Positions 1 to 64,000 of a stretch of DNA of 64,000 nucleotides are shown here, one piece after another. Each line of letters opens with the position of its first letter. Positions within the stretch are counted from its first letter, which is position 1. Position numbers and translations under genes: made by a program. This DNA comes from Thermoanaerobacterium xylanolyticum LX-11. Its GTDB lineage: Bacteria > Bacillota > Thermoanaerobacteria > Thermoanaerobacterales > Thermoanaerobacteraceae. The stretch spans positions 879,001-943,000 of the forward strand of contig NC_015555.1 of assembly GCF_000189775.2 (NCBI RefSeq), given 5' to 3'. Below the pieces are notes generated by a model, which was given only the letters and a program-made list of their open reading frames with translations, ran no database searches and had not been told where the DNA came from.

Positions 1-57
1 GCTTGAACAACATTTCTACTTTTTGACAAAAAAGTAGAAATCATCACCATCTTATGA

Positions 58-63
58 TATAAT
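58..63 (+). promoter_or_regulatory. Extended -10 promoter of tRNA-Ala
   Basis: TATAAT at 58-63 is preceded by TG one base earlier (55-56), an extended -10 element that ends 10 nt before the tRNA. No -35 lies at 17 nt; a TTGACA at 23-28 is too far away. A 13-bp hairpin (12-24 with 29-41) lies just upstream and may belong to a gene outside the window. Confidence 0.5.
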
Positions 64-73
64 TATTTTTGAT

Positions 74-145
74 GGGGATGTAACTCAGCGGGAGAGTACC
101 ACATTCGCATTGTGGGAGTCGAGGGTTCAAATCCCTTCATCTCCA
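74..145 (+). tRNA. tRNA-Ala (anticodon CGC)
   Basis: The cloverleaf folds fully: the acceptor stem is 74-80 with 138-144, the D-stem ACTC/GAGT, the anticodon stem CCACA/TGTGG with loop TTCGCAT (anticodon CGC at 106-108), and a 5-nt variable loop precedes the T-stem. The third acceptor pair is G·U, the known alanine identity element. The discriminator is A145 and no CCA is encoded. It reads GCG, an uncommon dedicated anticodon in AT-rich genomes. The D-stem has A-T where G-C is usual. Confidence 0.93.
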
Positions 146-159
146 CTTAGAAAAATCAA

Positions 160-196
160 GGGTTTGGACATTTTACTTAAGTCCAAACCCTTTTTT
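160..196 (+). terminator. Rho-independent terminator after tRNA-Ala
   Basis: A perfect 10-bp stem (160-169 with 181-190), an 11-nt loop and a run of T (191-196) follow the tRNA. Confidence 0.85.
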
Positions 197-287
197 GTGC
201 CCAATTGGTGCCATATTTTTTTATTTTTTGCATTTAAGTGAATGGAATAAAAGGTTCCCATGATATAATAGTTTGGGAGGGATGATT

Positions 288-497
288 ATGAATGAAATGT
301 GCATAATAGACAGATTCGAAGGTGATTACGCTGTAATTGAGTTTGGGCGTATTACATTTAATTTTCCTCGTACTCTTTTACCAAAAGATTTAAAAGAAGG
401 CGATGTAATAAAGTTTGATGTACGAATTGACAGTGAAGAAACGCTTAAGCGAAACCAGAAAATAAAAAGGCTGGCAGATGAACTTTTTAGAGAGTAG
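288..497 (+). CDS. DUF3006 family protein
   Basis: A 69-residue soluble protein. The pattern IDRFEGDYAVIEF, then PKDLKEGDVIKFDV, is typical of DUF3006, a small beta-rich domain of unknown function. The start is ATG 288, seven bases after GGGAGG (275-280); earlier in-frame starts at 273 and 282 collide with that ribosome site. TATAAT with an upstream TG (264-269) lies just before it. It sits 11 bp upstream of an MBL-fold lipoprotein gene, and DUF3006 genes commonly occur beside ComEC-like MBL hydrolases, so the two probably act together. The biochemical role is unknown. Confidence 0.8.
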   Translation: MNEMCIIDRFEGDYAVIEFGRITFNFPRTLLPKDLKEGDVIKFDVRIDSEETLKRNQKIKRLADELFRE

Positions 498-508
498 AGA
501 GGTGCATC

Positions 509-1426
509 ATGTTTAAAAAAATAGCAATTTTCGTTTTGATATTTGCTTTGCTTTTTTCTTTGGTTGGATGTTCTGATACCACAAATTTCAATCAGAAACA
601 AGGCGAAATTCAGAATTCTACAGTACAATCTACAAATGGCTTACTTAAAGTGTATTTTATCGATGTAGGACAGGGCGATAGCATTTTTATTAAGACACCT
701 GACAATAAGGCGATGCTAATCGATGCTGGTGTACCAGAAATGGGGAAAAAGGTCGTCGACTACATAAAAAGTTTAGGTGTAACAAAAATCGATATATTAG
801 TTGGAACACACCCACACGAAGATCACATTGGTGGAATGGATAGAGTAATAGAAAGCTTTGAAATAGGAAGATTTTACATGCCAAAGGTGACTACAAATAC
901 AAAGACATTTGAATATGTATTAAATGCTGCAAAAAATAAGGGATTGAAGATAGATGTGGCAAAAGCAGGAGTGACTTTGGACCTTGGTCCTTCTGTTAGT
1001 GCTGAAATTATAGCGCCAAATAGCTCTAAATACGCCGATCTTAACGAATACAGTGCAGTGATAAAACTTACTTATAAAAACACATCGTTTTTGTTTACTG
1101 GCGATGCTGGTGCTGAATCGGAGAGGGAAATGATTGAAAAGGGGTATGATTTGAAGTCGGATGTACTTAAAGTTGGTCATCATGGAAGCTCAACATCAAC
1201 TACTGCGAGCTTTTTAGATGATGTCAGTCCTAAATATGCTGTAATCTCCTGTGGAAAAGGCAATGACTACGGACATCCCCACAGTTCTACATTGAAAAAA
1301 CTTAAAGCCAGAAACATACCGGTCTATAGGACAGACGAATGTGGGACAATAATTGCTGTAAGCGATGGGCAAAGTATTTCGTTTAATGTGAAACCAGGCG
1401 ATTACACACCGGGACAAAAAAACTAA
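509..1426 (+). CDS. MBL-fold hydrolase lipoprotein (ComEC C-terminal-like)
   Basis: 305 residues. An N-terminal hydrophobic segment ends in lipobox LVGC (Cys about 21), so the mature protein should be lipid-anchored outside the membrane. The metallo-beta-lactamase fold is visible: FIDVGQGDS, metal-binding THPHEDHIGG (about 99-108), TGDAG (about 197) and GHHGS (about 222). This arrangement matches the MBL domain of ComEC/Rec2 without its membrane channel. The family includes nucleases and phosphodiesterases; the substrate here is unknown. ATG 509 follows GAGAGGTG. It probably shares a transcript with the DUF3006 gene. Confidence 0.85.
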   Translation: MFKKIAIFVLIFALLFSLVGCSDTTNFNQKQGEIQNSTVQSTNGLLKVYFIDVGQGDSIFIKTPDNKAMLIDAGVPEMGKKVVDYIKSLGVTKIDILVGTHPHEDHIGGMDRVIESFEIGRFYMPKVTTNTKTFEYVLNAAKNKGLKIDVAKAGVTLDLGPSVSAEIIAPNSSKYADLNEYSAVIKLTYKNTSFLFTGDAGAESEREMIEKGYDLKSDVLKVGHHGSSTSTTASFLDDVSPKYAVISCGKGNDYGHPHSSTLKKLKARNIPVYRTDECGTIIAVSDGQSISFNVKPGDYTPGQKN

Positions 1427-1504
1427 AAACGGATTTTTGTTACATAAATATGTAGATTTCATGAAAAGATATAACCAGAAAGAATTATGAGGAGGTTATA
1501 TCTC

Positions 1505-2575
1505 ATGAAAAAATATAAAAGATATATTGCGATGATGCTGATTTTTGTTATGGTGCTTGCAACTGCATCATTGGCAGGATGCAAAAGCTCAGTTAAAAAG
1601 CCAGTTACATCAAAGAGAAGTTTAAATGTTGTTGGATTTTATGTTGATTCACCTGGATACGACAACTCATACAATTCGCTTGTAAAATACGCGAAGTACA
1701 TGGACACAGTTTCGCCACTGTGGCTTACTGTTCAAGGCGATGGATCTGTTAAAGATTCAACAAATCCGCAAGCTTTAAACTTTGCAAAGAAAAATGGTTT
1801 AAAAGTTATACCGCTTGTAAACGTAGCTGATAGCAAGGATTCAGTTTTGCTTGATTCTAAAGTGAAGACTGAGACCATGAATGAGCTTATAAGTCTTCTT
1901 AAAAAACATGGATTTGACGGATACAACATAGACTTTGAGTTTATCCCACATGGCACAAAAAATTATGTTAAGGATAAAGACTACCTTACGGCATTTATGG
2001 GTACTTTTAGGACGATGATGAAAAGAGAGGGTAAAATCTTAGATATGTCTGTGATTCCTCATTATCAGGTTTCACCTGATATATCGGGAATTTACGATTA
2101 TCACAAATTGGCACCATTAGTTGATCATGTGACATTGATGACTTACGACAGGCATAATGCTTCATCGCCACCGGGACCAGTATCTCCGGAGCAGTGGGTT
2201 GAGAACAATGTGAAGGATGCATTAAAAGAAGGCTTTAAACCAAGTCAGATTTGCCTTGGTGTTGCGACGTATGGATACGATTGGCCTGCAAATAAGTCAG
2301 GTGGTTTTTCTGCTCCAACAAAGACGATACTTCAGAATGCTCAGCAGAAAGGTGTGACAGTACAGTGGAGCAATACGTATCAAGAGCCATATTACACATA
2401 TTATGACAGCACATATGGCGCCACAAGGCAGGTATGGTTTGAAAATTCTACGACGATGGCTGAGAAAATAGATATAGCGAAAAAATACGGCATTCATGGC
2501 ATTTGCATATGGAGAATAGGTTTTGAAACACCATCATTTTGGCAGGTTATAGCCAAAAAGATTGGAGCAAAGTAA
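1505..2575 (+). CDS. Glycoside hydrolase family 18 lipoprotein
   Basis: 356 residues. A signal peptide ends in lipobox SLAGC. The body is a GH18 barrel: FDGYNIDFEF (about 137-146) carries the DxxDxDxE-type catalytic motif with Glu as acid/base, and the C-terminal GICIWRIGFE matches the last barrel strand. No LysM or other wall-binding domain is present, unlike spore YaaH/YdhD. The likely target is an N-acetylglucosamine polymer such as chitin or peptidoglycan, acting at the cell surface. The start is ATG 1505, nine bases after GAGGAGG (1489-1495); the ATG at 1487 lies upstream of that ribosome site. Confidence 0.85.
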   Translation: MKKYKRYIAMMLIFVMVLATASLAGCKSSVKKPVTSKRSLNVVGFYVDSPGYDNSYNSLVKYAKYMDTVSPLWLTVQGDGSVKDSTNPQALNFAKKNGLKVIPLVNVADSKDSVLLDSKVKTETMNELISLLKKHGFDGYNIDFEFIPHGTKNYVKDKDYLTAFMGTFRTMMKREGKILDMSVIPHYQVSPDISGIYDYHKLAPLVDHVTLMTYDRHNASSPPGPVSPEQWVENNVKDALKEGFKPSQICLGVATYGYDWPANKSGGFSAPTKTILQNAQQKGVTVQWSNTYQEPYYTYYDSTYGATRQVWFENSTTMAEKIDIAKKYGIHGICIWRIGFETPSFWQVIAKKIGAK

Positions 2576-2582
2576 GTAGTAG

Positions 2583-2606
2583 CCACTCGCATAGCGGGTG
2601 GTTTTT
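2583..2606 (+). terminator. Terminator of the GH18 gene
   Basis: An 8-bp stem (2583-2590 with 2594-2601, one G·T pair), a 3-nt loop and five T residues begin 7 nt after the stop codon. Confidence 0.85.
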
Positions 2607-2743
2607 GATTCATCTGTAAATTCACAGAGATTTCGCATTTAAAAAATTATAGAGTGATAAACACGTTGATTTATATAATTTAACTAAGAGCAGCTAGAAA
2701 TATGTGATTTTCCGTTTTTTACTGGAAATTGAAAGAAAAAAAT

Positions 2744-2772
2744 TTGCAAAATAAAAGCATCCTTTCTATAAT
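2744..2772 (+). promoter_or_regulatory. Transposase promoter inside the IS left end
   Basis: TTGCAA (2744-2749), a 17-nt spacer and TATAAT (2767-2772). Transcription should begin near 2779. That is inside the loop of the RBS-masking hairpin (2756-2769 with 2792-2805), so transcripts from this promoter lack the 5' arm. Confidence 0.7.
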
Positions 2773-2805
2773 ATGTTTTGCGAAAACCTAAATAGAAAGG
2801 ATGCT
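2756..2805 (+). promoter_or_regulatory. RBS-masking hairpin of the IS transposase
   Basis: A perfect 14-bp inverted repeat (2756-2769 and 2792-2805) with a 22-nt loop. The 3' arm contains the ribosome site GAAAGGATG of the transposase (ATG 2812). RNA entering from outside would fold and hide this site, whereas RNA from the IS promoter at 2744-2772 would not. This is the anti-read-through logic known for IS10 and IS50. Confidence 0.65.
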
Positions 2806-2811
2806 GATAAA

Positions 2812-4065
2812 ATGAACAAAAGTTATTTAAAACAAATGCTTATTTACTTCTCTAAGATATACCATCTTGGAGAAAAAATCAATACCCTAAAAGATAAAAG
2901 AGCAAAATCTTCAGTAAAAATTTCAACAGTTACCTTTGTAGTATTATTTGGATTTATGCTTCAAATAAGGAGTTTTAATAGGTTGGAACATTGGCTTAAA
3001 AAAGGTAAATTTAAAAAAGTATTACCTAAAAAGACTAAAATTCCTCGTATTGACACTATTAGGCGTGTTTTAAGCAATTTTGATTTAGATGGCTTAAATG
3101 AACTTAATAATAGTATAATCAAGACAAGTACAAAAAATAAGGTTTTTAGAAAAGGAACTATAGATGGACTAAAAGTTGTTGCAATAGATGGTGTAGAGTT
3201 ATTTGAAAGCACTAATAAGTGCTGTGATAATTGTCTTACACGAGTCCAAAAGGACGGGATTACTCATTACTTTCATAGGTCAGTAATATGTGCATCTGTA
3301 GGTTCTGATCCACATCTTATCATAGGTCAGGAAATGCTTGAACCAAAAAGAGATGCTTCAGATAAAGACGAAGGAGAAATCACAGCAGGCAAGCGTCTAA
3401 TTAGAAAATTGCATAAAGAATTTCATCATTTTGCAGACATTATAGTAGCTGATGCATTATATTGCAAATCTACTTGGATTAAAGAAGTATTATCAATAGG
3501 GATGGATGCAGTAGTAAGGGTTAAAGATGAAAGACTTAATATAGTTAAGGATGCACTTGGTTTATTCAAGTGTCGAGAAGCAGATAAAGAATGGACTGTT
3601 AAGAAAAAAAGTAACAATTATATTAAAATAAAGGCCTGGGACGAAGACAATTTTCAAATGCCTAATTCCGACATAGAAGTAAGGTTTATAAAATTTATAG
3701 AGGAGATACATAGCTCAAGCAAAGTAGAAACAAAAGAATCATGGATAATAACTACCTCTAAAGTTACTTCAGTAGAAACTTTATGGAAAATAATACATAA
3801 AAGATGGGAAATTGAAAACAATGCTTTTCATCAATTAAAAACAGAATGGCACTTAAATCACTGTTTTATGCACAGTCCTGAGGGTGTAGAAACTGTGTTA
3901 ATGTTTATAATAATAGCATTTAATTTGATGCAATTATATTTCTTCAGGTGTATAAGAAATTTTAGGGAAAAGCATATGCTTCAAATAGATATTATTGAAG
4001 ATATAAAAGATGAGATATTTATCATAGAAACTGGATGGAGTAATCCACTGTTTGTGAAGACATAA
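2812..4065 (+). CDS. IS4-like DDE transposase
   Basis: 417 residues, intact. The acidic triad fits an RNase-H-like DDE domain: Asp in VAIDGVE (about 125), Asp in VADALYC (about 215), and Glu in KRWEIENNAFHQLK (about 333), the last resembling the IS4 R-x3-E-x6-K signature. A Cys pair (CCDNC) follows the first Asp. The start is ATG 2812 after GAAAGGATG; an in-frame ATG at 2773 has no ribosome site. It acts on the 14-bp ends at 2625 and 4233. The gene shows no frameshift and the element may still move. Confidence 0.88.
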   Translation: MNKSYLKQMLIYFSKIYHLGEKINTLKDKRAKSSVKISTVTFVVLFGFMLQIRSFNRLEHWLKKGKFKKVLPKKTKIPRIDTIRRVLSNFDLDGLNELNNSIIKTSTKNKVFRKGTIDGLKVVAIDGVELFESTNKCCDNCLTRVQKDGITHYFHRSVICASVGSDPHLIIGQEMLEPKRDASDKDEGEITAGKRLIRKLHKEFHHFADIIVADALYCKSTWIKEVLSIGMDAVVRVKDERLNIVKDALGLFKCREADKEWTVKKKSNNYIKIKAWDEDNFQMPNSDIEVRFIKFIEEIHSSSKVETKESWIITTSKVTSVETLWKIIHKRWEIENNAFHQLKTEWHLNHCFMHSPEGVETVLMFIIIAFNLMQLYFFRCIRNFREKHMLQIDIIEDIKDEIFIIETGWSNPLFVKT

Positions 4066-4250
4066 TTTGAAACAAAACTGGAAATTCATTATTAAAATTC
4101 ATGGGGTAAGGGGAAAGTATAACTTTTTTAGCATCTAAATGGATTTACTATTACCATATATTCAACTAGATGTAAAATATAAAAATTCTTGTAAAGATAA
4201 ATTTTTTGCTGGAATTTTGATGCGAAATCTCTGGTAAATTCAATAAAACG

Positions 4251-4279
4251 TTGACTTACTGTTAAAAGAATAATATAAT
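4251..4279 (+). promoter_or_regulatory. Promoter of lgt
   Basis: TTGACT (4251-4256), a 17-nt spacer and TATAAT (4274-4279), 38 bp before the lgt start. It begins 9 bp past the IS target duplication. Confidence 0.8.
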
Positions 4280-4316
4280 CAAATCATGACAAATAAACAT
4301 ATATTGGAGGTTAGTT

Positions 4317-5093
4317 ATGTATATACCATCTATTAGCCCGTATGCATTTAAAATTGGACCGATTGCTGTACATTGGTACGGAATTTTTATGGCTTTATCT
4401 ATAGCTGCTGGTGCATATTACTTGTACGTTAGGTCGAAAGAGCTTAACTACGATGAAGATTTCTTGTTAAATCTTTTGATGATTGTGGTTATATCCGGAA
4501 TAGTAGGAGCAAGATTGATGTTTGTATTGGCGAATGACATTGATTGGTTTTACAAAGATCCGATACAGATTCTTAAGATTTATCAAGGTGGACTATCATG
4601 GCATGGAGCTGTATTGGGAGGATTTCTTGCAGGCCTTTATTACTGCCATAAGAAAAACGTCAAGATAAATCCATTGGAAGATTATGCTGTCATAGGATTG
4701 GCTATAGGGAATATGCTTGTAAGAATAGGAAATATATTTAACCAAGAGGTTTTGGGAAGGCAGACTGATTTTGCTTTTGGAAGATGGCCCGCACAATTAG
4801 TTGGTGTAGCAATGGGACTTATCCTTTTAATACGTTATTTTTACATCGAGAGAAAGCACATGCCGTATGGGTATCAGTTTTGGTCTTTTATATTTTACTA
4901 TCAGCTTATGAGAGGGCTTATTGAAGAAACTGTAAGGGACAATCCACTATTTTGGCCAGTTTATCTAAATAAGCACCTTGGAATCGGCTTTTTTACTTTG
5001 ACGCAGATTGCAACTCCTTTCATACTTATATTGGCATACTGGATGATGAGGCGTGTATTAAATGATCCAGAAAATAAGAAAGTAAATTATTGA
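4317..5093 (+). CDS. lgt: Prolipoprotein diacylglyceryl transferase
   Basis: 258 residues, the usual length. Lgt transfers diacylglycerol from phosphatidylglycerol to the lipobox Cys of prolipoproteins in the membrane. Visible marks are HWYG (19-22), SWHGAVLGGFLAG (about 96-108) and the Lgt signature VRIGNIFNQEVLG (about 135-147), with about seven membrane segments. ATG 4317 follows TTGGAGG. The window encodes several substrates, including the MBL and GH18 lipoproteins. It is probably monocistronic, with its own promoter and a weak terminator. Confidence 0.95.
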   Translation: MYIPSISPYAFKIGPIAVHWYGIFMALSIAAGAYYLYVRSKELNYDEDFLLNLLMIVVISGIVGARLMFVLANDIDWFYKDPIQILKIYQGGLSWHGAVLGGFLAGLYYCHKKNVKINPLEDYAVIGLAIGNMLVRIGNIFNQEVLGRQTDFAFGRWPAQLVGVAMGLILLIRYFYIERKHMPYGYQFWSFIFYYQLMRGLIEETVRDNPLFWPVYLNKHLGIGFFTLTQIATPFILILAYWMMRRVLNDPENKKVNY

Positions 5094-5114
5094 CCTGCTT
5101 TACGCGGGTTTTTT
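5094..5114 (+). terminator. Weak terminator after lgt
   Basis: A 5-bp stem CCTGC/GCGGG (5094-5098 with 5104-5108) followed by six T residues, directly after the lgt stop codon. Confidence 0.5.
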
Positions 5115-5145
5115 ATATAATGAAAAATGAGAGAGGGAGATTGTG

Positions 5146-5652
5146 ATGGAGAAAAAAGAATTATTTAAAAGATTGCTTTCGATGATAGAGAAATCATCAA
5201 GTGAGATAGATGATTTAAACTATTTTTACCATGAGGTTGTGAAAATATTGGACAGCAATTTACCTTACTACAATTGGACAGGTTTTTATTTCATGGAAGA
5301 TGGGATGTTGAAACTTGGCCCATACATAGGAAGGCCCACAGAACATGTGAAGATAAACGTTGGTCAAGGTATATGCGGCAGAGCCGTGACTGAAAATGCC
5401 ACAATTGTCGTAGATGATGTGACAAAAGAGGACAATTACTTGGCTTGTAGCATCGAGACAAAGTCTGAGATAGTAGTGCCTATAAGAATTGGCGATGAAA
5501 TAATCGGCGAAATTGACATAGACAGCGATGAAAAAGCGGCTTTTGACGATGATGATAGAGCATTTTTAGAAGCTGTGGCAGAAATAGTCAGCAAAAAAAT
5601 AAAAAATGATCATATAATATCAAAGAAAACTGAGAAAGGAGAGACAACATGA
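5146..5652 (+). CDS. GAF-domain protein, free methionine-R-sulfoxide reductase-like
   Basis: 168 residues. A single GAF domain matches the fRMsr (YebR) pattern: NWTGFYF, LGPYIG, GQGICGRAV, LACSIETKSEIVVP and GEIDIDS. Both Cys positions expected for fRMsr chemistry, in GICG and LACS, are present, so reduction of free Met-(R)-sulfoxide is plausible; a third resolving Cys is not seen. ATG 5146 gives better spacing to GAGAGGGA (5131-5138) than GTG 5143. Its stop overlaps the lemA-like start (ATGA), so the two are translationally coupled. Confidence 0.8.
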   Translation: MEKKELFKRLLSMIEKSSSEIDDLNYFYHEVVKILDSNLPYYNWTGFYFMEDGMLKLGPYIGRPTEHVKINVGQGICGRAVTENATIVVDDVTKEDNYLACSIETKSEIVVPIRIGDEIIGEIDIDSDEKAAFDDDDRAFLEAVAEIVSKKIKNDHIISKKTEKGETT

Positions 5653-6218
5653 AAAGATCTTCTGTTGTGTTGATTTCAGTAGCAGCAGTCGTGCTATTAA
5701 TAGTTGTTTACTTTTTTTCAAGTTATAACGGGCTTGTAAGTCAGCAGGAAAATGTAAATAGCAAGTGGAGCCAAATAGAAAATCAGCTACAAAGGAGGGC
5801 TGATTTGATTCCTAATCTCGTTGAGACTGTAAAAGGTTATGCTGCTCATGAACAGTCTGTGTTTGATAGCGTAAATAAAGCCAGAGAGAAGCTTCTTGCG
5901 GCAAATACTGTACAAGAAAAAGCCAACGCCAACGATGAGCTTGGGACAGCTTTAGGAAGGCTTCTGGCCATATCAGAAAACTATCCTAACTTAAAAGCCG
6001 ATCAAAATTTCAGGCAGTTAAGTGATGAATTGGCAGGCACAGAAAATAGGATCGCCGTTGCCAGAATGGATTACAACAATGCTGTTCAACAGTATAACAC
6101 CAGTATAAGGCAGTTTCCTAACGTCATCATAGCAAGGATGTTTGGATTTACGGAGAAACAGTATTTTAAAGCACAAGCATCAGCATCAGAAGTTCCAAAA
6201 GTCGATTTTTCGAAATAG
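5649..6218 (+). CDS. LemA family membrane protein
   Basis: 189 residues. One N-terminal membrane helix (about 7-25) precedes a helical domain with the LemA core: NSKWSQIENQLQRRADLIPNLVE, then YAAHEQSVFDSVNKAR, ending in FPNVIIARMFGF and AQASASEVPKVDF. The biochemical function is unknown. LemA genes very often precede TPM-domain genes, as here, which implies a joint envelope role. The start ATG overlaps the upstream stop and the TPM gene follows after 12 bp. Confidence 0.88.
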   Translation: MKRSSVVLISVAAVVLLIVVYFFSSYNGLVSQQENVNSKWSQIENQLQRRADLIPNLVETVKGYAAHEQSVFDSVNKAREKLLAANTVQEKANANDELGTALGRLLAISENYPNLKADQNFRQLSDELAGTENRIAVARMDYNNAVQQYNTSIRQFPNVIIARMFGFTEKQYFKAQASASEVPKVDFSK

Positions 6219-6230
6219 GGAGGTTATGTG

Positions 6231-7034
6231 GTGTTAAAATATGCCAAAACATTATTTTTGCTGATATTTTTTCCTATACTAATTTTTGGCCAAATATTTG
6301 CTGCTGCAATTCCTCCTAAGCCTTCCCAGTACGATTATGTGTACGACTACGCAAAACTTATGAGCCAAAGCGATATTGATACAATAAGAAACATAGGGAA
6401 AGAGATAGAAAACTTAACTGGTGCTCAGATCATCGTAGTGACGGTTGACGATATAGGAGACTATCAAATATCAGATTACGCATTAAGCTTATTTAGAAGC
6501 TGGGGAATTGGACAGAAAGACAAAAATAATGGCGTACTTCTTTTAGTAGATAAAAAAAGGCTATTGGAAGGATTAAGCGGCAAAGTATTTATATCTGTCG
6601 GATACGGGTTGGAAGGTGCTATACCAGATTCTGTAGCAGGAAGGATTTTGGACGATTACGTACTGCCTAAATGGAATGATAAAGATTATTCTGGGGGCAT
6701 TGTAGAAGGATATAAGGCAATAGTCACATTGGTTGCCAAAGAATACAATGTGGATTTAAAAAATGTTGACCAAAGCCAGTATGCTCAGCAAAATGACAGT
6801 GGCAGTAACAAAGCGGAAGGAATAATTTCTATAATCGCCATGATAATATTGCTTATTATTTTTTCTAATATACGCGGATGGTGGTGGCGCGGTCCTGGCG
6901 GGTTTGGCCCTGGAGGATTTGGTGGCTTTGGCGGATTTGGAACTGGCGGCGGTGGCTTCGGAGGAGGCTTTGGCAGCGGAGGAGGTGGAAGTTTTGGCGG
7001 TGGTTCCACCGGTGGAGGTGGAGCTGGCCGCTAA
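6231..7034 (+). CDS. TPM-domain (DUF477) membrane protein with Gly-rich tail
   Basis: 267 residues: a signal peptide cleaved near AAAIPPKP, a TPM domain (about 30-170: DYAKLMSQSDID, TGAQIIVVTVDD, GVLLLV, VGYGLEGAIPDS), a membrane helix (about 203-217), and a tail of about 45 residues that is largely Gly, Phe and Ser. The domain faces outside. In characterised homologues it has been linked to phosphatase activity and to photosystem or respiratory complex repair; the role here is unknown. GTG 6231 is preferred over GTG 6228 for spacing to GGGAGG. The stop codon overlaps that of the convergent namA gene. Confidence 0.82.
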   Translation: MLKYAKTLFLLIFFPILIFGQIFAAAIPPKPSQYDYVYDYAKLMSQSDIDTIRNIGKEIENLTGAQIIVVTVDDIGDYQISDYALSLFRSWGIGQKDKNNGVLLLVDKKRLLEGLSGKVFISVGYGLEGAIPDSVAGRILDDYVLPKWNDKDYSGGIVEGYKAIVTLVAKEYNVDLKNVDQSQYAQQNDSGSNKAEGIISIIAMIILLIIFSNIRGWWWRGPGGFGPGGFGGFGGFGTGGGGFGGGFGSGGGGSFGGGSTGGGGAGR

Positions 7035-8053
7035 ACTCTAAACTTTCCTCTTTCATATTGCTTTGGCCATTCTACATCTTCTTTAAGGTCGTGGGCTGCA
7101 TACAGGGGCCAATACGGATTTCTTAGAAGCTCACGGCCTAAGGCTATTAAATCAGCTTTTCCGTCTTTGAGGATTTGCTCAGCCATTTCAGCTTTTGTTA
7201 TTAGACCTACCGCTGCTGTTTTAAAACCAAGCTGACTTTTTATTTTTTCAGAGTATTTGATTTGATAGCCTGGATAAAGATCGATTTTTGCATTTAGAAG
7301 TCCACCGCTGCTTGCATCTATCACGTCTACGCCCAAAGGCTTTATGTATGATAAAATTTTTATCATTTCGTCAATGTCGATGCCGCCTTCAATGTAATCG
7401 TCGGAGGAAACTCTTACAAATAAAGGTTTATTTTCTGGCCATACTTTTTTTACAGCTTCTATGACTTCTTTAAGCATTCTCACTCTGTTAGTGATATCAC
7501 CGCCGTATCCGTCATTTCTCTTGTTTGACAGGGGCGACAGAAATTCGTGTAGCAAATAACCGTGCGCCGCATGTATTTCAATGGCATCAAAACCAGCATT
7601 CAAGGCTCTTACCGCTGCATCTTTAAACTTTTCTACGATAGCATTTATTTCTTCTTTTGTGAGTTCATGTGGCAATTTATAATCATCGCTCCAGTTTATT
7701 GCTGAAGGCGCAACAGGCGTTTCATCTGCCACTTCTGATTTTCTCCCAGCATGGGCTAATTGTATTCCCATTGTAACACCGTGTTTTTTGCACTCATCAA
7801 CAATTCTTTTGAGTGGTTCTACCTGTTGGTCGTTCCAGATGCCAAGATCGCGATCAGTTATTCGCCCTCGACTTTCTACTGCCGTTGCTTCAACCATTAT
7901 TAACCCTACACCGCCGACGGCTCTGCTGACGTAGTGAACAAAGTGCCAACTGTTTGCAAGTCCATCTTTATCAGCGGAATACTGACACATTGGAGACATC
8001 ATAATCCTGTTTTTTATGGTAATGTCTTTTATTTTTATAGGTGTAAATAACAT
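7031..8053 (-). CDS. namA: NADPH dehydrogenase, old yellow enzyme family
   Basis: 340 residues, the YqjM/NamA length. An FMN-dependent TIM barrel that reduces activated C=C bonds and nitro compounds with NADPH. Visible are MSPMCQYSA near the N-terminus (the YqjM-type Cys that tunes FMN), GIQLAHAGRKS, the substrate-binding IHAAHGYLLHEFLSPLSN and the C-terminal LIALGRELLRNPYWP. ATG 8053 follows AAGGAGATG. It is convergent with the TPM gene, and the two stop codons share bases at 7031-7034 with no terminator visible between them. Confidence 0.93.
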   Translation of the reverse strand: MLFTPIKIKDITIKNRIMMSPMCQYSADKDGLANSWHFVHYVSRAVGGVGLIMVEATAVESRGRITDRDLGIWNDQQVEPLKRIVDECKKHGVTMGIQLAHAGRKSEVADETPVAPSAINWSDDYKLPHELTKEEINAIVEKFKDAAVRALNAGFDAIEIHAAHGYLLHEFLSPLSNKRNDGYGGDITNRVRMLKEVIEAVKKVWPENKPLFVRVSSDDYIEGGIDIDEMIKILSYIKPLGVDVIDASSGGLLNAKIDLYPGYQIKYSEKIKSQLGFKTAAVGLITKAEMAEQILKDGKADLIALGRELLRNPYWPLYAAHDLKEDVEWPKQYERGKFRV

Positions 8054-8181
8054 AAAAACATCTCCTTTCAAAATATATATTACCACTTAGGGTGCAAAAA
8101 TAAAAATTATCAAATAAAAAGTTATTTTACAAGCAAAAACGTATTCATTAAGATTGTTTTATTTCTATTTTCCGCAATTCG

Positions 8182-8190
8182 TGTTATAAT
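8182..8190 (+). promoter_or_regulatory. Extended -10 promoter of the NfuA-like gene
   Basis: TG-N-TATAAT at 8182-8190. No good -35 lies at 17 nt. The start codon is 33 bp downstream. Confidence 0.55.
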
Positions 8191-8223
8191 ATATGTTGTA
8201 GATTTTAAAAAGGAGGGCGTAAC

Positions 8224-8445
8224 GTGAGAGAAAGAGTAGAAGAAGTTTTAAAGCTTTTAAGACCTTCTCTTCAAGCAGATGGCGGAGATGTGGAACTCGT
8301 CGACGTTACTGACGATGGTGTAGTTCAAGTAAGGCTTACAGGTGCTTGTGGCGGCTGTCCATTTGCAGTAATGACTTTGAAAGAAGGAATAGAGAGAGCA
8401 ATAAAAGAAGAAATACCTGAAGTAAAGGAAGTTGTTGCTCTTTAA
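8224..8445 (+). CDS. NifU C-terminal-like Fe-S scaffold protein
   Basis: 73 residues, a stand-alone Nfu domain. The conserved [17 protein letters not shown] and the CGGCPFA motif (Cys about 40 and 43) ligate a 4Fe-4S cluster shared by two subunits and delivered to target proteins. The start is GTG 8224, six bases after GGAGGG. It stands alone between its own promoter and a terminator. Confidence 0.92.
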
Positions 8446-8449
8446 GATA

Positions 8450-8477
8450 AAAAATCCGGAATTAACCGGATTTTTTT
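8450..8477 (+). terminator. Terminator of the NfuA-like gene
   Basis: A 10-bp stem (8450-8459 with 8466-8475), a 6-nt loop and a run of seven T residues. Confidence 0.85.
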
Positions 8478-8555
8478 GTATTAAAAAAAGGATTTTTCAG
8501 AAATACATAGAATACTATATATGGTAATATTTTACTTAATGGAGGTATTCTATGT

Positions 8556-10058
8556 ATGATTAAAAGGATTTTTCTTTTAACTTTGACGTTGCTAATTGCA
8601 TTTAGCTTAAATGCTTTTTCATTTGGTTTTTCCGGCGATATTCAAAATCAAGATTATTTAAAATCGTTAAAAGATAAGATGCCATTTATAAGTGATATGT
8701 CGGTAGATCAAATCAGAAAAAATAGCGATGGATTTATCCAAATAAACATGAAAAGCGAAGGCGATACCTACAAAACCTTTGATGCTGTATTAGACAATAA
8801 TGGAAACATCAAAAGCGTAGATTATTACGTTGATCAAATGAAATATTTATTTGGTAAAAGTGGTGAATCGAAAATAAGCAGAGATGAGGCTATAATCATA
8901 GGCAAAAAACTTTTGGAAAATGTTTTTGGAGAAAAATTTGATTATGTATCTGAGATCAATGATTCAATGTATATTGATAATGCTTTGGAAAGACCAATAA
9001 TTTATAAATTTCGTTACAAGAATTTAGTTGATGATATACCGGTTTACAATATAGATGCTTATGTTTACATTGACTCTGAAAGTGGCGATATATTGAAATT
9101 AAAGGGGCAGCGCGTAGATGAACTATCTTTTGATAAAAATATAAAGATGATTGACAATGTTGGCGCGTTAAATGTGTTTAACAGCAAGTTTAATCCCATT
9201 CTTGTGTATTTGAAAAACAACAACGATAATTTTCCTAAATATCGGCTGTACTATGCTTTAAGCATAGATTATAATCTCGTTGGTATAGACGCAGTAAATG
9301 GTGATTTGGTAGATTTTAATGGTAATATGCTATATGATGATGTTTTAAAGATTAAGTGTGATGCCAATGATTTTAAAAAATCGTATAGCATAGTAGCTAA
9401 CGATGAGGCATTGAAAATAGCAATGAATGAATTGAATAACTTTCACATAAAAGATATTAAAGTATTAGACAGCAAGACAATTGAAAGGTATTTTCTCACT
9501 GAAAGAGAAACATATACATTTAATATGAATCATACTGATAAAAGCCTAATAGCCAATGCAAATATAGCAGTCGACAAAGAGACAGGAAATATAATAAGCG
9601 AGAACGTAGATATTTCTGATGATGATGGGTTATTTGATACGTATGGCAATTTGGACAGAATAATCGGTTTTACAAAGGAAATTTTAAGAGGAAAAGATTG
9701 CAATTTGGATCTTTTAAAGAAACCTGCCATAGAAGATGATGATTATACATACGTATTTTATCGAGTTTACAATGGTGCAATAGTTTTGGATAATTATGTG
9801 AGAATTAAAACAGATAAAAACGGCAAAATAATAAATGTCTCATTAAATTGGGATGAGGCTGATAAATCATCAAAAGCAGATATTTTGAATGAAAGTATTG
9901 CAAAAAATATATTAGTTGGTGAAAAACCATCTCTTTATTATTTGTACACAAGTAAATATGAGCTTATGCCAATATATCGTTTGTCTACAATGAATTCAAT
10001 AGTGGATGCATTAACTGGTCAAAAGGTATCTGTAAATGAATTTGAAAAAGGCTATTAG
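8556..10058 (+). CDS. Exported YcdB/YcdC-PepSY-like protein
   Basis: 500 residues. A signal peptide is followed by a long soluble region with repeated units of the PepSY/YcdB type. Each unit has a helix like SRDEAIIIGKKLLENVFGEKFDYVS followed by strands such as YKFRYKN.VDDIPVYNIDAYVYIDSESGDILKL, seen near 100-185, 280-350 and 385-445. Such proteins are cell-surface or sporulation-associated in Firmicutes, and PepSY units are often peptidase-inhibiting. No enzyme motif is seen. The start is ATG 8556 with GGAGG at 8541-8545; an ATG at 8552 in another frame ends at once. The SASP gene lies 11 bp downstream. Confidence 0.6.
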   Translation: MIKRIFLLTLTLLIAFSLNAFSFGFSGDIQNQDYLKSLKDKMPFISDMSVDQIRKNSDGFIQINMKSEGDTYKTFDAVLDNNGNIKSVDYYVDQMKYLFGKSGESKISRDEAIIIGKKLLENVFGEKFDYVSEINDSMYIDNALERPIIYKFRYKNLVDDIPVYNIDAYVYIDSESGDILKLKGQRVDELSFDKNIKMIDNVGALNVFNSKFNPILVYLKNNNDNFPKYRLYYALSIDYNLVGIDAVNGDLVDFNGNMLYDDVLKIKCDANDFKKSYSIVANDEALKIAMNELNNFHIKDIKVLDSKTIERYFLTERETYTFNMNHTDKSLIANANIAVDKETGNIISENVDISDDDGLFDTYGNLDRIIGFTKEILRGKDCNLDLLKKPAIEDDDYTYVFYRVYNGAIVLDNYVRIKTDKNGKIINVSLNWDEADKSSKADILNESIAKNILVGEKPSLYYLYTSKYELMPIYRLSTMNSIVDALTGQKVSVNEFEKGY

Positions 10059-10069
10059 GAGATGATACT

Positions 10070-10216
10070 ATGGATGAAAAATTAAAGATAGAGGCGGCTA
10101 AAGAGTTGGGGCTATTAGATAAGGTACATAAGGTAGGATGGTCGAATTTGACAGCACAAGAAACAGGGAAGATTGGAGCCATTGTGAAAAAGAAAAAATA
10201 TAAATCGGTCATGTAA
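10070..10216 (+). CDS. Small acid-soluble spore protein, SspF-like
   Basis: 48 residues, shorter than most gene-finding cutoffs. The sequence has KIEAAKELGLLDKVHKVGWSN followed by LTAQETGKIGAIVKKK, which fits the minor alpha/beta-type SASP (SspF) pattern with the conserved ELG and GWSxLTAxExG positions. These proteins coat DNA in spores. ATG 10070 follows TTAGGAGATGAT. It lies directly behind the YcdB-like gene, so the pair may be expressed together during sporulation. Confidence 0.75.
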   Translation: MDEKLKIEAAKELGLLDKVHKVGWSNLTAQETGKIGAIVKKKKYKSVM

Positions 10217-10258
10217 AATTTTTGTTGTGGTGGTATACTTGTATTTGAGGTGAGACAA

Positions 10259-11014
10259 ATGGGGCAAGAGGATGTATATGAAAAAGTTGCAAGGTTGATA
10301 GAGAATTCTAAAAAGACTGTTGTACTGACGGGTGCTGGAATATCTACAGAAAGCGGCATTCCTGATTTCAGAAGTCCAGGAACTGGACTTTGGGAAAAGA
10401 TGGACCCTATGGAAGCACTGTCAACAAGAGTTTTATACAATGACCCTAAAAAGTTTTACAACAATGGTTTTAAAATTTTACTGTCCATGAAAGATGCAAA
10501 GCCAAACAAATCACACTATATATTGGCGCAACTGGAGCAAGATGGGTTTATATCCAGTGTAATTACTCAAAACATAGATAATTTGCACCAAAAAGCAGGA
10601 TCGAAGAAAGTATACGAAGTACACGGCCAGACGAGGACAGGAAGTTGCACAAATTGTGGCACAGTGGTACCAATTGATTTATTGGAGGTCAAAGTGTCTA
10701 AAGGGGAAATCCCGCCTAAATGCGACAAATGCAATGGGATTTTAAGGCCAGATGTTGTGATGTTTGGAGATCAGATGCCTGAAGATTTTGAAAAGGCATG
10801 GCTTGAGGCCGAAGACAGCGATTTGATGATAGTCATTGGTTCATCGCTTACCGTATCACCTGTAAACTTTCTTCCGAGACTATCAAAGCATCTTGTCATA
10901 ATAAATAAGTCAGAGACACCTGAAGATAGAAGGGCAGATGCAATTATAAGAGAATCGGCAGGCGAAGCTTTAAGCAAAATCGTAAGATATTTAAAGGCGG
11001 CACAACAAGGCTAA
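10259..11014 (+). CDS. cobB: Sir2-family NAD-dependent protein deacylase
   Basis: 251 residues. All sirtuin motifs are present: [14 protein letters not shown] (about 25-38), [12 protein letters not shown] (about 102-113), the catalytic His in VHGQT, two Cys pairs of the zinc site (CTNC and CDKC), FGDQMPE and [11 protein letters not shown]. It removes acyl groups from lysine with NAD, giving nicotinamide and O-acyl-ADP-ribose. ATG 10259 is eight bases after TTGAGGTG; GTG 10250 would overlap that site. No acetyltransferase or acs gene is adjacent. Confidence 0.95.
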
Positions 11015-11021
11015 AATTCAT

Positions 11022-11051
11022 TTGACAATGTATATGTTTCAGTGCTATTAT
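11022..11051 (+). promoter_or_regulatory. Promoter of the cold-shock gene
   Basis: TTGACA (11022-11027), an 18-nt spacer and TATTAT (11046-11051) with TG one base upstream. The start codon is 40 bp further on, so there is no long cold-shock leader. Confidence 0.7.
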
Positions 11052-11090
11052 AAAGAAGTAAATTATTTATCACGTTTGGAGGAAGATATA

Positions 11091-11294
11091 ATGGTAAGAG
11101 GTAAAGTAAAATGGTTCAATGCTGAGAAAGGTTATGGCTTCATAGAGAGAGAAGGAGGCTCAGACGTATTCGTTCATTACTCAGCAATTGAACAGGATGG
11201 TTTTAAGACATTAGAAGAAGGTCAGGAAGTTGAGTTTGATATAGTGGAGGCTGAAAAAGGGCCACAAGCCGCTAACGTTAAAAAAGTTTCCTAA
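11091..11294 (+). CDS. Cold-shock domain protein
   Basis: 67 residues, a single OB-fold cold-shock domain. RNP1 is KGYGFIE and RNP2 is [14 protein letters not shown] opens the fold. It binds single-stranded RNA/DNA and acts as an RNA chaperone. The start is ATG 11091 after TTTGGAGG; the longer frame from 11022 would begin inside the promoter. A hairpin terminator follows at 11306. Confidence 0.95.
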
Positions 11295-11305
11295 TGGATA
11301 AAATC

Positions 11306-11331
11306 AACCCTAACAGCAATGTTAGGGTTTT
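11306..11331 (+). terminator. Terminator of the cold-shock gene
   Basis: A perfect 10-bp stem (11306-11315 with 11320-11329), a GCAA tetraloop and a short T tract. Confidence 0.75.
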
Positions 11332-11386
11332 GAAATATTTATCTATGCATATTTAGACGAGATGCGAAAAAAATTAAAAAAGGATA

Positions 11387-11415
11387 TTGACGAATTAGAG
11401 TTTTTTATGTATACT
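11387..11415 (+). promoter_or_regulatory. Promoter of the five-tRNA operon
   Basis: TTGACG (11387-11392), a 17-nt spacer and TATACT (11410-11415), ending 19 bp before tRNA-Val. Confidence 0.75.
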
Positions 11416-11434
11416 AATACTTGTCACGGAAATT

Positions 11435-11507
11435 GGTCGTATAGCTCAGCTGGGAGAGCACCTGCCTTACAAGCAGGGGGTCATAGGTTCGAGCCCTATT
11501 GCGACCA
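11435..11507 (+). tRNA. tRNA-Val (anticodon TAC)
   Basis: Acceptor stem GGTCGTA/TGCGACC, anticodon loop CTTACAA and discriminator A11507. CCA is not encoded. First gene of the tRNA operon. Confidence 0.95.
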
Positions 11508-11514
11508 CTGTCAT

Positions 11515-11591
11515 GGCCCAATAGCTCAGTTGGTTAGAGCGCCAGCCTGTCACGCTGGAGGTCGAGGGTTCGAGCCCCTTTTGGGTCGCCA
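11515..11591 (+). tRNA. tRNA-Asp (anticodon GTC)
   Basis: Acceptor stem GGCCCAA/TTGGGTC with discriminator G, anticodon loop CTGTCAC, and CCA encoded at the 3' end. Confidence 0.95.
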
Positions 11592-11604
11592 TAAAATTTA
11601 AAAA

Positions 11605-11680
11605 GCCTCGATAGCTCAGTCGGTAGAGCAAGGGACTGAAAATCCCTGTGTCAGTGGTTCGATTCCACTTCGAGGCACCA
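11605..11680 (+). tRNA. tRNA-Phe (anticodon GAA)
   Basis: Acceptor stem GCCTCGA/TCGAGGC, anticodon loop CTGAAAA, and CCA encoded. Confidence 0.95.
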
Positions 11681-11689
11681 TCAAGTTAA

Positions 11690-11765
11690 GCGGACATAGC
11701 TCAGTTGGTAGAGCATCACCTTGCCAAGGTGAGGGTCGCGAGTTCGAGTCTCGTTGTCCGCTCCA
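11690..11765 (+). tRNA. tRNA-Gly (anticodon GCC)
   Basis: Acceptor stem GCGGACA/TGTCCGC with discriminator T, anticodon loop TTGCCAA, and CCA encoded. Confidence 0.95.
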
Positions 11766-11771
11766 AAATTT

Positions 11772-11845
<74 letters not shown>

Positions 11846-11864
11846 TATAAAATCAAGCGATATC

Positions 11865-11889
11865 AAGCCTTTCATGGCTTTTATTTTTT
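11865..11889 (+). terminator. Terminator of the tRNA operon
   Basis: A short stem AAGCC/GGCTT (11865-11869 with 11876-11880) followed by a T-rich tract, 20 bp after tRNA-Cys. Confidence 0.6.
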
Positions 11890-12484
11890 TGGATTTTGCT
11901 TTAAAAGTATATTTTGCTAACATAAAAAATAAACTACTTTTTCGATTTATCTTCACGTTTTTATGAAAAATAGATCACTTATATTAGTATATACAAATCT
12001 GAGAATTTATAAAATATTTAGTATTATGCAAATATTAGTTTTTAATGAAATTAAATTATCTAAAATATTCATGAATTATTTATTGCATTTAAACAGGATT
12101 TCGATGAAATACGTCGAATATAATACATATAAAACAATAATAATCTTGTATAAATAAATCAAGATATTTTTGCATCGATTCATTTTTAATAGTTGATATA
12201 GTTTTTGTGTTTTAATACATTAAAATATTTTAATAAAAATCAAAATATTTTCTGACATTCGAACGCATTTATACTTTCTGCGTTATGATGTAAAGCTTTA
12301 TTTATAGAATCAATAGAAAAGGCGATATTTTAAAAAGTATCTAAAAAATTATTGAAATTTTCTATTATAAATTATTCAAACGATACCATAACAGAATTTT
12401 ATGCTGCAAATACAAAACAATAATTTCAGGTATTTATACAGAAAATTGCATAAATTAAAATTAATAATTCAATTTGAAATAGTA
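11890..12484. other. AT-rich gap without a convincing gene
   Basis: About 600 bp of very AT-rich sequence separate the tRNA operon from the amino-acid cluster. A 64-codon frame (11963-12157) has no ribosome site and a composition like its surroundings. ATATTTT-type words recur but do not form a regular array. No T-box, riboswitch core or sigma-54 promoter was recognised. Confidence 0.6.
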
Positions 12485-12513
12485 TTGCAATTACCTGTTA
12501 AAGGTATTATAAT
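12485..12513 (+). promoter_or_regulatory. Promoter of the asparagine/PEP cluster
   Basis: TTGCAA (12485-12490), a 17-nt spacer and TATAAT (12508-12513), 65 bp before the first start codon. Confidence 0.65.
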
Positions 12514-12578
12514 TTAGTTAGATTAAAAAATTTTAATAAATAAAATAAAAGTTTAATCAAATAGGAAGGAGTGCTATT

Positions 12579-13085
12579 ATGAATGATGAATCAAAGAAAA
12601 AGCTGACACTGGTGCCTTTAATTTTAATGATCTTTACTTCTGTTTTTGGATTTAACAATATGCCAAGAGCTTTTTATCTTATGGGATACAGCGCAATACC
12701 GTGGTACATCATATCAGGTATAACATTTTTCTTGCCTTATGCGTTTATGATGGCGGAATTTGGAGCTGCATTTAAAGAAGAAAGTGGCGGAATATATACG
12801 TGGATGGAAAGATCGGTTGGTCCTAAATACGCCTTTGTAGGTACTTTTATGTGGTATGCTTCATATGTTGTATGGATGGTCAGCATTTGTTCAACGATTT
12901 TTATAAATATCTCTAATATAATTTTTGGCACAGACAAAACCTCATCTCTCAGATTGTTTGGACTAAATTCGACTCAAGTTATTGGATTATTAGGTATATT
13001 GCTTATTATACTAATTACCTATGTAGCGAGTAAAGGTTTAATAATTATAAAAACAGTAGAATTATTAGTTAACAAAAGGACCTAA
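12579..13085 (+). pseudogene. Truncated APC-family amino-acid permease
   Basis: 168 residues where about 470 are expected. The N-terminal third aligns with the intact permease at 18124: both share FGFNN, an IP(W/S) segment, FFLP/YFLP, MAE/IAE and GGIYTW. The frame ends in VELLVNKRT without the remaining eight or so helices, and no continuation is found in any frame before the peptidase gene at 13186. The 3' part was probably lost by deletion. The intact promoter and ribosome site (GGAAGGAG) still head the downstream cluster. Confidence 0.75.
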
Positions 13086-13185
13086 AGGGATAGAAAATCT
13101 CCCGTTTATTTAAGAAAAATACAAAGATTTATAAAATATGTCAATATATTAAAAATAAATGTGAAAATGAAAAGGAGATTTTAAT

Positions 13186-14250
13186 ATGAATAAACGTTTA
13201 ATAAAATTACAAGATTTGCTGAGCCAATACGATTTTGATGGTTATTACATATCAAAACCGGCAAATGTATCTTACATAACCGGTTTTACAGGAGATGATA
13301 GTATTGCTATTGTTACAAAAGATAAAGCTTTTTTCATTACAGATTCAAGATATACTGAACAGGCAAAAATTGAGACAGATGGCTTTTCAATAATAGACAA
13401 TAATCGTGATATGTTTAAAGCGGTAAGCGAATGTATCAATTTGTCTGGAATAAAAAAATTAGGTTTCGAAAGTGGTTATATGACTTATGAAACCTATTCA
13501 ATGCTAAAAGAAACTTGCAAAATTCAGCTAGAACCACTGAATAACATAATAGAGTCATTTCGTTCTATAAAAGATGAAAAAGAAATTGAAAATATTAAAC
13601 AAGCTCAAAGGATAGCTGAGAAAGCATTTGAACATATCTTGAGCATTATAAAAGTAGGAATGAAAGAAAAAGATATCGCTGCTGAAATAGAATACTACAT
13701 GAGAAAAGAGGGTGCAGAAGGTACATCTTTTGATACTATTGTTGCATCAGGATTTAGATCTGCATTACCACATGGCAAAGCATCTGAAAAAACAATAGAA
13801 AATGGCGAGTTTGTTACATTTGATTTTGGATGTAAATATAATGGATATTGTTCAGATATGACTAGAACAGTAGTCATAGGTAAAGCTACAGAAGAACAAA
13901 AAAAGATATATAATATTGTGTTAAATGCGCAAAGAAATGCCATAGAAAATTTAAAAGCAAATATAAAAGAAAATGAAGGAGATTATCTAGCACGAAGTAT
14001 CATAGAAAATGAAGGATATGGTGAATATTTCGGACATTCATTAGGTCATGGTGTTGGACTTGAAATACACGAAGCACCATTTATGGCTAAAAATAAGAAT
14101 GGTATTTTAAAAGTCAATATGGTAGTAACGGTTGAGCCAGGAATATATATACCAAATTTTGGAGGAGTTAGGATTGAAGATATGGTAGTAATAAAAGAAA
14201 ATAATGTTTTAGATCTTACAAATTCACCAAAAGATTTAATGGAGATTTGA
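13186..14250 (+). CDS. M24 family Xaa-Pro peptidase
   Basis: 354 residues, the length of bacterial Xaa-Pro dipeptidase/aminopeptidase. A creatinase-type N-terminal domain (about 1-125) is followed by the pita-bread catalytic domain. Five metal ligands are visible: Asp in TFDFGCK, Asp in CSDMTR, His in FGHSLGHGVG, Glu in VEPGIYI and Glu in GVRIEDM. It releases residues preceding proline from short peptides in the cytoplasm. ATG 13186 follows AAAGGAGA. Its place before asparaginase and PckA suggests it feeds amino acids into that route. Confidence 0.9.
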   Translation: MNKRLIKLQDLLSQYDFDGYYISKPANVSYITGFTGDDSIAIVTKDKAFFITDSRYTEQAKIETDGFSIIDNNRDMFKAVSECINLSGIKKLGFESGYMTYETYSMLKETCKIQLEPLNNIIESFRSIKDEKEIENIKQAQRIAEKAFEHILSIIKVGMKEKDIAAEIEYYMRKEGAEGTSFDTIVASGFRSALPHGKASEKTIENGEFVTFDFGCKYNGYCSDMTRTVVIGKATEEQKKIYNIVLNAQRNAIENLKANIKENEGDYLARSIIENEGYGEYFGHSLGHGVGLEIHEAPFMAKNKNGILKVNMVVTVEPGIYIPNFGGVRIEDMVVIKENNVLDLTNSPKDLMEI

Positions 14251-14315
14251 TGTTGAGGCTAAAATAGTGAGTTTGAATGACGGATTAATCTAATCAAAGA
14301 GGTAAGGTGAAAAGT

Positions 14316-15299
14316 TTGAGCAAAAAAGTTGCAATTGTATTTACAGGTGGAACTATTGCTATGGCGATGAATAAAGATAAAAATTCTTTTGTTCCAGCAT
14401 TAACAGGTTATGAAATTATGAAATTGTTTAATAATCATTTTGATGATGTTGAAATAGAAATAGTTGATTTTGGGAATTATCCAAGTCCACATATTACAAT
14501 TGACTTATTAAAAAAATTAAAAAGTGTAATTCTGAGTCTATTAAATAGAAGTGACATATGTGGAGTTGTAGTGACACATGGCACTGACACTTTAGAAGAA
14601 TCTGCGTATTTCTTGGATTTAACGTTGGATTTTTCTAAACCAGTTATTTTGACTGGTTCAATGAGAAATGTTTCTGAAGATGAGTATGATGGGATAAATA
14701 ACATAAAGGCATCAATTAGAGTTGCGATTAATGAAAAATCTATTGGCAAAGGCGTATTAGTTGTGTTTAATAATAAGATATTTGCTGCCAGTGAAGTTGT
14801 CAAGATTAGTACCAGCAGCTTGGATGCTTTTTGCAGTCCGATGTTAGGTCCTATTGGCTTTGTGGATACCGATAAAGTCATATTTTACAGAAACATAATA
14901 CCGCAGAAGAAAATTTTAACTGATGCAGTAGAAGAGAAAGTTAGCCTTTTAAAGACTGTAATTGGGATGGATGACAAATTAATAAAGTTTTGCGTTGACT
15001 CTGGAGATAAAGGAATAGTTATTGAAGGTACAGGAAGAGGTAATGTAACGCCTACTATGGTAGAAGGAATCAAATATGCATTAGCCAATAATGTTATTGT
15101 TGTTATAGTTTCTCGGTGTCTTACTGGTCGTGTGCTTGACACTTATGGATATAAGGGTGGAGGTAAAGAGTTAGTATCAATAGGAGCTATTTTGGGTGAA
15201 AATCTCAATGGGCTTAAAGCAAGAATAAAGTTGATGTTGAGCTTAGGATATTCAAATAATTATGAAGAAATTAAAAGAATGTTTCAATCTGCATATTAA
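14316..15299 (+). CDS. L-asparaginase (type I/II fold)
   Basis: 327 residues from TTG 14316 (330 from GTG 14307; AAGGTG at 14304-14309 spaces better to the TTG). The first catalytic Thr lies in FTGGTIA near the N-terminus and the second in VTHGTDTLEESAYFL (about 89-103); TGSMR and a basic TGRGNVTP motif follow. It hydrolyses asparagine to aspartate and ammonia. No signal peptide is seen, so it is cytoplasmic. Glutaminase side activity cannot be judged. It lies between the peptidase and pckA. Confidence 0.88.
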   Translation: MSKKVAIVFTGGTIAMAMNKDKNSFVPALTGYEIMKLFNNHFDDVEIEIVDFGNYPSPHITIDLLKKLKSVILSLLNRSDICGVVVTHGTDTLEESAYFLDLTLDFSKPVILTGSMRNVSEDEYDGINNIKASIRVAINEKSIGKGVLVVFNNKIFAASEVVKISTSSLDAFCSPMLGPIGFVDTDKVIFYRNIIPQKKILTDAVEEKVSLLKTVIGMDDKLIKFCVDSGDKGIVIEGTGRGNVTPTMVEGIKYALANNVIVVIVSRCLTGRVLDTYGYKGGGKELVSIGAILGENLNGLKARIKLMLSLGYSNNYEEIKRMFQSAY

Positions 15300-15350
15300 G
15301 AGCATTGCAATGTTAGTATACCTTTATGATGCTTGAGAGGAGAATTGTTT

Positions 15351-16880
15351 ATGCTTGATATAGATGATGTTTTGGAAAATTCTAGCAATATTCTCTATAA
15401 TATGCCTGTTTCAGACTTGATAGAGGAAGCTATAAAAAATAATGAAGGAAAATTATTAGAAAATGGTGCATTTGACGTTTATACAGGGAAATACACTGGA
15501 AGATCACCAAGAGATAAATACATTGTAGATGAAGAGTCTATTCATAATGATATTTGGTGGACAAATAATAAATCTATGGAAAAAGAAAATTTTATAAAAA
15601 TTTATAACAAAGTCGTTAATTATATAAAAAATAAAAAGCTATATGTTTTTAGAGGCTTTGTTGGTGCAGATCCACAATATAAATATCAACTTACAGTTGT
15701 TAATGAATATGCTTATCAAAATGCTTTTGTACATCAATTATTTATTAATCCTAAAAGTGAAAATGAACTAAAAAAAGAATCTGATTTTACAGTTATTTGT
15801 GTTCCTAATTTTTTAGCTGACCCAATTGTTGATGGAACAAATTCTGAAGCATTTATCATTATAAGTTTTGAGGAAAAGATGATTTTAATTGGTGGAACAA
15901 AATATTCTGGAGAAATAAAAAAATCCGTTTTCACAATGATGAATTATATGATGTTGAAAAGAAATGTACTACCTATGCATTGTGCAGCAAATATAGGTCC
16001 AAATAATGATACAGCACTTTTTTTTGGATTGTCTGGAACTGGAAAGACAACTTTATCAACAGATCCAGAAAGGTATTTGATTGGTGACGATGAACATGGA
16101 TGGTCTATGCGTGGAATTTTTAATTTTGAAGGTGGCTGCTATGCAAAATGTATAAATTTATCCCCATATAGTGAACCTGAAATATGGAATGCAATCAAGT
16201 TTGGAACAATTTTAGAAAATGTAGTTTATGATACGAATAATGTACCGGACTATACAAGCAGTAAAGTAACTGAAAATACAAGAGCTTCATATCCTCTTGA
16301 ATATATTTCTAGAAGATCTAAAAATGGAATTGGAGGAAATCCTAAAATTATATTTTTCTTGACAGCCGATGCTTTTGGAGTATTACCTCCAATTGCCAAA
16401 TTGACAAATGAACAAGCTGTTGACTATTTCTTATTGGGTTATACGAGCAAAATACCTGGAACAGAAAAGGGAATTTCCGAGCCTCAAGCGACATTCTCGC
16501 CATGTTTTGGGGCACCATTTTTGCCGTCATTTCCCAAGAAATATGCTGATTTATTGAAGGAAAAAATTGCAGAAAATAATACAACAGTTTACCTGATAAA
16601 TACTGGATGGATAGGTGGGCCTTATGGGATTGGTAAAAGAATAGAACTAAAATATACAAGAGAAATAATTAAAAATGCATTAGATGGCAAATTAGAAAAG
16701 ACAAATTTTGAAAAAGATGCGGTATTTGATTTATTAATACCAGAAAATTGTGATAATGTCCCTAACCAATTGCTAGATCCTTTAAAAACATGGAATGAAA
16801 GGAAAAATTATTTGGAAACTGCTAATAAATTATTATCTGTTTTTAAATCAAAATTAGATAATATTAAACACGATATTTAA
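15351..16880 (+). CDS. pckA: Phosphoenolpyruvate carboxykinase (ATP)
   Basis: 509 residues, slightly shorter than the usual 520-540. Present are YTGRSPRDKYIV (substrate site), the P-loop GLSGTGKTTLS (about 227-237), the metal-binding IGDDEHGW, and C-terminal RIELKYTREII. It catalyses oxaloacetate + ATP to PEP + ADP + CO2, reversibly. ATG 15351 follows GAGAGGAG; the TTG at 15333 lies upstream of that site. Between asparaginase and aspartate aminotransferase it would drain aspartate carbon to PEP. Confidence 0.95.
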   Translation: MLDIDDVLENSSNILYNMPVSDLIEEAIKNNEGKLLENGAFDVYTGKYTGRSPRDKYIVDEESIHNDIWWTNNKSMEKENFIKIYNKVVNYIKNKKLYVFRGFVGADPQYKYQLTVVNEYAYQNAFVHQLFINPKSENELKKESDFTVICVPNFLADPIVDGTNSEAFIIISFEEKMILIGGTKYSGEIKKSVFTMMNYMMLKRNVLPMHCAANIGPNNDTALFFGLSGTGKTTLSTDPERYLIGDDEHGWSMRGIFNFEGGCYAKCINLSPYSEPEIWNAIKFGTILENVVYDTNNVPDYTSSKVTENTRASYPLEYISRRSKNGIGGNPKIIFFLTADAFGVLPPIAKLTNEQAVDYFLLGYTSKIPGTEKGISEPQATFSPCFGAPFLPSFPKKYADLLKEKIAENNTTVYLINTGWIGGPYGIGKRIELKYTREIIKNALDGKLEKTNFEKDAVFDLLIPENCDNVPNQLLDPLKTWNERKNYLETANKLLSVFKSKLDNIKHDI

Positions 16881-16898
16881 GTTAGGGGAGATAAGAAT

Positions 16899-18089
16899 AT
16901 GATTTTATCTAAAAGTGCTATGGGAATAACACCTTCTGCAACACTTGAAATAACAGCAAAAGCAAATAAATTGAGATCGCAAGGAATAGACGTTATTAGT
17001 TTTGGAGCTGGAGAACCAGATTTTCCTACCCCTCAATTCATAAAAGATGCAGCAGTAGACGCATTAAATAAGAATTATACTAGATATACTGCATCGTCAG
17101 GTATTGGTGAACTAAAAGAGGCTATATGCAAAAAATTATTACTTGACAATGGGTTAAATTACACAGTAGATCAAATAGTTGTTTCTAGTGGCGCTAAGCA
17201 TTCTATTTTCAATGCTATGCTTGCTATATTAAACCCTGGAGATGAAGTTATAATTCCATCACCATATTGGGTTAGTTATCCTGAAATGGTTAAGTTGATT
17301 AATTGCAAACCTGTCATTGTGAAAACAAAGCAAGAGAATAACTTTAAAATTTCCGCTGATGAATTTATAAGATCAATTACAAAAAGAACAAAATTATTGA
17401 TTTTAAATAGCCCTAATAATCCTACAGGAGCAATTTATTCAAGAGAAGAATTATCAGAAATTGCAAGAATAGCGGTTGAAAATAACATATTTATAATTTC
17501 TGATGAAATATATGAAAAATTAATATATGAAGGGAAACACGTAAGTATTGCATCTATAGATGAAAAAATTAAAGATTTAACAATAGTGATAAATGGCATG
17601 TCAAAAGCATATTCAATGACAGGGTGGAGAATTGGCTATAGTGCATCAAGCTTAAAAATAGCTAAGGTAATTAGCAATATACAGAGTCATACTACTTCTA
17701 ATCCAAATACAATAGCACAATATGCTAGTATTGCTGCCTTAAAAGAAGGTCATGATTTTACAGACGAAATGAAAAAAGAATTTGATAAAAGAAGAAATTT
17801 AATTCTGTCATTGCTAGATAATATTAGAGGGCTTAAATACATAATACCAAAAGGTGCTTTCTATGTATATGTCAACATAGATTATTATATTGGTAAATCT
17901 TATAAAAATGTTATTATAAATGATTCAATTGATATGGCTAAATATTTAGTAGATGAAGCTAATGTGGCAATAATACCTGGACAACCTTTTGGAAATGACA
18001 ATTATATTAGATTATCCTACGCAACTTCAGTTAAAAATATCAAAATTGGTCTTGAAAGAATAAAAAGTGCTTTAGAAAAGCTAGTTTAA
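16899..18089 (+). CDS. Class I aminotransferase, aspartate type
   Basis: 396 residues, fold type I PLP enzyme of the thermophile/Bacillus AspAT subgroup. Visible are FGAGEPDFPTP, NSPNNPTGAIY, SDEIYEKLIYEG and the PLP-binding SKAYSMTGWRIGY (Lys about 236); the carboxylate-binding Arg is in YIRLSYA. It exchanges aspartate with 2-oxoglutarate, giving oxaloacetate, the PckA substrate. Only 18 bp separate it from pckA, supporting co-transcription. A broader prephenate or aromatic specificity is possible. Confidence 0.9.
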   Translation: MILSKSAMGITPSATLEITAKANKLRSQGIDVISFGAGEPDFPTPQFIKDAAVDALNKNYTRYTASSGIGELKEAICKKLLLDNGLNYTVDQIVVSSGAKHSIFNAMLAILNPGDEVIIPSPYWVSYPEMVKLINCKPVIVKTKQENNFKISADEFIRSITKRTKLLILNSPNNPTGAIYSREELSEIARIAVENNIFIISDEIYEKLIYEGKHVSIASIDEKIKDLTIVINGMSKAYSMTGWRIGYSASSLKIAKVISNIQSHTTSNPNTIAQYASIAALKEGHDFTDEMKKEFDKRRNLILSLLDNIRGLKYIIPKGAFYVYVNIDYYIGKSYKNVIINDSIDMAKYLVDEANVAIIPGQPFGNDNYIRLSYATSVKNIKIGLERIKSALEKLV

Positions 18090-18123
18090 AACTATAAATT
18101 CTATAAAAAAGGAGTGGTAAATT

Positions 18124-19554
18124 TTGCATAGCAAAAAAAGAATTGGTTTATGGTCATTAGTAATGCTAACTTTTGTACCAACATTTGGATTTAATAACAT
18201 TACGACAAATGCTGTTGCATTAGGACCAGCTGCAATTCCATCTTGGCTTATTGTCTCTCTATTATATTTTTTACCATTATCGATTATGATTGCAGAGTTA
18301 GCATCTGCAAATCAAGATAAAGAAGGTGGTATTTATACTTGGATAAATAGTTCTTTAGGTCCTAATTGGGCATTTATAGGTACATGGTCTTATTTTGTAG
18401 CAAACCTTTTTTATCTTCAAATGGTTTTTGCAAGAATACCTGTTATGGTATCTTGGGCTTTATTTGGTGAAAACAGATTTACAAATCCAGCTATCCTTGT
18501 TTATTTAAGTTTAATTTTAGTAGTTGTCTTAACATATATAGCTACATTAGGTGTAAAAACGTTCTCGAAAATTAGCGACATTGGAGGAAAATTAACATTA
18601 GCAACAACTGTCATATTTATAGTATTTGCTATCGTTGGAGTAATAATTGGTAAAAATCCATCTGCAACTACATTTACTGCCAAGACCGTTATTCCTAAAT
18701 TTAATGCATCATATTTTTCAACATTCTCATGGTTATTATTGGCTGTTGCAGGCGCAGAAGTAGCTGGTACTTATATTAAAGATGTGGATAATCCGAGGAA
18801 AACTTTTCCTAAAGGTGTTATTATAGCTACTATATTTATAGCTCTAGCGTACATTATTGGTTCACTTGCAGTTTGCTTTGTTGCATCACCGGAGGTACTT
18901 GAAAAGGCAGGACTAAAGGATGCAGGATATATTGTATATAAAATTCTTGCACATAACTGGGGACTAGGAAGTGGTAAAGTTGCTGTTCAAATATATGCAC
19001 TTATCTATACAATAACTTCTATTGCAGCATATATTGTTTGGATGGAATCACCACTTAGAGCTATGTTTTCAGAAGTTCCAGAGGGTACATTCCCAAAATT
19101 TATAACTAAAAAGCGTGAAGATGGAACTATGGTTAATGCATTATGGATTCAGTGTGCAGTTCTTATTGTGCTTATCGCAGTCCCTCTTGTAGGACTAAAG
19201 GGAATAAATGATTTCTTTGTATTGCTTACTAACTTATCATCACTTTCATTGGTTATTCCTTACATTGTACTTGGGGCTGCATATCTGGTTTTCAGAATGA
19301 GAGGAAATCACGCTCCATTTGAAATGCTTAAGTCGAAATCAATAGTTATTATAGCTTCTGGAATAGTTCTTATTCTTGGTATATTTGCATTTTTCGGCGC
19401 TGGTTGGGGAGATTTTGTCGATTCTAAAAGCTTCAGTGAAGCAATAATACCTATATTAAAGGACTATGGTGGACCTGTTTTATTAATAATATTAGGATTT
19501 ATAATAACGCGTATTACATCAGCAATTACTCCCACAAAAATTAACAAAAATTAA
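18124..19554 (+). CDS. APC superfamily amino-acid permease (YjeM/GadC-like)
   Basis: 476 residues with about 12 membrane segments. TFGFNNITTNAVALGPAAIP in the first helix is the APC substrate and sodium region, and GGIYTWINSSLGPNWAF is typical of glutamate/GABA-antiporter-like members. The start is TTG 18124 after AAAGGAG. It ends the cluster and is the intact counterpart of the truncated permease at its head. Aspartate, asparagine or glutamate is the likely substrate from context only. Confidence 0.85.
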   Translation: MHSKKRIGLWSLVMLTFVPTFGFNNITTNAVALGPAAIPSWLIVSLLYFLPLSIMIAELASANQDKEGGIYTWINSSLGPNWAFIGTWSYFVANLFYLQMVFARIPVMVSWALFGENRFTNPAILVYLSLILVVVLTYIATLGVKTFSKISDIGGKLTLATTVIFIVFAIVGVIIGKNPSATTFTAKTVIPKFNASYFSTFSWLLLAVAGAEVAGTYIKDVDNPRKTFPKGVIIATIFIALAYIIGSLAVCFVASPEVLEKAGLKDAGYIVYKILAHNWGLGSGKVAVQIYALIYTITSIAAYIVWMESPLRAMFSEVPEGTFPKFITKKREDGTMVNALWIQCAVLIVLIAVPLVGLKGINDFFVLLTNLSSLSLVIPYIVLGAAYLVFRMRGNHAPFEMLKSKSIVIIASGIVLILGIFAFFGAGWGDFVDSKSFSEAIIPILKDYGGPVLLIILGFIITRITSAITPTKINKN

Positions 19555-19682
19555 GAAGGAATTTTTTAAAATATGTCGAATCTTAATAAAGTATTATAAT
19601 AACTATAATTTCTTATAAGCTATTTCTATAAAATGAGAGGAGGATAAGGAATAACACTTAGATAATAGTTGTTCCAATTGAT

Positions 19683-21083
19683 ATGAAAAAAATTCCACAA
19701 ATTATTGTACTCTTGATTTTGGTTTTTATATTTTCACATGTTTATGCTGATACATACTACAATGGTTTTTTGTATACATACCAAAATAATAGCTATATGA
19801 TGGTGCCTGCCAGAGGTGTATTTCAGAGCATGGGGGCAGATGTAAAATGGGATGGTGATACTCAAACAGTTAAAATCATAAAAGACAGCCTTCAAATCGT
19901 GCTTAAGATTAACAGTACAAATGCAGTTGTCAATGGAGAAGGCAAAGATATGCCGGTGCCTGCTATAATAAAGAACGGATCAACCTTTTTGCCACTTCGG
20001 TTTTTGGCTGAATTGATTGGTGATAATCAAGTTAAATGGGATGATAGTACGCAAACTGCTGCTATTCCTTTTAATAATTCATATATTTATGTTAAAGCGG
20101 TTGATTATAGCTTAGATGCGACAAGTTTTACTAAGAAAGTTGATGGTGTTGTTGTGACGGCTGTAAGAATACCTCACAACTCGCCATATAAACCTGCGGT
20201 TATTTTGGCAAATAATCAGATAGGTACTACACAGAGCCTATATGACATGGCCAAATACTACAATGCAGATATTGCAATAAACGGTACATTTTTCAATGCT
20301 TATGGTGGAGATCCGGTACCGTGGAATACTATAATCAAAGATGGCAAAGTTGTGCATATAGTTAATGTAGGATCTGTCTTTGGCTTTACGGCTAATGGGC
20401 AGGTGAAGATGGATAAGCTGAGAATAAGTATTGTAGGTGGGACTAATGGTTCTTATAGCTGGCCAAATAATTGGTATGCTTATGGTTTCAATCACATACC
20501 TTCTATAAACTCGGTATATATATTTACATCTGAGTGGGGCAGTCACCTTGGCTTCAACTATGGAATAAATATTGTGGTAGAAAATGGCGTTGTTAAAGAT
20601 ATTGAAGAAAATCAAGATGTAAATATTCCTGCAGATGGATATGTCATAAATCTCAATGGCAGCGAGGAATACTTGGCTAAAGTATTCAATGTAGGCAAGA
20701 CAGTTGACTATAAAATCAACTTTACAAATGATAGTGGAAATCCAGTTGACTGGTCTGATGTTGTTGAGGCTGTAGGAGCAGGTCCTACTCTTGTTAAAGA
20801 TGGTGTGGTCAGTGCAGACCCTGTAGGAGAGGGTTTTACAGAGGATAAAATCGTAAGCTTATCATATGCGAGAAGTGCTATTGGAGTAACGGCACAAGGT
20901 GACATTCTTCTTGTGACTACACCAGAGATTACTGTGTATCAGTTGGCACAGATAATGAAAGATTTAGGTGCATACAATGCAATGAATCTTGATGGTGGTG
21001 CTTCTTCTGGGCTTTATTTTAAAGGTGGGTATTTAACAAAGCCAGGTAGGGATTTAAGTAATGCACTGATATTCTACAAATAA
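19683..21083 (+). CDS. Exported Cu-amine-oxidase-N plus phosphodiester glycosidase (NAGPA) protein
   Basis: 466 residues: a signal peptide (about 1-22), a copper-amine-oxidase N-terminal-like domain (about 30-125: MMVPARGVFQSMGADVKWD, FLPLRFLAELIG), then a NAGPA/DUF2233 domain (about 165-466) with INGTFFNA, VVEAVGAGPTLVKDG, SYARSAIGVT and NLDGGASSGLYF. The family cleaves GlcNAc-phosphodiester or related sugar-phosphate bonds; in bacteria it is linked to surface polysaccharide. ATG 19683 has a poor ribosome site, while a strong GGAGG stands 38 bp upstream without a start codon. Confidence 0.82.
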   Translation: MKKIPQIIVLLILVFIFSHVYADTYYNGFLYTYQNNSYMMVPARGVFQSMGADVKWDGDTQTVKIIKDSLQIVLKINSTNAVVNGEGKDMPVPAIIKNGSTFLPLRFLAELIGDNQVKWDDSTQTAAIPFNNSYIYVKAVDYSLDATSFTKKVDGVVVTAVRIPHNSPYKPAVILANNQIGTTQSLYDMAKYYNADIAINGTFFNAYGGDPVPWNTIIKDGKVVHIVNVGSVFGFTANGQVKMDKLRISIVGGTNGSYSWPNNWYAYGFNHIPSINSVYIFTSEWGSHLGFNYGINIVVENGVVKDIEENQDVNIPADGYVINLNGSEEYLAKVFNVGKTVDYKINFTNDSGNPVDWSDVVEAVGAGPTLVKDGVVSADPVGEGFTEDKIVSLSYARSAIGVTAQGDILLVTTPEITVYQLAQIMKDLGAYNAMNLDGGASSGLYFKGGYLTKPGRDLSNALIFYK

Positions 21084-21149
21084 ATGTGTGATATAATATA
21101 TTTTAGTGACTGCATAAAAAAACACGATAATATAAGGATGATGTGATAA

Positions 21150-21491
21150 ATGGCTAAAAAGAACAACAATTTCATGCTTTATGTACCTATTCATTCAAAA
21201 AAACTTATGTGGGAAGAGAATGATAACATAGTCAAGCTTTTGTTTAGACATGATAAAATTGTTGAGCGGTTGGTGAGGCTTTTTATCAAAAGACCAAAGA
21301 TAACTACGATAGAGCTTGATGAAATCGGCAGCACCGTTTGGAAGCTTATTGACGGAAAAAGAACTGTTTATGACATTGGCATTAAGCTTAAAGAAGTTTA
21401 CGGCGATAAAGCTGAGCCTACATACGATAGACTAAACAAATATTTACGCTATTTGCATCAAAATGGATGGATTAGATGGAGGATTCAATAA
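21150..21491 (+). CDS. PqqD-family (RRE-fold) protein
   Basis: 113 residues. The C-terminal 75 residues have the winged-helix PqqD pattern: ITTIELDEIGSTVWKLIDGKRTVYDIGIKLKEVYG, then a helix ending LHQNGWIRW. PqqD-like domains recognise leader peptides of ribosomal natural products, but many stand-alone Firmicute members have no known partner, and no RiPP gene is adjacent. ATG 21150 follows AAGGATGATGTG. Its stop is 1 bp from the stop of the convergent DUF1003 gene. Confidence 0.75.
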   Translation: MAKKNNNFMLYVPIHSKKLMWEENDNIVKLLFRHDKIVERLVRLFIKRPKITTIELDEIGSTVWKLIDGKRTVYDIGIKLKEVYGDKAEPTYDRLNKYLRYLHQNGWIRWRIQ

Positions 21492-21492
21492 T

Positions 21493-21945
21493 TTATTGTT
21501 TTTGCGTTTGACTTTCTAAAAGTTTCAGTATTTTTTCTTGATTTTCAATGATTTTATCTGCTTTTGTATGTAGGTCTTCTATTATTAACTCTGCTTTTAA
21601 ATTGACTTCGTAGTCATTTTGTGCTTTTAACCTATCTTTTGCTTCTTGTCTGTTTTGGCTCATCATGATTATTGGAGCTTGTATTGCAGCAAGGCAGGAT
21701 AAAACCAAATTTAAGAGTATAAATGGATATGGGTCAAAGTGCCTTATAAGAGCGACACTATTTATAACCATCCAAACGATAAGCAGAAAGCTAAACGTAA
21801 ATATAAAAGACCAACTGCCAGCGTAATCTGCTAATTTATCTGCCATCCTATCGCCAAATGTCAGGGAATCTTTGTGTTCTTCGTTGATATTTTTGGAAAC
21901 TTTCTTGTCAATATATGAATGTATCAGCTTTTCTTTATTATCCAT
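21493..21945 (-). CDS. DUF1003 membrane protein
   Basis: 150 residues. Two membrane helices (about 45-68 and 78-100) and the motif FILLNLVLSCLAAIQAPIIMMSQNRQEAKDR identify DUF1003. The C-terminus is a charged helix, probably coiled-coil. The function is unknown. ATG 21945 lies eight bases after GAGGTGA; GTG 21957 would overlap that ribosome site. Confidence 0.88.
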   Translation of the reverse strand: MDNKEKLIHSYIDKKVSKNINEEHKDSLTFGDRMADKLADYAGSWSFIFTFSFLLIVWMVINSVALIRHFDPYPFILLNLVLSCLAAIQAPIIMMSQNRQEAKDRLKAQNDYEVNLKAELIIEDLHTKADKIIENQEKILKLLESQTQKQ

Positions 21946-21980
21946 ATTTGTGTTCACCTCTACTATATGATTTTTAATAC

Positions 21981-22015
21981 AGTGAGAAGCTTAAATTTCA
22001 TTAAAGCTTCTCACT
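21981..22015. terminator. Hairpin between DUF1003 and the CMD-like gene
   Basis: A perfect 12-bp stem (21981-21992 with 22004-22015) with an 11-nt loop, followed on the + strand by T5. On the minus strand, where the CMD-like gene ends 10 bp away, the U tract is missing, so termination there is uncertain. Confidence 0.45.
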
Positions 22016-22024
22016 TTTTAATGG

Positions 22025-22324
22025 TTATTTGTTTTTGAAAGCAGAAATATATGAAGCTAATATTGTATTTCCGGATGCGAAGTATGCGATTCTAATTGCT
22101 TCTTTTATTTCTTCCTCGCTTACCCCCATATTTCGCAGTTGATTTGATATGTTTTCTACTCCAAGGTTAGCGCCGTACAATGCATCAATAGCCAGTGCAA
22201 TTAACAATTTTGTCTTTTGGTCTAATGAGCCTGGTCCCATTGCATAAGAATAGACTTTTTCTATTGCAGATGCAAATTCAGGATCATTTTTATCAAGAGA
22301 TGACAAAAATGGTGGTAATGGCAT
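22025..22324 (-). CDS. Carboxymuconolactone decarboxylase-like protein without catalytic Cys
   Basis: 99 residues, all-helical. The pattern LDQKTKLLIALAIDALYGANLGVENISNQLRNMGVSEEEIKEAIRIAYFASG follows the CMD/AhpD fold. The usual C-x2-C-x3-H peroxidatic site is replaced by Y-GANLGVEN, and the protein contains no Cys at all. It therefore cannot work as an AhpD-type peroxidase, and its role is unknown. ATG 22324 follows AGGAGGG. Confidence 0.8.
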   Translation of the reverse strand: MPLPPFLSSLDKNDPEFASAIEKVYSYAMGPGSLDQKTKLLIALAIDALYGANLGVENISNQLRNMGVSEEEIKEAIRIAYFASGNTILASYISAFKNK

Positions 22325-22472
22325 CTAAATCCCTCCTAGTATATTTTTACATAATATATTATATCACCATTGAAAATTAAATTTTAATATTAAGGCAAGA
22401 TATATAAAAATTTTTCGCTTTGTGGTAAAATACTTTATATGTTAGATTTAAAAATAATTTCGGAGGGCAAAG

Positions 22473-22802
22473 ATGATGGAAAAATTATATGCAGTTGACG
22501 ATATAAAGAAATTTGTGAATGATGAAGAAATGGCGCTATTGTATTTTTCAACAAATGATTGTGGTATATGCACTACATTGCTTCCAAAACTTGAAGAGAT
22601 GCTATTAAATTATGACAAGATATCCAGTGGTCATGTTTCTATAGACGAATTGCCTGCTACATCATCGGAGTTTTCGGTTTTTACTGTGCCAACAGTGCTT
22701 CTTTTTGTGGAAGGGAAAGAAGTCATAAGAGAGGCGAGATTTATAAGCATGGACATCTTAGAAGAGAAGATACAGAAGTATTATGATCTGTTTTTTTCAT
22801 AA
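22473..22802 (+). CDS. Thioredoxin-fold protein with CGIC
   Basis: 109 residues. The redox motif CGIC (about 30-33) sits at the expected place after LLYFSTND, and cis-Pro is in FTVPTVLLF. It resembles YtpP/YbbN-type thioredoxin-like proteins that reduce or isomerise thiols in the cytoplasm. ATG 22473 or 22476 follows CGGAGGG. It is monocistronic as far as seen. Confidence 0.85.
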   Translation: MMEKLYAVDDIKKFVNDEEMALLYFSTNDCGICTTLLPKLEEMLLNYDKISSGHVSIDELPATSSEFSVFTVPTVLLFVEGKEVIREARFISMDILEEKIQKYYDLFFS

Positions 22803-22966
22803 GTTACAATGGCTATTAATGTAAAAAATTTATTTTTAGTCGATAAAACTCTTCAATTTTGAAATTGCTGTGTATTGCCTAAAAGCCGTTTGCGATGTAA
22901 AATATAAAATTGTTATGAAGCTTAAAATCACTGCTAAGAAAAATTACGAGTTAGATTGGAGATCGT

Positions 22967-24520
22967 ATGAGTAATAAGAAACTGTTTAAGTCGGCAAGCA
23001 TTGTTGCATTTATAACGATTTTGGGGAAATTTGCTGGGCTTTTGAAAAATACTGTACAGGGTAAGGTGTTTGGCACCACATGGGCTACTGATGCATATAC
23101 GGTGTCTTTAAATATTCCTACAGTGCTTTACTCTATAATAGGTGTTGCTGTATCTACAGCTTTTATACCACTTTTAAATGAGACGTATGCTAAGCGTGGC
23201 AAAGATGAGATGTTTGATTTTGCTAACAATATAATGAACATTTTATTTTTGTTTTCATTTGCCATATTCGTCATAGCATGGATTTTTTCGCCATACTTGG
23301 TAAGATTGATGGCGTCGAATTTTACAGGTGAGAAGTTCCAACTTGCAGTAAATTTGACCAAAATAAGCATTGTAAACATGCTGTTTTTAAGCATGTCAGC
23401 AGGTTTTACTGCTATTCTTCAGACTCTTAACGACTTTACTGCACCTGCTTTAAATGGTATTTTGATAGACATTCCACCTATAGTGTTTATGCTGTTTTTT
23501 GCAAAGGATGGTGGCATAGTAGGCCTTACTATCTACACTACAGTCGCATTTGGCCTTCAGGTGGTAAACCAGATACCGTGGCTTATCAAGAACAAGTACA
23601 GATACAGTCTAAAAATTGATTTTAAAGATCCTCGCATAGTAAGGATGCTTAAGCTCATTAGCCCTGTCATTGTGGGATTATCTGTAAATCAGATAAACAT
23701 AATCATAAATACGAGGCTTGCTTCAGGATTGCCGAATGGAAACATCACCGCTTTTAGCTATGCCAGCTTATTGACAGGTGCTTTTTACGGGACATTTGCC
23801 ACGTCGGTTGTGACAGTCATATTTCCTACTTTGTCAAGGGAAGGGAGCACCGGCGATTATAAAGGCATGAAATCTCACATGATAAAGGCTATAAACAATA
23901 TCAATATGATCATGATTCCCGTTACTTTAGGCATCATGATTTTAAGGTACCACATAATAGATATACTTTTTAAACATGGTAGGTTTAATGATTATAGTGT
24001 TGAGATTACAGCTATTGCGCTTTTATACCTTTCAATAGGAATGATTTTTTACGGCATAAGAGATGTGTTTAATGTATCATTTTACTCCACAAATGACACG
24101 AGAACGCCTATGATAAACAGTATTTTAGGCATAGCAGTAAATATATTGATAAGCATAATACTGGTAAAATATATAGGTATCGCTGGTCTTGCCATAGGCT
24201 CATCTGCATCTGCAGCAATCTGTGCTATATTATTGATGAAGGATTTTAGAAAGAAGATGGGAGCTTTTGGTGGACGCGATATTGTAATTACCGGTGGTAA
24301 ATTGGTATTATCTTCTATTGTCATGGGCGCAGCGGTATTTTTAATGAACAATTTTCTTTCAAGATACATGGTTGGATTTAAGATGGAATTGTTGCTTACA
24401 AGTTTGATCGTCATTATTGGTGGTGCTATATACGTTGGTATGATGCTTCTTTTAAAAGTGAAAGAGTTTAAATACTTATTTGGCATTGTTGCAAACAGAA
24501 TAATTAATTTTCAGAATTAA
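22967..24520 (+). CDS. murJ: Lipid II flippase MurJ
   Basis: 517 residues with about 14 membrane helices, the MurJ/MviN length. The N-terminal KSASIVAFITILGKFAGLLKNTVQGKVFGTTWATDAYTVSL, and later GAFYGTFATSVVTVIFPTLSREG, match MOP-superfamily MurJ, which moves lipid II to the outer face of the membrane. ATG 22967 follows TTGGAGA. A strong terminator separates it from the convergent oxidoreductase. Confidence 0.9.
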   Translation: MSNKKLFKSASIVAFITILGKFAGLLKNTVQGKVFGTTWATDAYTVSLNIPTVLYSIIGVAVSTAFIPLLNETYAKRGKDEMFDFANNIMNILFLFSFAIFVIAWIFSPYLVRLMASNFTGEKFQLAVNLTKISIVNMLFLSMSAGFTAILQTLNDFTAPALNGILIDIPPIVFMLFFAKDGGIVGLTIYTTVAFGLQVVNQIPWLIKNKYRYSLKIDFKDPRIVRMLKLISPVIVGLSVNQINIIINTRLASGLPNGNITAFSYASLLTGAFYGTFATSVVTVIFPTLSREGSTGDYKGMKSHMIKAINNINMIMIPVTLGIMILRYHIIDILFKHGRFNDYSVEITAIALLYLSIGMIFYGIRDVFNVSFYSTNDTRTPMINSILGIAVNILISIILVKYIGIAGLAIGSSASAAICAILLMKDFRKKMGAFGGRDIVITGGKLVLSSIVMGAAVFLMNNFLSRYMVGFKMELLLTSLIVIIGGAIYVGMMLLLKVKEFKYLFGIVANRIINFQN

Positions 24521-24522
24521 TT

Positions 24523-24551
24523 AAAGCTCGGCTAAAAACCGAGCTTTTTTG
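24523..24551. terminator. Terminator between murJ and the convergent oxidoreductase
   Basis: An 8-bp stem AAGCTCGG/CCGAGCTT (24524-24531 with 24539-24546) followed by six T on the + strand and preceded by A-rich sequence, so it may serve both strands. Confidence 0.85.
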
Positions 24552-24567
24552 CATATATTTTACTTTG

Positions 24568-26484
24568 TTAGAGTTTGCTTAGATAATTGTGAAGTGACAA
24601 TATCATGTCATATGAATCTTCCCATTTTATATATTTTGTATCTTTCATCTTTTGATATGCTGTATCAGATATTAGTCCTTTTTCATGTGCTAAATCGCAT
24701 AAACTACCACTATATTTATTAGCCTCATTTCTGTATCCAGCATACGTCAATAGTATATCTGCAGCTTCTTCTTTCGTAAGAGGCTTGTCTACAATGTATT
24801 TTTGCAGATATTGATAATCATCATCTATGAGCTGTGATTTATCTGGTATTGACCTTTTAATCATGTTTGATGCCATATAATAAAATGATATGCTTTTTAT
24901 GTTTTCATTAAGCTTAAAATCATTTGTGTATCCAGGTACTATAAGCCCCCAGTGAAGGACAAATTTTAGTCCGTCAAAAGCCCAACTTTTCTCTACAGTT
25001 TCTTCTACTTTAAACGGTTTAAGGTACGCTCCTTGGCTTACCAATATGGACTGTATGTTCTTTATATCTTCTTCATTCTTTGCGATGTCTTCAAATGATT
25101 TGTCTTTGGCTATGGAGTACGCTGACGCTACACCTGCCGCATCTCCTTCTGCCATGCCTATTGGTATTGTTCTGGCAGAGCCTGCAGCTAAGTGGCTGTA
25201 GGATGCTGATCGCCCTACTACTAAAAGGTTGTCTACTTTTTCTGGCACTATGCACCTAAATGGCACTGCATACTCTACAGGCTTTCCGTATACATATCCC
25301 GTGTCTTCTGGTGATGTTGCTTGTACGTCTACAGGATATGACCCTATTGCTATCCTGTCATAAAAGTCCCTGTTGAATACAACATCGTTTATGTCAAGTG
25401 TGTAGTATCCTTTTATGTGCCTTGTCTCTCTTACATACAGCTCATCTGCTGTGCCGTCAAGCTGCACTTTCTCAAAGCCAGGGATGTTTTCTCTAAAAAA
25501 TTGTACTATTCTTGGGAGCTCTTTCTTTGCTAATTCTATTCCTTTTTCTATTGATGATTGATTAAGTCCGTCTACGCCGTATATCAAAAGTGCGTTTACT
25601 AATACTGTGCCGTCATCTTGTCTACCGAGATTAAGACCTCTTAACCTAAGCATAGGCGTTGAAGGCTTGTAGTTTTTTGTGATGGATAGAAATCCATTTG
25701 CAGATGTATTGTTTATATACGTTTCTGGTATCTTTTTTTCGTATTTTATTATTTTTATTAGGTTGTCCCAGTCAATACCTTTTAGTCTAAAGACAAGAGT
25801 CGATGCCTGTACTTTCCCTTTTAAGCCCATGTCTTCTGCGCCGATTGTGTATGGCACACCTGCAGATGCTGCAACTGAGGCATCCTGCGTTGCATCGATT
25901 ATCCTTTTGCCGTAGTAGTTTACTTCTTTTCCGTCCTTTAATGCTGTTATGCCTATTATCTTGTTTCCGTCCATTATAGGTTTTTCAAATGTTGTATTGT
26001 ACGACTGGGTGATGTTTGGAAGGCTTAAAAGCTTCAAGAATACTTCTTTTGCCTTTTTTACATCAAAGGAGTTTTTTGAGCCTATGCCTTTAAAAAACTC
26101 TTTGAATGTGCCTTGTGTAAGCAATGTACCATCAGGACCTATGCTCATGTCGATTGTATTTAGCATACCGTACGTCATGAGGCCGCCGGGACCATCGTGC
26201 TTGTCGATTATTAAGACTTTGGCGTCGTTTTTTGCAGCAGACCTTGCAGCGGCGACGCCTTCCGGCTCTGCTCCTACTACTATGACATCGTATTGGCTTC
26301 CGTCTTTAGGAAGGTTAAGCTTTATAGGTTTAGGAAGATTTGAATTTTCCTCTATAACTTTAGCTTTAGTCTCCTGTGATGATTTTTTGTACTTTTCTAC
26401 GTAAAAGTAGCCACCTACTGCCGTTATTATTAGTACCGACACGATGAAAAGCGATATCACTGTCTTTAAATATTTCTTTTGCAA
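24568..26484 (-). CDS. Membrane-anchored FAD-dependent oxidoreductase (FAD_oxidored type)
   Basis: About 638 residues. One N-terminal membrane anchor (about 8-28) precedes an FAD-binding fold: YDVIVVGAEPEGVAAARSAAK, VLIIDKHDGPGGLMTYG, RIIDATQDASVAASAGVPY, and a late LLVVGRSASYSHLAAGSARTIPIGMAEGDAAG. This matches the PF12831 group, whose substrates are mostly unknown. The catalytic part should face outside. TTG 26484 is preferred: the upstream GTG 26493 abuts the GAGGTG ribosome site. It starts 28 bp after the PIG-L gene A stop and is probably co-transcribed with it. Confidence 0.8.
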   Translation of the reverse strand: MQKKYLKTVISLFIVSVLIITAVGGYFYVEKYKKSSQETKAKVIEENSNLPKPIKLNLPKDGSQYDVIVVGAEPEGVAAARSAAKNDAKVLIIDKHDGPGGLMTYGMLNTIDMSIGPDGTLLTQGTFKEFFKGIGSKNSFDVKKAKEVFLKLLSLPNITQSYNTTFEKPIMDGNKIIGITALKDGKEVNYYGKRIIDATQDASVAASAGVPYTIGAEDMGLKGKVQASTLVFRLKGIDWDNLIKIIKYEKKIPETYINNTSANGFLSITKNYKPSTPMLRLRGLNLGRQDDGTVLVNALLIYGVDGLNQSSIEKGIELAKKELPRIVQFFRENIPGFEKVQLDGTADELYVRETRHIKGYYTLDINDVVFNRDFYDRIAIGSYPVDVQATSPEDTGYVYGKPVEYAVPFRCIVPEKVDNLLVVGRSASYSHLAAGSARTIPIGMAEGDAAGVASAYSIAKDKSFEDIAKNEEDIKNIQSILVSQGAYLKPFKVEETVEKSWAFDGLKFVLHWGLIVPGYTNDFKLNENIKSISFYYMASNMIKRSIPDKSQLIDDDYQYLQKYIVDKPLTKEEAADILLTYAGYRNEANKYSGSLCDLAHEKGLISDTAYQKMKDTKYIKWEDSYDMILSLHNYLSKL

Positions 26485-26512
26485 ATTAGTCACCTCGATT
26501 CATGAAAAGCGG

Positions 26513-27934
26513 CTATGCTTGCTTAGATATCTTGTACAAATTCCAAGGAATCTTATCGATAAGTCTTCCTTTGTATATTGAGTCAGAGCCCATGAATATA
26601 TAGCGCAAGTCCTGTTTTTGTGGAATATTCAATTTTATCCACAATATATTTTTGTCTATTATTGGTCTTGATGCTATAGATTTAAGAAGCGAATTATTGG
26701 CTTTTTTGTACTGATAGAGCTTGCCATTTACCAGTCCTAAATCGATTCTCTTTATGCTGTTATTGTAAAACAACCTCATTTCGATGTTGTATCTAACATT
26801 TTTAGATATAGGCGACAGTGTTTGAACACCTATATACAAGTGGTTGTCGTAGTAGAAGGAAGCAAGCTTTGTAAGATCAGCACTTTTATAGATTTCTTGT
26901 TCGAGAATTCCGCCTGCTGGTATGCTTAAAAGCGAGAAAGGCATGTTTTTGTCGTATAAGTTTGGCTTCGTTTCAACTTCTGGAATCGTAATGACAGGCT
27001 TTGTCCCGAAAAGCTCATTTTTCCTTACAAATGCCAATAAAAATGGCTCCATCACTTTTATCTGTGATGTATACTTCTTAATGGCTTCTTCCTTTTTAGA
27101 TTCTTCTTGCTTCGAAAGAAGAATACTTTGCCATACAGTGTTGCTGTCTTTCATGTCTGTTGGTGGTAAAAGAGAGTCATTTGGCATCAATAACCATGGA
27201 ACAGGCCATTGTGGATGGTGAACTAAAAACATGTGCTCTCTTACGTTTAGATTAAGTGCGATTATTGCGTATCTTGTGAAGTTGCTTACAGCCCAGTGAT
27301 CGGGATGTACGTCATCTGCTAAAGGATAGTAAATATCTGTAGGCTTAAATGACTTTATAATGTCTTGCAGCTCATTTTCTAAATTTTCACCTGTATATGC
27401 AACACCAGGTTTGTACACATCTTTATATGGAGAATATGCCACATTTGTTCCACCGCTAATCCTGGGTTTTCCATTGTCCCAAAAATCGCTCCACAAAAAT
27501 CTTGTACTGCCATCAGCAAAGCCTAAAAATATCACGTCATCTTTTGGAAGACCAAGTACAGACATTGCAGCTAAACTTTCACTGTGCCTTTGAAGTCCAA
27601 GTTTATAATAGTCTGCTGGTGTTGGATTGATGTCACCTGTAAAGACTTGAGCAGCTTTTTTGTAACTTTCACCATCTGTTACAATTACTACTTTTATAGG
27701 TCTTTTCAATTCGATAGCTTTTTGTATGACACCTGCCATTCCCAACGATTCATCATCAGGGTGTGGTACGACAACAAGTATTCTTTGTCCCGGATCGTCG
27801 TTATTGGGAACAGGCTTTTTTTCTGTGAGATTGGCAAAAGTAGTTTTTAAATTCATGACAAATGCGATAATAATGGCACTGATTAGCCCAAAAGTTATAA
27901 ATATATACTTCCATTTAAATAGTTTCTTATTCAA
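26513..27934 (-). CDS. PIG-L family deacetylase, copy A
   Basis: 473 residues: an N-terminal membrane anchor (about 9-27), a PIG-L/LmbE domain with VVVPHPDDESLG (metal-binding H58-P-D-D-E62) and DDVHPDHWAV (about 206-215), and a C-terminal beta-rich extension. The family deacetylates GlcNAc-linked substrates with zinc. The start is TTG after GAGGGGG. It differs from copy B (46020) at only 11 of about 468 residues, none between about 26 and 270, and continues five residues longer (ISKQA). It heads a probable operon with the FAD oxidoreductase, behind a PhoP-box-like promoter. Confidence 0.9.
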   Translation of the reverse strand: MNKKLFKWKYIFITFGLISAIIIAFVMNLKTTFANLTEKKPVPNNDDPGQRILVVVPHPDDESLGMAGVIQKAIELKRPIKVVIVTDGESYKKAAQVFTGDINPTPADYYKLGLQRHSESLAAMSVLGLPKDDVIFLGFADGSTRFLWSDFWDNGKPRISGGTNVAYSPYKDVYKPGVAYTGENLENELQDIIKSFKPTDIYYPLADDVHPDHWAVSNFTRYAIIALNLNVREHMFLVHHPQWPVPWLLMPNDSLLPPTDMKDSNTVWQSILLSKQEESKKEEAIKKYTSQIKVMEPFLLAFVRKNELFGTKPVITIPEVETKPNLYDKNMPFSLLSIPAGGILEQEIYKSADLTKLASFYYDNHLYIGVQTLSPISKNVRYNIEMRLFYNNSIKRIDLGLVNGKLYQYKKANNSLLKSIASRPIIDKNILWIKLNIPQKQDLRYIFMGSDSIYKGRLIDKIPWNLYKISKQA

Positions 27935-27968
27935 TTTTAATTCCCCCTCATATTTGTGTCATAATTGT
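26532..27968 (-). repeat. Large inverted repeat, arm A (PIG-L unit)
   Basis: 1,437 bp that pair without net length change with arm B at 45986-47422 on the other strand. The unit covers 34 bp of leader and almost the whole coding region, ending at ...GAATTTGTACAA; flanks beyond are unrelated except for similar promoter boxes. The near identity implies recent duplication or gene conversion. Confidence 0.9.
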
Positions 27969-27974
27969 AAGAAA

Positions 27975-28028
27975 ATAATATCAAAACTTTATGAATAAAT
28001 TGTTAACAGAAGATTAAAAAAAGATAAA
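27975..28028 (-). promoter_or_regulatory. PhoP-box-like promoter of PIG-L copy A
   Basis: Reading the minus strand: TTTATC, TTAATC, TTAACA (28006-28001) and TTCATA (27995-27990), each separated by exactly 5 nt, then 9 nt and a -10 TATTAT (27980-27975). Confidence 0.65.
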
Positions 28029-28131
28029 ATGGTGTTGCCGAGCAAAATATGATAAAATATTGTAAAAGCAATGGTGATTAAAGATTGTTTATATTTTAAT
28101 ACTAATCCAGCACACAAAGGAGATGAAAGAG

Positions 28132-29376
28132 ATGAAGAAACTGCTTGTATTTATTTGCATTGTATTGATTGGTGCAAGTATCATGTTTTCGGCTTTTGCT
28201 GCGACAAATGATGTGAAAGTAGAATTTACTGTTGGCAAAAGTCAATATACCATTAATGGTCAATATTATGCAATGGATGTAGCACCTTATATAAAAGATA
28301 ATCGTACGTTTTTGCCATTGCGATATGTAGCATATGCTATAGGTGTTGAACCTCAAAACATTGTTTATGAAAATGGAGTCATAACTATAAATAGCTATAA
28401 TAATATCGTAAAGCTTAGCGTAAACAGCGATATTTTAAATGTAAACGGGAATATAATCCTGATGGACACGAAGCCCGAGATTGTGAATAATAGGGTAATG
28501 GTGCCTGTTTACTGGATATCTAAGGCTTTTGGCATAAACATTAGTTGGAATCAATCTACATATTCTGTCACATTTGATTACGTTGAAAAGTCGGGAAGCA
28601 GTTTAAATATCAATAATTCTACTTTGGCTAATAACAATTCCTCGTTGGGCACATCAGCAAATGTCAATCCGTCAAATGATGTAAGTAAGCAATTTAGTTG
28701 GCAGTATGGAAATGCTACGTACAGTTTAAAACTTCAGATCCCTACTGATGTTCTAAATTGGGACAGAAAAATACCCAGTATAATAGATACTTTTTATAAT
28801 AGCAGTGGTGAACAACAATCATCTCAGCTTTCATATATGTCTGATGAAATTAAGACATTAGTTCTATCATGTTCGGAGTATGCAAATAATAATTACACAC
28901 CTTGGGTCACAGAAGAATCAAATTACGATTATGTAAAAGATATTGCAAAAAGTTTATTGCAAATGGCACAGAGTAATGGTCTTGACAATTTTCACACGGC
29001 GGAGTTTGTTCAAAGTTTTGTTGAATCTATTCCGTACAAAATAACTGATACGCCTGAGCTTCCTGTCCAAACTCTTGTAGATGGTGGCGATTGTAAAGAT
29101 AAATCAATATTATTGGCATCACTGCTTAAAAATTTGGGTTATAATGTGGCGCTATTAGTATTTCCTCCGCCTCAGAACCAGCAAGTTGGGCACATGGCAG
29201 TTGGAATAGCATTTAATGATAATGAACTTCCGCTCTACCGAGATTACGATTTTACATATTACAACTTTGGTGGAACAAAATATTATTTTGCAGAGACAAC
29301 GAGTCCTGGATGGCTTATTGGACAATTAAGCGATGATTCATTAGAGCAGACAGCTTATATTTATGCTGTATCATAA
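28132..29376 (+). CDS. Exported Cu-amine-oxidase-N/transglutaminase-like protein
   Basis: 414 residues: a signal peptide (about 1-23, AFA-A), a copper-amine-oxidase N-terminal-like domain (about 30-155, with FLPLRYVAYAIGV and VMVPVYWISKAFGI), a Ser/Asn linker, and a transglutaminase-like papain fold (about 190-414). The probable triad is Cys in DGGDCKDKSILLASLL, His in GHMAVGIAF and an Asp near DYDFTYYNF. It may act as a surface protease or cross-linking enzyme. ATG 28132 fits AAAGGAGA (28116-28123); ATG 28123 overlaps it. Confidence 0.82.
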   Translation: MKKLLVFICIVLIGASIMFSAFAATNDVKVEFTVGKSQYTINGQYYAMDVAPYIKDNRTFLPLRYVAYAIGVEPQNIVYENGVITINSYNNIVKLSVNSDILNVNGNIILMDTKPEIVNNRVMVPVYWISKAFGINISWNQSTYSVTFDYVEKSGSSLNINNSTLANNNSSLGTSANVNPSNDVSKQFSWQYGNATYSLKLQIPTDVLNWDRKIPSIIDTFYNSSGEQQSSQLSYMSDEIKTLVLSCSEYANNNYTPWVTEESNYDYVKDIAKSLLQMAQSNGLDNFHTAEFVQSFVESIPYKITDTPELPVQTLVDGGDCKDKSILLASLLKNLGYNVALLVFPPPQNQQVGHMAVGIAFNDNELPLYRDYDFTYYNFGGTKYYFAETTSPGWLIGQLSDDSLEQTAYIYAVS

Positions 29377-29435
29377 ATAAATTGTAAGATAAATCGACAT
29401 TTAATAAAAATAAAGAAATTTTCAGGAGTGATACA

Positions 29436-30575
29436 ATGAGCGATAATTTTAAGAGACTTACGCCAGAAGAGGCATTGGAAATAGCCAATAAAAGTCAAAG
29501 AGGCAAGTTGAAGATATTTTTAGGATATGCGCCTGGTGTAGGAAAGACGTATGCCATGCTTGATGAGGCAAACAGAAGATTAAAAAGAGGTCAAGATGTC
29601 GTCATCGGTGTTGTAGAAACGTATGGAAGAAAAGAAACTGAGGCGATGATTGGTGATTTGGAAATAATACCTAAAAAAGAAATCATATATAAAGGTACTG
29701 TACAGTACGAGATGGATCTTGAGGCTATATTAAAGAGAAAACCGCAAGTCGTTTTGGTAGATGAGTTGGCACATACGAATGTACCTGGCAGCAAGAATAA
29801 TAAAAGATATGAAGATGTAGAGGAAATACTGCAAAATGGAATAAACGTTTTGTCGACTTTGAATATACAGCATTTAGAAAGTTTAAATGACACTGTAAAA
29901 CAGATTACTGGTATAACGGTGAGGGAGACGGTTCCCGATACAATAGTTAATAATGCCGATGAAATAGAAGTCATAGATGTAACGCCTGATGCTCTTCAAA
30001 ATCGATTAAAAAGAGGTGAGGTGTACAATCTCGATAAAGTTGATCAAGCGTTAAAAAACTTTTTCCGAAAGGGAAATTTAAATGCCTTAAGAGAATTGGC
30101 ACTCCGACAGTCTGCAGATGAAGTTGATGAAGACTTAGAGCAATATATGAAAGAACATGGCATACAAGAAAATTGGGAGACAAATGAAAAAATAATGGTA
30201 TGCATAAGTTTTAATCCGCTTGTAAAAAAATTAATAAGACGGGGTGCAAGAAGAGCACACCGCTTTAAATGCGAATGGATAGTCGTGTATGTAGAATGCA
30301 CAAATATTTTCGCCAAAAAGCCAACTAAAAAAGATATGGAGGTGTTAGAAAGCCATTTTAAGCTTGCTAAGCAGCTCGGGGCTGAAGTAGTTGTCTTAAG
30401 AGGAAAAAGCGTATCAGAAGAACTGCTTAAATTTGCCAAAGAAAGACATATTACACAGATAATAATGGGACATTCAAACAGAAGAAAGTGGGAGACGCTT
30501 TTAAGAGGATCTACGGTACTGAAACTAATAAACTCAGCAAAAAGCATTGAAATACATGTTATCCCATATAATTAA
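29436..30575 (+). CDS. kdpD: Short KdpD: KdpD domain plus USP domain, no kinase
   Basis: 379 residues; full KdpD is about 900. It contains the N-terminal KdpD domain with P-loop GYAPGVGKT (30-38), VETYGRKETEAM, VLVDELAHTNVPGS and NIQHLESLND, then a universal-stress-protein domain (about 245-379) with IIMGHSNRRKWETLLRGS. The membrane segments, HisKA and ATPase domains are absent and no remnant follows, so this is a compact natural form rather than a frameshift. In other Firmicutes the KdpD USP domain senses c-di-AMP. It is convergent with kdpC, with stops 22 bp apart. Confidence 0.88.
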   Translation: MSDNFKRLTPEEALEIANKSQRGKLKIFLGYAPGVGKTYAMLDEANRRLKRGQDVVIGVVETYGRKETEAMIGDLEIIPKKEIIYKGTVQYEMDLEAILKRKPQVVLVDELAHTNVPGSKNNKRYEDVEEILQNGINVLSTLNIQHLESLNDTVKQITGITVRETVPDTIVNNADEIEVIDVTPDALQNRLKRGEVYNLDKVDQALKNFFRKGNLNALRELALRQSADEVDEDLEQYMKEHGIQENWETNEKIMVCISFNPLVKKLIRRGARRAHRFKCEWIVVYVECTNIFAKKPTKKDMEVLESHFKLAKQLGAEVVVLRGKSVSEELLKFAKERHITQIIMGHSNRRKWETLLRGSTVLKLINSAKSIEIHVIPYN

Positions 30576-30597
30576 TCAAAAGACAAAAATTGTTCTG

Positions 30598-31176
30598 CTA
30601 TTTGAGGTTATCAAGAGCGATATTTAGTTCTAATACATTTACTCTTGGTTCTCCCAATATGCCTAATTGTCTCCCTGTAATATGCTCGTTAACAAGATTT
30701 TTTAATTTTTCTTCAGATATGCCACGGGCTTTAGCTATCCGTGGTATTTGCATAAGGGCAGCCTCAATGCTTATATCGGGGTCAAGACCGCTTGCCGATG
30801 ATGTAATAATGTCAGATGGGACGGCAGTGTTTGATTTAAGACCATTTTCTTCTCTGACTTGCTGTGCCAGTTTTTCAACTTTTTCAATTAGCAGCTTATT
30901 TGTAGGACCAAGGTTTGAAGCTGATGAGGACGTTGCATCATATCCGGATTCACCGGCAGAAGATGGACGTCCATGAAAATATTTTGGATCGCTAAATTGT
31001 TGACCTATTAAAGATGAACCAACGGCTTGGCCATCTTTGTAAATCAGACTTCCATTTGCTTGATGTGGGAAAATTAGCTGTGCTATTCCAGTAATAGTCA
31101 GTGGATATAGTAGACCTGTAAAGACAGAGAGTACTATAAGAAGTATTAAGCTTTTTAAAATGGCATTTTTAATCAT
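30598..31176 (-). CDS. kdpC: K+-transporting ATPase subunit KdpC
   Basis: 192 residues. One N-terminal membrane helix, then the KdpC core: YPLTITGIAQLIFP, VGSSLIGQQFSDPKYFHGRPSSAG and a C-terminal HITGRQLGILGEPRVNVLELN. It stabilises the KdpFABC complex and its ATP binding. ATG 31176 follows AAGGAGA. Last gene of kdpFABC. Confidence 0.95.
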   Translation of the reverse strand: MIKNAILKSLILLIVLSVFTGLLYPLTITGIAQLIFPHQANGSLIYKDGQAVGSSLIGQQFSDPKYFHGRPSSAGESGYDATSSSASNLGPTNKLLIEKVEKLAQQVREENGLKSNTAVPSDIITSSASGLDPDISIEAALMQIPRIAKARGISEEKLKNLVNEHITGRQLGILGEPRVNVLELNIALDNLK

Positions 31177-31207
31177 GTCTAATCTCCTTTCGGTATAATA
31201 CACTTGA

Positions 31208-33244
31208 TTAGTGAACCAATCCTAAGAAAGTGATGATCATGTCTATTATTTTTATACCTACAAACGGTACTATAAGCCCACCTAAGCCATATATAAGCAT
31301 GTTTCGCTTAAAGATTGCAGCAGCGCCCAGCGGTCTATATTTTACACCTTTTAATGCCAATGGAATAAGTGCAATTATAATAAGTGCATTAAAGATTATA
31401 GCCGATAAAACAGCGCTTTCAGGTGTTTTTAAATGCATAATGTTTAATACACCTAATTGAGGATATGTAGCCGAAAACATAGCAGGTATTATGGCAAAAT
31501 ACTTTGCTACATCATTTGCGATGCTGAACGTAGTCAATGCACCACGTGTCATAAGCAACTGTTTGCCGATTTCAACGACTGCTATTAATTTTGTAGGGCT
31601 TGAATCTAAGTCTACCATGTTTCCTGCTTCTTTGGCGGCCTGTGTTCCTGAATTCATAGCGACACCAACGTCTGCTTGGGCAAGTGCAGGAGCGTCATTT
31701 GTGCCGTCACCTGTCATTGCAACTAAATGCCCATTTGCTTGATATTCCTTTATAAGGCTAAGCTTTGTTTCAGGTTTTGCCTCTGCAACAAATTCATCCA
31801 CTCCTGCTTCATCTGCGATAGCCTTTGCCGTCATTGGATTATCGCCTGTTATCATTACGGTTTTTATTCCCATTCTACGTAAATCAGCAAAGCGTTCTTT
31901 AATGCCACCTTTAACTATGTCTTTTAGGTGTATTACACCTAACACCCTTTCATTTTCTGCTACTACCAAAGGAGTACCGCCATTTTGTGCAATCATTTTA
32001 ACTGCGTTTAAAACTTCTTCAGGCATATTACCGCCTTTTTCTTTCACATAATTTTCTATTGCATCGATAGCACCTTTTCGTATCTCTTTATTGTTGTTTA
32101 TATTTATTCCGCTCATACGAGTCTTGGCTGTAAAAGGTATGAATTCCACATTTAATTCTTTTAAATTGTGCTCTCTTATACCGTATTTGTCTTTTGCTAA
32201 AACTACAATGCTTCTGCCTTCCGGTGTCTCATCAGATAAAGAGGACATTTGAGCAGCCATTGCCAATTCATTTTCTGTCACACCTGGAGCAGGAATAAAT
32301 TCTGTAGCCATTCTATTGCCAAATGTGATTGTACCAGTTTTATCCAGTAAAAGCACATCTACGTCACCTGCGGCTTCAACGGCGCGACCAGACATGGCCA
32401 ATATATTCTTTTTTATGAGCCTGTCCATGCCTGCTATGCCAATTGCACTTAGTAGTCCTCCTATTGTAGTTGGTATGAGGCAAACCAGCAATGCAATAAG
32501 TGTTGGAATTGATATTTTTGTTCCTGAATAAATCGCATAAGGCTCAATTGTAACTGTGGCTAAAAGCAGTATTATAGTGAGTCCTATAAGCATGATTGTC
32601 AATGCAATCTCATTTGGCGTCTTTTGTCTTTTTGCACCTTCTACAAGGCTTATCATTTTATCAAGAAATGATTCACCTGGATCTGAAGAAATTTTTACTT
32701 TTATCCAGTCTGATAGAACTTTTGTACCAGCAGTTACAGAGCTTCTGTCACCGCCAGATTCTCTTATGACAGGTGCAGATTCACCAGTAATTGCACTTTC
32801 GTCTACAGATGCTACACCTTCAATTACTTCTCCATCGCCTGGTATTATATCACCAGCTTCAACTAAGACAATGTCACCTTTTTTAAGAGTGGAACCCAAC
32901 ACTACCTCAGTTTTATCACCTACTAATTTTTTTGCTTTTATATCTTTTCTTGTTTTCCGAAGTGCATCAGCTTGAGCCTTACCTCTGCCTTCAGCTAAAG
33001 ACTCTGCAAAATTTGCAAACAAGATGGTAAACCACAGCCAAATTGAGATTTGCAAGTCGAAATTTCTTTCAGCACTTTTACCTATAAAGTCCATGATCGT
33101 TATTATAGTCGTTAATATTGAACCTATCTCAACAATGAACATTACAGGATTTCTGAAAAGTGTTGCAGGATTTAATTTTTTAAAAGCATTTTTAATGAGT
33201 TCTTTACTATTTATATTCATTCGCGTAGATTCTTTTTTGCTCAT
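31208..33244 (-). CDS. kdpB: K+-transporting P-type ATPase subunit KdpB
   Basis: 678 residues. The phosphorylated Asp lies in [10 protein letters not shown] (about 300); [23 protein letters not shown] and about seven membrane segments are present. It is the catalytic subunit that powers high-affinity K+ uptake by KdpA. ATG 33244 follows GGAGG; the longer frame to 33280 starts inside kdpA. The gap to kdpA is 16 bp. Confidence 0.97.
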
Positions 33245-33260
33245 ATTAATACCTCCATGG

Positions 33261-34967
33261 TTAGAACAATCTTCCAGCATTCATCAGCAATTGTTCGATT
33301 ATTGGGCCTAAAGAAAGAGCTGGGAAAAATGTTAAAGCACCAATTATCAGCACTATTCCCACTAAAAGCACTGAAAATAATGCGTTATCAGTAGGAAATG
33401 TTCCTACACTGGCAGGAACAATCTTTTTATTTGCCAAGCTTCCTGCAATGGCCAGTGCTGGTATGATGACGCCAAACCTACCAATAATCATTGCGATTGA
33501 GGTGATTAAATTGTAAAAAAGTGTGTTAGAGTTAAGTCCGGCAAAAGCACTTCCATTATTTCCTGCTGTCGAAGCAAAAGCGTACAATATCTCACTTAAA
33601 CCATGTGGACCATGATTTAGTAGGACACTTGTGCCAGCTTTTGTAACCGATGCAATAGCACTTCCTATAAGTATTGTGGAAGCTGGTATTATGATGGCCA
33701 ATATTGACATCTTCATCTCGTATGATTCTATTTTTTTGCCGATGTATTCAGGGGTTCGCCCCACCATAAGACCTACGATAAAAACTGCTAAAAAAGCATC
33801 TATTAGCATTGAATAAAGCCCGGAGCCAACACCTCCAAATATGACTTCTCCAAGCATTATTTGAAGCATTGGTATTAGTCCACCTAAAGGAGTCATACTG
33901 TCTAAAGAAGAATTTACGGCGCCACAAGATGCGGCTGTTGTGACTGTTGAGAATAGTGAAGAACCAGCTATTCCAAATCTGACTTCTTTTCCTTCCATAG
34001 CAGATGGACCAGTTATATTTATGTGGTTTATGATTGGATTGCCGGTTTTTTCTGAATAATATGTTGTACCCAACATGATGACAAATAAAATAAGCATGGC
34101 ACTAAAGATAGCCCATCCTTGTCTTGTGTTTTTTACCATTTTGCCAAATGTATATGGCAATGAAGCTGGTATAGCAAGTATTGCAAGCATTTCTAACATG
34201 TTTGTAAGTGGCGTTGGGTTTTCAAAAGGATGTGCAGAATTTGCTCCAAAAAAGCCTCCGCCGTTTGTTCCCAACATTTTAATTGCTTCCTGAGAAGCCA
34301 CAGGACCCATTGCTATGACTTGCTTTAGACCTTCTAATGTATGTACTTTAATATAGCTACTAAAGTTTTGTATTACTCCCTGTTGTGTAAGGATTAAAGA
34401 AAGAATTAATGAAAGAGGCAAAAAAATCCATATTATTGATTTTGTGATATCCACCCAAAAATTGCCTATATCTTTCGTGGAATGTCGCATTATGCCTCTA
34501 ATTAAAGCAATCGCGACAGAAAGTCCAGTAGCAGCAGATAAAAAGTTCTGAACTGTAAACCCTAACATTTGAGTTAAGTAACTTACGGTTGTTTCACCAC
34601 TATATGCTTGCCAGTTTGTGTTTGTCACAAAGCTTACTGCTGTATTTAAAGCAAGATGCCATGATGAAACTCCAGGTAATTTTTGTGGATTTAATGGCAA
34701 TTTGCCTTGTGATACAAGTATAATAAAGAGAAAGATTATGCCTAAGAGATTAAATGTAAGTAATGACAAAGCATACTCTTTCCAATTCATTTCGTGGCTT
34801 TCATCTATACCTGTAATTTTGTAGACAAATTTTTCGATTGGTTTTGCTACAAAATCAAAAAATGTATGCTGATTCGTAAACACCTTTGCTATATACGAAC
34901 CAAGTGGAATTGTAATTATCACTAAAAGACATATAAATATTACCATTTGTAAAATATCATATATCAT
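33261..34967 (-). CDS. kdpA: K+-transporting ATPase subunit KdpA
   Basis: 568 residues with about ten membrane helices. The pore signatures include [53 protein letters not shown] and [13 protein letters not shown], the four selectivity-filter repeats of the SKT superfamily. ATG 34967 follows GGGAGG. It receives K+ from outside in the KdpFABC complex. Confidence 0.97.
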
Positions 34968-34988
34968 ACTAATCCTCCCTGACACTTA

Positions 34989-35078
34989 TCATAATTCATC
35001 AGCTTTTAATAGCATGTAAACCAAATAAAAAAGTATTACAAGTGATATTATGCCACCTAAAGTAAATTCAATATTCAC
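34989..35078 (-). CDS. kdpF: KdpF small membrane subunit
   Basis: 29 residues, a single membrane helix with the reading MNIEFTLGGIISLVILFYLV followed by YMLLKADEL. Length, position just upstream of kdpA and the hydrophobic core followed by YMLLKAD match KdpF, which stabilises KdpABC. The start is GTG 35078 seven bases after AAGGAGG. It is too short for ordinary ORF cutoffs. Confidence 0.88.
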   Translation of the reverse strand: MNIEFTLGGIISLVILFYLVYMLLKADEL

Positions 35079-35130
35079 TGCAAACTCCTCCTTAAAAAAT
35101 AAAATAATCAATGCTTTTAGGCATGAGTAA

Positions 35131-35181
35131 ATTATAATACACGGGAAAATAAAACAAAAGTTTCATTAAATTTTCATTAAA
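35131..35181 (-). promoter_or_regulatory. kdpFABC promoter with tandem operator repeats
   Basis: On the minus strand, TTTTGT (35159-35154), a 17-nt spacer and TATAAT (35136-35131). Directly upstream lie two 10-bp direct repeats (35161-35170 and 35172-35181) at an 11-bp period, the layout of an OmpR/PhoB-family activator site touching the -35. No KdpE-type regulator gene is in the window. Confidence 0.6.
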
Positions 35182-35276
35182 AAATTATCCATATTATCAA
35201 ATCCCTTTATATTAAATTATCTCACTAATACGCATAATTATCACATTTTTTCACGTTTTTTCTTAAGAATCCTTTA

Positions 35277-35305
35277 TTGACTTTATATTTTCTGAAAATT
35301 ATACT
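35277..35305 (+). promoter_or_regulatory. Promoter of the histidine kinase gene
   Basis: TTGACT (35277-35282), a 17-nt spacer and TATACT (35300-35305), 41 bp before ATG 35347. Confidence 0.65.
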
Positions 35306-35346
35306 TTACTATTAAATGGTGAAATATATTTAGGTAGGTGTATTTA

Positions 35347-37179
35347 ATGATTAAGACGTTAAAAGGCAAGATATCAATTGTGTATTTGGTGCTTGTCGTA
35401 CTGGTATTGGTAGTCGGAATGATATCTGGCATCAATATGTATTATTTGAGCAAAACTATAGATGGTTTAATGATTGATAACTATAAAAGCATAAAAGCTG
35501 TTAATTTGATGAATGAGGAATTAGAAAATCAAAACAATGCGATACTGACATTTATATATGAGGACAAGCAAACCGCCATAAAGCAATTTAATCAAGACAA
35601 TTCGGTGTTTTACAATTGGTATAATGTAGAAGCAAACAATATAACAGAAAAAAATGAAGGCAATTATGTTGATGAGATAAAAAGTGCGTATGTGAATTTT
35701 ACGACAAGCGTTTCATATTTGCAAGGGATGCCACCAGATGATAAAGTTGGCATGTTGAACTATTATAATATGAAGATAAAGCCTAACTATGAACATATAA
35801 AAGATCTCTTAAATTCCCTTGCCAAATTAAACGAAGATGCTATGTTTAAGAAAAAGACTAATGCGACGTTGGATGCAAAAAATTCAATGTACACAATTTT
35901 GTTAGTTACACTTTTAGCAGCTATTTTCGGATTCATAATCTCTTTAATATTTACCAATAGATTTTTAAAGCCAATGGAATATTTGATAAAATCTATAAGG
36001 GAAGTAAAAGAAGGGGAACTTGATCAAGTTATATCAATTAAGACGGATGATGAATTGGGTAAATTAGCAGTAGAATTTAATAACATGATAAGAAGACTTA
36101 AGCAATATGAAGAAAGTCAATTAGGCAAGATAATTGATGAGCGCAACAAGACATTGTCTATAGTAAAAAGTATAAATGACCCTTTGTTAGTGCTTAATTC
36201 AGATTATAAAATAATATTATTAAATGGTGCGGCGGAAGAGTTATTTGGAATCGAAGAAAAAAATGCGATTGATAAGCATTTTCTTCTGTCTGTTAAAGAT
36301 GAGAAGCTTTTTGAGCAAATAAATGCAATTGTTGATTCAAAATTTAATATTAACAAGGTTGAGCAGGTTAAATACGGTGATAAATATTATGATGTTACAA
36401 TCACCCCAATAAAAAATTATAAATCTGAAATATCAGATATACTGTTGGTTTTTCACAACATTACTGAGTTTAAGGAGTTGGACCAAGCAAAAGACGATTT
36501 CATATCGATAATTTCACATGAGTTTAAAACACCATTGACATCCATAATGATGGGTACAAGTATGATTTTAGAAGAAAAAATAGGTGTTATTAATGATAAA
36601 CAAAGAAGCACACTTGTGGCAATCGAAGAAGAAAGTGAAAAGCTTACTGAATTGGTTAATGAACTAATCGAACTTACTAAGATTGAATCTGGAAAAGAGA
36701 TGTACAACTTTAAATGTTGTTCTATATTTGGAATAGCTCAAAATACTGTAAAGCCATTATATAATATTGCAAATGAAAAAGGCGTAAATCTTACTAATAC
36801 AATTGACGAAGATATGCCAGGTGTATATGCCGATCCAGAGAAAATAACGTGGGTCTTAAACAATCTTATAACTAATGCCTTGAAGTACACTGATGCAGGT
36901 GATGATATTACAATTAGTGCGTCGGTTGATGGCGACTTCATGCAGATTTCTGTTAAAGATACTGGTGCAGGTATACCGAAAGAATACAAAGATAAAATTT
37001 TTGACAAGTTTTTTCACGTACAAAATGACGATGAATTTGAGATTAAAGGTACAGGATTGGGACTTGCTGTCGTAAAAGAGATTGTAGAGGCTCACGGTGG
37101 AAAAGTATGGTGTGAAAGCGATATAGACATAGGAAGCAATTTCATGTTTACACTTCCTATATGCGATGAAAGAGGGTAA
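35347..37179 (+). CDS. Membrane sensor histidine kinase (HAMP-PAS)
   Basis: 610 residues: a TM helix (about 10-32), an extracellular four-helix-type sensor (about 33-180), a TM helix (about 182-204), HAMP (about 205-258), PAS (about 270-375), HisKA with FISIISHEFKTPLTS (His about 392), and an ATPase domain with NNLITNALKYTD, DTGAGIP and GTGLGLAVVKEI. ATG 35347 lies eight bases after AGGTAGG. It is 5 bp upstream of a receiver gene, its probable partner. It is not a KdpD-type kinase and the stimulus is unknown. Confidence 0.92.
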   Translation: MIKTLKGKISIVYLVLVVLVLVVGMISGINMYYLSKTIDGLMIDNYKSIKAVNLMNEELENQNNAILTFIYEDKQTAIKQFNQDNSVFYNWYNVEANNITEKNEGNYVDEIKSAYVNFTTSVSYLQGMPPDDKVGMLNYYNMKIKPNYEHIKDLLNSLAKLNEDAMFKKKTNATLDAKNSMYTILLVTLLAAIFGFIISLIFTNRFLKPMEYLIKSIREVKEGELDQVISIKTDDELGKLAVEFNNMIRRLKQYEESQLGKIIDERNKTLSIVKSINDPLLVLNSDYKIILLNGAAEELFGIEEKNAIDKHFLLSVKDEKLFEQINAIVDSKFNINKVEQVKYGDKYYDVTITPIKNYKSEISDILLVFHNITEFKELDQAKDDFISIISHEFKTPLTSIMMGTSMILEEKIGVINDKQRSTLVAIEEESEKLTELVNELIELTKIESGKEMYNFKCCSIFGIAQNTVKPLYNIANEKGVNLTNTIDEDMPGVYADPEKITWVLNNLITNALKYTDAGDDITISASVDGDFMQISVKDTGAGIPKEYKDKIFDKFFHVQNDDEFEIKGTGLGLAVVKEIVEAHGGKVWCESDIDIGSNFMFTLPICDERG

Positions 37180-37184
37180 ATTTT

Positions 37185-37766
37185 ATGAAGAAAGTTTTAG
37201 TTGCAGATGATACTAAGAATATTAGAATGCTTCTTACTACTTGCCTTGAATCCGAAGGATATAATGTTATAACGGCTAAAGATGGTGAAGAAGCGCTTGA
37301 AATATTGAAAAATGGAGATGTAGAGCTTGCGTTTATAGATATTAAAATGCCGCTTTTAAGTGGCACCGAAGTTTTAAGAAAGATAAGGTCTTGTGGGATA
37401 ACAACGCCTGTAATAATAATAACGGCATTTGCTACGATAAAAAATGCGATCGAGTGTACAAAATTAGGTGCTGTAGAATATATACAAAAACCATTTACTG
37501 TAAAAAGAGTTAAATCTGTTTTAGAAAAAATGATTGCTGAACATGAAAAAACAAAAGAAAATGATACAAATAATTTAATAAACGAAATAGAAAAATTAAT
37601 TGATGATGATAATTTCATTGAAGCACTGGATATGCTTAAAAAATCTAAGGTTAATCCAGACGATCCGAGATTTTACCTTTTGTACTATAAGATATATGAT
37701 GGCTTAGGTGATAAAGAGATGTCTCACAAATTTTTGAAAGCATATAAAATTTTTAATGAAGGCTAA
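37185..37766 (+). CDS. Receiver-domain response regulator without DNA-binding domain
   Basis: 193 residues. An N-terminal receiver (1-120) has acidic pocket Asp8/Asp9, phospho-acceptor Asp52 in LAFIDIKMPLLSG, Thr in IITAFA and Lys in IQKPF. The C-terminal about 60 residues (NNLINEIEKLIDDDNFIEALDMLKK...) are helical and TPR-like, with no helix-turn-helix. Output is therefore probably by protein contact. Cognate kinase just upstream; the diguanylate cyclase gene follows after 124 bp. Confidence 0.88.
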   Translation: MKKVLVADDTKNIRMLLTTCLESEGYNVITAKDGEEALEILKNGDVELAFIDIKMPLLSGTEVLRKIRSCGITTPVIIITAFATIKNAIECTKLGAVEYIQKPFTVKRVKSVLEKMIAEHEKTKENDTNNLINEIEKLIDDDNFIEALDMLKKSKVNPDDPRFYLLYYKIYDGLGDKEMSHKFLKAYKIFNEG

Positions 37767-37890
37767 AGTGTGAAATTATAAAGTCGTCTTATGTCAAATT
37801 ATTGTGCTTTTGGTTAAATAGTGTATAATATCATTAAGGAAAATTTTCATTAAATGATATATTTATAGACTAGATGGTTGGGGGTACTTG

Positions 37891-39903
37891 ATGATGGATA
37901 CTATTTTCCAAAAGGAGATCCTAATTGTAGAGGACAGTAAACTTAACGCACAAATAGCGGCAGATATTTTAGAAAGATATGGATACAAGACTGAAATAGT
38001 ATTTTCTGGGGAAAAGGCTATTGAAAAAATAATAAGCAATGAAAAAAGTCCAGATTTGATTTTGATGGATATTGAGCTTAGCGGAAAGCTTGATGGCATA
38101 GACGCTGCAAAAATAATTGGTAAGCATAAAGACATTCCAATTATATTTTTGACTGCTAATGCCAATAGAGAAATAATGGAAAAAATAAAATCTGTTTCGG
38201 CGTATGGTTACATTTTAAAAGGTGTCGATGAAAGTGTCATTATTTCTCAAATTGAGATGGCTTTTAACTTGTATGAGGCCAGGCATGAGATAAAAAGCAG
38301 AGAAGAAATGTTTCATAGTATGTTTGAAAACCATGATGTAGCTATGATATTGGTTGATGCTGAATCAGGACATATAGTTTATGCGAATAAAGCTGCTTGT
38401 GAATTTTGCAGATATCCTAAAGATATTGTGCAAAACATGGATATTAGGGAAGTTGCAGATTTTTTTGGTGTAGATGGATATGAAAGCTGCTGGGAGATGC
38501 TTAAAAGAGGGTGCAACCCATGTGTATGCATACAAAATGGAGTTAATGGAAGTGAAAAAATAGTAAATGTGTATTCAACAATTATAGATTATCAAGATAA
38601 GAAATTAATTCATTTAATAGTATTTGATATCACTGAAGAATGGGAAATCAAAAGAAAACTTGAATTTTACAGAAAGCTTTTTGAAGATTCTCTAAATGAA
38701 ATTTATATATTTGATGCTGAGACTTTAAAATTTATTTTCGTAAATCGTGGAGCAAGGAAGAATTTGGGTTATTCAGAGGAAGAACTTAAAAAAATGACTC
38801 CTCTTGATATCAAGATAGAATTTACGCTGCAAAGCTTTAAAGAGTTTTTAAAGCCACTTTTAAATGGTAAGCAGATGCAATTAAATATTGAAACAATGCA
38901 TCGAAGAAAAGATGGTTCATTATACCCAGTGGGAATTCATATAGAGCTTATGGAGTATGATGGCGAAAAAGTCTTTGTGGCATTTGTAGCTGACTTGACG
39001 GAGCAAAGGAAAATTGAAAATGATCTTATGGAGAAAAATGAAATTTTAAATACTATAACTGCTTATGCCGGTGATGCTATTATAATGATTGATGGGTATG
39101 GCAAGGTTACTTTTTGGAATCCGGCGGCAGAAAGAATACTCGGCTATTCAAAAGATGAAATATTAGGTAAAGAGTTGCATACATTTATGATATTAGATGA
39201 ACAGTTGTATAGTTCCTACAAAAAGGCGATTGAAAAATTTCGCCATAGCGGTGAAGGAAGCATCGTTGGGAAAACAGTTGAAATGAAAACTGTACATAAA
39301 AAAGGTCATGAGATAGATGTTGAGCTTTCGCTTTCTGTTGTTAAAATTAATGGATCATGGCATGCAATAGGAATAATACGCGATATTAGCGAGCGAAAAA
39401 AATTTGAAGAATTGCTTTATTTAAGATCAGTCACTGATCCCCTTACAGGTATATACAATAGACGTTTCTTTATGGATATACTTGAAAAAGAAGTAGAAAT
39501 GACGAAAAGGAATAAAAAGCCTTTTTCGCTTATCATGTTTGACTTGGATCATTTTAAAAATGTCAATGATTATTTTGGGCATGCAGCAGGTGATATGGTA
39601 CTAAAAAGAGTTGTTGAAATTGTAAAAGAAAGAATACGCAAAACTGATTGTTTTGCCAGATGGGGTGGGGAAGAATTTATTATCTTTTTACCTGAGACTT
39701 CTTTAAATAATGCTTCAGATATAGCAGAAGAACTGAGGTTTAAGATCAGCACTGCAAAATTTGATGGTGTTGGTAATGTTACAGCAAGCTTTGGAGCGAC
39801 TGACTTTAAAGAAAATGATAATATTGATACAGTTCTATTAAGATTAGATAATATGCTTTATGAAGCGAAAAATAATGGACGAAACTGCGTGTGTGTTGGG
39901 TAA
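37891..39903 (+). CDS. Receiver-PAS-PAS-PAS diguanylate cyclase
   Basis: About 670 residues: a receiver (about 8-125, phospho-acceptor Asp60), three PAS regions (about 145-255, 270-375, 395-510) and a GGDEF domain (about 510-670). The active site is GGEEF (about 592), and an inhibitory-site RxxD (RKTD) lies five residues before it, so c-di-GMP feedback is expected. It makes c-di-GMP from two GTP. ATG 37891 or 37894 fits GGGGG. The receiver may be served by the kinase at 35347. Confidence 0.92.
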   Translation: MMDTIFQKEILIVEDSKLNAQIAADILERYGYKTEIVFSGEKAIEKIISNEKSPDLILMDIELSGKLDGIDAAKIIGKHKDIPIIFLTANANREIMEKIKSVSAYGYILKGVDESVIISQIEMAFNLYEARHEIKSREEMFHSMFENHDVAMILVDAESGHIVYANKAACEFCRYPKDIVQNMDIREVADFFGVDGYESCWEMLKRGCNPCVCIQNGVNGSEKIVNVYSTIIDYQDKKLIHLIVFDITEEWEIKRKLEFYRKLFEDSLNEIYIFDAETLKFIFVNRGARKNLGYSEEELKKMTPLDIKIEFTLQSFKEFLKPLLNGKQMQLNIETMHRRKDGSLYPVGIHIELMEYDGEKVFVAFVADLTEQRKIENDLMEKNEILNTITAYAGDAIIMIDGYGKVTFWNPAAERILGYSKDEILGKELHTFMILDEQLYSSYKKAIEKFRHSGEGSIVGKTVEMKTVHKKGHEIDVELSLSVVKINGSWHAIGIIRDISERKKFEELLYLRSVTDPLTGIYNRRFFMDILEKEVEMTKRNKKPFSLIMFDLDHFKNVNDYFGHAAGDMVLKRVVEIVKERIRKTDCFARWGGEEFIIFLPETSLNNASDIAEELRFKISTAKFDGVGNVTASFGATDFKENDNIDTVLLRLDNMLYEAKNNGRNCVCVG

Positions 39904-39915
39904 GATAGAAACAGA

Positions 39916-39956
39916 AGAGAAAGTTGGTTTAATTGGTTAACCTGCTTTCTCTTTTT
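39916..39956 (+). terminator. Terminator of the diguanylate cyclase gene
   Basis: An outer 8-bp stem AGAGAAAG/CTTTCTCT (39916-39923 with 39945-39952) with partial inner pairing and a T tract ending at 39956. Confidence 0.8.
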
Positions 39957-39959
39957 AAT

Positions 39960-40062
39960 GTGCGACCGGCATGTGCGATAACTTGGCGGTGAAAGTCCGC
40001 TGTGGGCTTGACAGTGTGAACCACTATGTGGTGTCCAGAATGAGGCGGAACATGAAGTAGCT
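39960..40062 (+). mobile_element. Group II intron remnant (5' end)
   Basis: The segment opens with GTGCGACC, the typical 5' end of bacterial group II introns, and carries domain I blocks recognisable from them: GCGGTGAAAGTCCGC, GGGCTTGACAGTG.GAACCACT and GTGTCCA..ATGAGGCGGAAC. It stops after about 100 bp; no later domains, reverse transcriptase or 3' end follow, since the NodB deacetylase gene begins at 40074 on the other strand. The intron start lies 3 bp after the T tract of a terminator, the site type favoured by group IIC introns. Confidence 0.65.
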
Positions 40063-40073
40063 AATACTATTGA

Positions 40074-41018
40074 CTATTGATAAGCTTTCATAAGTTCAGA
40101 TACTGTCACAAAAGAATATCCTTTAGATCTGAGTTTTACAATTATCTGTGGCAATGCTGCTAATGTTTCTGAATTACCCTCATGCATAAGAATGACTGAG
40201 CCAGAAGATGATTTTGATACAATTGTATTAATTATATTTGGTATTCCGGGCCTTTTCCAATCATCTGGATCAACAGTCCAAAGCACAACATGAAGTCCCA
40301 ATGCATTTGATATTTTCACGAGAGTATTATTGAATGCTCCATATGGAGGCCTAAATAAATCGGGTTTTACTCCCGTTGTGTTGACGACAATTGCCTGCGT
40401 CTTATAAAGCTCGTCAATCATCTGCTCAGGTGTCATTAAAGGCATATATTTGTGACTGTATGAATGAATACCTATTTCATTGCCATTTTCTGCAATATAC
40501 GTAAGCAAATTAGGATTTTTTTCGGCCATTTTCCCTACAATAAAAAAAGTGGATTTAACATTTAAGCTTTTTAAAACATCTACATATTTTTTAGTAAACT
40601 CTTTTGAAGGTCCATCATCAAATGTAAGTGCCAGTAATTTGTTGGCTTTTTTGTTACTGCTGAATATAGGGGTATTAAGAGGCATTGGGCTTTCAAATAG
40701 TTCATTTCTGTTGCTTCTGTCTACCAGCGATAATATTTCATTATCAGATATTGCGTTTGATGATATTATAGATGTAATTTTACTTGTACTACTTTTAATC
40801 GGATACTCTGTAGAAGTAACAGCAGTTGTTATAGGCTCATTATAACTTTTGCTTGCTTTTTTAGCTTTTATCTTAGATACAATTTTAACAGATTTGACAT
40901 TGTTTGCAGAATTATGTTTGAAAAATAGGCTTTTGCCATAAAAAAAAGTAAATCCTATTATTACTAATATAAGAAAAAGTAAGATAGCTGATTTTTTTGA
41001 CTTAATTAATGTCATCAT
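40074..41018 (-). CDS. NodB-family polysaccharide deacetylase
   Basis: 314 residues: a membrane anchor (about 10-28), a variable linker, then a NodB domain (about 128-310) with TFDDGP (132-137), the metal-binding HSYSHKYM, RPPYGAFN, VLWTVDPDDW and SVILMHEG. It removes acetyl groups from a cell-wall glycan such as peptidoglycan or chitin-like polymer. ATG ATG at 41018/41015 follows CGGAGTG. The gene is complete although its stop abuts the intron remnant. Confidence 0.9.
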   Translation of the reverse strand: MMTLIKSKKSAILLFLILVIIGFTFFYGKSLFFKHNSANNVKSVKIVSKIKAKKASKSYNEPITTAVTSTEYPIKSSTSKITSIISSNAISDNEILSLVDRSNRNELFESPMPLNTPIFSSNKKANKLLALTFDDGPSKEFTKKYVDVLKSLNVKSTFFIVGKMAEKNPNLLTYIAENGNEIGIHSYSHKYMPLMTPEQMIDELYKTQAIVVNTTGVKPDLFRPPYGAFNNTLVKISNALGLHVVLWTVDPDDWKRPGIPNIINTIVSKSSSGSVILMHEGNSETLAALPQIIVKLRSKGYSFVTVSELMKAYQ

Positions 41019-41171
41019 TTATCACTCCGATATACTAAACAAAAGATTACTCTTATAGCATAAACCAAATTACTCTAAAAATCAATTTTTAGAAATATTC
41101 GATAGATGTTTAATAAATAGCCCATCTTTTATAGGTGGGAGATTTTTTACATATCATAAAAATTTAACGAT

Positions 41172-41771
41172 TTAAATAAAAATTTCGTATATACCTAAAA
41201 AGACAATTAAAATTCCAGAGACCAATGGTGCATAATTGCCAAATATTTTGGCTAAGTAAGTATTGCCAAGCATAAAACCTAAAAGAATGGATAATAAACT
41301 GAAAATAATTGTTAATAATGTAGTAAAATATATGTTAAGTCCTGTAATGCTTGCTCCAATTCCCAAACCTAAATTGTTTATTGTTAAACCAAAAGCAAGG
41401 ATAATAGATTCTTTCATATCTATATATTTTGAATTATCCATGTCTGTGATTTTTGAATTAATCAGGATTTCGTAATTATTTTTAAAGTTAAAAGTATCTG
41501 TTTTTCGTTTCTTGTAATAGTCTAAAATAAACCATAGTCCTAACATAATAAGTATAAGACTGCCAACAATATTTGATATGTTTGTGGGTAAAAATCTATT
41601 TATAAGTAATCCTATAGACATTGATAGAAATGTACCAATACCAGATACTAAAGCGATTAGAATATTACTTAATATCCCAATTCTTATTTTTTTAATCCCA
41701 TATGCTATGGCTACAGTAAAGTTATCGATATTTGCTGATATTGAGAATAATAAACTTGATATAACATGCAT
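41172..41771 (-). CDS. ytaF: YtaF/MntP-like sporulation membrane protein
   Basis: 199 residues, about six membrane helices in two repeats. SISANIDNFTVAIAYGIKKIRI and AFGLTINNLGLGIGASITGLN carry the paired Asp/Asn positions of the MntP/YtaF family. MntP exports Mn2+; YtaF is linked to sporulation in Bacillus and its substrate is not settled. It is divergent from metE. Confidence 0.8.
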   Translation of the reverse strand: MHVISSLLFSISANIDNFTVAIAYGIKKIRIGILSNILIALVSGIGTFLSMSIGLLINRFLPTNISNIVGSLILIMLGLWFILDYYKKRKTDTFNFKNNYEILINSKITDMDNSKYIDMKESIILAFGLTINNLGLGIGASITGLNIYFTTLLTIIFSLLSILLGFMLGNTYLAKIFGNYAPLVSGILIVFLGIYEIFI

Positions 41772-42024
41772 AGTAAAACCCCCTATTTTAATATGTCTTT
41801 ATATTATATTCTTCATTTGAGAATTATGTTACGTGAAGCTTATCAAAAAGTTTTGCTATTTGTGACTTAAATAAAATTTTTTTAGGTCAAAAATCGTGTG
41901 AAATAGCAATGAAATGTAGAAATAAAACTTCACTATTTTTTTGAAAGAATGAGTTAGAAAAAGAGAAATAAGTTAGTTCAATTAAATAACTTATCTTCTG
42001 TTTTTGTATTTTGAAAATTCGTTC

Positions 42025-42053
42025 TTGACATATTATTTTCATAATAGTAAAAT
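42025..42053 (+). promoter_or_regulatory. Promoter of the metE riboswitch transcript
   Basis: TTGACA (42025-42030), a 17-nt spacer and TAAAAT (42048-42053), giving a leader of about 270 nt. Confidence 0.75.
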
Positions 42054-42119
42054 AAACATAAATGTTTTTAAAATAGTTGTCATTCATATCTTCAATAAGG
42101 ATATGGAAAGAGATAATTC

Positions 42120-42285
42120 GCATATAAGGTGCTTCTTTAAAAAAGAAGATAATAGGGAATCAAGTGAGAATCTTGAACAGCACCCACTACTGTATTTTGG
42201 ACGAACGTTTCGTATACCACTATCTAAATGATAGGAAGGGAAACAAGTAGGATGAAGATAAGTCAGGAGACCTGCCTTATGTGTA
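42120..42285 (+). promoter_or_regulatory. Cobalamin riboswitch upstream of metE
   Basis: Conserved blocks appear in order: AAGGTGCTTC, AATAGGGAA, AAGTGAGAATCTTG, the B12-box-like AGCACCCACTACTGT, GATAGGAAGG, and AAGTCAGGAGACCTGCC. These are the hallmarks of an AdoCbl-type riboswitch. The aptamer ends about 45 nt before ATG 42329 and the ribosome site AAGGAGG (42315-42321) follows; no strong terminator is seen, which favours control of translation. B12 should switch off this B12-independent enzyme. Confidence 0.9.
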
Positions 42286-42328
42286 AATAAAACCAAATCT
42301 TTGGGAATGAAGATAAGGAGGAAAAATA

Positions 42329-44626
42329 ATGAAAACAACAATAGTAGGTTATCCACGCATTGGAGTAAACCGCGAATTGAAGAAAGTGGTAGAAAAGTAT
42401 TTTAAAGGCGAAATTGGTTTAAGTAAACTTTTTGCAGAATCTAAGCAATTGAGAAAAAAATATTGGTTGGTACAAAAAGAAAAAGGTATAGACTATATTC
42501 CATCTAATGATTTTTCATTTTATGATAACATGTTGGATATGGCATTTCTTTTAAATGTTATTCCTAAAAGGTATAAGCAGTTAGATCTTTTACCTATTGA
42601 TACATATTTTGCTATGGCTAGAGGATATCAAGATATTGAAGAAGATGTAAAAGCTTTACCTATGAAAAAATGGTTTAATACAAATTATCATTATATAGTT
42701 CCTGAAATAGACGATGATACTGAATTTTTTTTAAATGATACAAAACCTTTTGATTTATATAGAGAAGCAAAGGAATTGGGAATAAATACAAGACCTATTA
42801 TAATAGGTATGTTTACATTTTTAAAGTTAGCAAGATTTAACACTAAGAGAACTTTTGAAGAAATTTTATTTGAATTAACAAATACATATATAGAAATTTT
42901 AAAAAAATTTGAGGAATTAGGAACTGAATGGATTCAAATAGATGAACCTATATTGGTAACAGATTTAACGCAAGAAGACATTAATTTATTTAAAATAGCT
43001 TACAAGAAGTTATTGGCCAAAAAAAGAAATACAAAAATATTAATTCAGACGTATTTTGGAGATGTAAGAGATATTTATGAAACGTTGATAGAATTGGATT
43101 TTGATGGATTAGGTTTAGATTTAGTAGAAGGAATAAAAAATGTTGATTTAATAAAAAGATCTGGTTTCCCCTCCAATAAAATTTTATCAGCAGGTATTGT
43201 AAATGGGAAAAATATATGGCGAAATGATTATAAAAAAAGCATGGAATTGATAAGAATATTAGAACAATTTGTTATGCCGGAAAATATATGGCTCAGTACA
43301 TCTTGTTCACTTCTGCATGTTCCGTATACGCTTCTTAATGAAGAAAGTATTGAAGAAAATATAAAAGAATTTTTGGCATTTGCAGAAGAAAAACTGGAAG
43401 AACTTAAGGATTTAAAGAGTTTATGTATTGATTATGACTTTGAGAAGAATGACCTTTATATATTTAATCAACAGGTTTTGAAGAGGAAAATAACAGATTC
43501 ATTAAGTTTTGATGCTGAGATTCGTTCAAATGTTAAAAATTTAAATGAAGAAGATTTTATTCGAAAAGATAAATTTGAAAATCGCATTTTAGTCCAAAAG
43601 GAAAAATTTAAGCTTCCTATTTTGCCAACGACTACTATAGGTTCTTTTCCTCAAACATCTGAGGTGAGAAGAATTCGTCAGCTATGGAGGAAAGGAGAAA
43701 TAACGGAGACTGAATATGAGCAACAATTGCAGAAAAAAATAAAAGAAATAATTGATTTTCAAGAAAAAATAGGGCTTGACGTGCTTGTTCATGGAGAATA
43801 TGAACGAAACGACATGGTTGAGTATTTCGGACAATTATTAGAAGGATTTTTGTTTACACAAAATGGGTGGGTACAATCATATGGAACAAGATGTGTAAAA
43901 CCTCCAATAATATTTGGAGATGTAAAACGAAAGGAACCGATGACAGTCAAATGGATTAAGTTTGCTCAAAAACAAACTGATAAAATTGTAAAAGGAATTT
44001 TAACTGGGCCAATTACTATTTTAAATTGGTCATTTCCGAGAGAAGATTTAGAATTAAGAGAAATAGCATATCAAATTGCTTTAGCTATTAGAGATGAGGT
44101 GTTAGACTTAGAAGCGGCAGGAATTAGAATTATACAAATTGATGAAGCAGCTTTAAGAGAGAAATTACCTTTGAGAAAAAAGGAGTGGAACGACTATTTA
44201 TTTTGGGCTATTCGTGCATTTCGTTTAACTCATGCAAAAGTAAAAACTGAAACTCAAATTCACACACACATGTGTTATAGTGAGTTTTCAGATATTATAA
44301 AAGAAATTGAATCTATGGATGTAGATGTGATTTCTATTGAGGCGGCACGTTCAGATTTTTCAATATTAGACTTATTTAAGGAAAATAATTTTAAACCAGA
44401 GGTAGGACCAGGGATATATGATATTCATTCACCACGAGTTCCATCGCAAAGAGAGCTGGAAGAATTGATTGAAATTATGATTAGAAAATTGGATATAAAC
44501 AAATTATGGATAAACCCGGATTGTGGTTTAAAAACAAGAGAAGATGAAGAAGCAAAATTGAGCCTTATCAATATGGTTAATGCTGCTAAATCGATCCGAA
44601 TGAGGGTAAAGAGCTATCCTTTTTAG
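42329..44626 (+). CDS. metE: Cobalamin-independent methionine synthase
   Basis: 765 residues, full length. It transfers a methyl group from 5-methyltetrahydropteroyl-triglutamate to homocysteine. The N-terminal half opens with TTIVGYPRIG; the catalytic half has PTTTIGSFPQT, GLDVLVHGEYERNDMVEYF, the zinc-binding HTHMCYSEF (about 643-651) and NPDCGLKTR (about 728-736). Control by the upstream B12 riboswitch implies that B12 or a B12-dependent MetH is available at times. Confidence 0.97.
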   Translation: MKTTIVGYPRIGVNRELKKVVEKYFKGEIGLSKLFAESKQLRKKYWLVQKEKGIDYIPSNDFSFYDNMLDMAFLLNVIPKRYKQLDLLPIDTYFAMARGYQDIEEDVKALPMKKWFNTNYHYIVPEIDDDTEFFLNDTKPFDLYREAKELGINTRPIIIGMFTFLKLARFNTKRTFEEILFELTNTYIEILKKFEELGTEWIQIDEPILVTDLTQEDINLFKIAYKKLLAKKRNTKILIQTYFGDVRDIYETLIELDFDGLGLDLVEGIKNVDLIKRSGFPSNKILSAGIVNGKNIWRNDYKKSMELIRILEQFVMPENIWLSTSCSLLHVPYTLLNEESIEENIKEFLAFAEEKLEELKDLKSLCIDYDFEKNDLYIFNQQVLKRKITDSLSFDAEIRSNVKNLNEEDFIRKDKFENRILVQKEKFKLPILPTTTIGSFPQTSEVRRIRQLWRKGEITETEYEQQLQKKIKEIIDFQEKIGLDVLVHGEYERNDMVEYFGQLLEGFLFTQNGWVQSYGTRCVKPPIIFGDVKRKEPMTVKWIKFAQKQTDKIVKGILTGPITILNWSFPREDLELREIAYQIALAIRDEVLDLEAAGIRIIQIDEAALREKLPLRKKEWNDYLFWAIRAFRLTHAKVKTETQIHTHMCYSEFSDIIKEIESMDVDVISIEAARSDFSILDLFKENNFKPEVGPGIYDIHSPRVPSQRELEELIEIMIRKLDINKLWINPDCGLKTREDEEAKLSLINMVNAAKSIRMRVKSYPF

Positions 44627-44648
44627 GATAGCTTTTAGTTTTTTTTAA
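44612..44648 (+). terminator. Terminator overlapping the metE stop codon
   Basis: An 8-bp stem (44612-44619 with 44626-44633) includes the end of the metE stop codon (44624-44626) and is followed by a T-rich tract. Confidence 0.75.
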
Positions 44649-44711
44649 ACCTGTTTTTTGCAAGTAACTTTTTATGATAGCAGTTACTTGAATACTCTTC
44701 AATAGCTACTA

Positions 44712-45863
44712 TTATAAAATTAAGAATGTTGATGCAAGAATTGTAATAGGAATAGCAATCATTAATCCTATGCTTCCAGCTAATGTTTTTAATATTTCTG
44801 CTGCAATAATATCTTGGTTAAGAACAGTTGAAATTGAATTTATGTATGGCATAATCATAATTATTATATACATTGAGCCACCAACATAAGCAAGGATTAA
44901 AGTGTTAGCCATAGTTCCCATTATGTCTTTTCCTACATTTAAACCAGATTTTATTAATTCTATTGCAGTTATTTTATGTCTTGCCTCTTTTATTTCAAAT
45001 ATAGCTGAAGCTATTGACATACTTACATCCATTACTGCACCCAAAGCACCCATAATAACACTTGCAAAATAAATTCCTGTTAGATTAATGTTGTTGTTTT
45101 GAGTTATATTAATCATTGATTGTATCTCTTCATCTGTAAAGCCATTAACTCTTATCATGGAATTTAGAAAAATAACTATTGCACCGGCTACTAACACTCC
45201 ACTTGAAGTACCAATAATAGCAGATAATGTTTTTCTGTTATATCCACTTATTACAAGTAAATTTATTATTACCAGTATAATACAAATTATAGAAGTTACT
45301 ATAATTGAATTGTAACCATATAGTATTAAAGGTATGAGAATTTTAATTATTGTATATCCAGTTAAAAATAATGTAATGATTGACTTTAAACCTTTTATGC
45401 CACCTAAAAGAATTAACAAAATTATAAAAACCAAAGACAACTTGAATAAATATTTATCTCTCACAATTTCATAAATATATGCACTTTTTATGTTTCCATT
45501 AGAATCAAGATTTAAATATACAATAACTTCATCTCCAATTTTTGCATACTCCTGATTATTGTATTGTGAAGTGCTTGTAAATCCCGCAACAAGGTTAGGA
45601 ACTGTTATTATTTTACCTTTGTATTTTCCTGATAAAAGTTCTATATCCACATTACAATATTGAGAATTATTATTTTCAACTTTAGAACTTATTTTTATAA
45701 TTTTTCCATATATTTCTCCAGCATTCGTAGTGTTGGAATTATTTCTATTATTTGAAGAAACTTTTAATATTACAAATGCAATAAATAATATAGTAGTTAT
45801 AATGATTATGTAGAAAATTACAGTCATTATTAAATTTGCAAAATTTCTCATTATATTAAGCAA
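44712..45863 (-). CDS. YibE/F family membrane protein
   Basis: About 383 residues: an N-terminal helix, an extracytoplasmic OB-like region (about 50-135), then seven or so helices with GAIVIFLNSMIRVNGFTDEE and GAVMDVSMSIASAIFEI, the YibE/F signature. The transport substrate is unknown. The start is unsure: GTG 45872 overlaps the AGAAGG ribosome site, TTG 45863 spaces best, and ATG 45851 is possible. Confidence 0.82.
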   Translation of the reverse strand: MLNIMRNFANLIMTVIFYIIIITTILFIAFVILKVSSNNRNNSNTTNAGEIYGKIIKISSKVENNNSQYCNVDIELLSGKYKGKIITVPNLVAGFTSTSQYNNQEYAKIGDEVIVYLNLDSNGNIKSAYIYEIVRDKYLFKLSLVFIILLILLGGIKGLKSIITLFLTGYTIIKILIPLILYGYNSIIVTSIICIILVIINLLVISGYNRKTLSAIIGTSSGVLVAGAIVIFLNSMIRVNGFTDEEIQSMINITQNNNINLTGIYFASVIMGALGAVMDVSMSIASAIFEIKEARHKITAIELIKSGLNVGKDIMGTMANTLILAYVGGSMYIIIMIMPYINSISTVLNQDIIAAEILKTLAGSIGLMIAIPITILASTFLIL

Positions 45864-45914
45864 TTTATTCACCTTCTAAATCAAAAACAATTTATTGTAT
45901 TGAAATCATGAATT

Positions 45915-45968
45915 TTTATAATTTGTTTACATCTTATTAACAATTTGTACATATATTCATGATAATAT
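45915..45968 (+). promoter_or_regulatory. PhoP-box-like promoter of PIG-L copy B
   Basis: TTTATA (45915-45920), TTTACA (45926-45931), TTAACA (45937-45942) and TACATA (45948-45953), each separated by exactly 5 nt, then 9 nt and a -10 TAATAT (45963-45968). Confidence 0.7.
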
Positions 45969-45985
45969 TTTATTATAAATTTGCC

Positions 45986-47422
45986 ACAATTATGACACAA
46001 ATACGAGGGGGAATTAAAATTGAACAAGAAACTATTCAAATGGAAGTATATATTTATAACTTTTACGCTAATCAGTGCCATTATTATCGCATCCGTCATG
46101 AATTTAAAAACTACTTTTGCCAATCTCACAGAAAAAAAGCCTGTTCCCAATAACGACGATCCGGGACAAAGAATACTTGTTGTCGTACCACACCCTGATG
46201 ATGAATCGTTGGGAATGGCAGGTGTCATACAAAAAGCTATCGAATTGAAAAGACCTATAAAAGTAGTAATTGTAACAGATGGTGAAAGTTACAAAAAAGC
46301 TGCTCAAGTCTTTACAGGTGACATCAATCCAACACCAGCAGACTATTATAAACTTGGACTTCAAAGGCACAGTGAAAGTTTAGCTGCAATGTCTGTACTT
46401 GGCCTTCCAAAAGATGATGTAATATTTTTAGGTTTTGCTGATGGCAGTACAAGATTTTTGTGGAGCGATTTTTGGGATAACGGAAAGCCCAGGATTAGCG
46501 GTGGAACAAATGTAGCATATTCTCCATATAAAGATGTGTACAAACCTGGTGTTGCATATACAGGTGAAAATTTAGAAAATGAGCTGCAAGACATTATAAA
46601 GTCATTTAAGCCTACAGATATTTACTATCCTTTAGCAGATGACGTACATCCCGATCACTGGGCTGTAAGCAACTTCACAAGATACGCAATAATCGCACTT
46701 AATCTAAACGTAAGAGAGCACATGTTTTTAGTTCACCATCCACAATGGCCTGTTCCATGGTTATTGATGCCAAATGACTCTCTTTTACCACCAACAGACA
46801 TGAAAGACAGCAACACTGTATGGCAAAGTATTCCTCTTTCGAAGCAAGAAGAAGCTAAAAAGGAAGAAGCCATTAAGCAGTATACATCCCAGATAAAAGT
46901 GATGGAGCCATTTTTAATGGCATTTGTAAGGAAAAATGAGCTTTTCGGAACAAAGCCTGTCATTACGATTCCAGAAGTTGAAACGAAGCCAAACTTATAC
47001 GACAAAAACATGCCTTTCTCGCTTTTAAGCATACCAGCAGGTGGAATTCTCGAACAAGAAATCTATAAAAGCGCTGATCTTACAAAGCTTGCTTCCTTCT
47101 ACTACGACAACCACTTGTATATAGGTGTTCAAACACTATCACCTATATCAAAAGATGTAAAATACAACATCGAAATGAGGTTGTTTTACAATAACAGCAT
47201 AAAGAGGATCGATTTAGGATTAGTAAATGACAAGCTTTATCAGTACAGAAAAGCCAATAATTCACTTCTTAAGTCTATAGCATCAAGACCAATAATAGAC
47301 AAAAATATATTGTGGATAAAATTGAATATCCCACAAAAACAGGACTTGCGCTATATATTCATGGGCTCTGACTCAATATACAAAGGAAGATTTATCGATA
47401 AGATTCCTTGGAATTTGTACAA
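45986..47422 (+). repeat. Large inverted repeat, arm B (PIG-L unit)
   Basis: 1,437 bp matching arm A (26532-27968) on the opposite strand with scattered substitutions and no net length change. The two arms enclose about 18 kb. Confidence 0.9.
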
Positions 47423-47429
47423 ATTTTAG
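46020..47429 (+). CDS. PIG-L family deacetylase, copy B
   Basis: 469 residues with the same layout as copy A: TM anchor, VVVPHPDDESLG, DDVHPDHWAV and a beta-rich C-terminus. The protein ends WNLYKF where copy A continues, because the repeat stops just before the stop codon. The 11 differences from copy A lie at residues 16 and 25 and after about 280. It stands alone, without an oxidoreductase partner, behind its own four-box promoter. Confidence 0.9.
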   Translation: MNKKLFKWKYIFITFTLISAIIIASVMNLKTTFANLTEKKPVPNNDDPGQRILVVVPHPDDESLGMAGVIQKAIELKRPIKVVIVTDGESYKKAAQVFTGDINPTPADYYKLGLQRHSESLAAMSVLGLPKDDVIFLGFADGSTRFLWSDFWDNGKPRISGGTNVAYSPYKDVYKPGVAYTGENLENELQDIIKSFKPTDIYYPLADDVHPDHWAVSNFTRYAIIALNLNVREHMFLVHHPQWPVPWLLMPNDSLLPPTDMKDSNTVWQSIPLSKQEEAKKEEAIKQYTSQIKVMEPFLMAFVRKNELFGTKPVITIPEVETKPNLYDKNMPFSLLSIPAGGILEQEIYKSADLTKLASFYYDNHLYIGVQTLSPISKDVKYNIEMRLFYNNSIKRIDLGLVNDKLYQYRKANNSLLKSIASRPIIDKNILWIKLNIPQKQDLRYIFMGSDSIYKGRFIDKIPWNLYKF

Positions 47430-47447
47430 CAAAAGCATATACCATTA

Positions 47448-47491
47448 AACTATGGCTTAATAAGTGATCTAATACTTATTAAGCCATAGTT
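47448..47491. repeat. Perfect 18-bp hairpin after PIG-L copy B
   Basis: Arms 47448-47465 and 47474-47491 are exact reverse complements around an 8-nt loop. No T tract follows on either strand, so it is either a weak terminator, an RNA-stabilising stem or the trace of a palindromic element. Confidence 0.7.
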
Positions 47492-47679
47492 ATACATAAA
47501 AACTTTGAAAAGCAGATTATGTACTTTTCTTTTTGTCAGAAAAGAAGGAATTTAAGCGAAAATGTAGAATAAATATAAATAATGTCAAAATATACAGAAT
47601 TAAATATTAAAACATTACACTAAGAAATGATACTTTTATGGTTATGATTAAATTAAAGTTTTTATGGAGGAGAAGTAAT

Positions 47680-48810
47680 TTGTCGCTTAGGAAGATTGTA
47701 TTTTTATTAATTATAGTAGAAGTGATGCAGATTGTTACATTTCCTATGGCTGATCAGCAAAGTCAATTAAACAATATTCAAAAATCTTTGAATGAGTATA
47801 AAACAGAACAATCTCAAATAAACGGTCAAAAAAAGGAAGTTTCAAATGAATTACAAGATTTAGATAAAAAAATTAGTGATACTCAAAAACAATTAAACAG
47901 CACAGAATTAAGTCTTTATGATTTGAATTTAAAATTAAATTCTATACAAGCAGAACTTAATAATGCAAAAGATACCGAAAATAAGCAAAAAGAGTTATTG
48001 AAAGAACAAGTACATGCAATTTATACATGTGGACAAGTAGGTTATTTAGATATATTGTTTAATTCGAAAAATATAGATGATTTTTTGAACAGATTAGAAT
48101 TGATAAAAAGCCTTCTAAGTTTTGATAATAATTTGCTTATTGACTATCATAAACAAACTTTAGTAATTAAACAGAAAGAAAATCAGATGGTTTCTTTACA
48201 GCAAACAATAAAAAAACAGGAAAATTTTTTGCAAGATAGAAATAGAGATTTACAGTATGCATTAGTATCTCGAGAGGGAATAATGAGAAGTTTGGATAAG
48301 CAAAGCCAATATATACAAGAGCGGGAAAAAGAACTTGAGAGAGAATCACAACAAATAGAGAATATAATAAGAAGTGAGCAGGAAAAATCTTTAGATGGAA
48401 AAATAAATGCAAATTCAAATGGTAAGTTAGCTTGGCCTTGTATCGGTCCAATAACTTCTCCATTTGGCTATAGAGGTATAAATCCATATACTGGGAAGCC
48501 AAATGATTTTCATCCAGGAATAGATATTGGAGTTCCTGATGGAACACCAATTCGTGCTGCTGCAGACGGAATTGTCAGTTATTCAGGTTTAATGGAAGGT
48601 TATGGCAATGTAGTAATAATTAATAATGGAAATGGAATATCTACACTTTATGCCCATAATGAAAAATTGCTTGTTGTCGTTGGTCAACGAGTGTCAAAAG
48701 GAGAGATTATTGCGTATTCCGGGCATACAGGATGGGCTACGGGTCCTCATTGTCATTTTGGTGTTTACGTTAATGGTATTCCAGTTAATCCGTTGTTATA
48801 CTTGAAATGA
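47680..48810 (+). CDS. EnvC-like M23 peptidase with coiled coil
   Basis: 376 residues from TTG 47680, which sits seven bases after GGAGGAG (47666-47672); ATGs at 47638/47644 lack a ribosome site. A signal-like helix is followed by a long coiled coil (about 25-240) and an LytM/M23 domain with FHPGIDIG and the zinc-binding GPHCHFGVYVNG. EnvC-like proteins cut peptidoglycan cross-links or activate amidases. All M23 zinc ligands expected are present, so it may be an active endopeptidase. rodA follows 50 bp downstream, pointing to wall elongation. Confidence 0.88.
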   Translation: MSLRKIVFLLIIVEVMQIVTFPMADQQSQLNNIQKSLNEYKTEQSQINGQKKEVSNELQDLDKKISDTQKQLNSTELSLYDLNLKLNSIQAELNNAKDTENKQKELLKEQVHAIYTCGQVGYLDILFNSKNIDDFLNRLELIKSLLSFDNNLLIDYHKQTLVIKQKENQMVSLQQTIKKQENFLQDRNRDLQYALVSREGIMRSLDKQSQYIQEREKELERESQQIENIIRSEQEKSLDGKINANSNGKLAWPCIGPITSPFGYRGINPYTGKPNDFHPGIDIGVPDGTPIRAAADGIVSYSGLMEGYGNVVIINNGNGISTLYAHNEKLLVVVGQRVSKGEIIAYSGHTGWATGPHCHFGVYVNGIPVNPLLYLK

Positions 48811-48860
48811 AATACTGATTGTAAAAAAACAAATGTTTTAGGTAACTGAGGAGATTTATC

Positions 48861-49958
48861 ATGCTTGATAGAAAACTTATAAAAAATTTTGATTTTGTTT
48901 TATTTACATTAGCTATTCTAATATCGATTATAGGAGTAATTGTAATTACAAGCGCATCTCATGTTGCGGCAACAGGCTCTTTAAAACAGACCATAACCCA
49001 GTCAGTTTCAATAGTAATAGGTGTTATTGCTCTTTTGGTAATCACACTTTTTGACTACAACTTATTATCGAATTATTCTTTACAGCTTTATATATTAAAC
49101 ATTTTATTATTAGTTTCTGTTTTTTTGATAGGCAAAGAGATCAATGGTGCTAAGACGTGGATTGTAATTGGTCCAATATCTTTAGAACCTGTCGAAATAT
49201 CAAAAGTTTTTTTAATAATTACGTTGGCCAGTTATTTAAAAGATAAAGATGAAATTACAAATTTTAAAGAATTGATTTATCCGCTTATTTTGGTAATTAT
49301 ACCTTCAATCATTGTTATATTGCAACATAGCCTTGGATCGGCGCTGGTATTTATTGTGATTTTTATAGGTATGATTTTTATATCAGGAATAAGGTTAAGA
49401 GTGTTTTCAGAATTAATTGGCTCTAGTATAGCAGTTATGCCAATAGTGTATAAGCTATTAAAACCATATCAGCGGAAAAGGCTTTTATCATTTATAAATC
49501 CAAACCTTGATCCTTTAGGTGCTGGATATCATGTTATACAGTCGATTATATCTGTTGGATCAGGTATGTTTTGGGGTGAGGGATTATTTCATGGAACAGA
49601 GACACAATTGTTTTTTTTACCAGAGTCACAAACAGATTTTATTTTTTCAGCGTTAAGCGAAGAATTAGGATTTATTGGTTCAGCAACTTTGATTTTACTA
49701 TATAGCTTGTTGCTATATAGAGCTTGGAAGATCGCATACAATGCTAAGGATAAGTTTGGAAGACTAATTTCGATTGGAATACTATCAATGTTTGCGTTTC
49801 ATGTCTTTGAAAATATTGGGATGGCATTAGGCATAATGCCGATAGCAGGGATACCTTTACCATTTGTTAGCTATGGAGGAACTTCGCTGATTGTTAACAT
49901 GATGTCAATAGGATTGTTGATAAATATTGGCATGAGAAAAAATAAAATTAACTTTTGA
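48861..49958 (+). CDS. rodA: SEDS-family glycosyltransferase RodA
   Basis: 365 residues, about ten membrane helices. Marks are NGAKTWIVIGPISLEPVEISK, QHSLGSALVF, GAGYHVIQSIISVGSGMFWG, LPESQTDFIFSALSEELGF and LPFVSYGGTSLIVNM. SEDS proteins polymerise lipid II; length and signatures favour RodA over FtsW or SpoVE. ATG 48861 follows GAGGAGA. No partner class B PBP is adjacent. Confidence 0.9.
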   Translation: MLDRKLIKNFDFVLFTLAILISIIGVIVITSASHVAATGSLKQTITQSVSIVIGVIALLVITLFDYNLLSNYSLQLYILNILLLVSVFLIGKEINGAKTWIVIGPISLEPVEISKVFLIITLASYLKDKDEITNFKELIYPLILVIIPSIIVILQHSLGSALVFIVIFIGMIFISGIRLRVFSELIGSSIAVMPIVYKLLKPYQRKRLLSFINPNLDPLGAGYHVIQSIISVGSGMFWGEGLFHGTETQLFFLPESQTDFIFSALSEELGFIGSATLILLYSLLLYRAWKIAYNAKDKFGRLISIGILSMFAFHVFENIGMALGIMPIAGIPLPFVSYGGTSLIVNMMSIGLLINIGMRKNKINF

Positions 49959-49979
49959 ATAAATTATTTTAAATAAATT

Positions 49980-50022
49980 TTTACACATTGTTCATAATTT
50001 TTTCACAAATAGACTATATAAT
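49980..50022 (+). promoter_or_regulatory. PhoP-box-like promoter of the candidate small RNA
   Basis: TTTACA (49980-49985), TTCATA (49991-49996) and TTCACA (50002-50007), separated by exactly 5 nt, then 9 nt and TATAAT (50017-50022). Confidence 0.7.
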
Positions 50023-50028
50023 TATATT

Positions 50029-50105
50029 CGAAAGTTAAAGCCTCTCCTTGACCTCCCTTATTAATAATAGCAGCCCAAATTTTTGTGGGCTGCATTTTGC
50101 TTTTT
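50029..50105 (+). ncRNA. Candidate small regulatory RNA
   Basis: A promoter ending at 50022 and a strong terminator (stem GCAGCCCA/TGGGCTGC at 50070-50077 and 50086-50093, then a T-rich tail) define a transcript of about 75 nt. It has no start codon with a ribosome site and no ORF. Its unpaired 5' part holds two C-rich stretches, CCTCTCC and ACCTCCC, that could pair with Shine-Dalgarno sequences. That layout is common in Gram-positive trans-acting sRNAs. Confidence 0.5.
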
Positions 50106-50116
50106 AATATTATTTT

Positions 50117-50170
50117 CTTACAAAAAGTTAACAAATTATTCAACAATTTTTTAAAACTAACGTGTATAAT
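50117..50170 (+). promoter_or_regulatory. PhoP-box-like promoter of the MacAB-like exporter
   Basis: CTTACA (50117-50122), TTAACA (50128-50133), TTCAAC (50139-50144) and TTTAAA (50150-50155), separated by exactly 5 nt, then 9 nt and TATAAT (50165-50170). Confidence 0.6.
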
Positions 50171-50218
50171 TAATAGTTAAGTACTGATTAATATTTTTTA
50201 CCGGAAAGGAAGGATAGG

Positions 50219-51988
50219 ATGAAAAAGAAATACATTGCCATCATTGTTGCTTTAGTCCTTATTGTTGGCAGCACAGCTTATTATTTTGCAAAGGTAAAAA
50301 ACACTCAGAAAACATCAGGAGCTCCATACGCCACAGTAACAAGAGGAAATATAGTTATGCATATAGACGGTTCAGGAAATCTTGATGTTGATAAAAGGGT
50401 GATAACGTTAAAAGGCAATGGTACAGTGGCAAAAGTTTATCACAAAGTTGGCGATAAGGTAAAAGCTGGTGAGTTACTTTATCAAATAGAAGACGACAAT
50501 TTAAATCAGCAGGTACAAAATGCTCTTATAAGTGTACAGCTTGCTCAACAGCAGCTTGATAATGATACTAAAACATATAATAATACTGTGTCAAATCAGA
50601 ATATTGTATCGCCATATTCAGGAATTGTTGATAGTGTAAATGTTTCAACAGGGCAAAACGTCAATCCCGGAACAACTATAGCTACAATTGCTGATTATTC
50701 CAATGCGACTGTGAGAGTGCCCTTTAATGGTTCCCAGATAAACGACATAAAGGTTGGACAAAGCGCAGATATATATTTATATGACTCTTTTGCAACAGTA
50801 ACTGGTACTGTGACAGATGTTTCAACGCAAGCCATACCTGTCAATGGTGCACCGTATTACTATGTAACAGTAACATTGCCAAACCCAGGTGCATTGACAG
50901 ATGGAAGTAAAGTGCAAGTTACAGTACATACAAGTGCTGGTGATGAAAGAGCGATTCAAGATGGCACACTTAGCGTCAAAACAACTAATATAGTTTCATC
51001 ACAAATACAAGGAACTGTAGCAAGCGTCAATGTAAAGCAAGGACAAAAAATAAATGCTGGTACGATATTAGCAACATTGACAACTAATGTAGATGATACG
51101 GCAATAAAAAGAGATCAGTTGAATCTGCAGCAGGCTCAAAACAATTACAGTAATCTGCAGAGTCAGCTAAATAATTTAAGCATATATGCACCTATTGATG
51201 GTGTCATCATTTCACAAAATATAAATGAAGGAGATGAGCTTGGTTCAAATTCTTACAGTGCATCTGCAAGTAGCAGCACAAGTTCAAGCAATAACAACAG
51301 TAGTAGCTCCAACAGCAGTGGCAATGTTGCTGTAAGCAGTTTATCATCGCTGACAAGCCAAGCGGAAACGGCCGTGATAATCAATGACAGTAATTATTCT
51401 GTAGATGTACCTATAGACGAAACCGATATTAGCAAGATTAAAGTTGGGCAAAAAGTTACTTTGACAACAGACGATTTACCTGGAGAAACTTTTGATGGAA
51501 CGGTTACGGAAATATCGTCTATTCCAACTATACAAAATAATGTGGCTTCTTATGATGTGACTGTATCATTGCCGTATACAGATAAGTTGAAGTTAGGACA
51601 AACAATGAATGCTTCGATAATCGTGGCAGAGAAGGACAATGCGCTTCTATTGCCAATTGAAGCAGTTCAGACTAATGGAAATAACAAATACGTGATATTA
51701 TATAATGAAAATAATTCGAATAATAGTAGCAGAAGAAGAAATATAAGACAAGTTCAAACAGGTCTTTACAACGATAAATATATAGAGATAGTAAGTGGAT
51801 TAAACGAAGGCGATAAAGTATTGATATTTGGTGCTGCAGCAACTTCATCAAATGGCAGTAGCAATTACAGTGGTTTTGGCGGATTTGGTGGTGGCGGCAA
51901 TTTTGGCAGTAGAAGCTTTGGCGGTGGAGCAGGAGGAGCCGGTTTTACAGTGAGACAACAATCTGGTGGGAATAGGGGTAGAAATTAG
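50219..51988 (+). CDS. HlyD/MacA-like membrane fusion protein
   Basis: 589 residues. A membrane anchor (about 5-24) is followed by two biotinyl-lipoyl-like hairpins (GNGTVAKVYHKVGDKVKAGELLY; then a second unit near 255-345 with APIDGVIISQNINEGDELG), a Ser/Asn-rich insert (about 345-380), a beta-barrel (about 390-480), and a Gly-rich tail. The duplication of the lipoyl unit makes it longer than ordinary MacA (about 370). It should link the ABC exporter below to the wall space. ATG 50219 follows AAGGAAGG. The ATPase gene starts 2 bp after its stop. Confidence 0.88.
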   Translation: MKKKYIAIIVALVLIVGSTAYYFAKVKNTQKTSGAPYATVTRGNIVMHIDGSGNLDVDKRVITLKGNGTVAKVYHKVGDKVKAGELLYQIEDDNLNQQVQNALISVQLAQQQLDNDTKTYNNTVSNQNIVSPYSGIVDSVNVSTGQNVNPGTTIATIADYSNATVRVPFNGSQINDIKVGQSADIYLYDSFATVTGTVTDVSTQAIPVNGAPYYYVTVTLPNPGALTDGSKVQVTVHTSAGDERAIQDGTLSVKTTNIVSSQIQGTVASVNVKQGQKINAGTILATLTTNVDDTAIKRDQLNLQQAQNNYSNLQSQLNNLSIYAPIDGVIISQNINEGDELGSNSYSASASSSTSSSNNNSSSSNSSGNVAVSSLSSLTSQAETAVIINDSNYSVDVPIDETDISKIKVGQKVTLTTDDLPGETFDGTVTEISSIPTIQNNVASYDVTVSLPYTDKLKLGQTMNASIIVAEKDNALLLPIEAVQTNGNNKYVILYNENNSNNSSRRRNIRQVQTGLYNDKYIEIVSGLNEGDKVLIFGAAATSSNGSSNYSGFGGFGGGGNFGSRSFGGGAGGAGFTVRQQSGGNRGRN

Positions 51989-51990
51989 CT

Positions 51991-52683
51991 ATGGAGAATA
52001 ACGGCAAATTAAGCAAAAATGTCATAACCATGAGAAACCTATCCAAGATATACAAGATGGGAGACAACGAAGTAAAAGCTTTGGACAATATAAACTTAAC
52101 CGTAGACGAAGGAGAATTTGTGTCAATAGTAGGACCATCAGGCTCAGGAAAATCCACATTGATGAATATAATAGGGTGTTTAGACGTAATGACAGAAGGA
52201 GAATACTACCTAAACGGAAACGACACAAGCAAGTTAAATGAAAACAAACTGGCTGAACTAAGATCCAGTGAAATAGGATTTATATTCCAAAGTTTCAATC
52301 TACTTCAAAAACTTACAGCATTAGAAAATGTAGAACTTCCAATGATATACAAAGGCATACCTGCAAAAGAAAGGTACAATAGAGCAGTAGAGCTCCTTAC
52401 CATGGTAGGTCTGGAAAAAAGAATACACCATAAACCTACAGAGCTATCAGGAGGACAGCAGCAGAGAGTAGCAATAGCAAGAGCTTTAGCTAACAATCCG
52501 CATCTTATACTGGCAGACGAACCGACAGGAAATTTAGACTCCCAAAGTGGAAAAGAAGTCATGAAGATAATAAAAGAATTAAACGAAAGAGGCAACACCA
52601 TAATACTCATAACCCACGACATAAACGTAGCAAACCAAGCAAAAAGGACTGTAAAAATAATGGACGGCAAAATATATGAATAA
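51991..52683 (+). CDS. MacB-type ABC transporter ATP-binding protein
   Basis: 230 residues. Walker A GPSGSGKST (about 47-55), Q-loop IFQSFNLL, signature LSGGQQQRVAIARAL (about 151) and Walker B LILADEPTGNLDS are all present. It belongs to the LolD/MacB/FtsE subgroup that works with FtsX-like permeases. Codons end in A or C far more often than in the fusion-protein gene just upstream, as also seen in the permease. Confidence 0.93.
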   Translation: MENNGKLSKNVITMRNLSKIYKMGDNEVKALDNINLTVDEGEFVSIVGPSGSGKSTLMNIIGCLDVMTEGEYYLNGNDTSKLNENKLAELRSSEIGFIFQSFNLLQKLTALENVELPMIYKGIPAKERYNRAVELLTMVGLEKRIHHKPTELSGGQQQRVAIARALANNPHLILADEPTGNLDSQSGKEVMKIIKELNERGNTIILITHDINVANQAKRTVKIMDGKIYE

Positions 52684-52698
52684 AAGGAAGTGCGTAGA

Positions 52699-53871
52699 AT
52701 GGCATTGATGCAGGCAATAAAAATGTCCTTAAAAAGCATAATAGACAACAAACTTAGATCATTTCTAACCATGCTTGGAATAGTAATAGGCGTAATGTCA
52801 GTAATAGGACTGGTAAGTTTAGGACAAGGAGCCACAGAAGGAGTAACATCACAAATAAAAAGCATGGGTTCAAACCTGATAATGGTATCAATAATGGGCA
52901 GGGGTATGGACACATCGTTGTCCTACAGCCAAGCCATGTCAATAGGAGACTCACCGTACATATCGCAAATATCCCCAATAATGAGTGCCAATGCATATGC
53001 CAAGTACGGTGACCAATCATACGAAGAAAACATAAGCGGAGTAAATGAAAACTATGCGACACTGAGAAATTTAAAACTTGCTGAAGGCAGGTTCATACTA
53101 TCAATAGACAATGACATGAGGCAAAAAGTAGCAGTAATAGGCAGCAACGTAGCCAGTGACCTATTTGGATTCACAGACCCATTAGGCAAAACAATACAAT
53201 TGGATGGAAACAACTTCACAGTAGTAGGAGTATTAGCATCAGGAGGATCATCAATATCAAACTCCTATGATGACTCAATATTCATCCCGATAAAGACGAT
53301 GTTCGTATTTCAGCGAAACAGAGGAATAACTCAGATATACCTAAGCGCATCATCAGAACAATACGTAAACATAGCACAGTACCACGTAGAAAACATGCTA
53401 AACACCATATTCAAAGGTGACACAAACGCATATAGAATATTAAACCAATCAGACCTATTATCAACAGTAAACAGCGTCAGCAACACGCTGTCCATGATGT
53501 TAGGTGGAATAGCAGGTATAGCATTAATAGTAGGTGGTATAGGCATAATGAACATAATGTTAGTATCAGTCACAGAAAGGACGAGAGAAATAGGTATAAG
53601 AAAAGCATTAGGAGCTAAGAAAAGGGACATACTGCTGCAGTTTATGATAGAATCCCTGACCATAAGCGGAGTAGGAGGGATAGTAGGAGTAGTCTTTGGA
53701 TTTATAGCATCATATCTGATGGGACACTTTATGAACATGACAGTAAGACCATCTGTAAATACGATATTAATATCATTCTCGTTTTCCCTCTTAATAGGCT
53801 TATTCTTTGGGATATATCCTGCTAATAAAGCAGCAGGGCTTAAACCGATTGAGGCTTTGCGATACGAGTAA
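52699..53871 (+). CDS. MacB/FtsX-type ABC transporter permease
   Basis: 390 residues. An N-terminal helix (KSIIDNKLRSFLTMLGIVIGVMSVI), a large MacB periplasmic core domain (about 50-250) and three C-terminal helices with VSVTERTREIGIRKALGAKKRDIL and GIYPANKAAGLKPIEALRYE identify the family. The complex uses mechanotransmission to export peptides, lipids or antibiotics. ATG 52699 fits AAAGGAAG; GTG 52690 overlaps it. Codon choice is A/C-ending until about 53815, then returns to the local norm. Confidence 0.93.
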   Translation: MALMQAIKMSLKSIIDNKLRSFLTMLGIVIGVMSVIGLVSLGQGATEGVTSQIKSMGSNLIMVSIMGRGMDTSLSYSQAMSIGDSPYISQISPIMSANAYAKYGDQSYEENISGVNENYATLRNLKLAEGRFILSIDNDMRQKVAVIGSNVASDLFGFTDPLGKTIQLDGNNFTVVGVLASGGSSISNSYDDSIFIPIKTMFVFQRNRGITQIYLSASSEQYVNIAQYHVENMLNTIFKGDTNAYRILNQSDLLSTVNSVSNTLSMMLGGIAGIALIVGGIGIMNIMLVSVTERTREIGIRKALGAKKRDILLQFMIESLTISGVGGIVGVVFGFIASYLMGHFMNMTVRPSVNTILISFSFSLLIGLFFGIYPANKAAGLKPIEALRYE

Positions 53872-53893
53872 AGAATGGCAATGGAAATAAACA

Positions 53894-53947
53894 TTAACAA
53901 AAAATATACATTTATTTAACAGTTTGTTAAAAATTTTGGGCTATAAT
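53894..53947 (+). promoter_or_regulatory. PhoP-box-like promoter of the exported helical protein
   Basis: TTAACA (53894-53899), TATACA (53905-53910), TTAACA (53916-53921) and TTAAAA (53927-53932), each separated by exactly 5 nt, then 9 nt and TATAAT (53942-53947). This is the clearest of the five arrays. Confidence 0.72.
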
Positions 53948-53979
53948 GAGTTTAAAATAAAAAATAAGGAGGATTTTTT

Positions 53980-54639
53980 ATGACAGGGAAAAGCAAAAAA
54001 ATCATAGCGACTGCTGTTATAGGCACGGTTCTTTTGACATCAATAGCCTTTGCGGATACATCGACATCATCTTCACAGGTTAATTCAAGTTCTTCAACAA
54101 GTCAAACAGTTAAGATTAACAAAAAGTTTGACCCAATACAAACTTTAGAAAATCTTAAGACAAAAATTGAAGAGAAGTATAGTCAAGGCAAGATTAGTCA
54201 AGATGAGGAAAACAAAATTTTGGCTAAAATAAATACTGATGAGCAGAAGATAGAAGATTTTAACAATATGACTTTAGATCAAAAAAAGCAAACGCTTATT
54301 GATGATTTTACAAATATCGTTAATAATAAAGTAAAGAATGGCAAGATTACACAAGACAAAGCTAATACTCTTATTAAGAATTTTACCGATAAAGTCAATA
54401 AATGGGATGGAAATGGCTATCCACAATTTGTCACACGTTATTTGAAGAAGTACATGGGTGTGGTACACGAAAAATTTAGTTTTATGGGAAGATTTAAAAA
54501 AGTGCTTGATGAAGCAGTTAAGAAGAATCAAATAACATCGACGCAAGAGCAACAAATACTTAATGACTTAAAAGGAAGCAAAAAAAATACTCCTACAAGC
54601 ACCACGACAGTAAATTCAGATGCTTCTAACACATTATGA
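53980..54639 (+). CDS. Exported helical-repeat protein
   Basis: 219 residues. A signal peptide (cut near AFA-DTS), a Ser/Thr-rich linker (26-45), then three or so helix-hairpin units of the form K-(Y/V)-xx-G-K-I-(S/T)-Q-D-(E/K)-xx-x-I-L: YSQGKISQDEENKILAKI, VKNGKITQDKANTLIKNF and VKKNQITSTQEQQILNDL. This resembles the DUF2680-type repeat of surface proteins. The tail is Thr/Ser-rich. Function unknown. ATG 53980 follows AAGGAGGA. It follows the exporter genes but has its own promoter. Confidence 0.65.
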   Translation: MTGKSKKIIATAVIGTVLLTSIAFADTSTSSSQVNSSSSTSQTVKINKKFDPIQTLENLKTKIEEKYSQGKISQDEENKILAKINTDEQKIEDFNNMTLDQKKQTLIDDFTNIVNNKVKNGKITQDKANTLIKNFTDKVNKWDGNGYPQFVTRYLKKYMGVVHEKFSFMGRFKKVLDEAVKKNQITSTQEQQILNDLKGSKKNTPTSTTTVNSDASNTL

Positions 54640-54692
54640 TATTAATAATGATTACAAAGGACATAACATAATTAATATAACCTCCCTATAAA

Positions 54693-54724
54693 GCAGCCTA
54701 ACATTAGGTTAGGCTGCATTTTTA
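54693..54724 (+). terminator. Terminator after the exported helical protein
   Basis: A perfect 10-bp stem (54693-54702 with 54708-54717), a 5-nt loop and a T tract. It is preceded by ACCTCCCT, as is the terminator of the candidate sRNA at 50070. Confidence 0.85.
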
Positions 54725-54758
54725 AAATAGAGAATCATTGTAAAAAGAGGTAATCAAA

Positions 54759-54920
54759 ATGAGGTGTCCTAATTGTAAAAGTAAAAATGTCGGTAAAATT
54801 GGAGGTAATTTATTTTTCTGCAGAGAGTGTTTTTGTGAAATAAAAGTAAAGGGCGATAAATTCATAATAAAATTGTATGATCAAGAAGGACGCATTAAAA
54901 AAGTACAGTACGTAATATAA
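54759..54920 (+). CDS. Small zinc-ribbon protein
   Basis: 53 residues, below usual ORF cutoffs. CPNC (3-6) and CREC (21-24) form a zinc ribbon; a further Cys is at 26. The C-terminal half is a basic beta segment. ATG 54759 follows AAGAGG and a perfect terminator follows the stop. Similar small proteins of unknown function are common in clostridia. It is not a SCIFF precursor, which would carry six clustered Cys. Confidence 0.7.
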   Translation: MRCPNCKSKNVGKIGGNLFFCRECFCEIKVKGDKFIIKLYDQEGRIKKVQYVI

Positions 54921-54948
54921 AAAGGGTATGAACATGCATACCCTTTTT
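54921..54948 (+). terminator. Terminator of the zinc-ribbon gene
   Basis: A perfect 10-bp stem (54921-54930 with 54937-54946), a 6-nt loop and five T residues. Confidence 0.85.
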
Positions 54949-54951
54949 ATA

Positions 54952-54980
54952 TTGACATATGATTAAAAAAATAATATATT
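54952..54980 (+). promoter_or_regulatory. Promoter of the SCIFF-type maturase
   Basis: TTGACA (54952-54957), a 17-nt spacer and TATATT (54975-54980), right after the upstream terminator. Confidence 0.7.
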
Positions 54981-55029
54981 AAATGTAGATATAGACATAT
55001 GTTAATAAAAACAGGAAGAAGGTCTTAAA

Positions 55030-56391
55030 TTGGTACATACTTTTTCATTAAATGGATATAATTTTGCTGTTGATGAAAACAGTGGAGCTATACATATGCT
55101 TGATGATATAGGCTATGGTATCTTGAAAGGAAGAAGTAAACTTCCTTCATACGAAGAAATAGTTGATGATTTGAAAAGCAAGTATTCAATAGATGAAATC
55201 AAAGAAGCGTATAATGAATTAAAAGAATTAGAAAATGAAGGTTTGCTTTTTGCTCCATTAATAAATCTTGAAGAAGCTGCTTCACATTTTACTGCTAAGG
55301 ATAGTGTTAAAGCGTTGTGCTTACATGTTTCTCATGATTGTAACTTAAGATGTGAGTATTGCTTTGCTCAAAAAGGAGATTACAATACTGGCCGAAAATT
55401 AATGAGCAAAGAAGTTGCGTTTAAAGCGGTTGACTACTTGGTGAAAAATTCTTCAGGAAGGCGCAATATCGAGATCGACTTTTTCGGTGGAGAACCGCTT
55501 TTGAATTTTGATGTTGTAAAAGCAACTGTAGATTATGGTCGCTCTCTGGAAGATAAATTTAACAAGAAATTTTATTTTACAATTACTACTAATGGAACAT
55601 TGCTGGATGATGAAAAAATAAAATTTTTAAATAAAAATATGGATAATGTAGTAATAAGTATTGATGGGAGAAAAGAAATACATGACGAAATTCGACATTA
55701 TGCATCTGGAAATGGAAGCTATGATAAAATAGTTCCTTTAGCTAAAAAGCTTGTTGAAGAAAGAAATGGTAAAAGTTATTTTATACGTGGTACATTTACA
55801 AAAAAGAATAAAGATTTTTCAAAGGACGTATTTCATTTAGCTGATTTAGGATTTAAAGAAATATCTGTTGAACCTGTTGTTGGAACAGGGGATGAAATTT
55901 ATTTTGATGAAAGTGATTTGCCAGAAATATTAGATGAATATGAAAATCTTGCAAAATTATATATAAAAAGATTAAAAAGTGGAAAGTCGTTTCGCTTTTA
56001 TCATTTCAATCTAAATTTGTACAATGGGCCGTGTCTTTTAAAAAGAATTACTGCATGTGGAGCTGGATATGAATATTTAGCTGTATCGCCAGAAGGAAAT
56101 ATTTATCCATGCCATCAATTTGTGGGGCAAGAAGAATTTGTTATTGGTAATATAGATGATGGTATTACAAATATAGAATTAAAAGATAAATTTAAGAACA
56201 ACAATATTTTTGCTAAAGAAGAGTGCAAAAATTGTTGGGCTAAGTTGTTTTGCTCGGGTGGATGTCACGCTAACGCATACTTTACAAATAAAGATATTTC
56301 AAAACCAAATGAGATTGCTTGCATATTGCAAAAGAAAAGAATAGAGTGTGCTATAATGGTACAAGCTGCTCTTAATAATATACAATTATAA
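55030..56391 (+). CDS. Radical SAM/SPASM maturase, SCIFF type
   Basis: 453 residues. An N-terminal PqqD-like leader-binding domain (about 1-85) is followed by the radical SAM core with CNLRCEYC (about 104-111) and FFGGEPLLNF, and a SPASM region with CACGAGYEY-type spacing, YPCHQFVGQEEFVIGN and ECKNCWAKLFCSGGCHANA. This matches thioether-forming SCIFF maturases (ScfB/CteB). The start is TTG 55030 after GAAGAAGG. The SCIFF peptide gene normally lies directly upstream; none is found here. A deformylase remnant follows 12 bp downstream. Confidence 0.85.
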   Translation: MVHTFSLNGYNFAVDENSGAIHMLDDIGYGILKGRSKLPSYEEIVDDLKSKYSIDEIKEAYNELKELENEGLLFAPLINLEEAASHFTAKDSVKALCLHVSHDCNLRCEYCFAQKGDYNTGRKLMSKEVAFKAVDYLVKNSSGRRNIEIDFFGGEPLLNFDVVKATVDYGRSLEDKFNKKFYFTITTNGTLLDDEKIKFLNKNMDNVVISIDGRKEIHDEIRHYASGNGSYDKIVPLAKKLVEERNGKSYFIRGTFTKKNKDFSKDVFHLADLGFKEISVEPVVGTGDEIYFDESDLPEILDEYENLAKLYIKRLKSGKSFRFYHFNLNLYNGPCLLKRITACGAGYEYLAVSPEGNIYPCHQFVGQEEFVIGNIDDGITNIELKDKFKNNNIFAKEECKNCWAKLFCSGGCHANAYFTNKDISKPNEIACILQKKRIECAIMVQAALNNIQL

Positions 56392-56403
56392 TGGGGGTTT
56401 TTT

Positions 56404-56757
56404 ATGGCATTAAGATATATAAGGGAAATTGGAGATCCAATATTGTATAAAAAAGCAAAACAGGTTGAAAAAATAGATGAACACATATTAATGATTTTAG
56501 AGGACATGGCTGAAACAATGTACAATGCAGATGGAGTTGGCTTAGCTGCAAACCAAATTGGGATTTTAAGAAGGTTGGTTGTTGTAGATGTTGGGGAAGG
56601 TCTTATTGAGCTAATAAATCCAGAAATCATTTTAGAAGAAGGTGAACAAATAGGTGTAGAAGGATGTCTAAGTGTACCTAATGTAACAGGAGAAGTAATA
56701 AGACCTGCAAAAGTTAGAGTTAAGTTAAAAAATCATTTAATATGGCAAAAACAATGA
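56404..56757 (+). pseudogene. def: Peptide deformylase, 3'-truncated
   Basis: 117 codons of about 150. Motif 1 GVGLAANQIG (about 41-50) and motif 2 EGCLSVP are present, but motif 3 HExxH, which supplies two metal ligands and the catalytic Glu, is missing. After VRVKLKN the frame reads HLIWQKQ and stops; the DNA there continues as the 3' part of an Mrp-type ATPase gene. It cannot be an active deformylase. Confidence 0.88.
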
Positions 56758-56996
56758 ATATACCAATTTTAGGTATTGTGGAAAATATGAGCTATATTGT
56801 ATGTTCCAAATGCGGTGAGCGAATAAATGTTTTTGGTGAAAGCAAAACGGAAGAAATTGCAAAAGAAATGAACATACCGTTTTTAGGAAGAATACCTATT
56901 GATCAACATATTGCGGAGTTGTGCGATAGAGGAGAGATTGAAAAAGTTAGTGGAAGCTATTTGGAAATTGGCATAAAAGCGTTAGAATCACTTTAA
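56742..56996 (+). pseudogene. Mrp/NBP35-type ATPase, 5'-truncated
   Basis: 84 codons matching the C-terminal quarter of Mrp/ApbC Fe-S carrier ATPases: MAKTMNIPILGIVENMSY, CSKCGERINVFGES, IPFLGRIPID. The P-loop and N-terminal two-thirds are absent. It overlaps the deformylase remnant in another frame, and the junction near 56730-56740 looks like the scar of a deletion that removed the end of def and the start of mrp. The CxxC motif remains. Confidence 0.85.
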
Positions 56997-57023
56997 TGGA
57001 ATGCAAGTAAAGAGGGTATCAAA

Positions 57024-57893
57024 ATGAAGCTTTATTTAGAATGTATACCGTGTTTTCTGAAGCAGACATTATTTGCAACAAAAGATCAGGAAGAAGAAAA
57101 ACGCATTATCATATTAAAAAAGGTTATAAAGTTTTTATATGATAAAAACTGGGATACTTCACATGATGAGATAGTAAATCAAATTTATAATTTAATTAGG
57201 GAAGAAACCAGAATATTAGATCCGTACAAAGATATAAAAAAAGAAAGTAATAACATGGCGCTAAAATTATATCCTTCGTTAAAGAGTCAGTTAAATAAAA
57301 TTGACAATATGGAAAAGCGACTTTATACTGCTGCAAAACTTTCAATAGCAGGGAATATTATTGATTTTGGACCATCATCTGAATTCGATTTAGATAAAAC
57401 TATAAATGATGTGTTAAATAAAAAATTAGCAATTGATGATTTTGATATACTACTTAACAAAATATTAATATATGACAATCTTCTTTTTTTTGCTGACAAT
57501 TCTGGTGAAATAGTTTTTGACAAAATATTTATTGAAGAGATGATAAATATAAGGAACAAACCTTTTAAAGAAATTGCATTTGTAATAAAAGGTGGACCAA
57601 TAATTAATGATGCAATGATAGATGATGTATATGAAGTAGGGATAGATAAATTTCCAAATATAACTTTTTATAAAATTGGAAATGGCATGAAAGATACAGG
57701 ACCGAATAGAAAAGATAAAGAAGTAAAAGGTTGGATTAAAAATTATGACATTGTAATTTCAAAAGGTCAAGCTAATTATGAAGGATTAAGTGAAAATAAA
57801 AATATATTTTTTATGCTAATATCAAAGTGCCCTGTTATATCAAAAGATCTCAACGTAGAAGTAATGGATGCAGTGATAAAATATAACATCTAA
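57024..57893 (+). CDS. DUF89/ARMT1-like protein
   Basis: 289 residues. Opens with LECIPCFLKQ, a CxxC typical of the prokaryotic DUF89 branch, and carries FADNSGEIVFDKIFIEEM (the family's D-N-x-G-E motif), VIKGGPIINDAM and ISKGQANYEGLSE. Characterised DUF89 enzymes are metal-dependent phosphatases that hydrolyse unwanted sugar phosphates. The real substrate here is unknown. The flavoprotein gene follows after 33 bp. Confidence 0.85.
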   Translation: MKLYLECIPCFLKQTLFATKDQEEEKRIIILKKVIKFLYDKNWDTSHDEIVNQIYNLIREETRILDPYKDIKKESNNMALKLYPSLKSQLNKIDNMEKRLYTAAKLSIAGNIIDFGPSSEFDLDKTINDVLNKKLAIDDFDILLNKILIYDNLLFFADNSGEIVFDKIFIEEMINIRNKPFKEIAFVIKGGPIINDAMIDDVYEVGIDKFPNITFYKIGNGMKDTGPNRKDKEVKGWIKNYDIVISKGQANYEGLSENKNIFFMLISKCPVISKDLNVEVMDAVIKYNI

Positions 57894-57926
57894 ACTAAAG
57901 TATAGTTGTTTGAAAGGAGATTGCCA

Positions 57927-58454
57927 ATGAACATTTTATATATTTCAGGAAGTCCGAGAAAGGATGGAAATACAGAATATCTTTTAAACATTTCGTTAGA
58001 AATAACAGGAGGAGAACTTATTAGGCTTTCAGATTATAATATAAAATATTGTAATTCATGTTGGGTTTGCCAAAAGACGGGCATATGTCCAGTTAAAGAT
58101 GACATGAATGAAAAATTGATTCCAAAAATGTTAGAAAGTGATGGGATAGTTTTAGGTACTCCAGTTTACTTCAATAATGTATCGGCCCAGCTTAAGACAT
58201 TTATAGATCGTACATGGTGTATAAAGGGTGACCTAAGAAATAAAATAGGCGGGACTATTGTTGTTGGACGCAAATATGGAGCAGAAAGTGCAATAACAGC
58301 AATTAATGCTTTCTTTTTGAAACATGAAATGATTGTAGCAAATAGAGGAGTTTCAGGAATTGGCTATGAAAAAGGCGATATAGAATTGGATGTAGAAGCA
58401 GTGGGAGCAGCAGAAAGATTAGGATACAGGATTTTGGAATTATTGAATGGCTAA
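57927..58454 (+). CDS. NADPH-dependent FMN reductase-like flavoprotein
   Basis: 175 residues. The flavodoxin-like fold has the phosphate loop SGSPRKDGNTEYLL, a Cys cluster CNSCWVCQKTGICPVKDDM typical of iron-sulfur flavoproteins and relatives, and GIVLGTPVYFNNVSAQLKTFIDRT. ATG 57927 lies seven bases after AAAGGAGA. The stop codon TAA (58452-58454) lies within the left inverted repeat of a MITE that starts at 58451, so the original C-terminus may have been slightly different. Confidence 0.85.
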   Translation: MNILYISGSPRKDGNTEYLLNISLEITGGELIRLSDYNIKYCNSCWVCQKTGICPVKDDMNEKLIPKMLESDGIVLGTPVYFNNVSAQLKTFIDRTWCIKGDLRNKIGGTIVVGRKYGAESAITAINAFFLKHEMIVANRGVSGIGYEKGDIELDVEAVGAAERLGYRILELLNG

Positions 58455-58682
58455 AATTTTGTGCATAAATAATTATTCTGTTCCCTTAGAGCTTAATACC
58501 TTGCCAGAAAAAATATAGAAATTCATACAATTATGCACACTAACTATTTATAGCATGAGCCTCCAATTGGTTTATTTTTGGTATAATTTAATTATACCAA
58601 AGTGAAGGTCTCATGCTTTTTATAGCTAAATAATATTGAATTATCAAGGTACAGAGCTACTTTTACAAGTGCGAAGTTTGAG
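58451..58682. mobile_element. 232-bp MITE derived from the IS at 60048
   Basis: Its left about 93 bp match the left end of the full IS (60048 onward) and its right about 135 bp match the right end, including the arms of the RBS-masking hairpin. The whole transposase (about 1.36 kb) is missing. The right inverted repeat (58669-58682) is identical to that of the IS; the left one (58451-58464) has diverged at four to five positions. No target duplication is recognisable (TTGAATGG left, TATATAAC right), so the insertion is old or rearranged. Confidence 0.85.
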
Positions 58683-58690
58683 TATATAAC
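58662..58690 (+). promoter_or_regulatory. Possible hybrid MITE/flank promoter of chrA
   Basis: TTTACA (58662-58667) inside the MITE end, a 17-nt spacer and TATAAC (58685-58690) just outside it. The chrA start is 65 bp downstream. The full IS has TTTATA at the equivalent place. Confidence 0.5.
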
Positions 58691-58755
58691 TATTAACCAA
58701 TAAAGATGGATAATACCATACCAAAAACGAGAATAAAAGAAAGGGAATGATAAAT

Positions 58756-59946
58756 ATGAATAATGAAAATCTCATAAAAAATAGTAAAAGCATAACATTA
58801 TGGCAAATATTCATATCTTTTTTTAAAATGGGTTTTACAGCTTTTGGACCAGCTATGATGGTGGAAGCGAAAAAGAACATTGTAAAAAAATCTAATTGGC
58901 TTAGTGAAAGAGAATTTCTTGAAGGTCTTGCATTAGCACAATTGATACCAGGAGCTACATTTGTTTCACTCACTATATATATTGGATATAAATTAAAAGG
59001 ATTACTAGGTGCAATAGCAAGTTTTATCGGCTTTATATTGCCTCCGTTTTTTATTATGGTAATATTATCTTGGGTCTATTTTAAATATCAAACCTTAACA
59101 TTTGTAAGTATTATATTTAAAGGCCTTGGTGCTATAGTTGTTGCGCTAATATTAAATGCTGTATTTGATTTAGCTAAAACTGCTACAAACAATATTCGAA
59201 CAATTACTATAGCTTTAATATCCTTTATAATTTCTATATTTTATAATAATATATTTTTAATTTTATTTATTTCTGCATTATTAGGAATAATATTGTTAAG
59301 AAATAATAGTGATCTTGAAAAAGCGAATAATTTTGTGAAGTCAAAAACTGAAGTAAATTGGGTTGATTTTATAATTATTTCTGGATTAATTTTATTATTT
59401 TTTCTGTCAACTGTTTTTTCTAAAGAATTATCAAGTATGTTTGAAGTTTTTTTTAAGATTGGTGCTTTAGTATTTGGAAATGGCTTTACAATGCTACCTT
59501 TGATTCAACAAGAAGTTGTTAATATACATCATTGGTTAAATATTGATCAATTTATGGTTGGTGTTGCTTTAGGACAAATGACTCCTGGCCCAATAGTTAT
59601 TACAGCAACTTTCATTGGATATAAAGTGATGGGTTTATTAGGTGCGTTAGTTGCTACTTTAGCTATTTTTGCTCCATCTTTTCTATTAGTAGTAGTAACT
59701 TTTGGTATATATACGAAAATTAAAACAAATAAATATGTTAATTCAGCATTAGAAGGCTTATTATCATCATTTGTAGGTCTTATGACATTAGTAGTAATAA
59801 ATTCCGGCAGACATTCTCTTATAGATTTTTATACCGTTGCATTGTTTATATTGTCTTTTCTTGCTCTACGTTTTACAAAATTGGATGCTAAATGGGTTAT
59901 TTTATGTGGTACCGGATTATACCTTATATTGTATTATGTGTTTTAG
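58756..59946 (+). CDS. chrA: Chromate transporter ChrA, two-domain type
   Basis: 396 residues with two homologous halves of about 190, each with the CHR pattern: FKMGFTAFGPAMMVEAKKNIV...LAQLIPGATFVSLTIYIGYKLKGLLGA, and FKIGALVFGNGFTMLPLIQQEVV...GQMTPGPIVITATFIGYKVMGLLGA. About ten membrane helices. It exports chromate or related oxyanions with protons. ATG 58756 spaces better than 58747 to AAGGGA. It lies between the MITE and the parent IS. Confidence 0.9.
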   Translation: MNNENLIKNSKSITLWQIFISFFKMGFTAFGPAMMVEAKKNIVKKSNWLSEREFLEGLALAQLIPGATFVSLTIYIGYKLKGLLGAIASFIGFILPPFFIMVILSWVYFKYQTLTFVSIIFKGLGAIVVALILNAVFDLAKTATNNIRTITIALISFIISIFYNNIFLILFISALLGIILLRNNSDLEKANNFVKSKTEVNWVDFIIISGLILLFFLSTVFSKELSSMFEVFFKIGALVFGNGFTMLPLIQQEVVNIHHWLNIDQFMVGVALGQMTPGPIVITATFIGYKVMGLLGALVATLAIFAPSFLLVVVTFGIYTKIKTNKYVNSALEGLLSSFVGLMTLVVINSGRHSLIDFYTVALFILSFLALRFTKLDAKWVILCGTGLYLILYYVF

Positions 59947-59990
59947 ATAATTAGTTTTAAATATGGCTTCTTATTGTTCTCAGCTTGTTT

Positions 59991-60030
59991 TACCTAATAT
60001 TTACTTGCACCAGCAAGCAAATATTAGGTA
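59991..60030. terminator. 18-bp hairpin after chrA
   Basis: Arms 59991-60008 and 60013-60030 pair with one G·T and a 4-nt loop. A moderately T-rich stretch follows. It ends 9 bp before the IS target duplication. Confidence 0.6.
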
Positions 60031-60129
60031 AGTTTATTATTAGCAATCTAAAACTTCGCACATAAATAATTACTCTGTTCCTTGAAAACTTAATGCTTTG
60101 CCAGAAAAAAGTAATAGTAATTTACACAA

Positions 60130-61503
60130 TTATGCACACTTCGGAAGTCTTTCCTTAAGTTCTTTGGGAATCGCAGCCATAAAAGCATCAAGTAATTGGT
60201 CCAGCTGTTCTGAAGATAACGATAGTTTATCTGTTATTGTATCTATGAATACTTGCATAAGTAGATGAAAAGCCTGAATCAGCGTAATATCGGACATTTC
60301 ATCCTGTATGTAGTAAAATATCTCTCCCATTGTTCGTAAATCTGATGATCGACGGTTCTCTAGTGCAAGCATCATGTATCTGGTAAATACGATTGCTGTA
60401 TGTGCTGTCATCGCATCGTAAGATAATGAATTGCATTCCTTGCTGAGCTTCAAGTATGATTTACACACTTTGAAAAAGACTTCTATATCCCAGCGCTTCC
60501 CGTATATACGAATGATTTCGTCCTCGTTAAGGTTCATATCCGTGGTAATAAGTGCCAGATAGTCTTTTCGATTATTCCTGTTTCTGACAAATACAATTCG
60601 AGCAGGAATAGATTTTCCGTCTTTTTCAATGGAAACTTCCACGGATAACAGGTATCTAGACCTGCCTCTTCTTTTTCTGTTCTGCTTGTATATTTCTGTT
60701 AACGGCTGCATTATTCCATTATATAGGTAATGCATCTTTGATGTTTTCTTTGCCATTGCAATAACATCATAGCCTATTTCTTTAATAGCAATCAAAGAAG
60801 AGGGAGAACAGAACCAAGTGTCAAACAATACATAAGATGCTGGAATCATTGCTTTTTTAGCGGTCTTTATTAATTCCAGAGCTACGGCTGTTGCTTTAGT
60901 TTGGGATAGATTCCTTCTTAAATACCCGGCGGAACGCTTGTCCACAGGTATAGCTTCATTGATACGATTCTTTTGATTCTCAGTAGATAAAAGACATCCA
61001 TTGACTGGGATAAAAGTATTTCCATCTGACCATCCGAGTGTAAGTAGGCGAAAGCCATATTTGTATGTTTTCTTAGCATGGTCATATACTTTTGCTAGTA
61101 GTTCTACTTTTTTAGAGCTAGAGCGTTCGAATAAAGAGTCATCAACAATAAGAACATTTACGCGTTTGTCACTTGTTAACCCAGTAATTGTCTCATTTAT
61201 AATCTGTGCACTAAGCCAAGTGGTAAACCGAATCCAATTAATATGAATAGAGTTTAAGAATCTGTAAACCGTGTCTTTCTTAAAACCAACCTGATTTGTA
61301 CCCATTAGCATATTCATATACATAGATCTATTGGTAAAGATCATACAGAATAAGTACTCGAAAATAGAAATAACGGGAATACCCTTGCTTTTGTAAGCAT
61401 TCGATAACCTTAAAGCAGCCGAAATTCTATATTTTTTGAAGAAACTTTTAATCGAAGTAGAAACCTTATTATCAATTTGGTAATTTTGTGTTATACTATT
61501 CAT
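60130..61503 (-). CDS. IS4-family transposase
   Basis: 457 residues. DDE-type domain with LIVDDSLFERSSSKKVELL (first Asp), VLFDTWFCSP (second Asp) and RIYGKRWDIEVFFKVCKSYLKL, the IS4 Y-R-E-K signature. ATG 61503 follows TTGGAGG; the longer frame from 61542 lies within the promoter region. The ribosome site lies in a hairpin arm (61504-61517 with 61555-61569), and an extended -10 (TGG-TATAAT, 61550-61542) starts transcripts inside the loop. Confidence 0.92.
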   Translation of the reverse strand: MNSITQNYQIDNKVSTSIKSFFKKYRISAALRLSNAYKSKGIPVISIFEYLFCMIFTNRSMYMNMLMGTNQVGFKKDTVYRFLNSIHINWIRFTTWLSAQIINETITGLTSDKRVNVLIVDDSLFERSSSKKVELLAKVYDHAKKTYKYGFRLLTLGWSDGNTFIPVNGCLLSTENQKNRINEAIPVDKRSAGYLRRNLSQTKATAVALELIKTAKKAMIPASYVLFDTWFCSPSSLIAIKEIGYDVIAMAKKTSKMHYLYNGIMQPLTEIYKQNRKRRGRSRYLLSVEVSIEKDGKSIPARIVFVRNRNNRKDYLALITTDMNLNEDEIIRIYGKRWDIEVFFKVCKSYLKLSKECNSLSYDAMTAHTAIVFTRYMMLALENRRSSDLRTMGEIFYYIQDEMSDITLIQAFHLLMQVFIDTITDKLSLSSEQLDQLLDAFMAAIPKELKERLPKCA

Positions 61504-61569
61504 AGCATGAGCCTCCAATTGGTTTATTTTTTGATAATTCAATTATACCAAAAATGGAGGTCTCATGCT
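61504..61569 (-). promoter_or_regulatory. RBS-masking hairpin and internal promoter of the IS4-family element
   Basis: Arms 61504-61517 and 61555-61569 pair over 14 bp with a single bulged base; the downstream arm holds the GGAGG ribosome site of the transposase. On the minus strand, TGG-TATAAT (61550-61542) lies in the loop, so its own RNA lacks the upstream arm while read-through RNA would be masked. Confidence 0.6.
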
Positions 61570-61693
61570 ATTTTATAGCCAAATAATATTGAATTATCAA
61601 GGTACAGAGCTACTTTTATAAGTGCGAAGTTTGAGTTAGCAATTTTAAAAATGAATTTATTGTAATTGAATCATTTTATAAATATAATCATTT

Positions 61694-62587
61694 TTAGCAG
61701 AAAAAGTTTTTACCGCTGGTTTTTATAAAGTCGATGAAATCAGATTTGGATTTTTTGTAAATCTTTTTATTGTATATGATTGAATAAATATATTTAAATT
61801 CTATGTCTTCAACCTGGACTATAGATAAGATCTTAGTATATAATTCTTTTTTTATTGCTATGTATGGCAAAATAGATAGACCGTATCCTGCTGCTACAGC
61901 TGATTTTAACGATTCAATAGACGGAGTTTCCAATTCAAATTTTAGTTTTTTAATTTCTATTCCATTGTCTATAAGTGTTTTTTCAATTATTTTTCTTAGA
62001 GTACACTTCTTGTCCAGCATAAAAAAATTATAACGAAATAACTTGTTTTTTGACAAACTTTTTTCTTTCCAATTACCATTGGCAACAAAGTACATTTTAA
62101 ATTCTCCCAGTGGAATGCATGAAATATCATCATCTGTGTAACAACCTTCTATAAAGCCAATATCTATACCTTTTTCTTTAATGTTATAGATTACTTCTGC
62201 TGTTAAATTGTAATCTACATTAACTATAACATTTTCATGTCTTCGATTAAATTCGTGAATTAAGCAAGGTAAAGCATATTGACCAACATTCAGGCAGGAA
62301 GAAATTGTGAGTCTATTTGTACAGTCATTTTCGAAGCATTCCAAATCTTTAATCATATTATCGTATAAATTTAATATTCTTTCTGCATATTGATATACTA
62401 ATTCTCCAGGTGGGGTAGTTATGACTCCTTTGTTGCTACGCATTAAAAGAATAACCTTTAAGTCTTTCTCTAATGCTTTTATTTGTTGACTTATAGCCGG
62501 CTGGGAGAGATATAATTCTTTTGCTGCTAATGAAATGTTCTTATGATATACGGTTTTATAAAATGCTCTCAAATTTTCAATATTCAC
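61694..62587 (-). CDS. LysR-family transcriptional regulator
   Basis: 297 residues. Winged helix-turn-helix at the N-terminus (MNIENLRAFYKTVYHKNISLAAKELYLSQPAISQQIKALEKDL) and a substrate-binding domain (about 90-295). GTG 62587 follows AAGGTGG. It is divergent from a TusA-like/YeeE pair, with 191 bp between, the usual layout for a LysR regulator of its neighbour. The effector may be a sulfur compound, by context only. Its 3' side is bordered by the IS insertion 50 bp away. Confidence 0.88.
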   Translation of the reverse strand: MNIENLRAFYKTVYHKNISLAAKELYLSQPAISQQIKALEKDLKVILLMRSNKGVITTPPGELVYQYAERILNLYDNMIKDLECFENDCTNRLTISSCLNVGQYALPCLIHEFNRRHENVIVNVDYNLTAEVIYNIKEKGIDIGFIEGCYTDDDISCIPLGEFKMYFVANGNWKEKSLSKNKLFRYNFFMLDKKCTLRKIIEKTLIDNGIEIKKLKFELETPSIESLKSAVAAGYGLSILPYIAIKKELYTKILSIVQVEDIEFKYIYSIIYNKKIYKKSKSDFIDFIKTSGKNFFC

Positions 62588-62778
62588 AGTAATCCCACCT
62601 TTTTTAACAAAAAGTTATCACAGTACAACGTTTTATTTTGCTAAGTTTTATTATACTATAAAGTTTGTTATAAATAAAATTAATATTATATAAGAATTTT
62701 AAATAACATAAAGAATAAAAATATAGTGTATAATAAAATTGAAATGTTAAAATAATAACATGATGAGGAGGTATTAAA

Positions 62779-63021
62779 ATGGGAAATGATGTTAAACCCA
62801 CATATACTTTAGATGAGAGAGGTGAAGTATGTCCAATTCCAGATGTAGACACGAGAAGAAAACTTAAGGAAATGAGATCAGGAGAAATTCTTGAAGTACT
62901 TATTGATTATGCACTTTCAAAAGAGAGAATTCCGGCTGGGGTTAAAGAAGTAGGAGGTGAGGTTATCTCTATTGATGAAATTGGATCCAGTGAATGGCGA
63001 ATTTTAATTAAGAAGCTATAA
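62779..63021 (+). CDS. tsuB: TusA-like sulfur carrier (TsuB/YeeD type)
   Basis: 80 residues. The SirA/TusA fold shows LDERGEVCPIPDVDTRRKLKEM with the catalytic Cys in CPIP (Cys about 16), where the persulfide forms. A single CPxP Cys is typical. Adjacent to a YeeE/YedE membrane gene 24 bp downstream, the arrangement of TsuB-TsuA thiosulfate uptake systems. ATG 62779 follows GAGGAGG. Confidence 0.85.
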   Translation: MGNDVKPTYTLDERGEVCPIPDVDTRRKLKEMRSGEILEVLIDYALSKERIPAGVKEVGGEVISIDEIGSSEWRILIKKL

Positions 63022-63045
63022 AAATAAAAAAATGGGGGAGATCTT

Positions 63046-64000
63046 ATGGATTCAAGGCTCCAAGGATTTTTTGTAGGCATACTTTTTGGTATAGTTTTGC
63101 AAAGAGGTAGGATTTGTTTTAACTCTGCTATTAGGGATGTCAAAATGACAAAAGACAATTATCTAATGAAAATAGCTTTGCTTGCAATATTGGTAGAAAC
63201 AATAGGATTTCAATTTGCAGCACAAATGGGCTGGATTAAATTAAGCCCAATAGCATTTGTGCCACTTGCTCAGATAGTTGGAGGATTTTTGTTTGGAGCG
63301 GGAATGGTATTGGCAGGAGGATGTGCTAGTGGTATTACTTACAGGATAGGCGAAGGATATATAACTGCTTTTGTTGCTGCGGTGTTTTTTGGAGTTACGG
63401 CTTCAGCAGTAAGAGGTGGACCTTTAACATTTGTTAATAATTGGATGGGTAAAGCCATAACTACTACAAATAATCCAGGCGGATTTTATGCAGCGAAAGA
63501 CGGAATTGTTAATTTAACTTTGGCGAATCTTTTAAATATAAATCCTTGGATTGTAGCAATAATTTTCACAATTTTACTTTTTATTATACTAATATTTTGG
63601 AAAACTACAAAAAGAGATGTTTCTGGTTTTAATTGGATTACAGCGGGTATAGCATTGGGACTTGTTGGAATTATAGCATATCTATCACAAAAAAGCTATC
63701 CTCTAGGTATAACAGGAGGTTGGGTAAACCTTTTTAGAACAACTACTGCTAATTTGGATCCAACTCAGCCTATTCCGTATAATTGGATCGGTATGGAAAT
63801 AGTCGGAATTATAATCGGAGCATATTTAGCAGCACTTTATTCTAAAGAATTTAAATTAAGGATTCCAAAAGATCCTAAAACATTTGTGCAGGTGGCATTA
63901 GGAGGTATTTTGATGGGGCTTGGTGCCGGAAGTGCAGGAGGATGTAATATAGGGCATATTCTTTCTGGACTTCCACATCTGGCTATAAGTTCAATAGTGT
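63046..64000 (+). CDS. tsuA: YeeE/YedE membrane transporter (TsuA-like), cut by window end
   Basis: 318 codons are visible and the frame runs off the window. About nine membrane segments so far. The paired YeeE/YedE motifs are present: RGRICFNSAIRDV near the start, LAGGCASGITYRIGEG (about 91-106) and, near the end, AGSAGGCNIGHILSGLP. The conserved Cys residues in these motifs relay thiosulfate in TsuA. ATG 63046 follows GGGGGAG. Together with the TusA-like protein it should import thiosulfate or a similar sulfur species; a selenium-related role of YedE homologues is the alternative. Confidence 0.85.
   Translation, partial: MDSRLQGFFVGILFGIVLQRGRICFNSAIRDVKMTKDNYLMKIALLAILVETIGFQFAAQMGWIKLSPIAFVPLAQIVGGFLFGAGMVLAGGCASGITYRIGEGYITAFVAAVFFGVTASAVRGGPLTFVNNWMGKAITTTNNPGGFYAAKDGIVNLTLANLLNINPWIVAIIFTILLFIILIFWKTTKRDVSGFNWITAGIALGLVGIIAYLSQKSYPLGITGGWVNLFRTTTANLDPTQPIPYNWIGMEIVGIIIGAYLAALYSKEFKLRIPKDPKTFVQVALGGILMGLGAGSAGGCNIGHILSGLPHLAISSIV

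Follow-up and report, generated by a model that had tools for sequence, protein, structure and literature searches.

CssRS, together with htrA and htrB, is the secretion-stress system of Bacillus subtilis; we know of no small RNA (sRNA) in the CssRS regulon that would be comparable to those described below. In streptococci, the csRNAs are short, multicopy sRNAs controlled by CiaRH, a system in which the OmpR-type regulator also has htrA in its regulon (PMC3091779, PMC8186281), and an unpaired segment of these RNAs, located between two stem-loops, is complementary to Shine-Dalgarno (SD) sequences (PMC3091779). In Listeria, the multicopy sRNA LhrC is controlled by the envelope-stress two-component system LisRK and blocks an SD with a UCCC motif (PMC4132741). 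Here we describe an sRNA family of thermophilic clostridia, some of which are used in biofuel work, that is new and well conserved and belongs to a functional kind that is already known; in the literature that we searched, no such regulator was found described for thermophilic clostridia. The family would represent a third, apparently independent Gram-positive example of an envelope-stress two-component system combined with htrA and a multicopy, C-rich anti-SD sRNA.

Within the window, that is, the whole 64-kb stretch of DNA that we analyzed, a member of this family, denoted sRNA2, lies between rodA and an exporter operon, on the same strand as both (Table 1). A previous sequence-only reading of this DNA had proposed three phased boxes, a TATAAT element, a non-coding stretch of about 75 nt and a strong terminator for this locus, and all of these proved to be in place. 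The boxes are spaced by exactly 11 bp, with the third one at the -35 position of the sRNA2 promoter; because this box replaces the -35 hexamer, a generic sigma-70 scan yields only a weak match there. The 64 kb contain two occurrences of a degenerate triple-box pattern (at 45915 and 49980), as compared to 0.01 expected in shuffled sequences, and one occurrence followed by TATAAT (0.00 in shuffles), but these shuffle counts are indicative only, given that the pattern was defined after the site had been seen. A small open reading frame (ORF) in the unit was ruled out because the linker differs by a 4-base insertion or deletion between sRNA copies, which breaks every frame and so excludes a conserved one. 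The unit thus consists of a stand-alone predicted promoter and an intrinsic terminator bounding a short non-coding segment, as is characteristic of base-pairing bacterial sRNAs, and, judged by its sequence, sRNA2 is a real sRNA gene of about 75 nt that would be transcribed independently. Against the covariance model of the family, the training set of which includes sRNA2 itself, it scores 75.7 bits (E 8e-20) at positions 50026-50104.

Table 1. Features of the sRNA2 locus and related sites, in coordinates of the window.
Feature	Position	Strand	Evidence
Further three-box site before the PIG-L deacetylase gene (46020-47429)	45915..45943	+	3 mismatches to the box pattern
Three 11-bp-phased regulator boxes: TTTACA (49980-49985), TTCATA (49991-49996), TTCACA (50002-50007)	49980..50007	+	Sequence; pattern common to the htrA-locus sRNA copy, htrA and the second htrA
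-10 element TATAAT	50017..50022	+	Sequence; position conserved in most family members
sRNA2, predicted transcript of ~75 nt, start near 50029	50029..50105	+	Covariance model; independent copies in 20/20 family genomes
Nearly invariant C-rich core CTCTCCTTGACCTCCC, presumed seed complementary to SD sequences	50042..50057	+	99% mean identity, 18 distinct sequences
Intrinsic terminator hairpin (GCAGCCC..GGGCTGC), then T-rich tail	50070..50093	+	Sequence; two-sided changes in 5/10 stem pairs across the family
Separate box promoter of the exporter operon, own TATAAT at 50165-50170	50117..50170	+	Sequence, box search; retained in orthologues
HlyD/MacA-like, ABC ATPase and MacB/FtsX-like exporter genes, downstream of sRNA2	50219..53871	+	Pfam, NCBIfam

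A similarity search with the intergenic region recovered the orthologous site, with 93-94% identity, in three genomes (G002, G003 and G008). It also found another copy in the sRNA2 genome itself, at an unlinked locus (C1:158632-158735; 79% identical), and related sRNA copies in every genome of the bacterial family. All copies found contain CTCTCCYTGACCTCCC between the promoter and the terminator, nearly invariant across loci and genera. A covariance model built from 19 family members detected the sRNA in all 20 genomes of the bacterial family (Thermoanaerobacterium among its genera), and in none of the 4 other genomes of the order or the 13 other genomes of the class. A sample of 398 phylum genomes likewise gave no match beyond the family, although the stricter filters of that search could miss distant relatives. 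No Rfam family matches the sRNA at gathering or relaxed thresholds, and a known RNA family was rejected on these grounds. The recurrence of the core at an unlinked second locus and throughout the 20 family genomes is decisive against a chance occurrence and marks these loci as a real, conserved, previously uncatalogued sRNA family. A scan of named genomes with a 16-base pattern, which we judged too permissive, returned 117 stretches, and among the 80 that were scored with the model, the sole true member came from T. saccharolyticum NTOU1. In genomes of another family of the same class (f4; probably Caldicellulosiruptor, as we infer for the name), similar boxes are located directly before htrA, with no sRNA between them (L021, L024).

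Additional copies, intact or not, were noticed at other sites. G005 harbors two further, divergent sRNA copies, about 1.1 kb apart and flanked by unrelated small genes (L040, G005:C1:1317000-1322000), one of which (tB) has a poorer terminator stem. In the 3' region of the exporter operon in the window (54663-54728), AACCTCCCTAT is followed by a GCAGCC terminator, and the sRNA model scores this site weakly (24.1 bits; window-wide E 3.5e-05). The site is conserved in G002, G003 and G008 and may be the remnant of a third copy, or else an RNA derived from the 3' UTR that carries half of the seed.

The core and the terminator stem are conserved in different ways. Compared to the 99% mean identity of the C-rich core, the preceding 72 bp are only 70% identical across the 18 distinct sequences, whereas in the terminator stem, the letters vary but the pairing is kept, through the two-sided (compensatory) changes listed in Table 1; together, these patterns argue for selection on the letters of the core and on pairing alone in the stem. 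The sequence-only reading had suggested looking for conservation of the C-rich stretches in related genomes; we performed this comparison, and the preservation of the core excludes the alternative that the terminator alone is conserved, as part of rodA read-through. The interpretation of the unit as a small RNA with anti-SD stretches is strongly supported, given that the core located between promoter and terminator is conserved at different loci and in different genera.

The usual copy of the sRNA sits between an operon encoding an OmpR-type response regulator and a HAMP histidine kinase, on one side, and an HtrA-type protease gene, on the other side. An sRNA precedes the exporter in G000, G002, G003 and G008 only, and the exporter orthologues without an sRNA in front still keep a box-like promoter, so that sRNA2, together with its promoter and terminator, seems to have been inserted in front of the exporter at a later time. 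With rodA and the exporter as its immediate neighbors on the same strand, the unit could also be a mere leader, an attenuator or the 3' end of rodA with its terminator, devoid of any independent function. We find this barely credible, considering that sRNA2 has a box promoter of its own, that both the exporter and htrA are preceded by separate promoters after the terminator (in the case of htrA, a box promoter), that the promoter-RNA-terminator unit is also present at loci without rodA or the exporter, and that conservation is much higher in the core than in the promoter region.

The question of which regulator acts on the boxes was addressed by a genome-wide box search, which yielded 0 mismatches at the promoters of two sRNA copies (sRNA1 and sRNA2), 1 at htrA and 2 at a second htrA, so that the boxes of sRNA2 recur at the htrA gene that lies beside the regulator genes. 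Matches with 3 mismatches include the exporter, the PIG-L deacetylase gene (45915), which is a possible member of the same regulon, and two genes for secreted proteins, one of them similar to the gene at the end of the exporter operon; at this level, chance matches are expected (11 in all vs 6 for the reversed control). The sequence-only reading had described the unit as driven by Pho boxes, and indeed, the boxes show the 11-bp phasing and the TT-A-CA look of OmpR/PhoP-type direct repeats, and boxes of OmpR-family regulators resemble one another. Activation of an sRNA of this family by the phosphate regulator PhoP, alone or beside the htrA-linked system, nevertheless seems very unlikely to us: the box matches that were identified comprise the sRNAs, both htrA genes, the exporter and genes of a similar kind, with no recognized phosphate gene among them, and the usual copy adjoins its own regulator/kinase pair and htrA. 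Pho regulation is not supported by these matches, and the 'Pho box' label is probably wrong. This distribution of the boxes suggests that the htrA-linked system governs a regulon responding to envelope or secretion stress, and because the usual copy adjoins the regulator/kinase pair and htrA, the controller, assigned by linkage, is probably an envelope-stress two-component system comparable to CssRS, CiaRH or LisRK. As is generally known for CssRS, a two-component system here apparently controls two htrA genes; no NCBIfam model reached its equivalog cut-off.

In most members of the family, unpaired GACCTCCC is flanked by two stem-loops: in the predicted fold, the 5' hairpin hides CTCTCC, and GACCUCCC is open between the two stem-loops, an arrangement also known from csRNAs and LhrC. 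The window copy and three orthologues have lost the 5' hairpin, so that both C-rich motifs are open; the fold of sRNA2 (MFE -16.5 kcal/mol, z -2.0) is essentially the terminator alone and leaves the C-rich part mostly unpaired, in agreement with the open 5' motifs of the sequence-only reading. Such a conserved, predicted unpaired C-rich segment complementary to the SD is characteristic of sRNAs with a UCCC-type seed. In pairing with predicted ribosome-binding sites, the 5' part of the sRNA outperforms shuffled versions (2 of 200 did equally well), and it also pairs better with these sites than with coding interiors, a preference that is expected of any C-rich anti-SD-like sequence and points to no target. 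By analogy with the described sRNAs, translation block by SD pairing is the most likely mechanism. An sRNA under the two-component system with a core that acts otherwise, through protein binding, RNA titration, or activation or destabilization of mRNAs by pairing elsewhere, is in our view unlikely, even if several observations fit it. Searches at start codons for 18-mer and 15-mer complements and for AGGGAGGTCA-N-ATG, AGGGAGGT-N-ATG and GGAGAGG-N-ATG produced no convincing conserved target set, and the letters of CUCUCC are invariant even though this half is hidden in the 5' hairpin of most members. No mRNA target stood out statistically, and the genome of sRNA2 shows no excess of AGGGAGGT-N-ATG sites (13 vs 14 for the control). 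A conserved GAGGGAGGTAAAGGAGAT match was discarded as a target because it falls inside a coding region. What weighs against such a different function is that the open ACCUCCC matches the UCCC seed of SD-blocking sRNAs of low-GC Gram-positive bacteria (PMC4132741), in addition to the preferential pairing of the open motif with predicted ribosome sites.

We consider it likely that sRNA2 is the second genome copy of a family-restricted sRNA that is activated together with htrA by the htrA-linked OmpR-type regulator and blocks SD sites via its C-rich segment. Under envelope or secretion stress, this regulator, most likely the product of the gene next to the usual sRNA copy and htrA, would bind the three phased boxes and activate the sRNA in parallel with both htrA genes and, probably, the MacAB-like exporter. 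Transcription of the sRNA would stop at the terminator of the unit, and the open C-rich segment of the RNA (GACCUCCCUU; in the window copy, also CUCUCC) would pair with SD sequences of mRNAs, resulting in a block of translation, as in the case of csRNAs and LhrC.

In its functional working, the family is thus probably similar to csRNAs and LhrC, judging by analogy. With the csRNAs it shares the short, multicopy form, direct-repeat boxes with N5 spacers and, probably, control by an OmpR-type regulator with htrA in its regulon. The csRNA layout of two stem-loops separated by an open anti-SD (and usually anti-AUG) segment is predicted, as regards the anti-SD part, for most members, but the window copy lacks the first hairpin. 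The CiaR box, however, is TTTAAG-N5-TTTAAG, whereas here there are three TTTACA/TTCATA/TTCACA repeats, so that the 11-bp period alone agrees; a CAU anti-start-codon triplet, found in 53 of the 61 csRNAs (PMC3091779, PMC8186281), is missing in the conserved core; and the lineages are different, with no detectable sequence homology (no Rfam match). The resemblance to LhrC lies in a multicopy sRNA that would be controlled by an envelope-stress two-component system, but LhrC is 111-114 nt long (PMC4132741) as compared to ~75 nt here, the terminator loops of the window copy lack C-rich motifs, and the copies of the present family differ in structure, whereas those of LhrC are almost identical. The lack of an Rfam match at gathering or relaxed thresholds is informative on homology to LhrC only if Rfam holds an LhrC model. 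Given the different box, the lack of an Rfam match and the absence of CAU from the core, descent from csRNAs or LhrC is not supported by the sequences.

A tentative scenario, which we would not rate above an even chance, is that a CiaRH/LisRK-like circuit evolved here independently, with a two-component system making an anti-SD sRNA beside itself and htrA; the sRNA would then have been duplicated with its promoter, the loss of the 5' hairpin would have exposed a second seed, and the copies would regulate different sets of mRNAs. The combination of a fixed core with a structural difference between copies makes seed choice and the divergence of duplicated sRNAs directly testable.

Several other features were observed in passing. 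The last gene of the exporter operon (53980-54639), the product of which has no Pfam or NCBIfam match, and a gene behind another box-like site (L068, G000:C1:2022921) encode similar small secreted proteins. At another locus (L309, G000:C1:246886), there is a hydrophobic ORF of ~27 aa (MNTYETLSLMIMFGMFVIAILSFNRKK) that resembles small holin-like type I toxins, and its AGGGAGGT ribosome site is preceded by a near-complementary CCCTC stretch. The window also contains a cobalamin riboswitch at 42110-42293 (Rfam RF00174, 113.5 bits).
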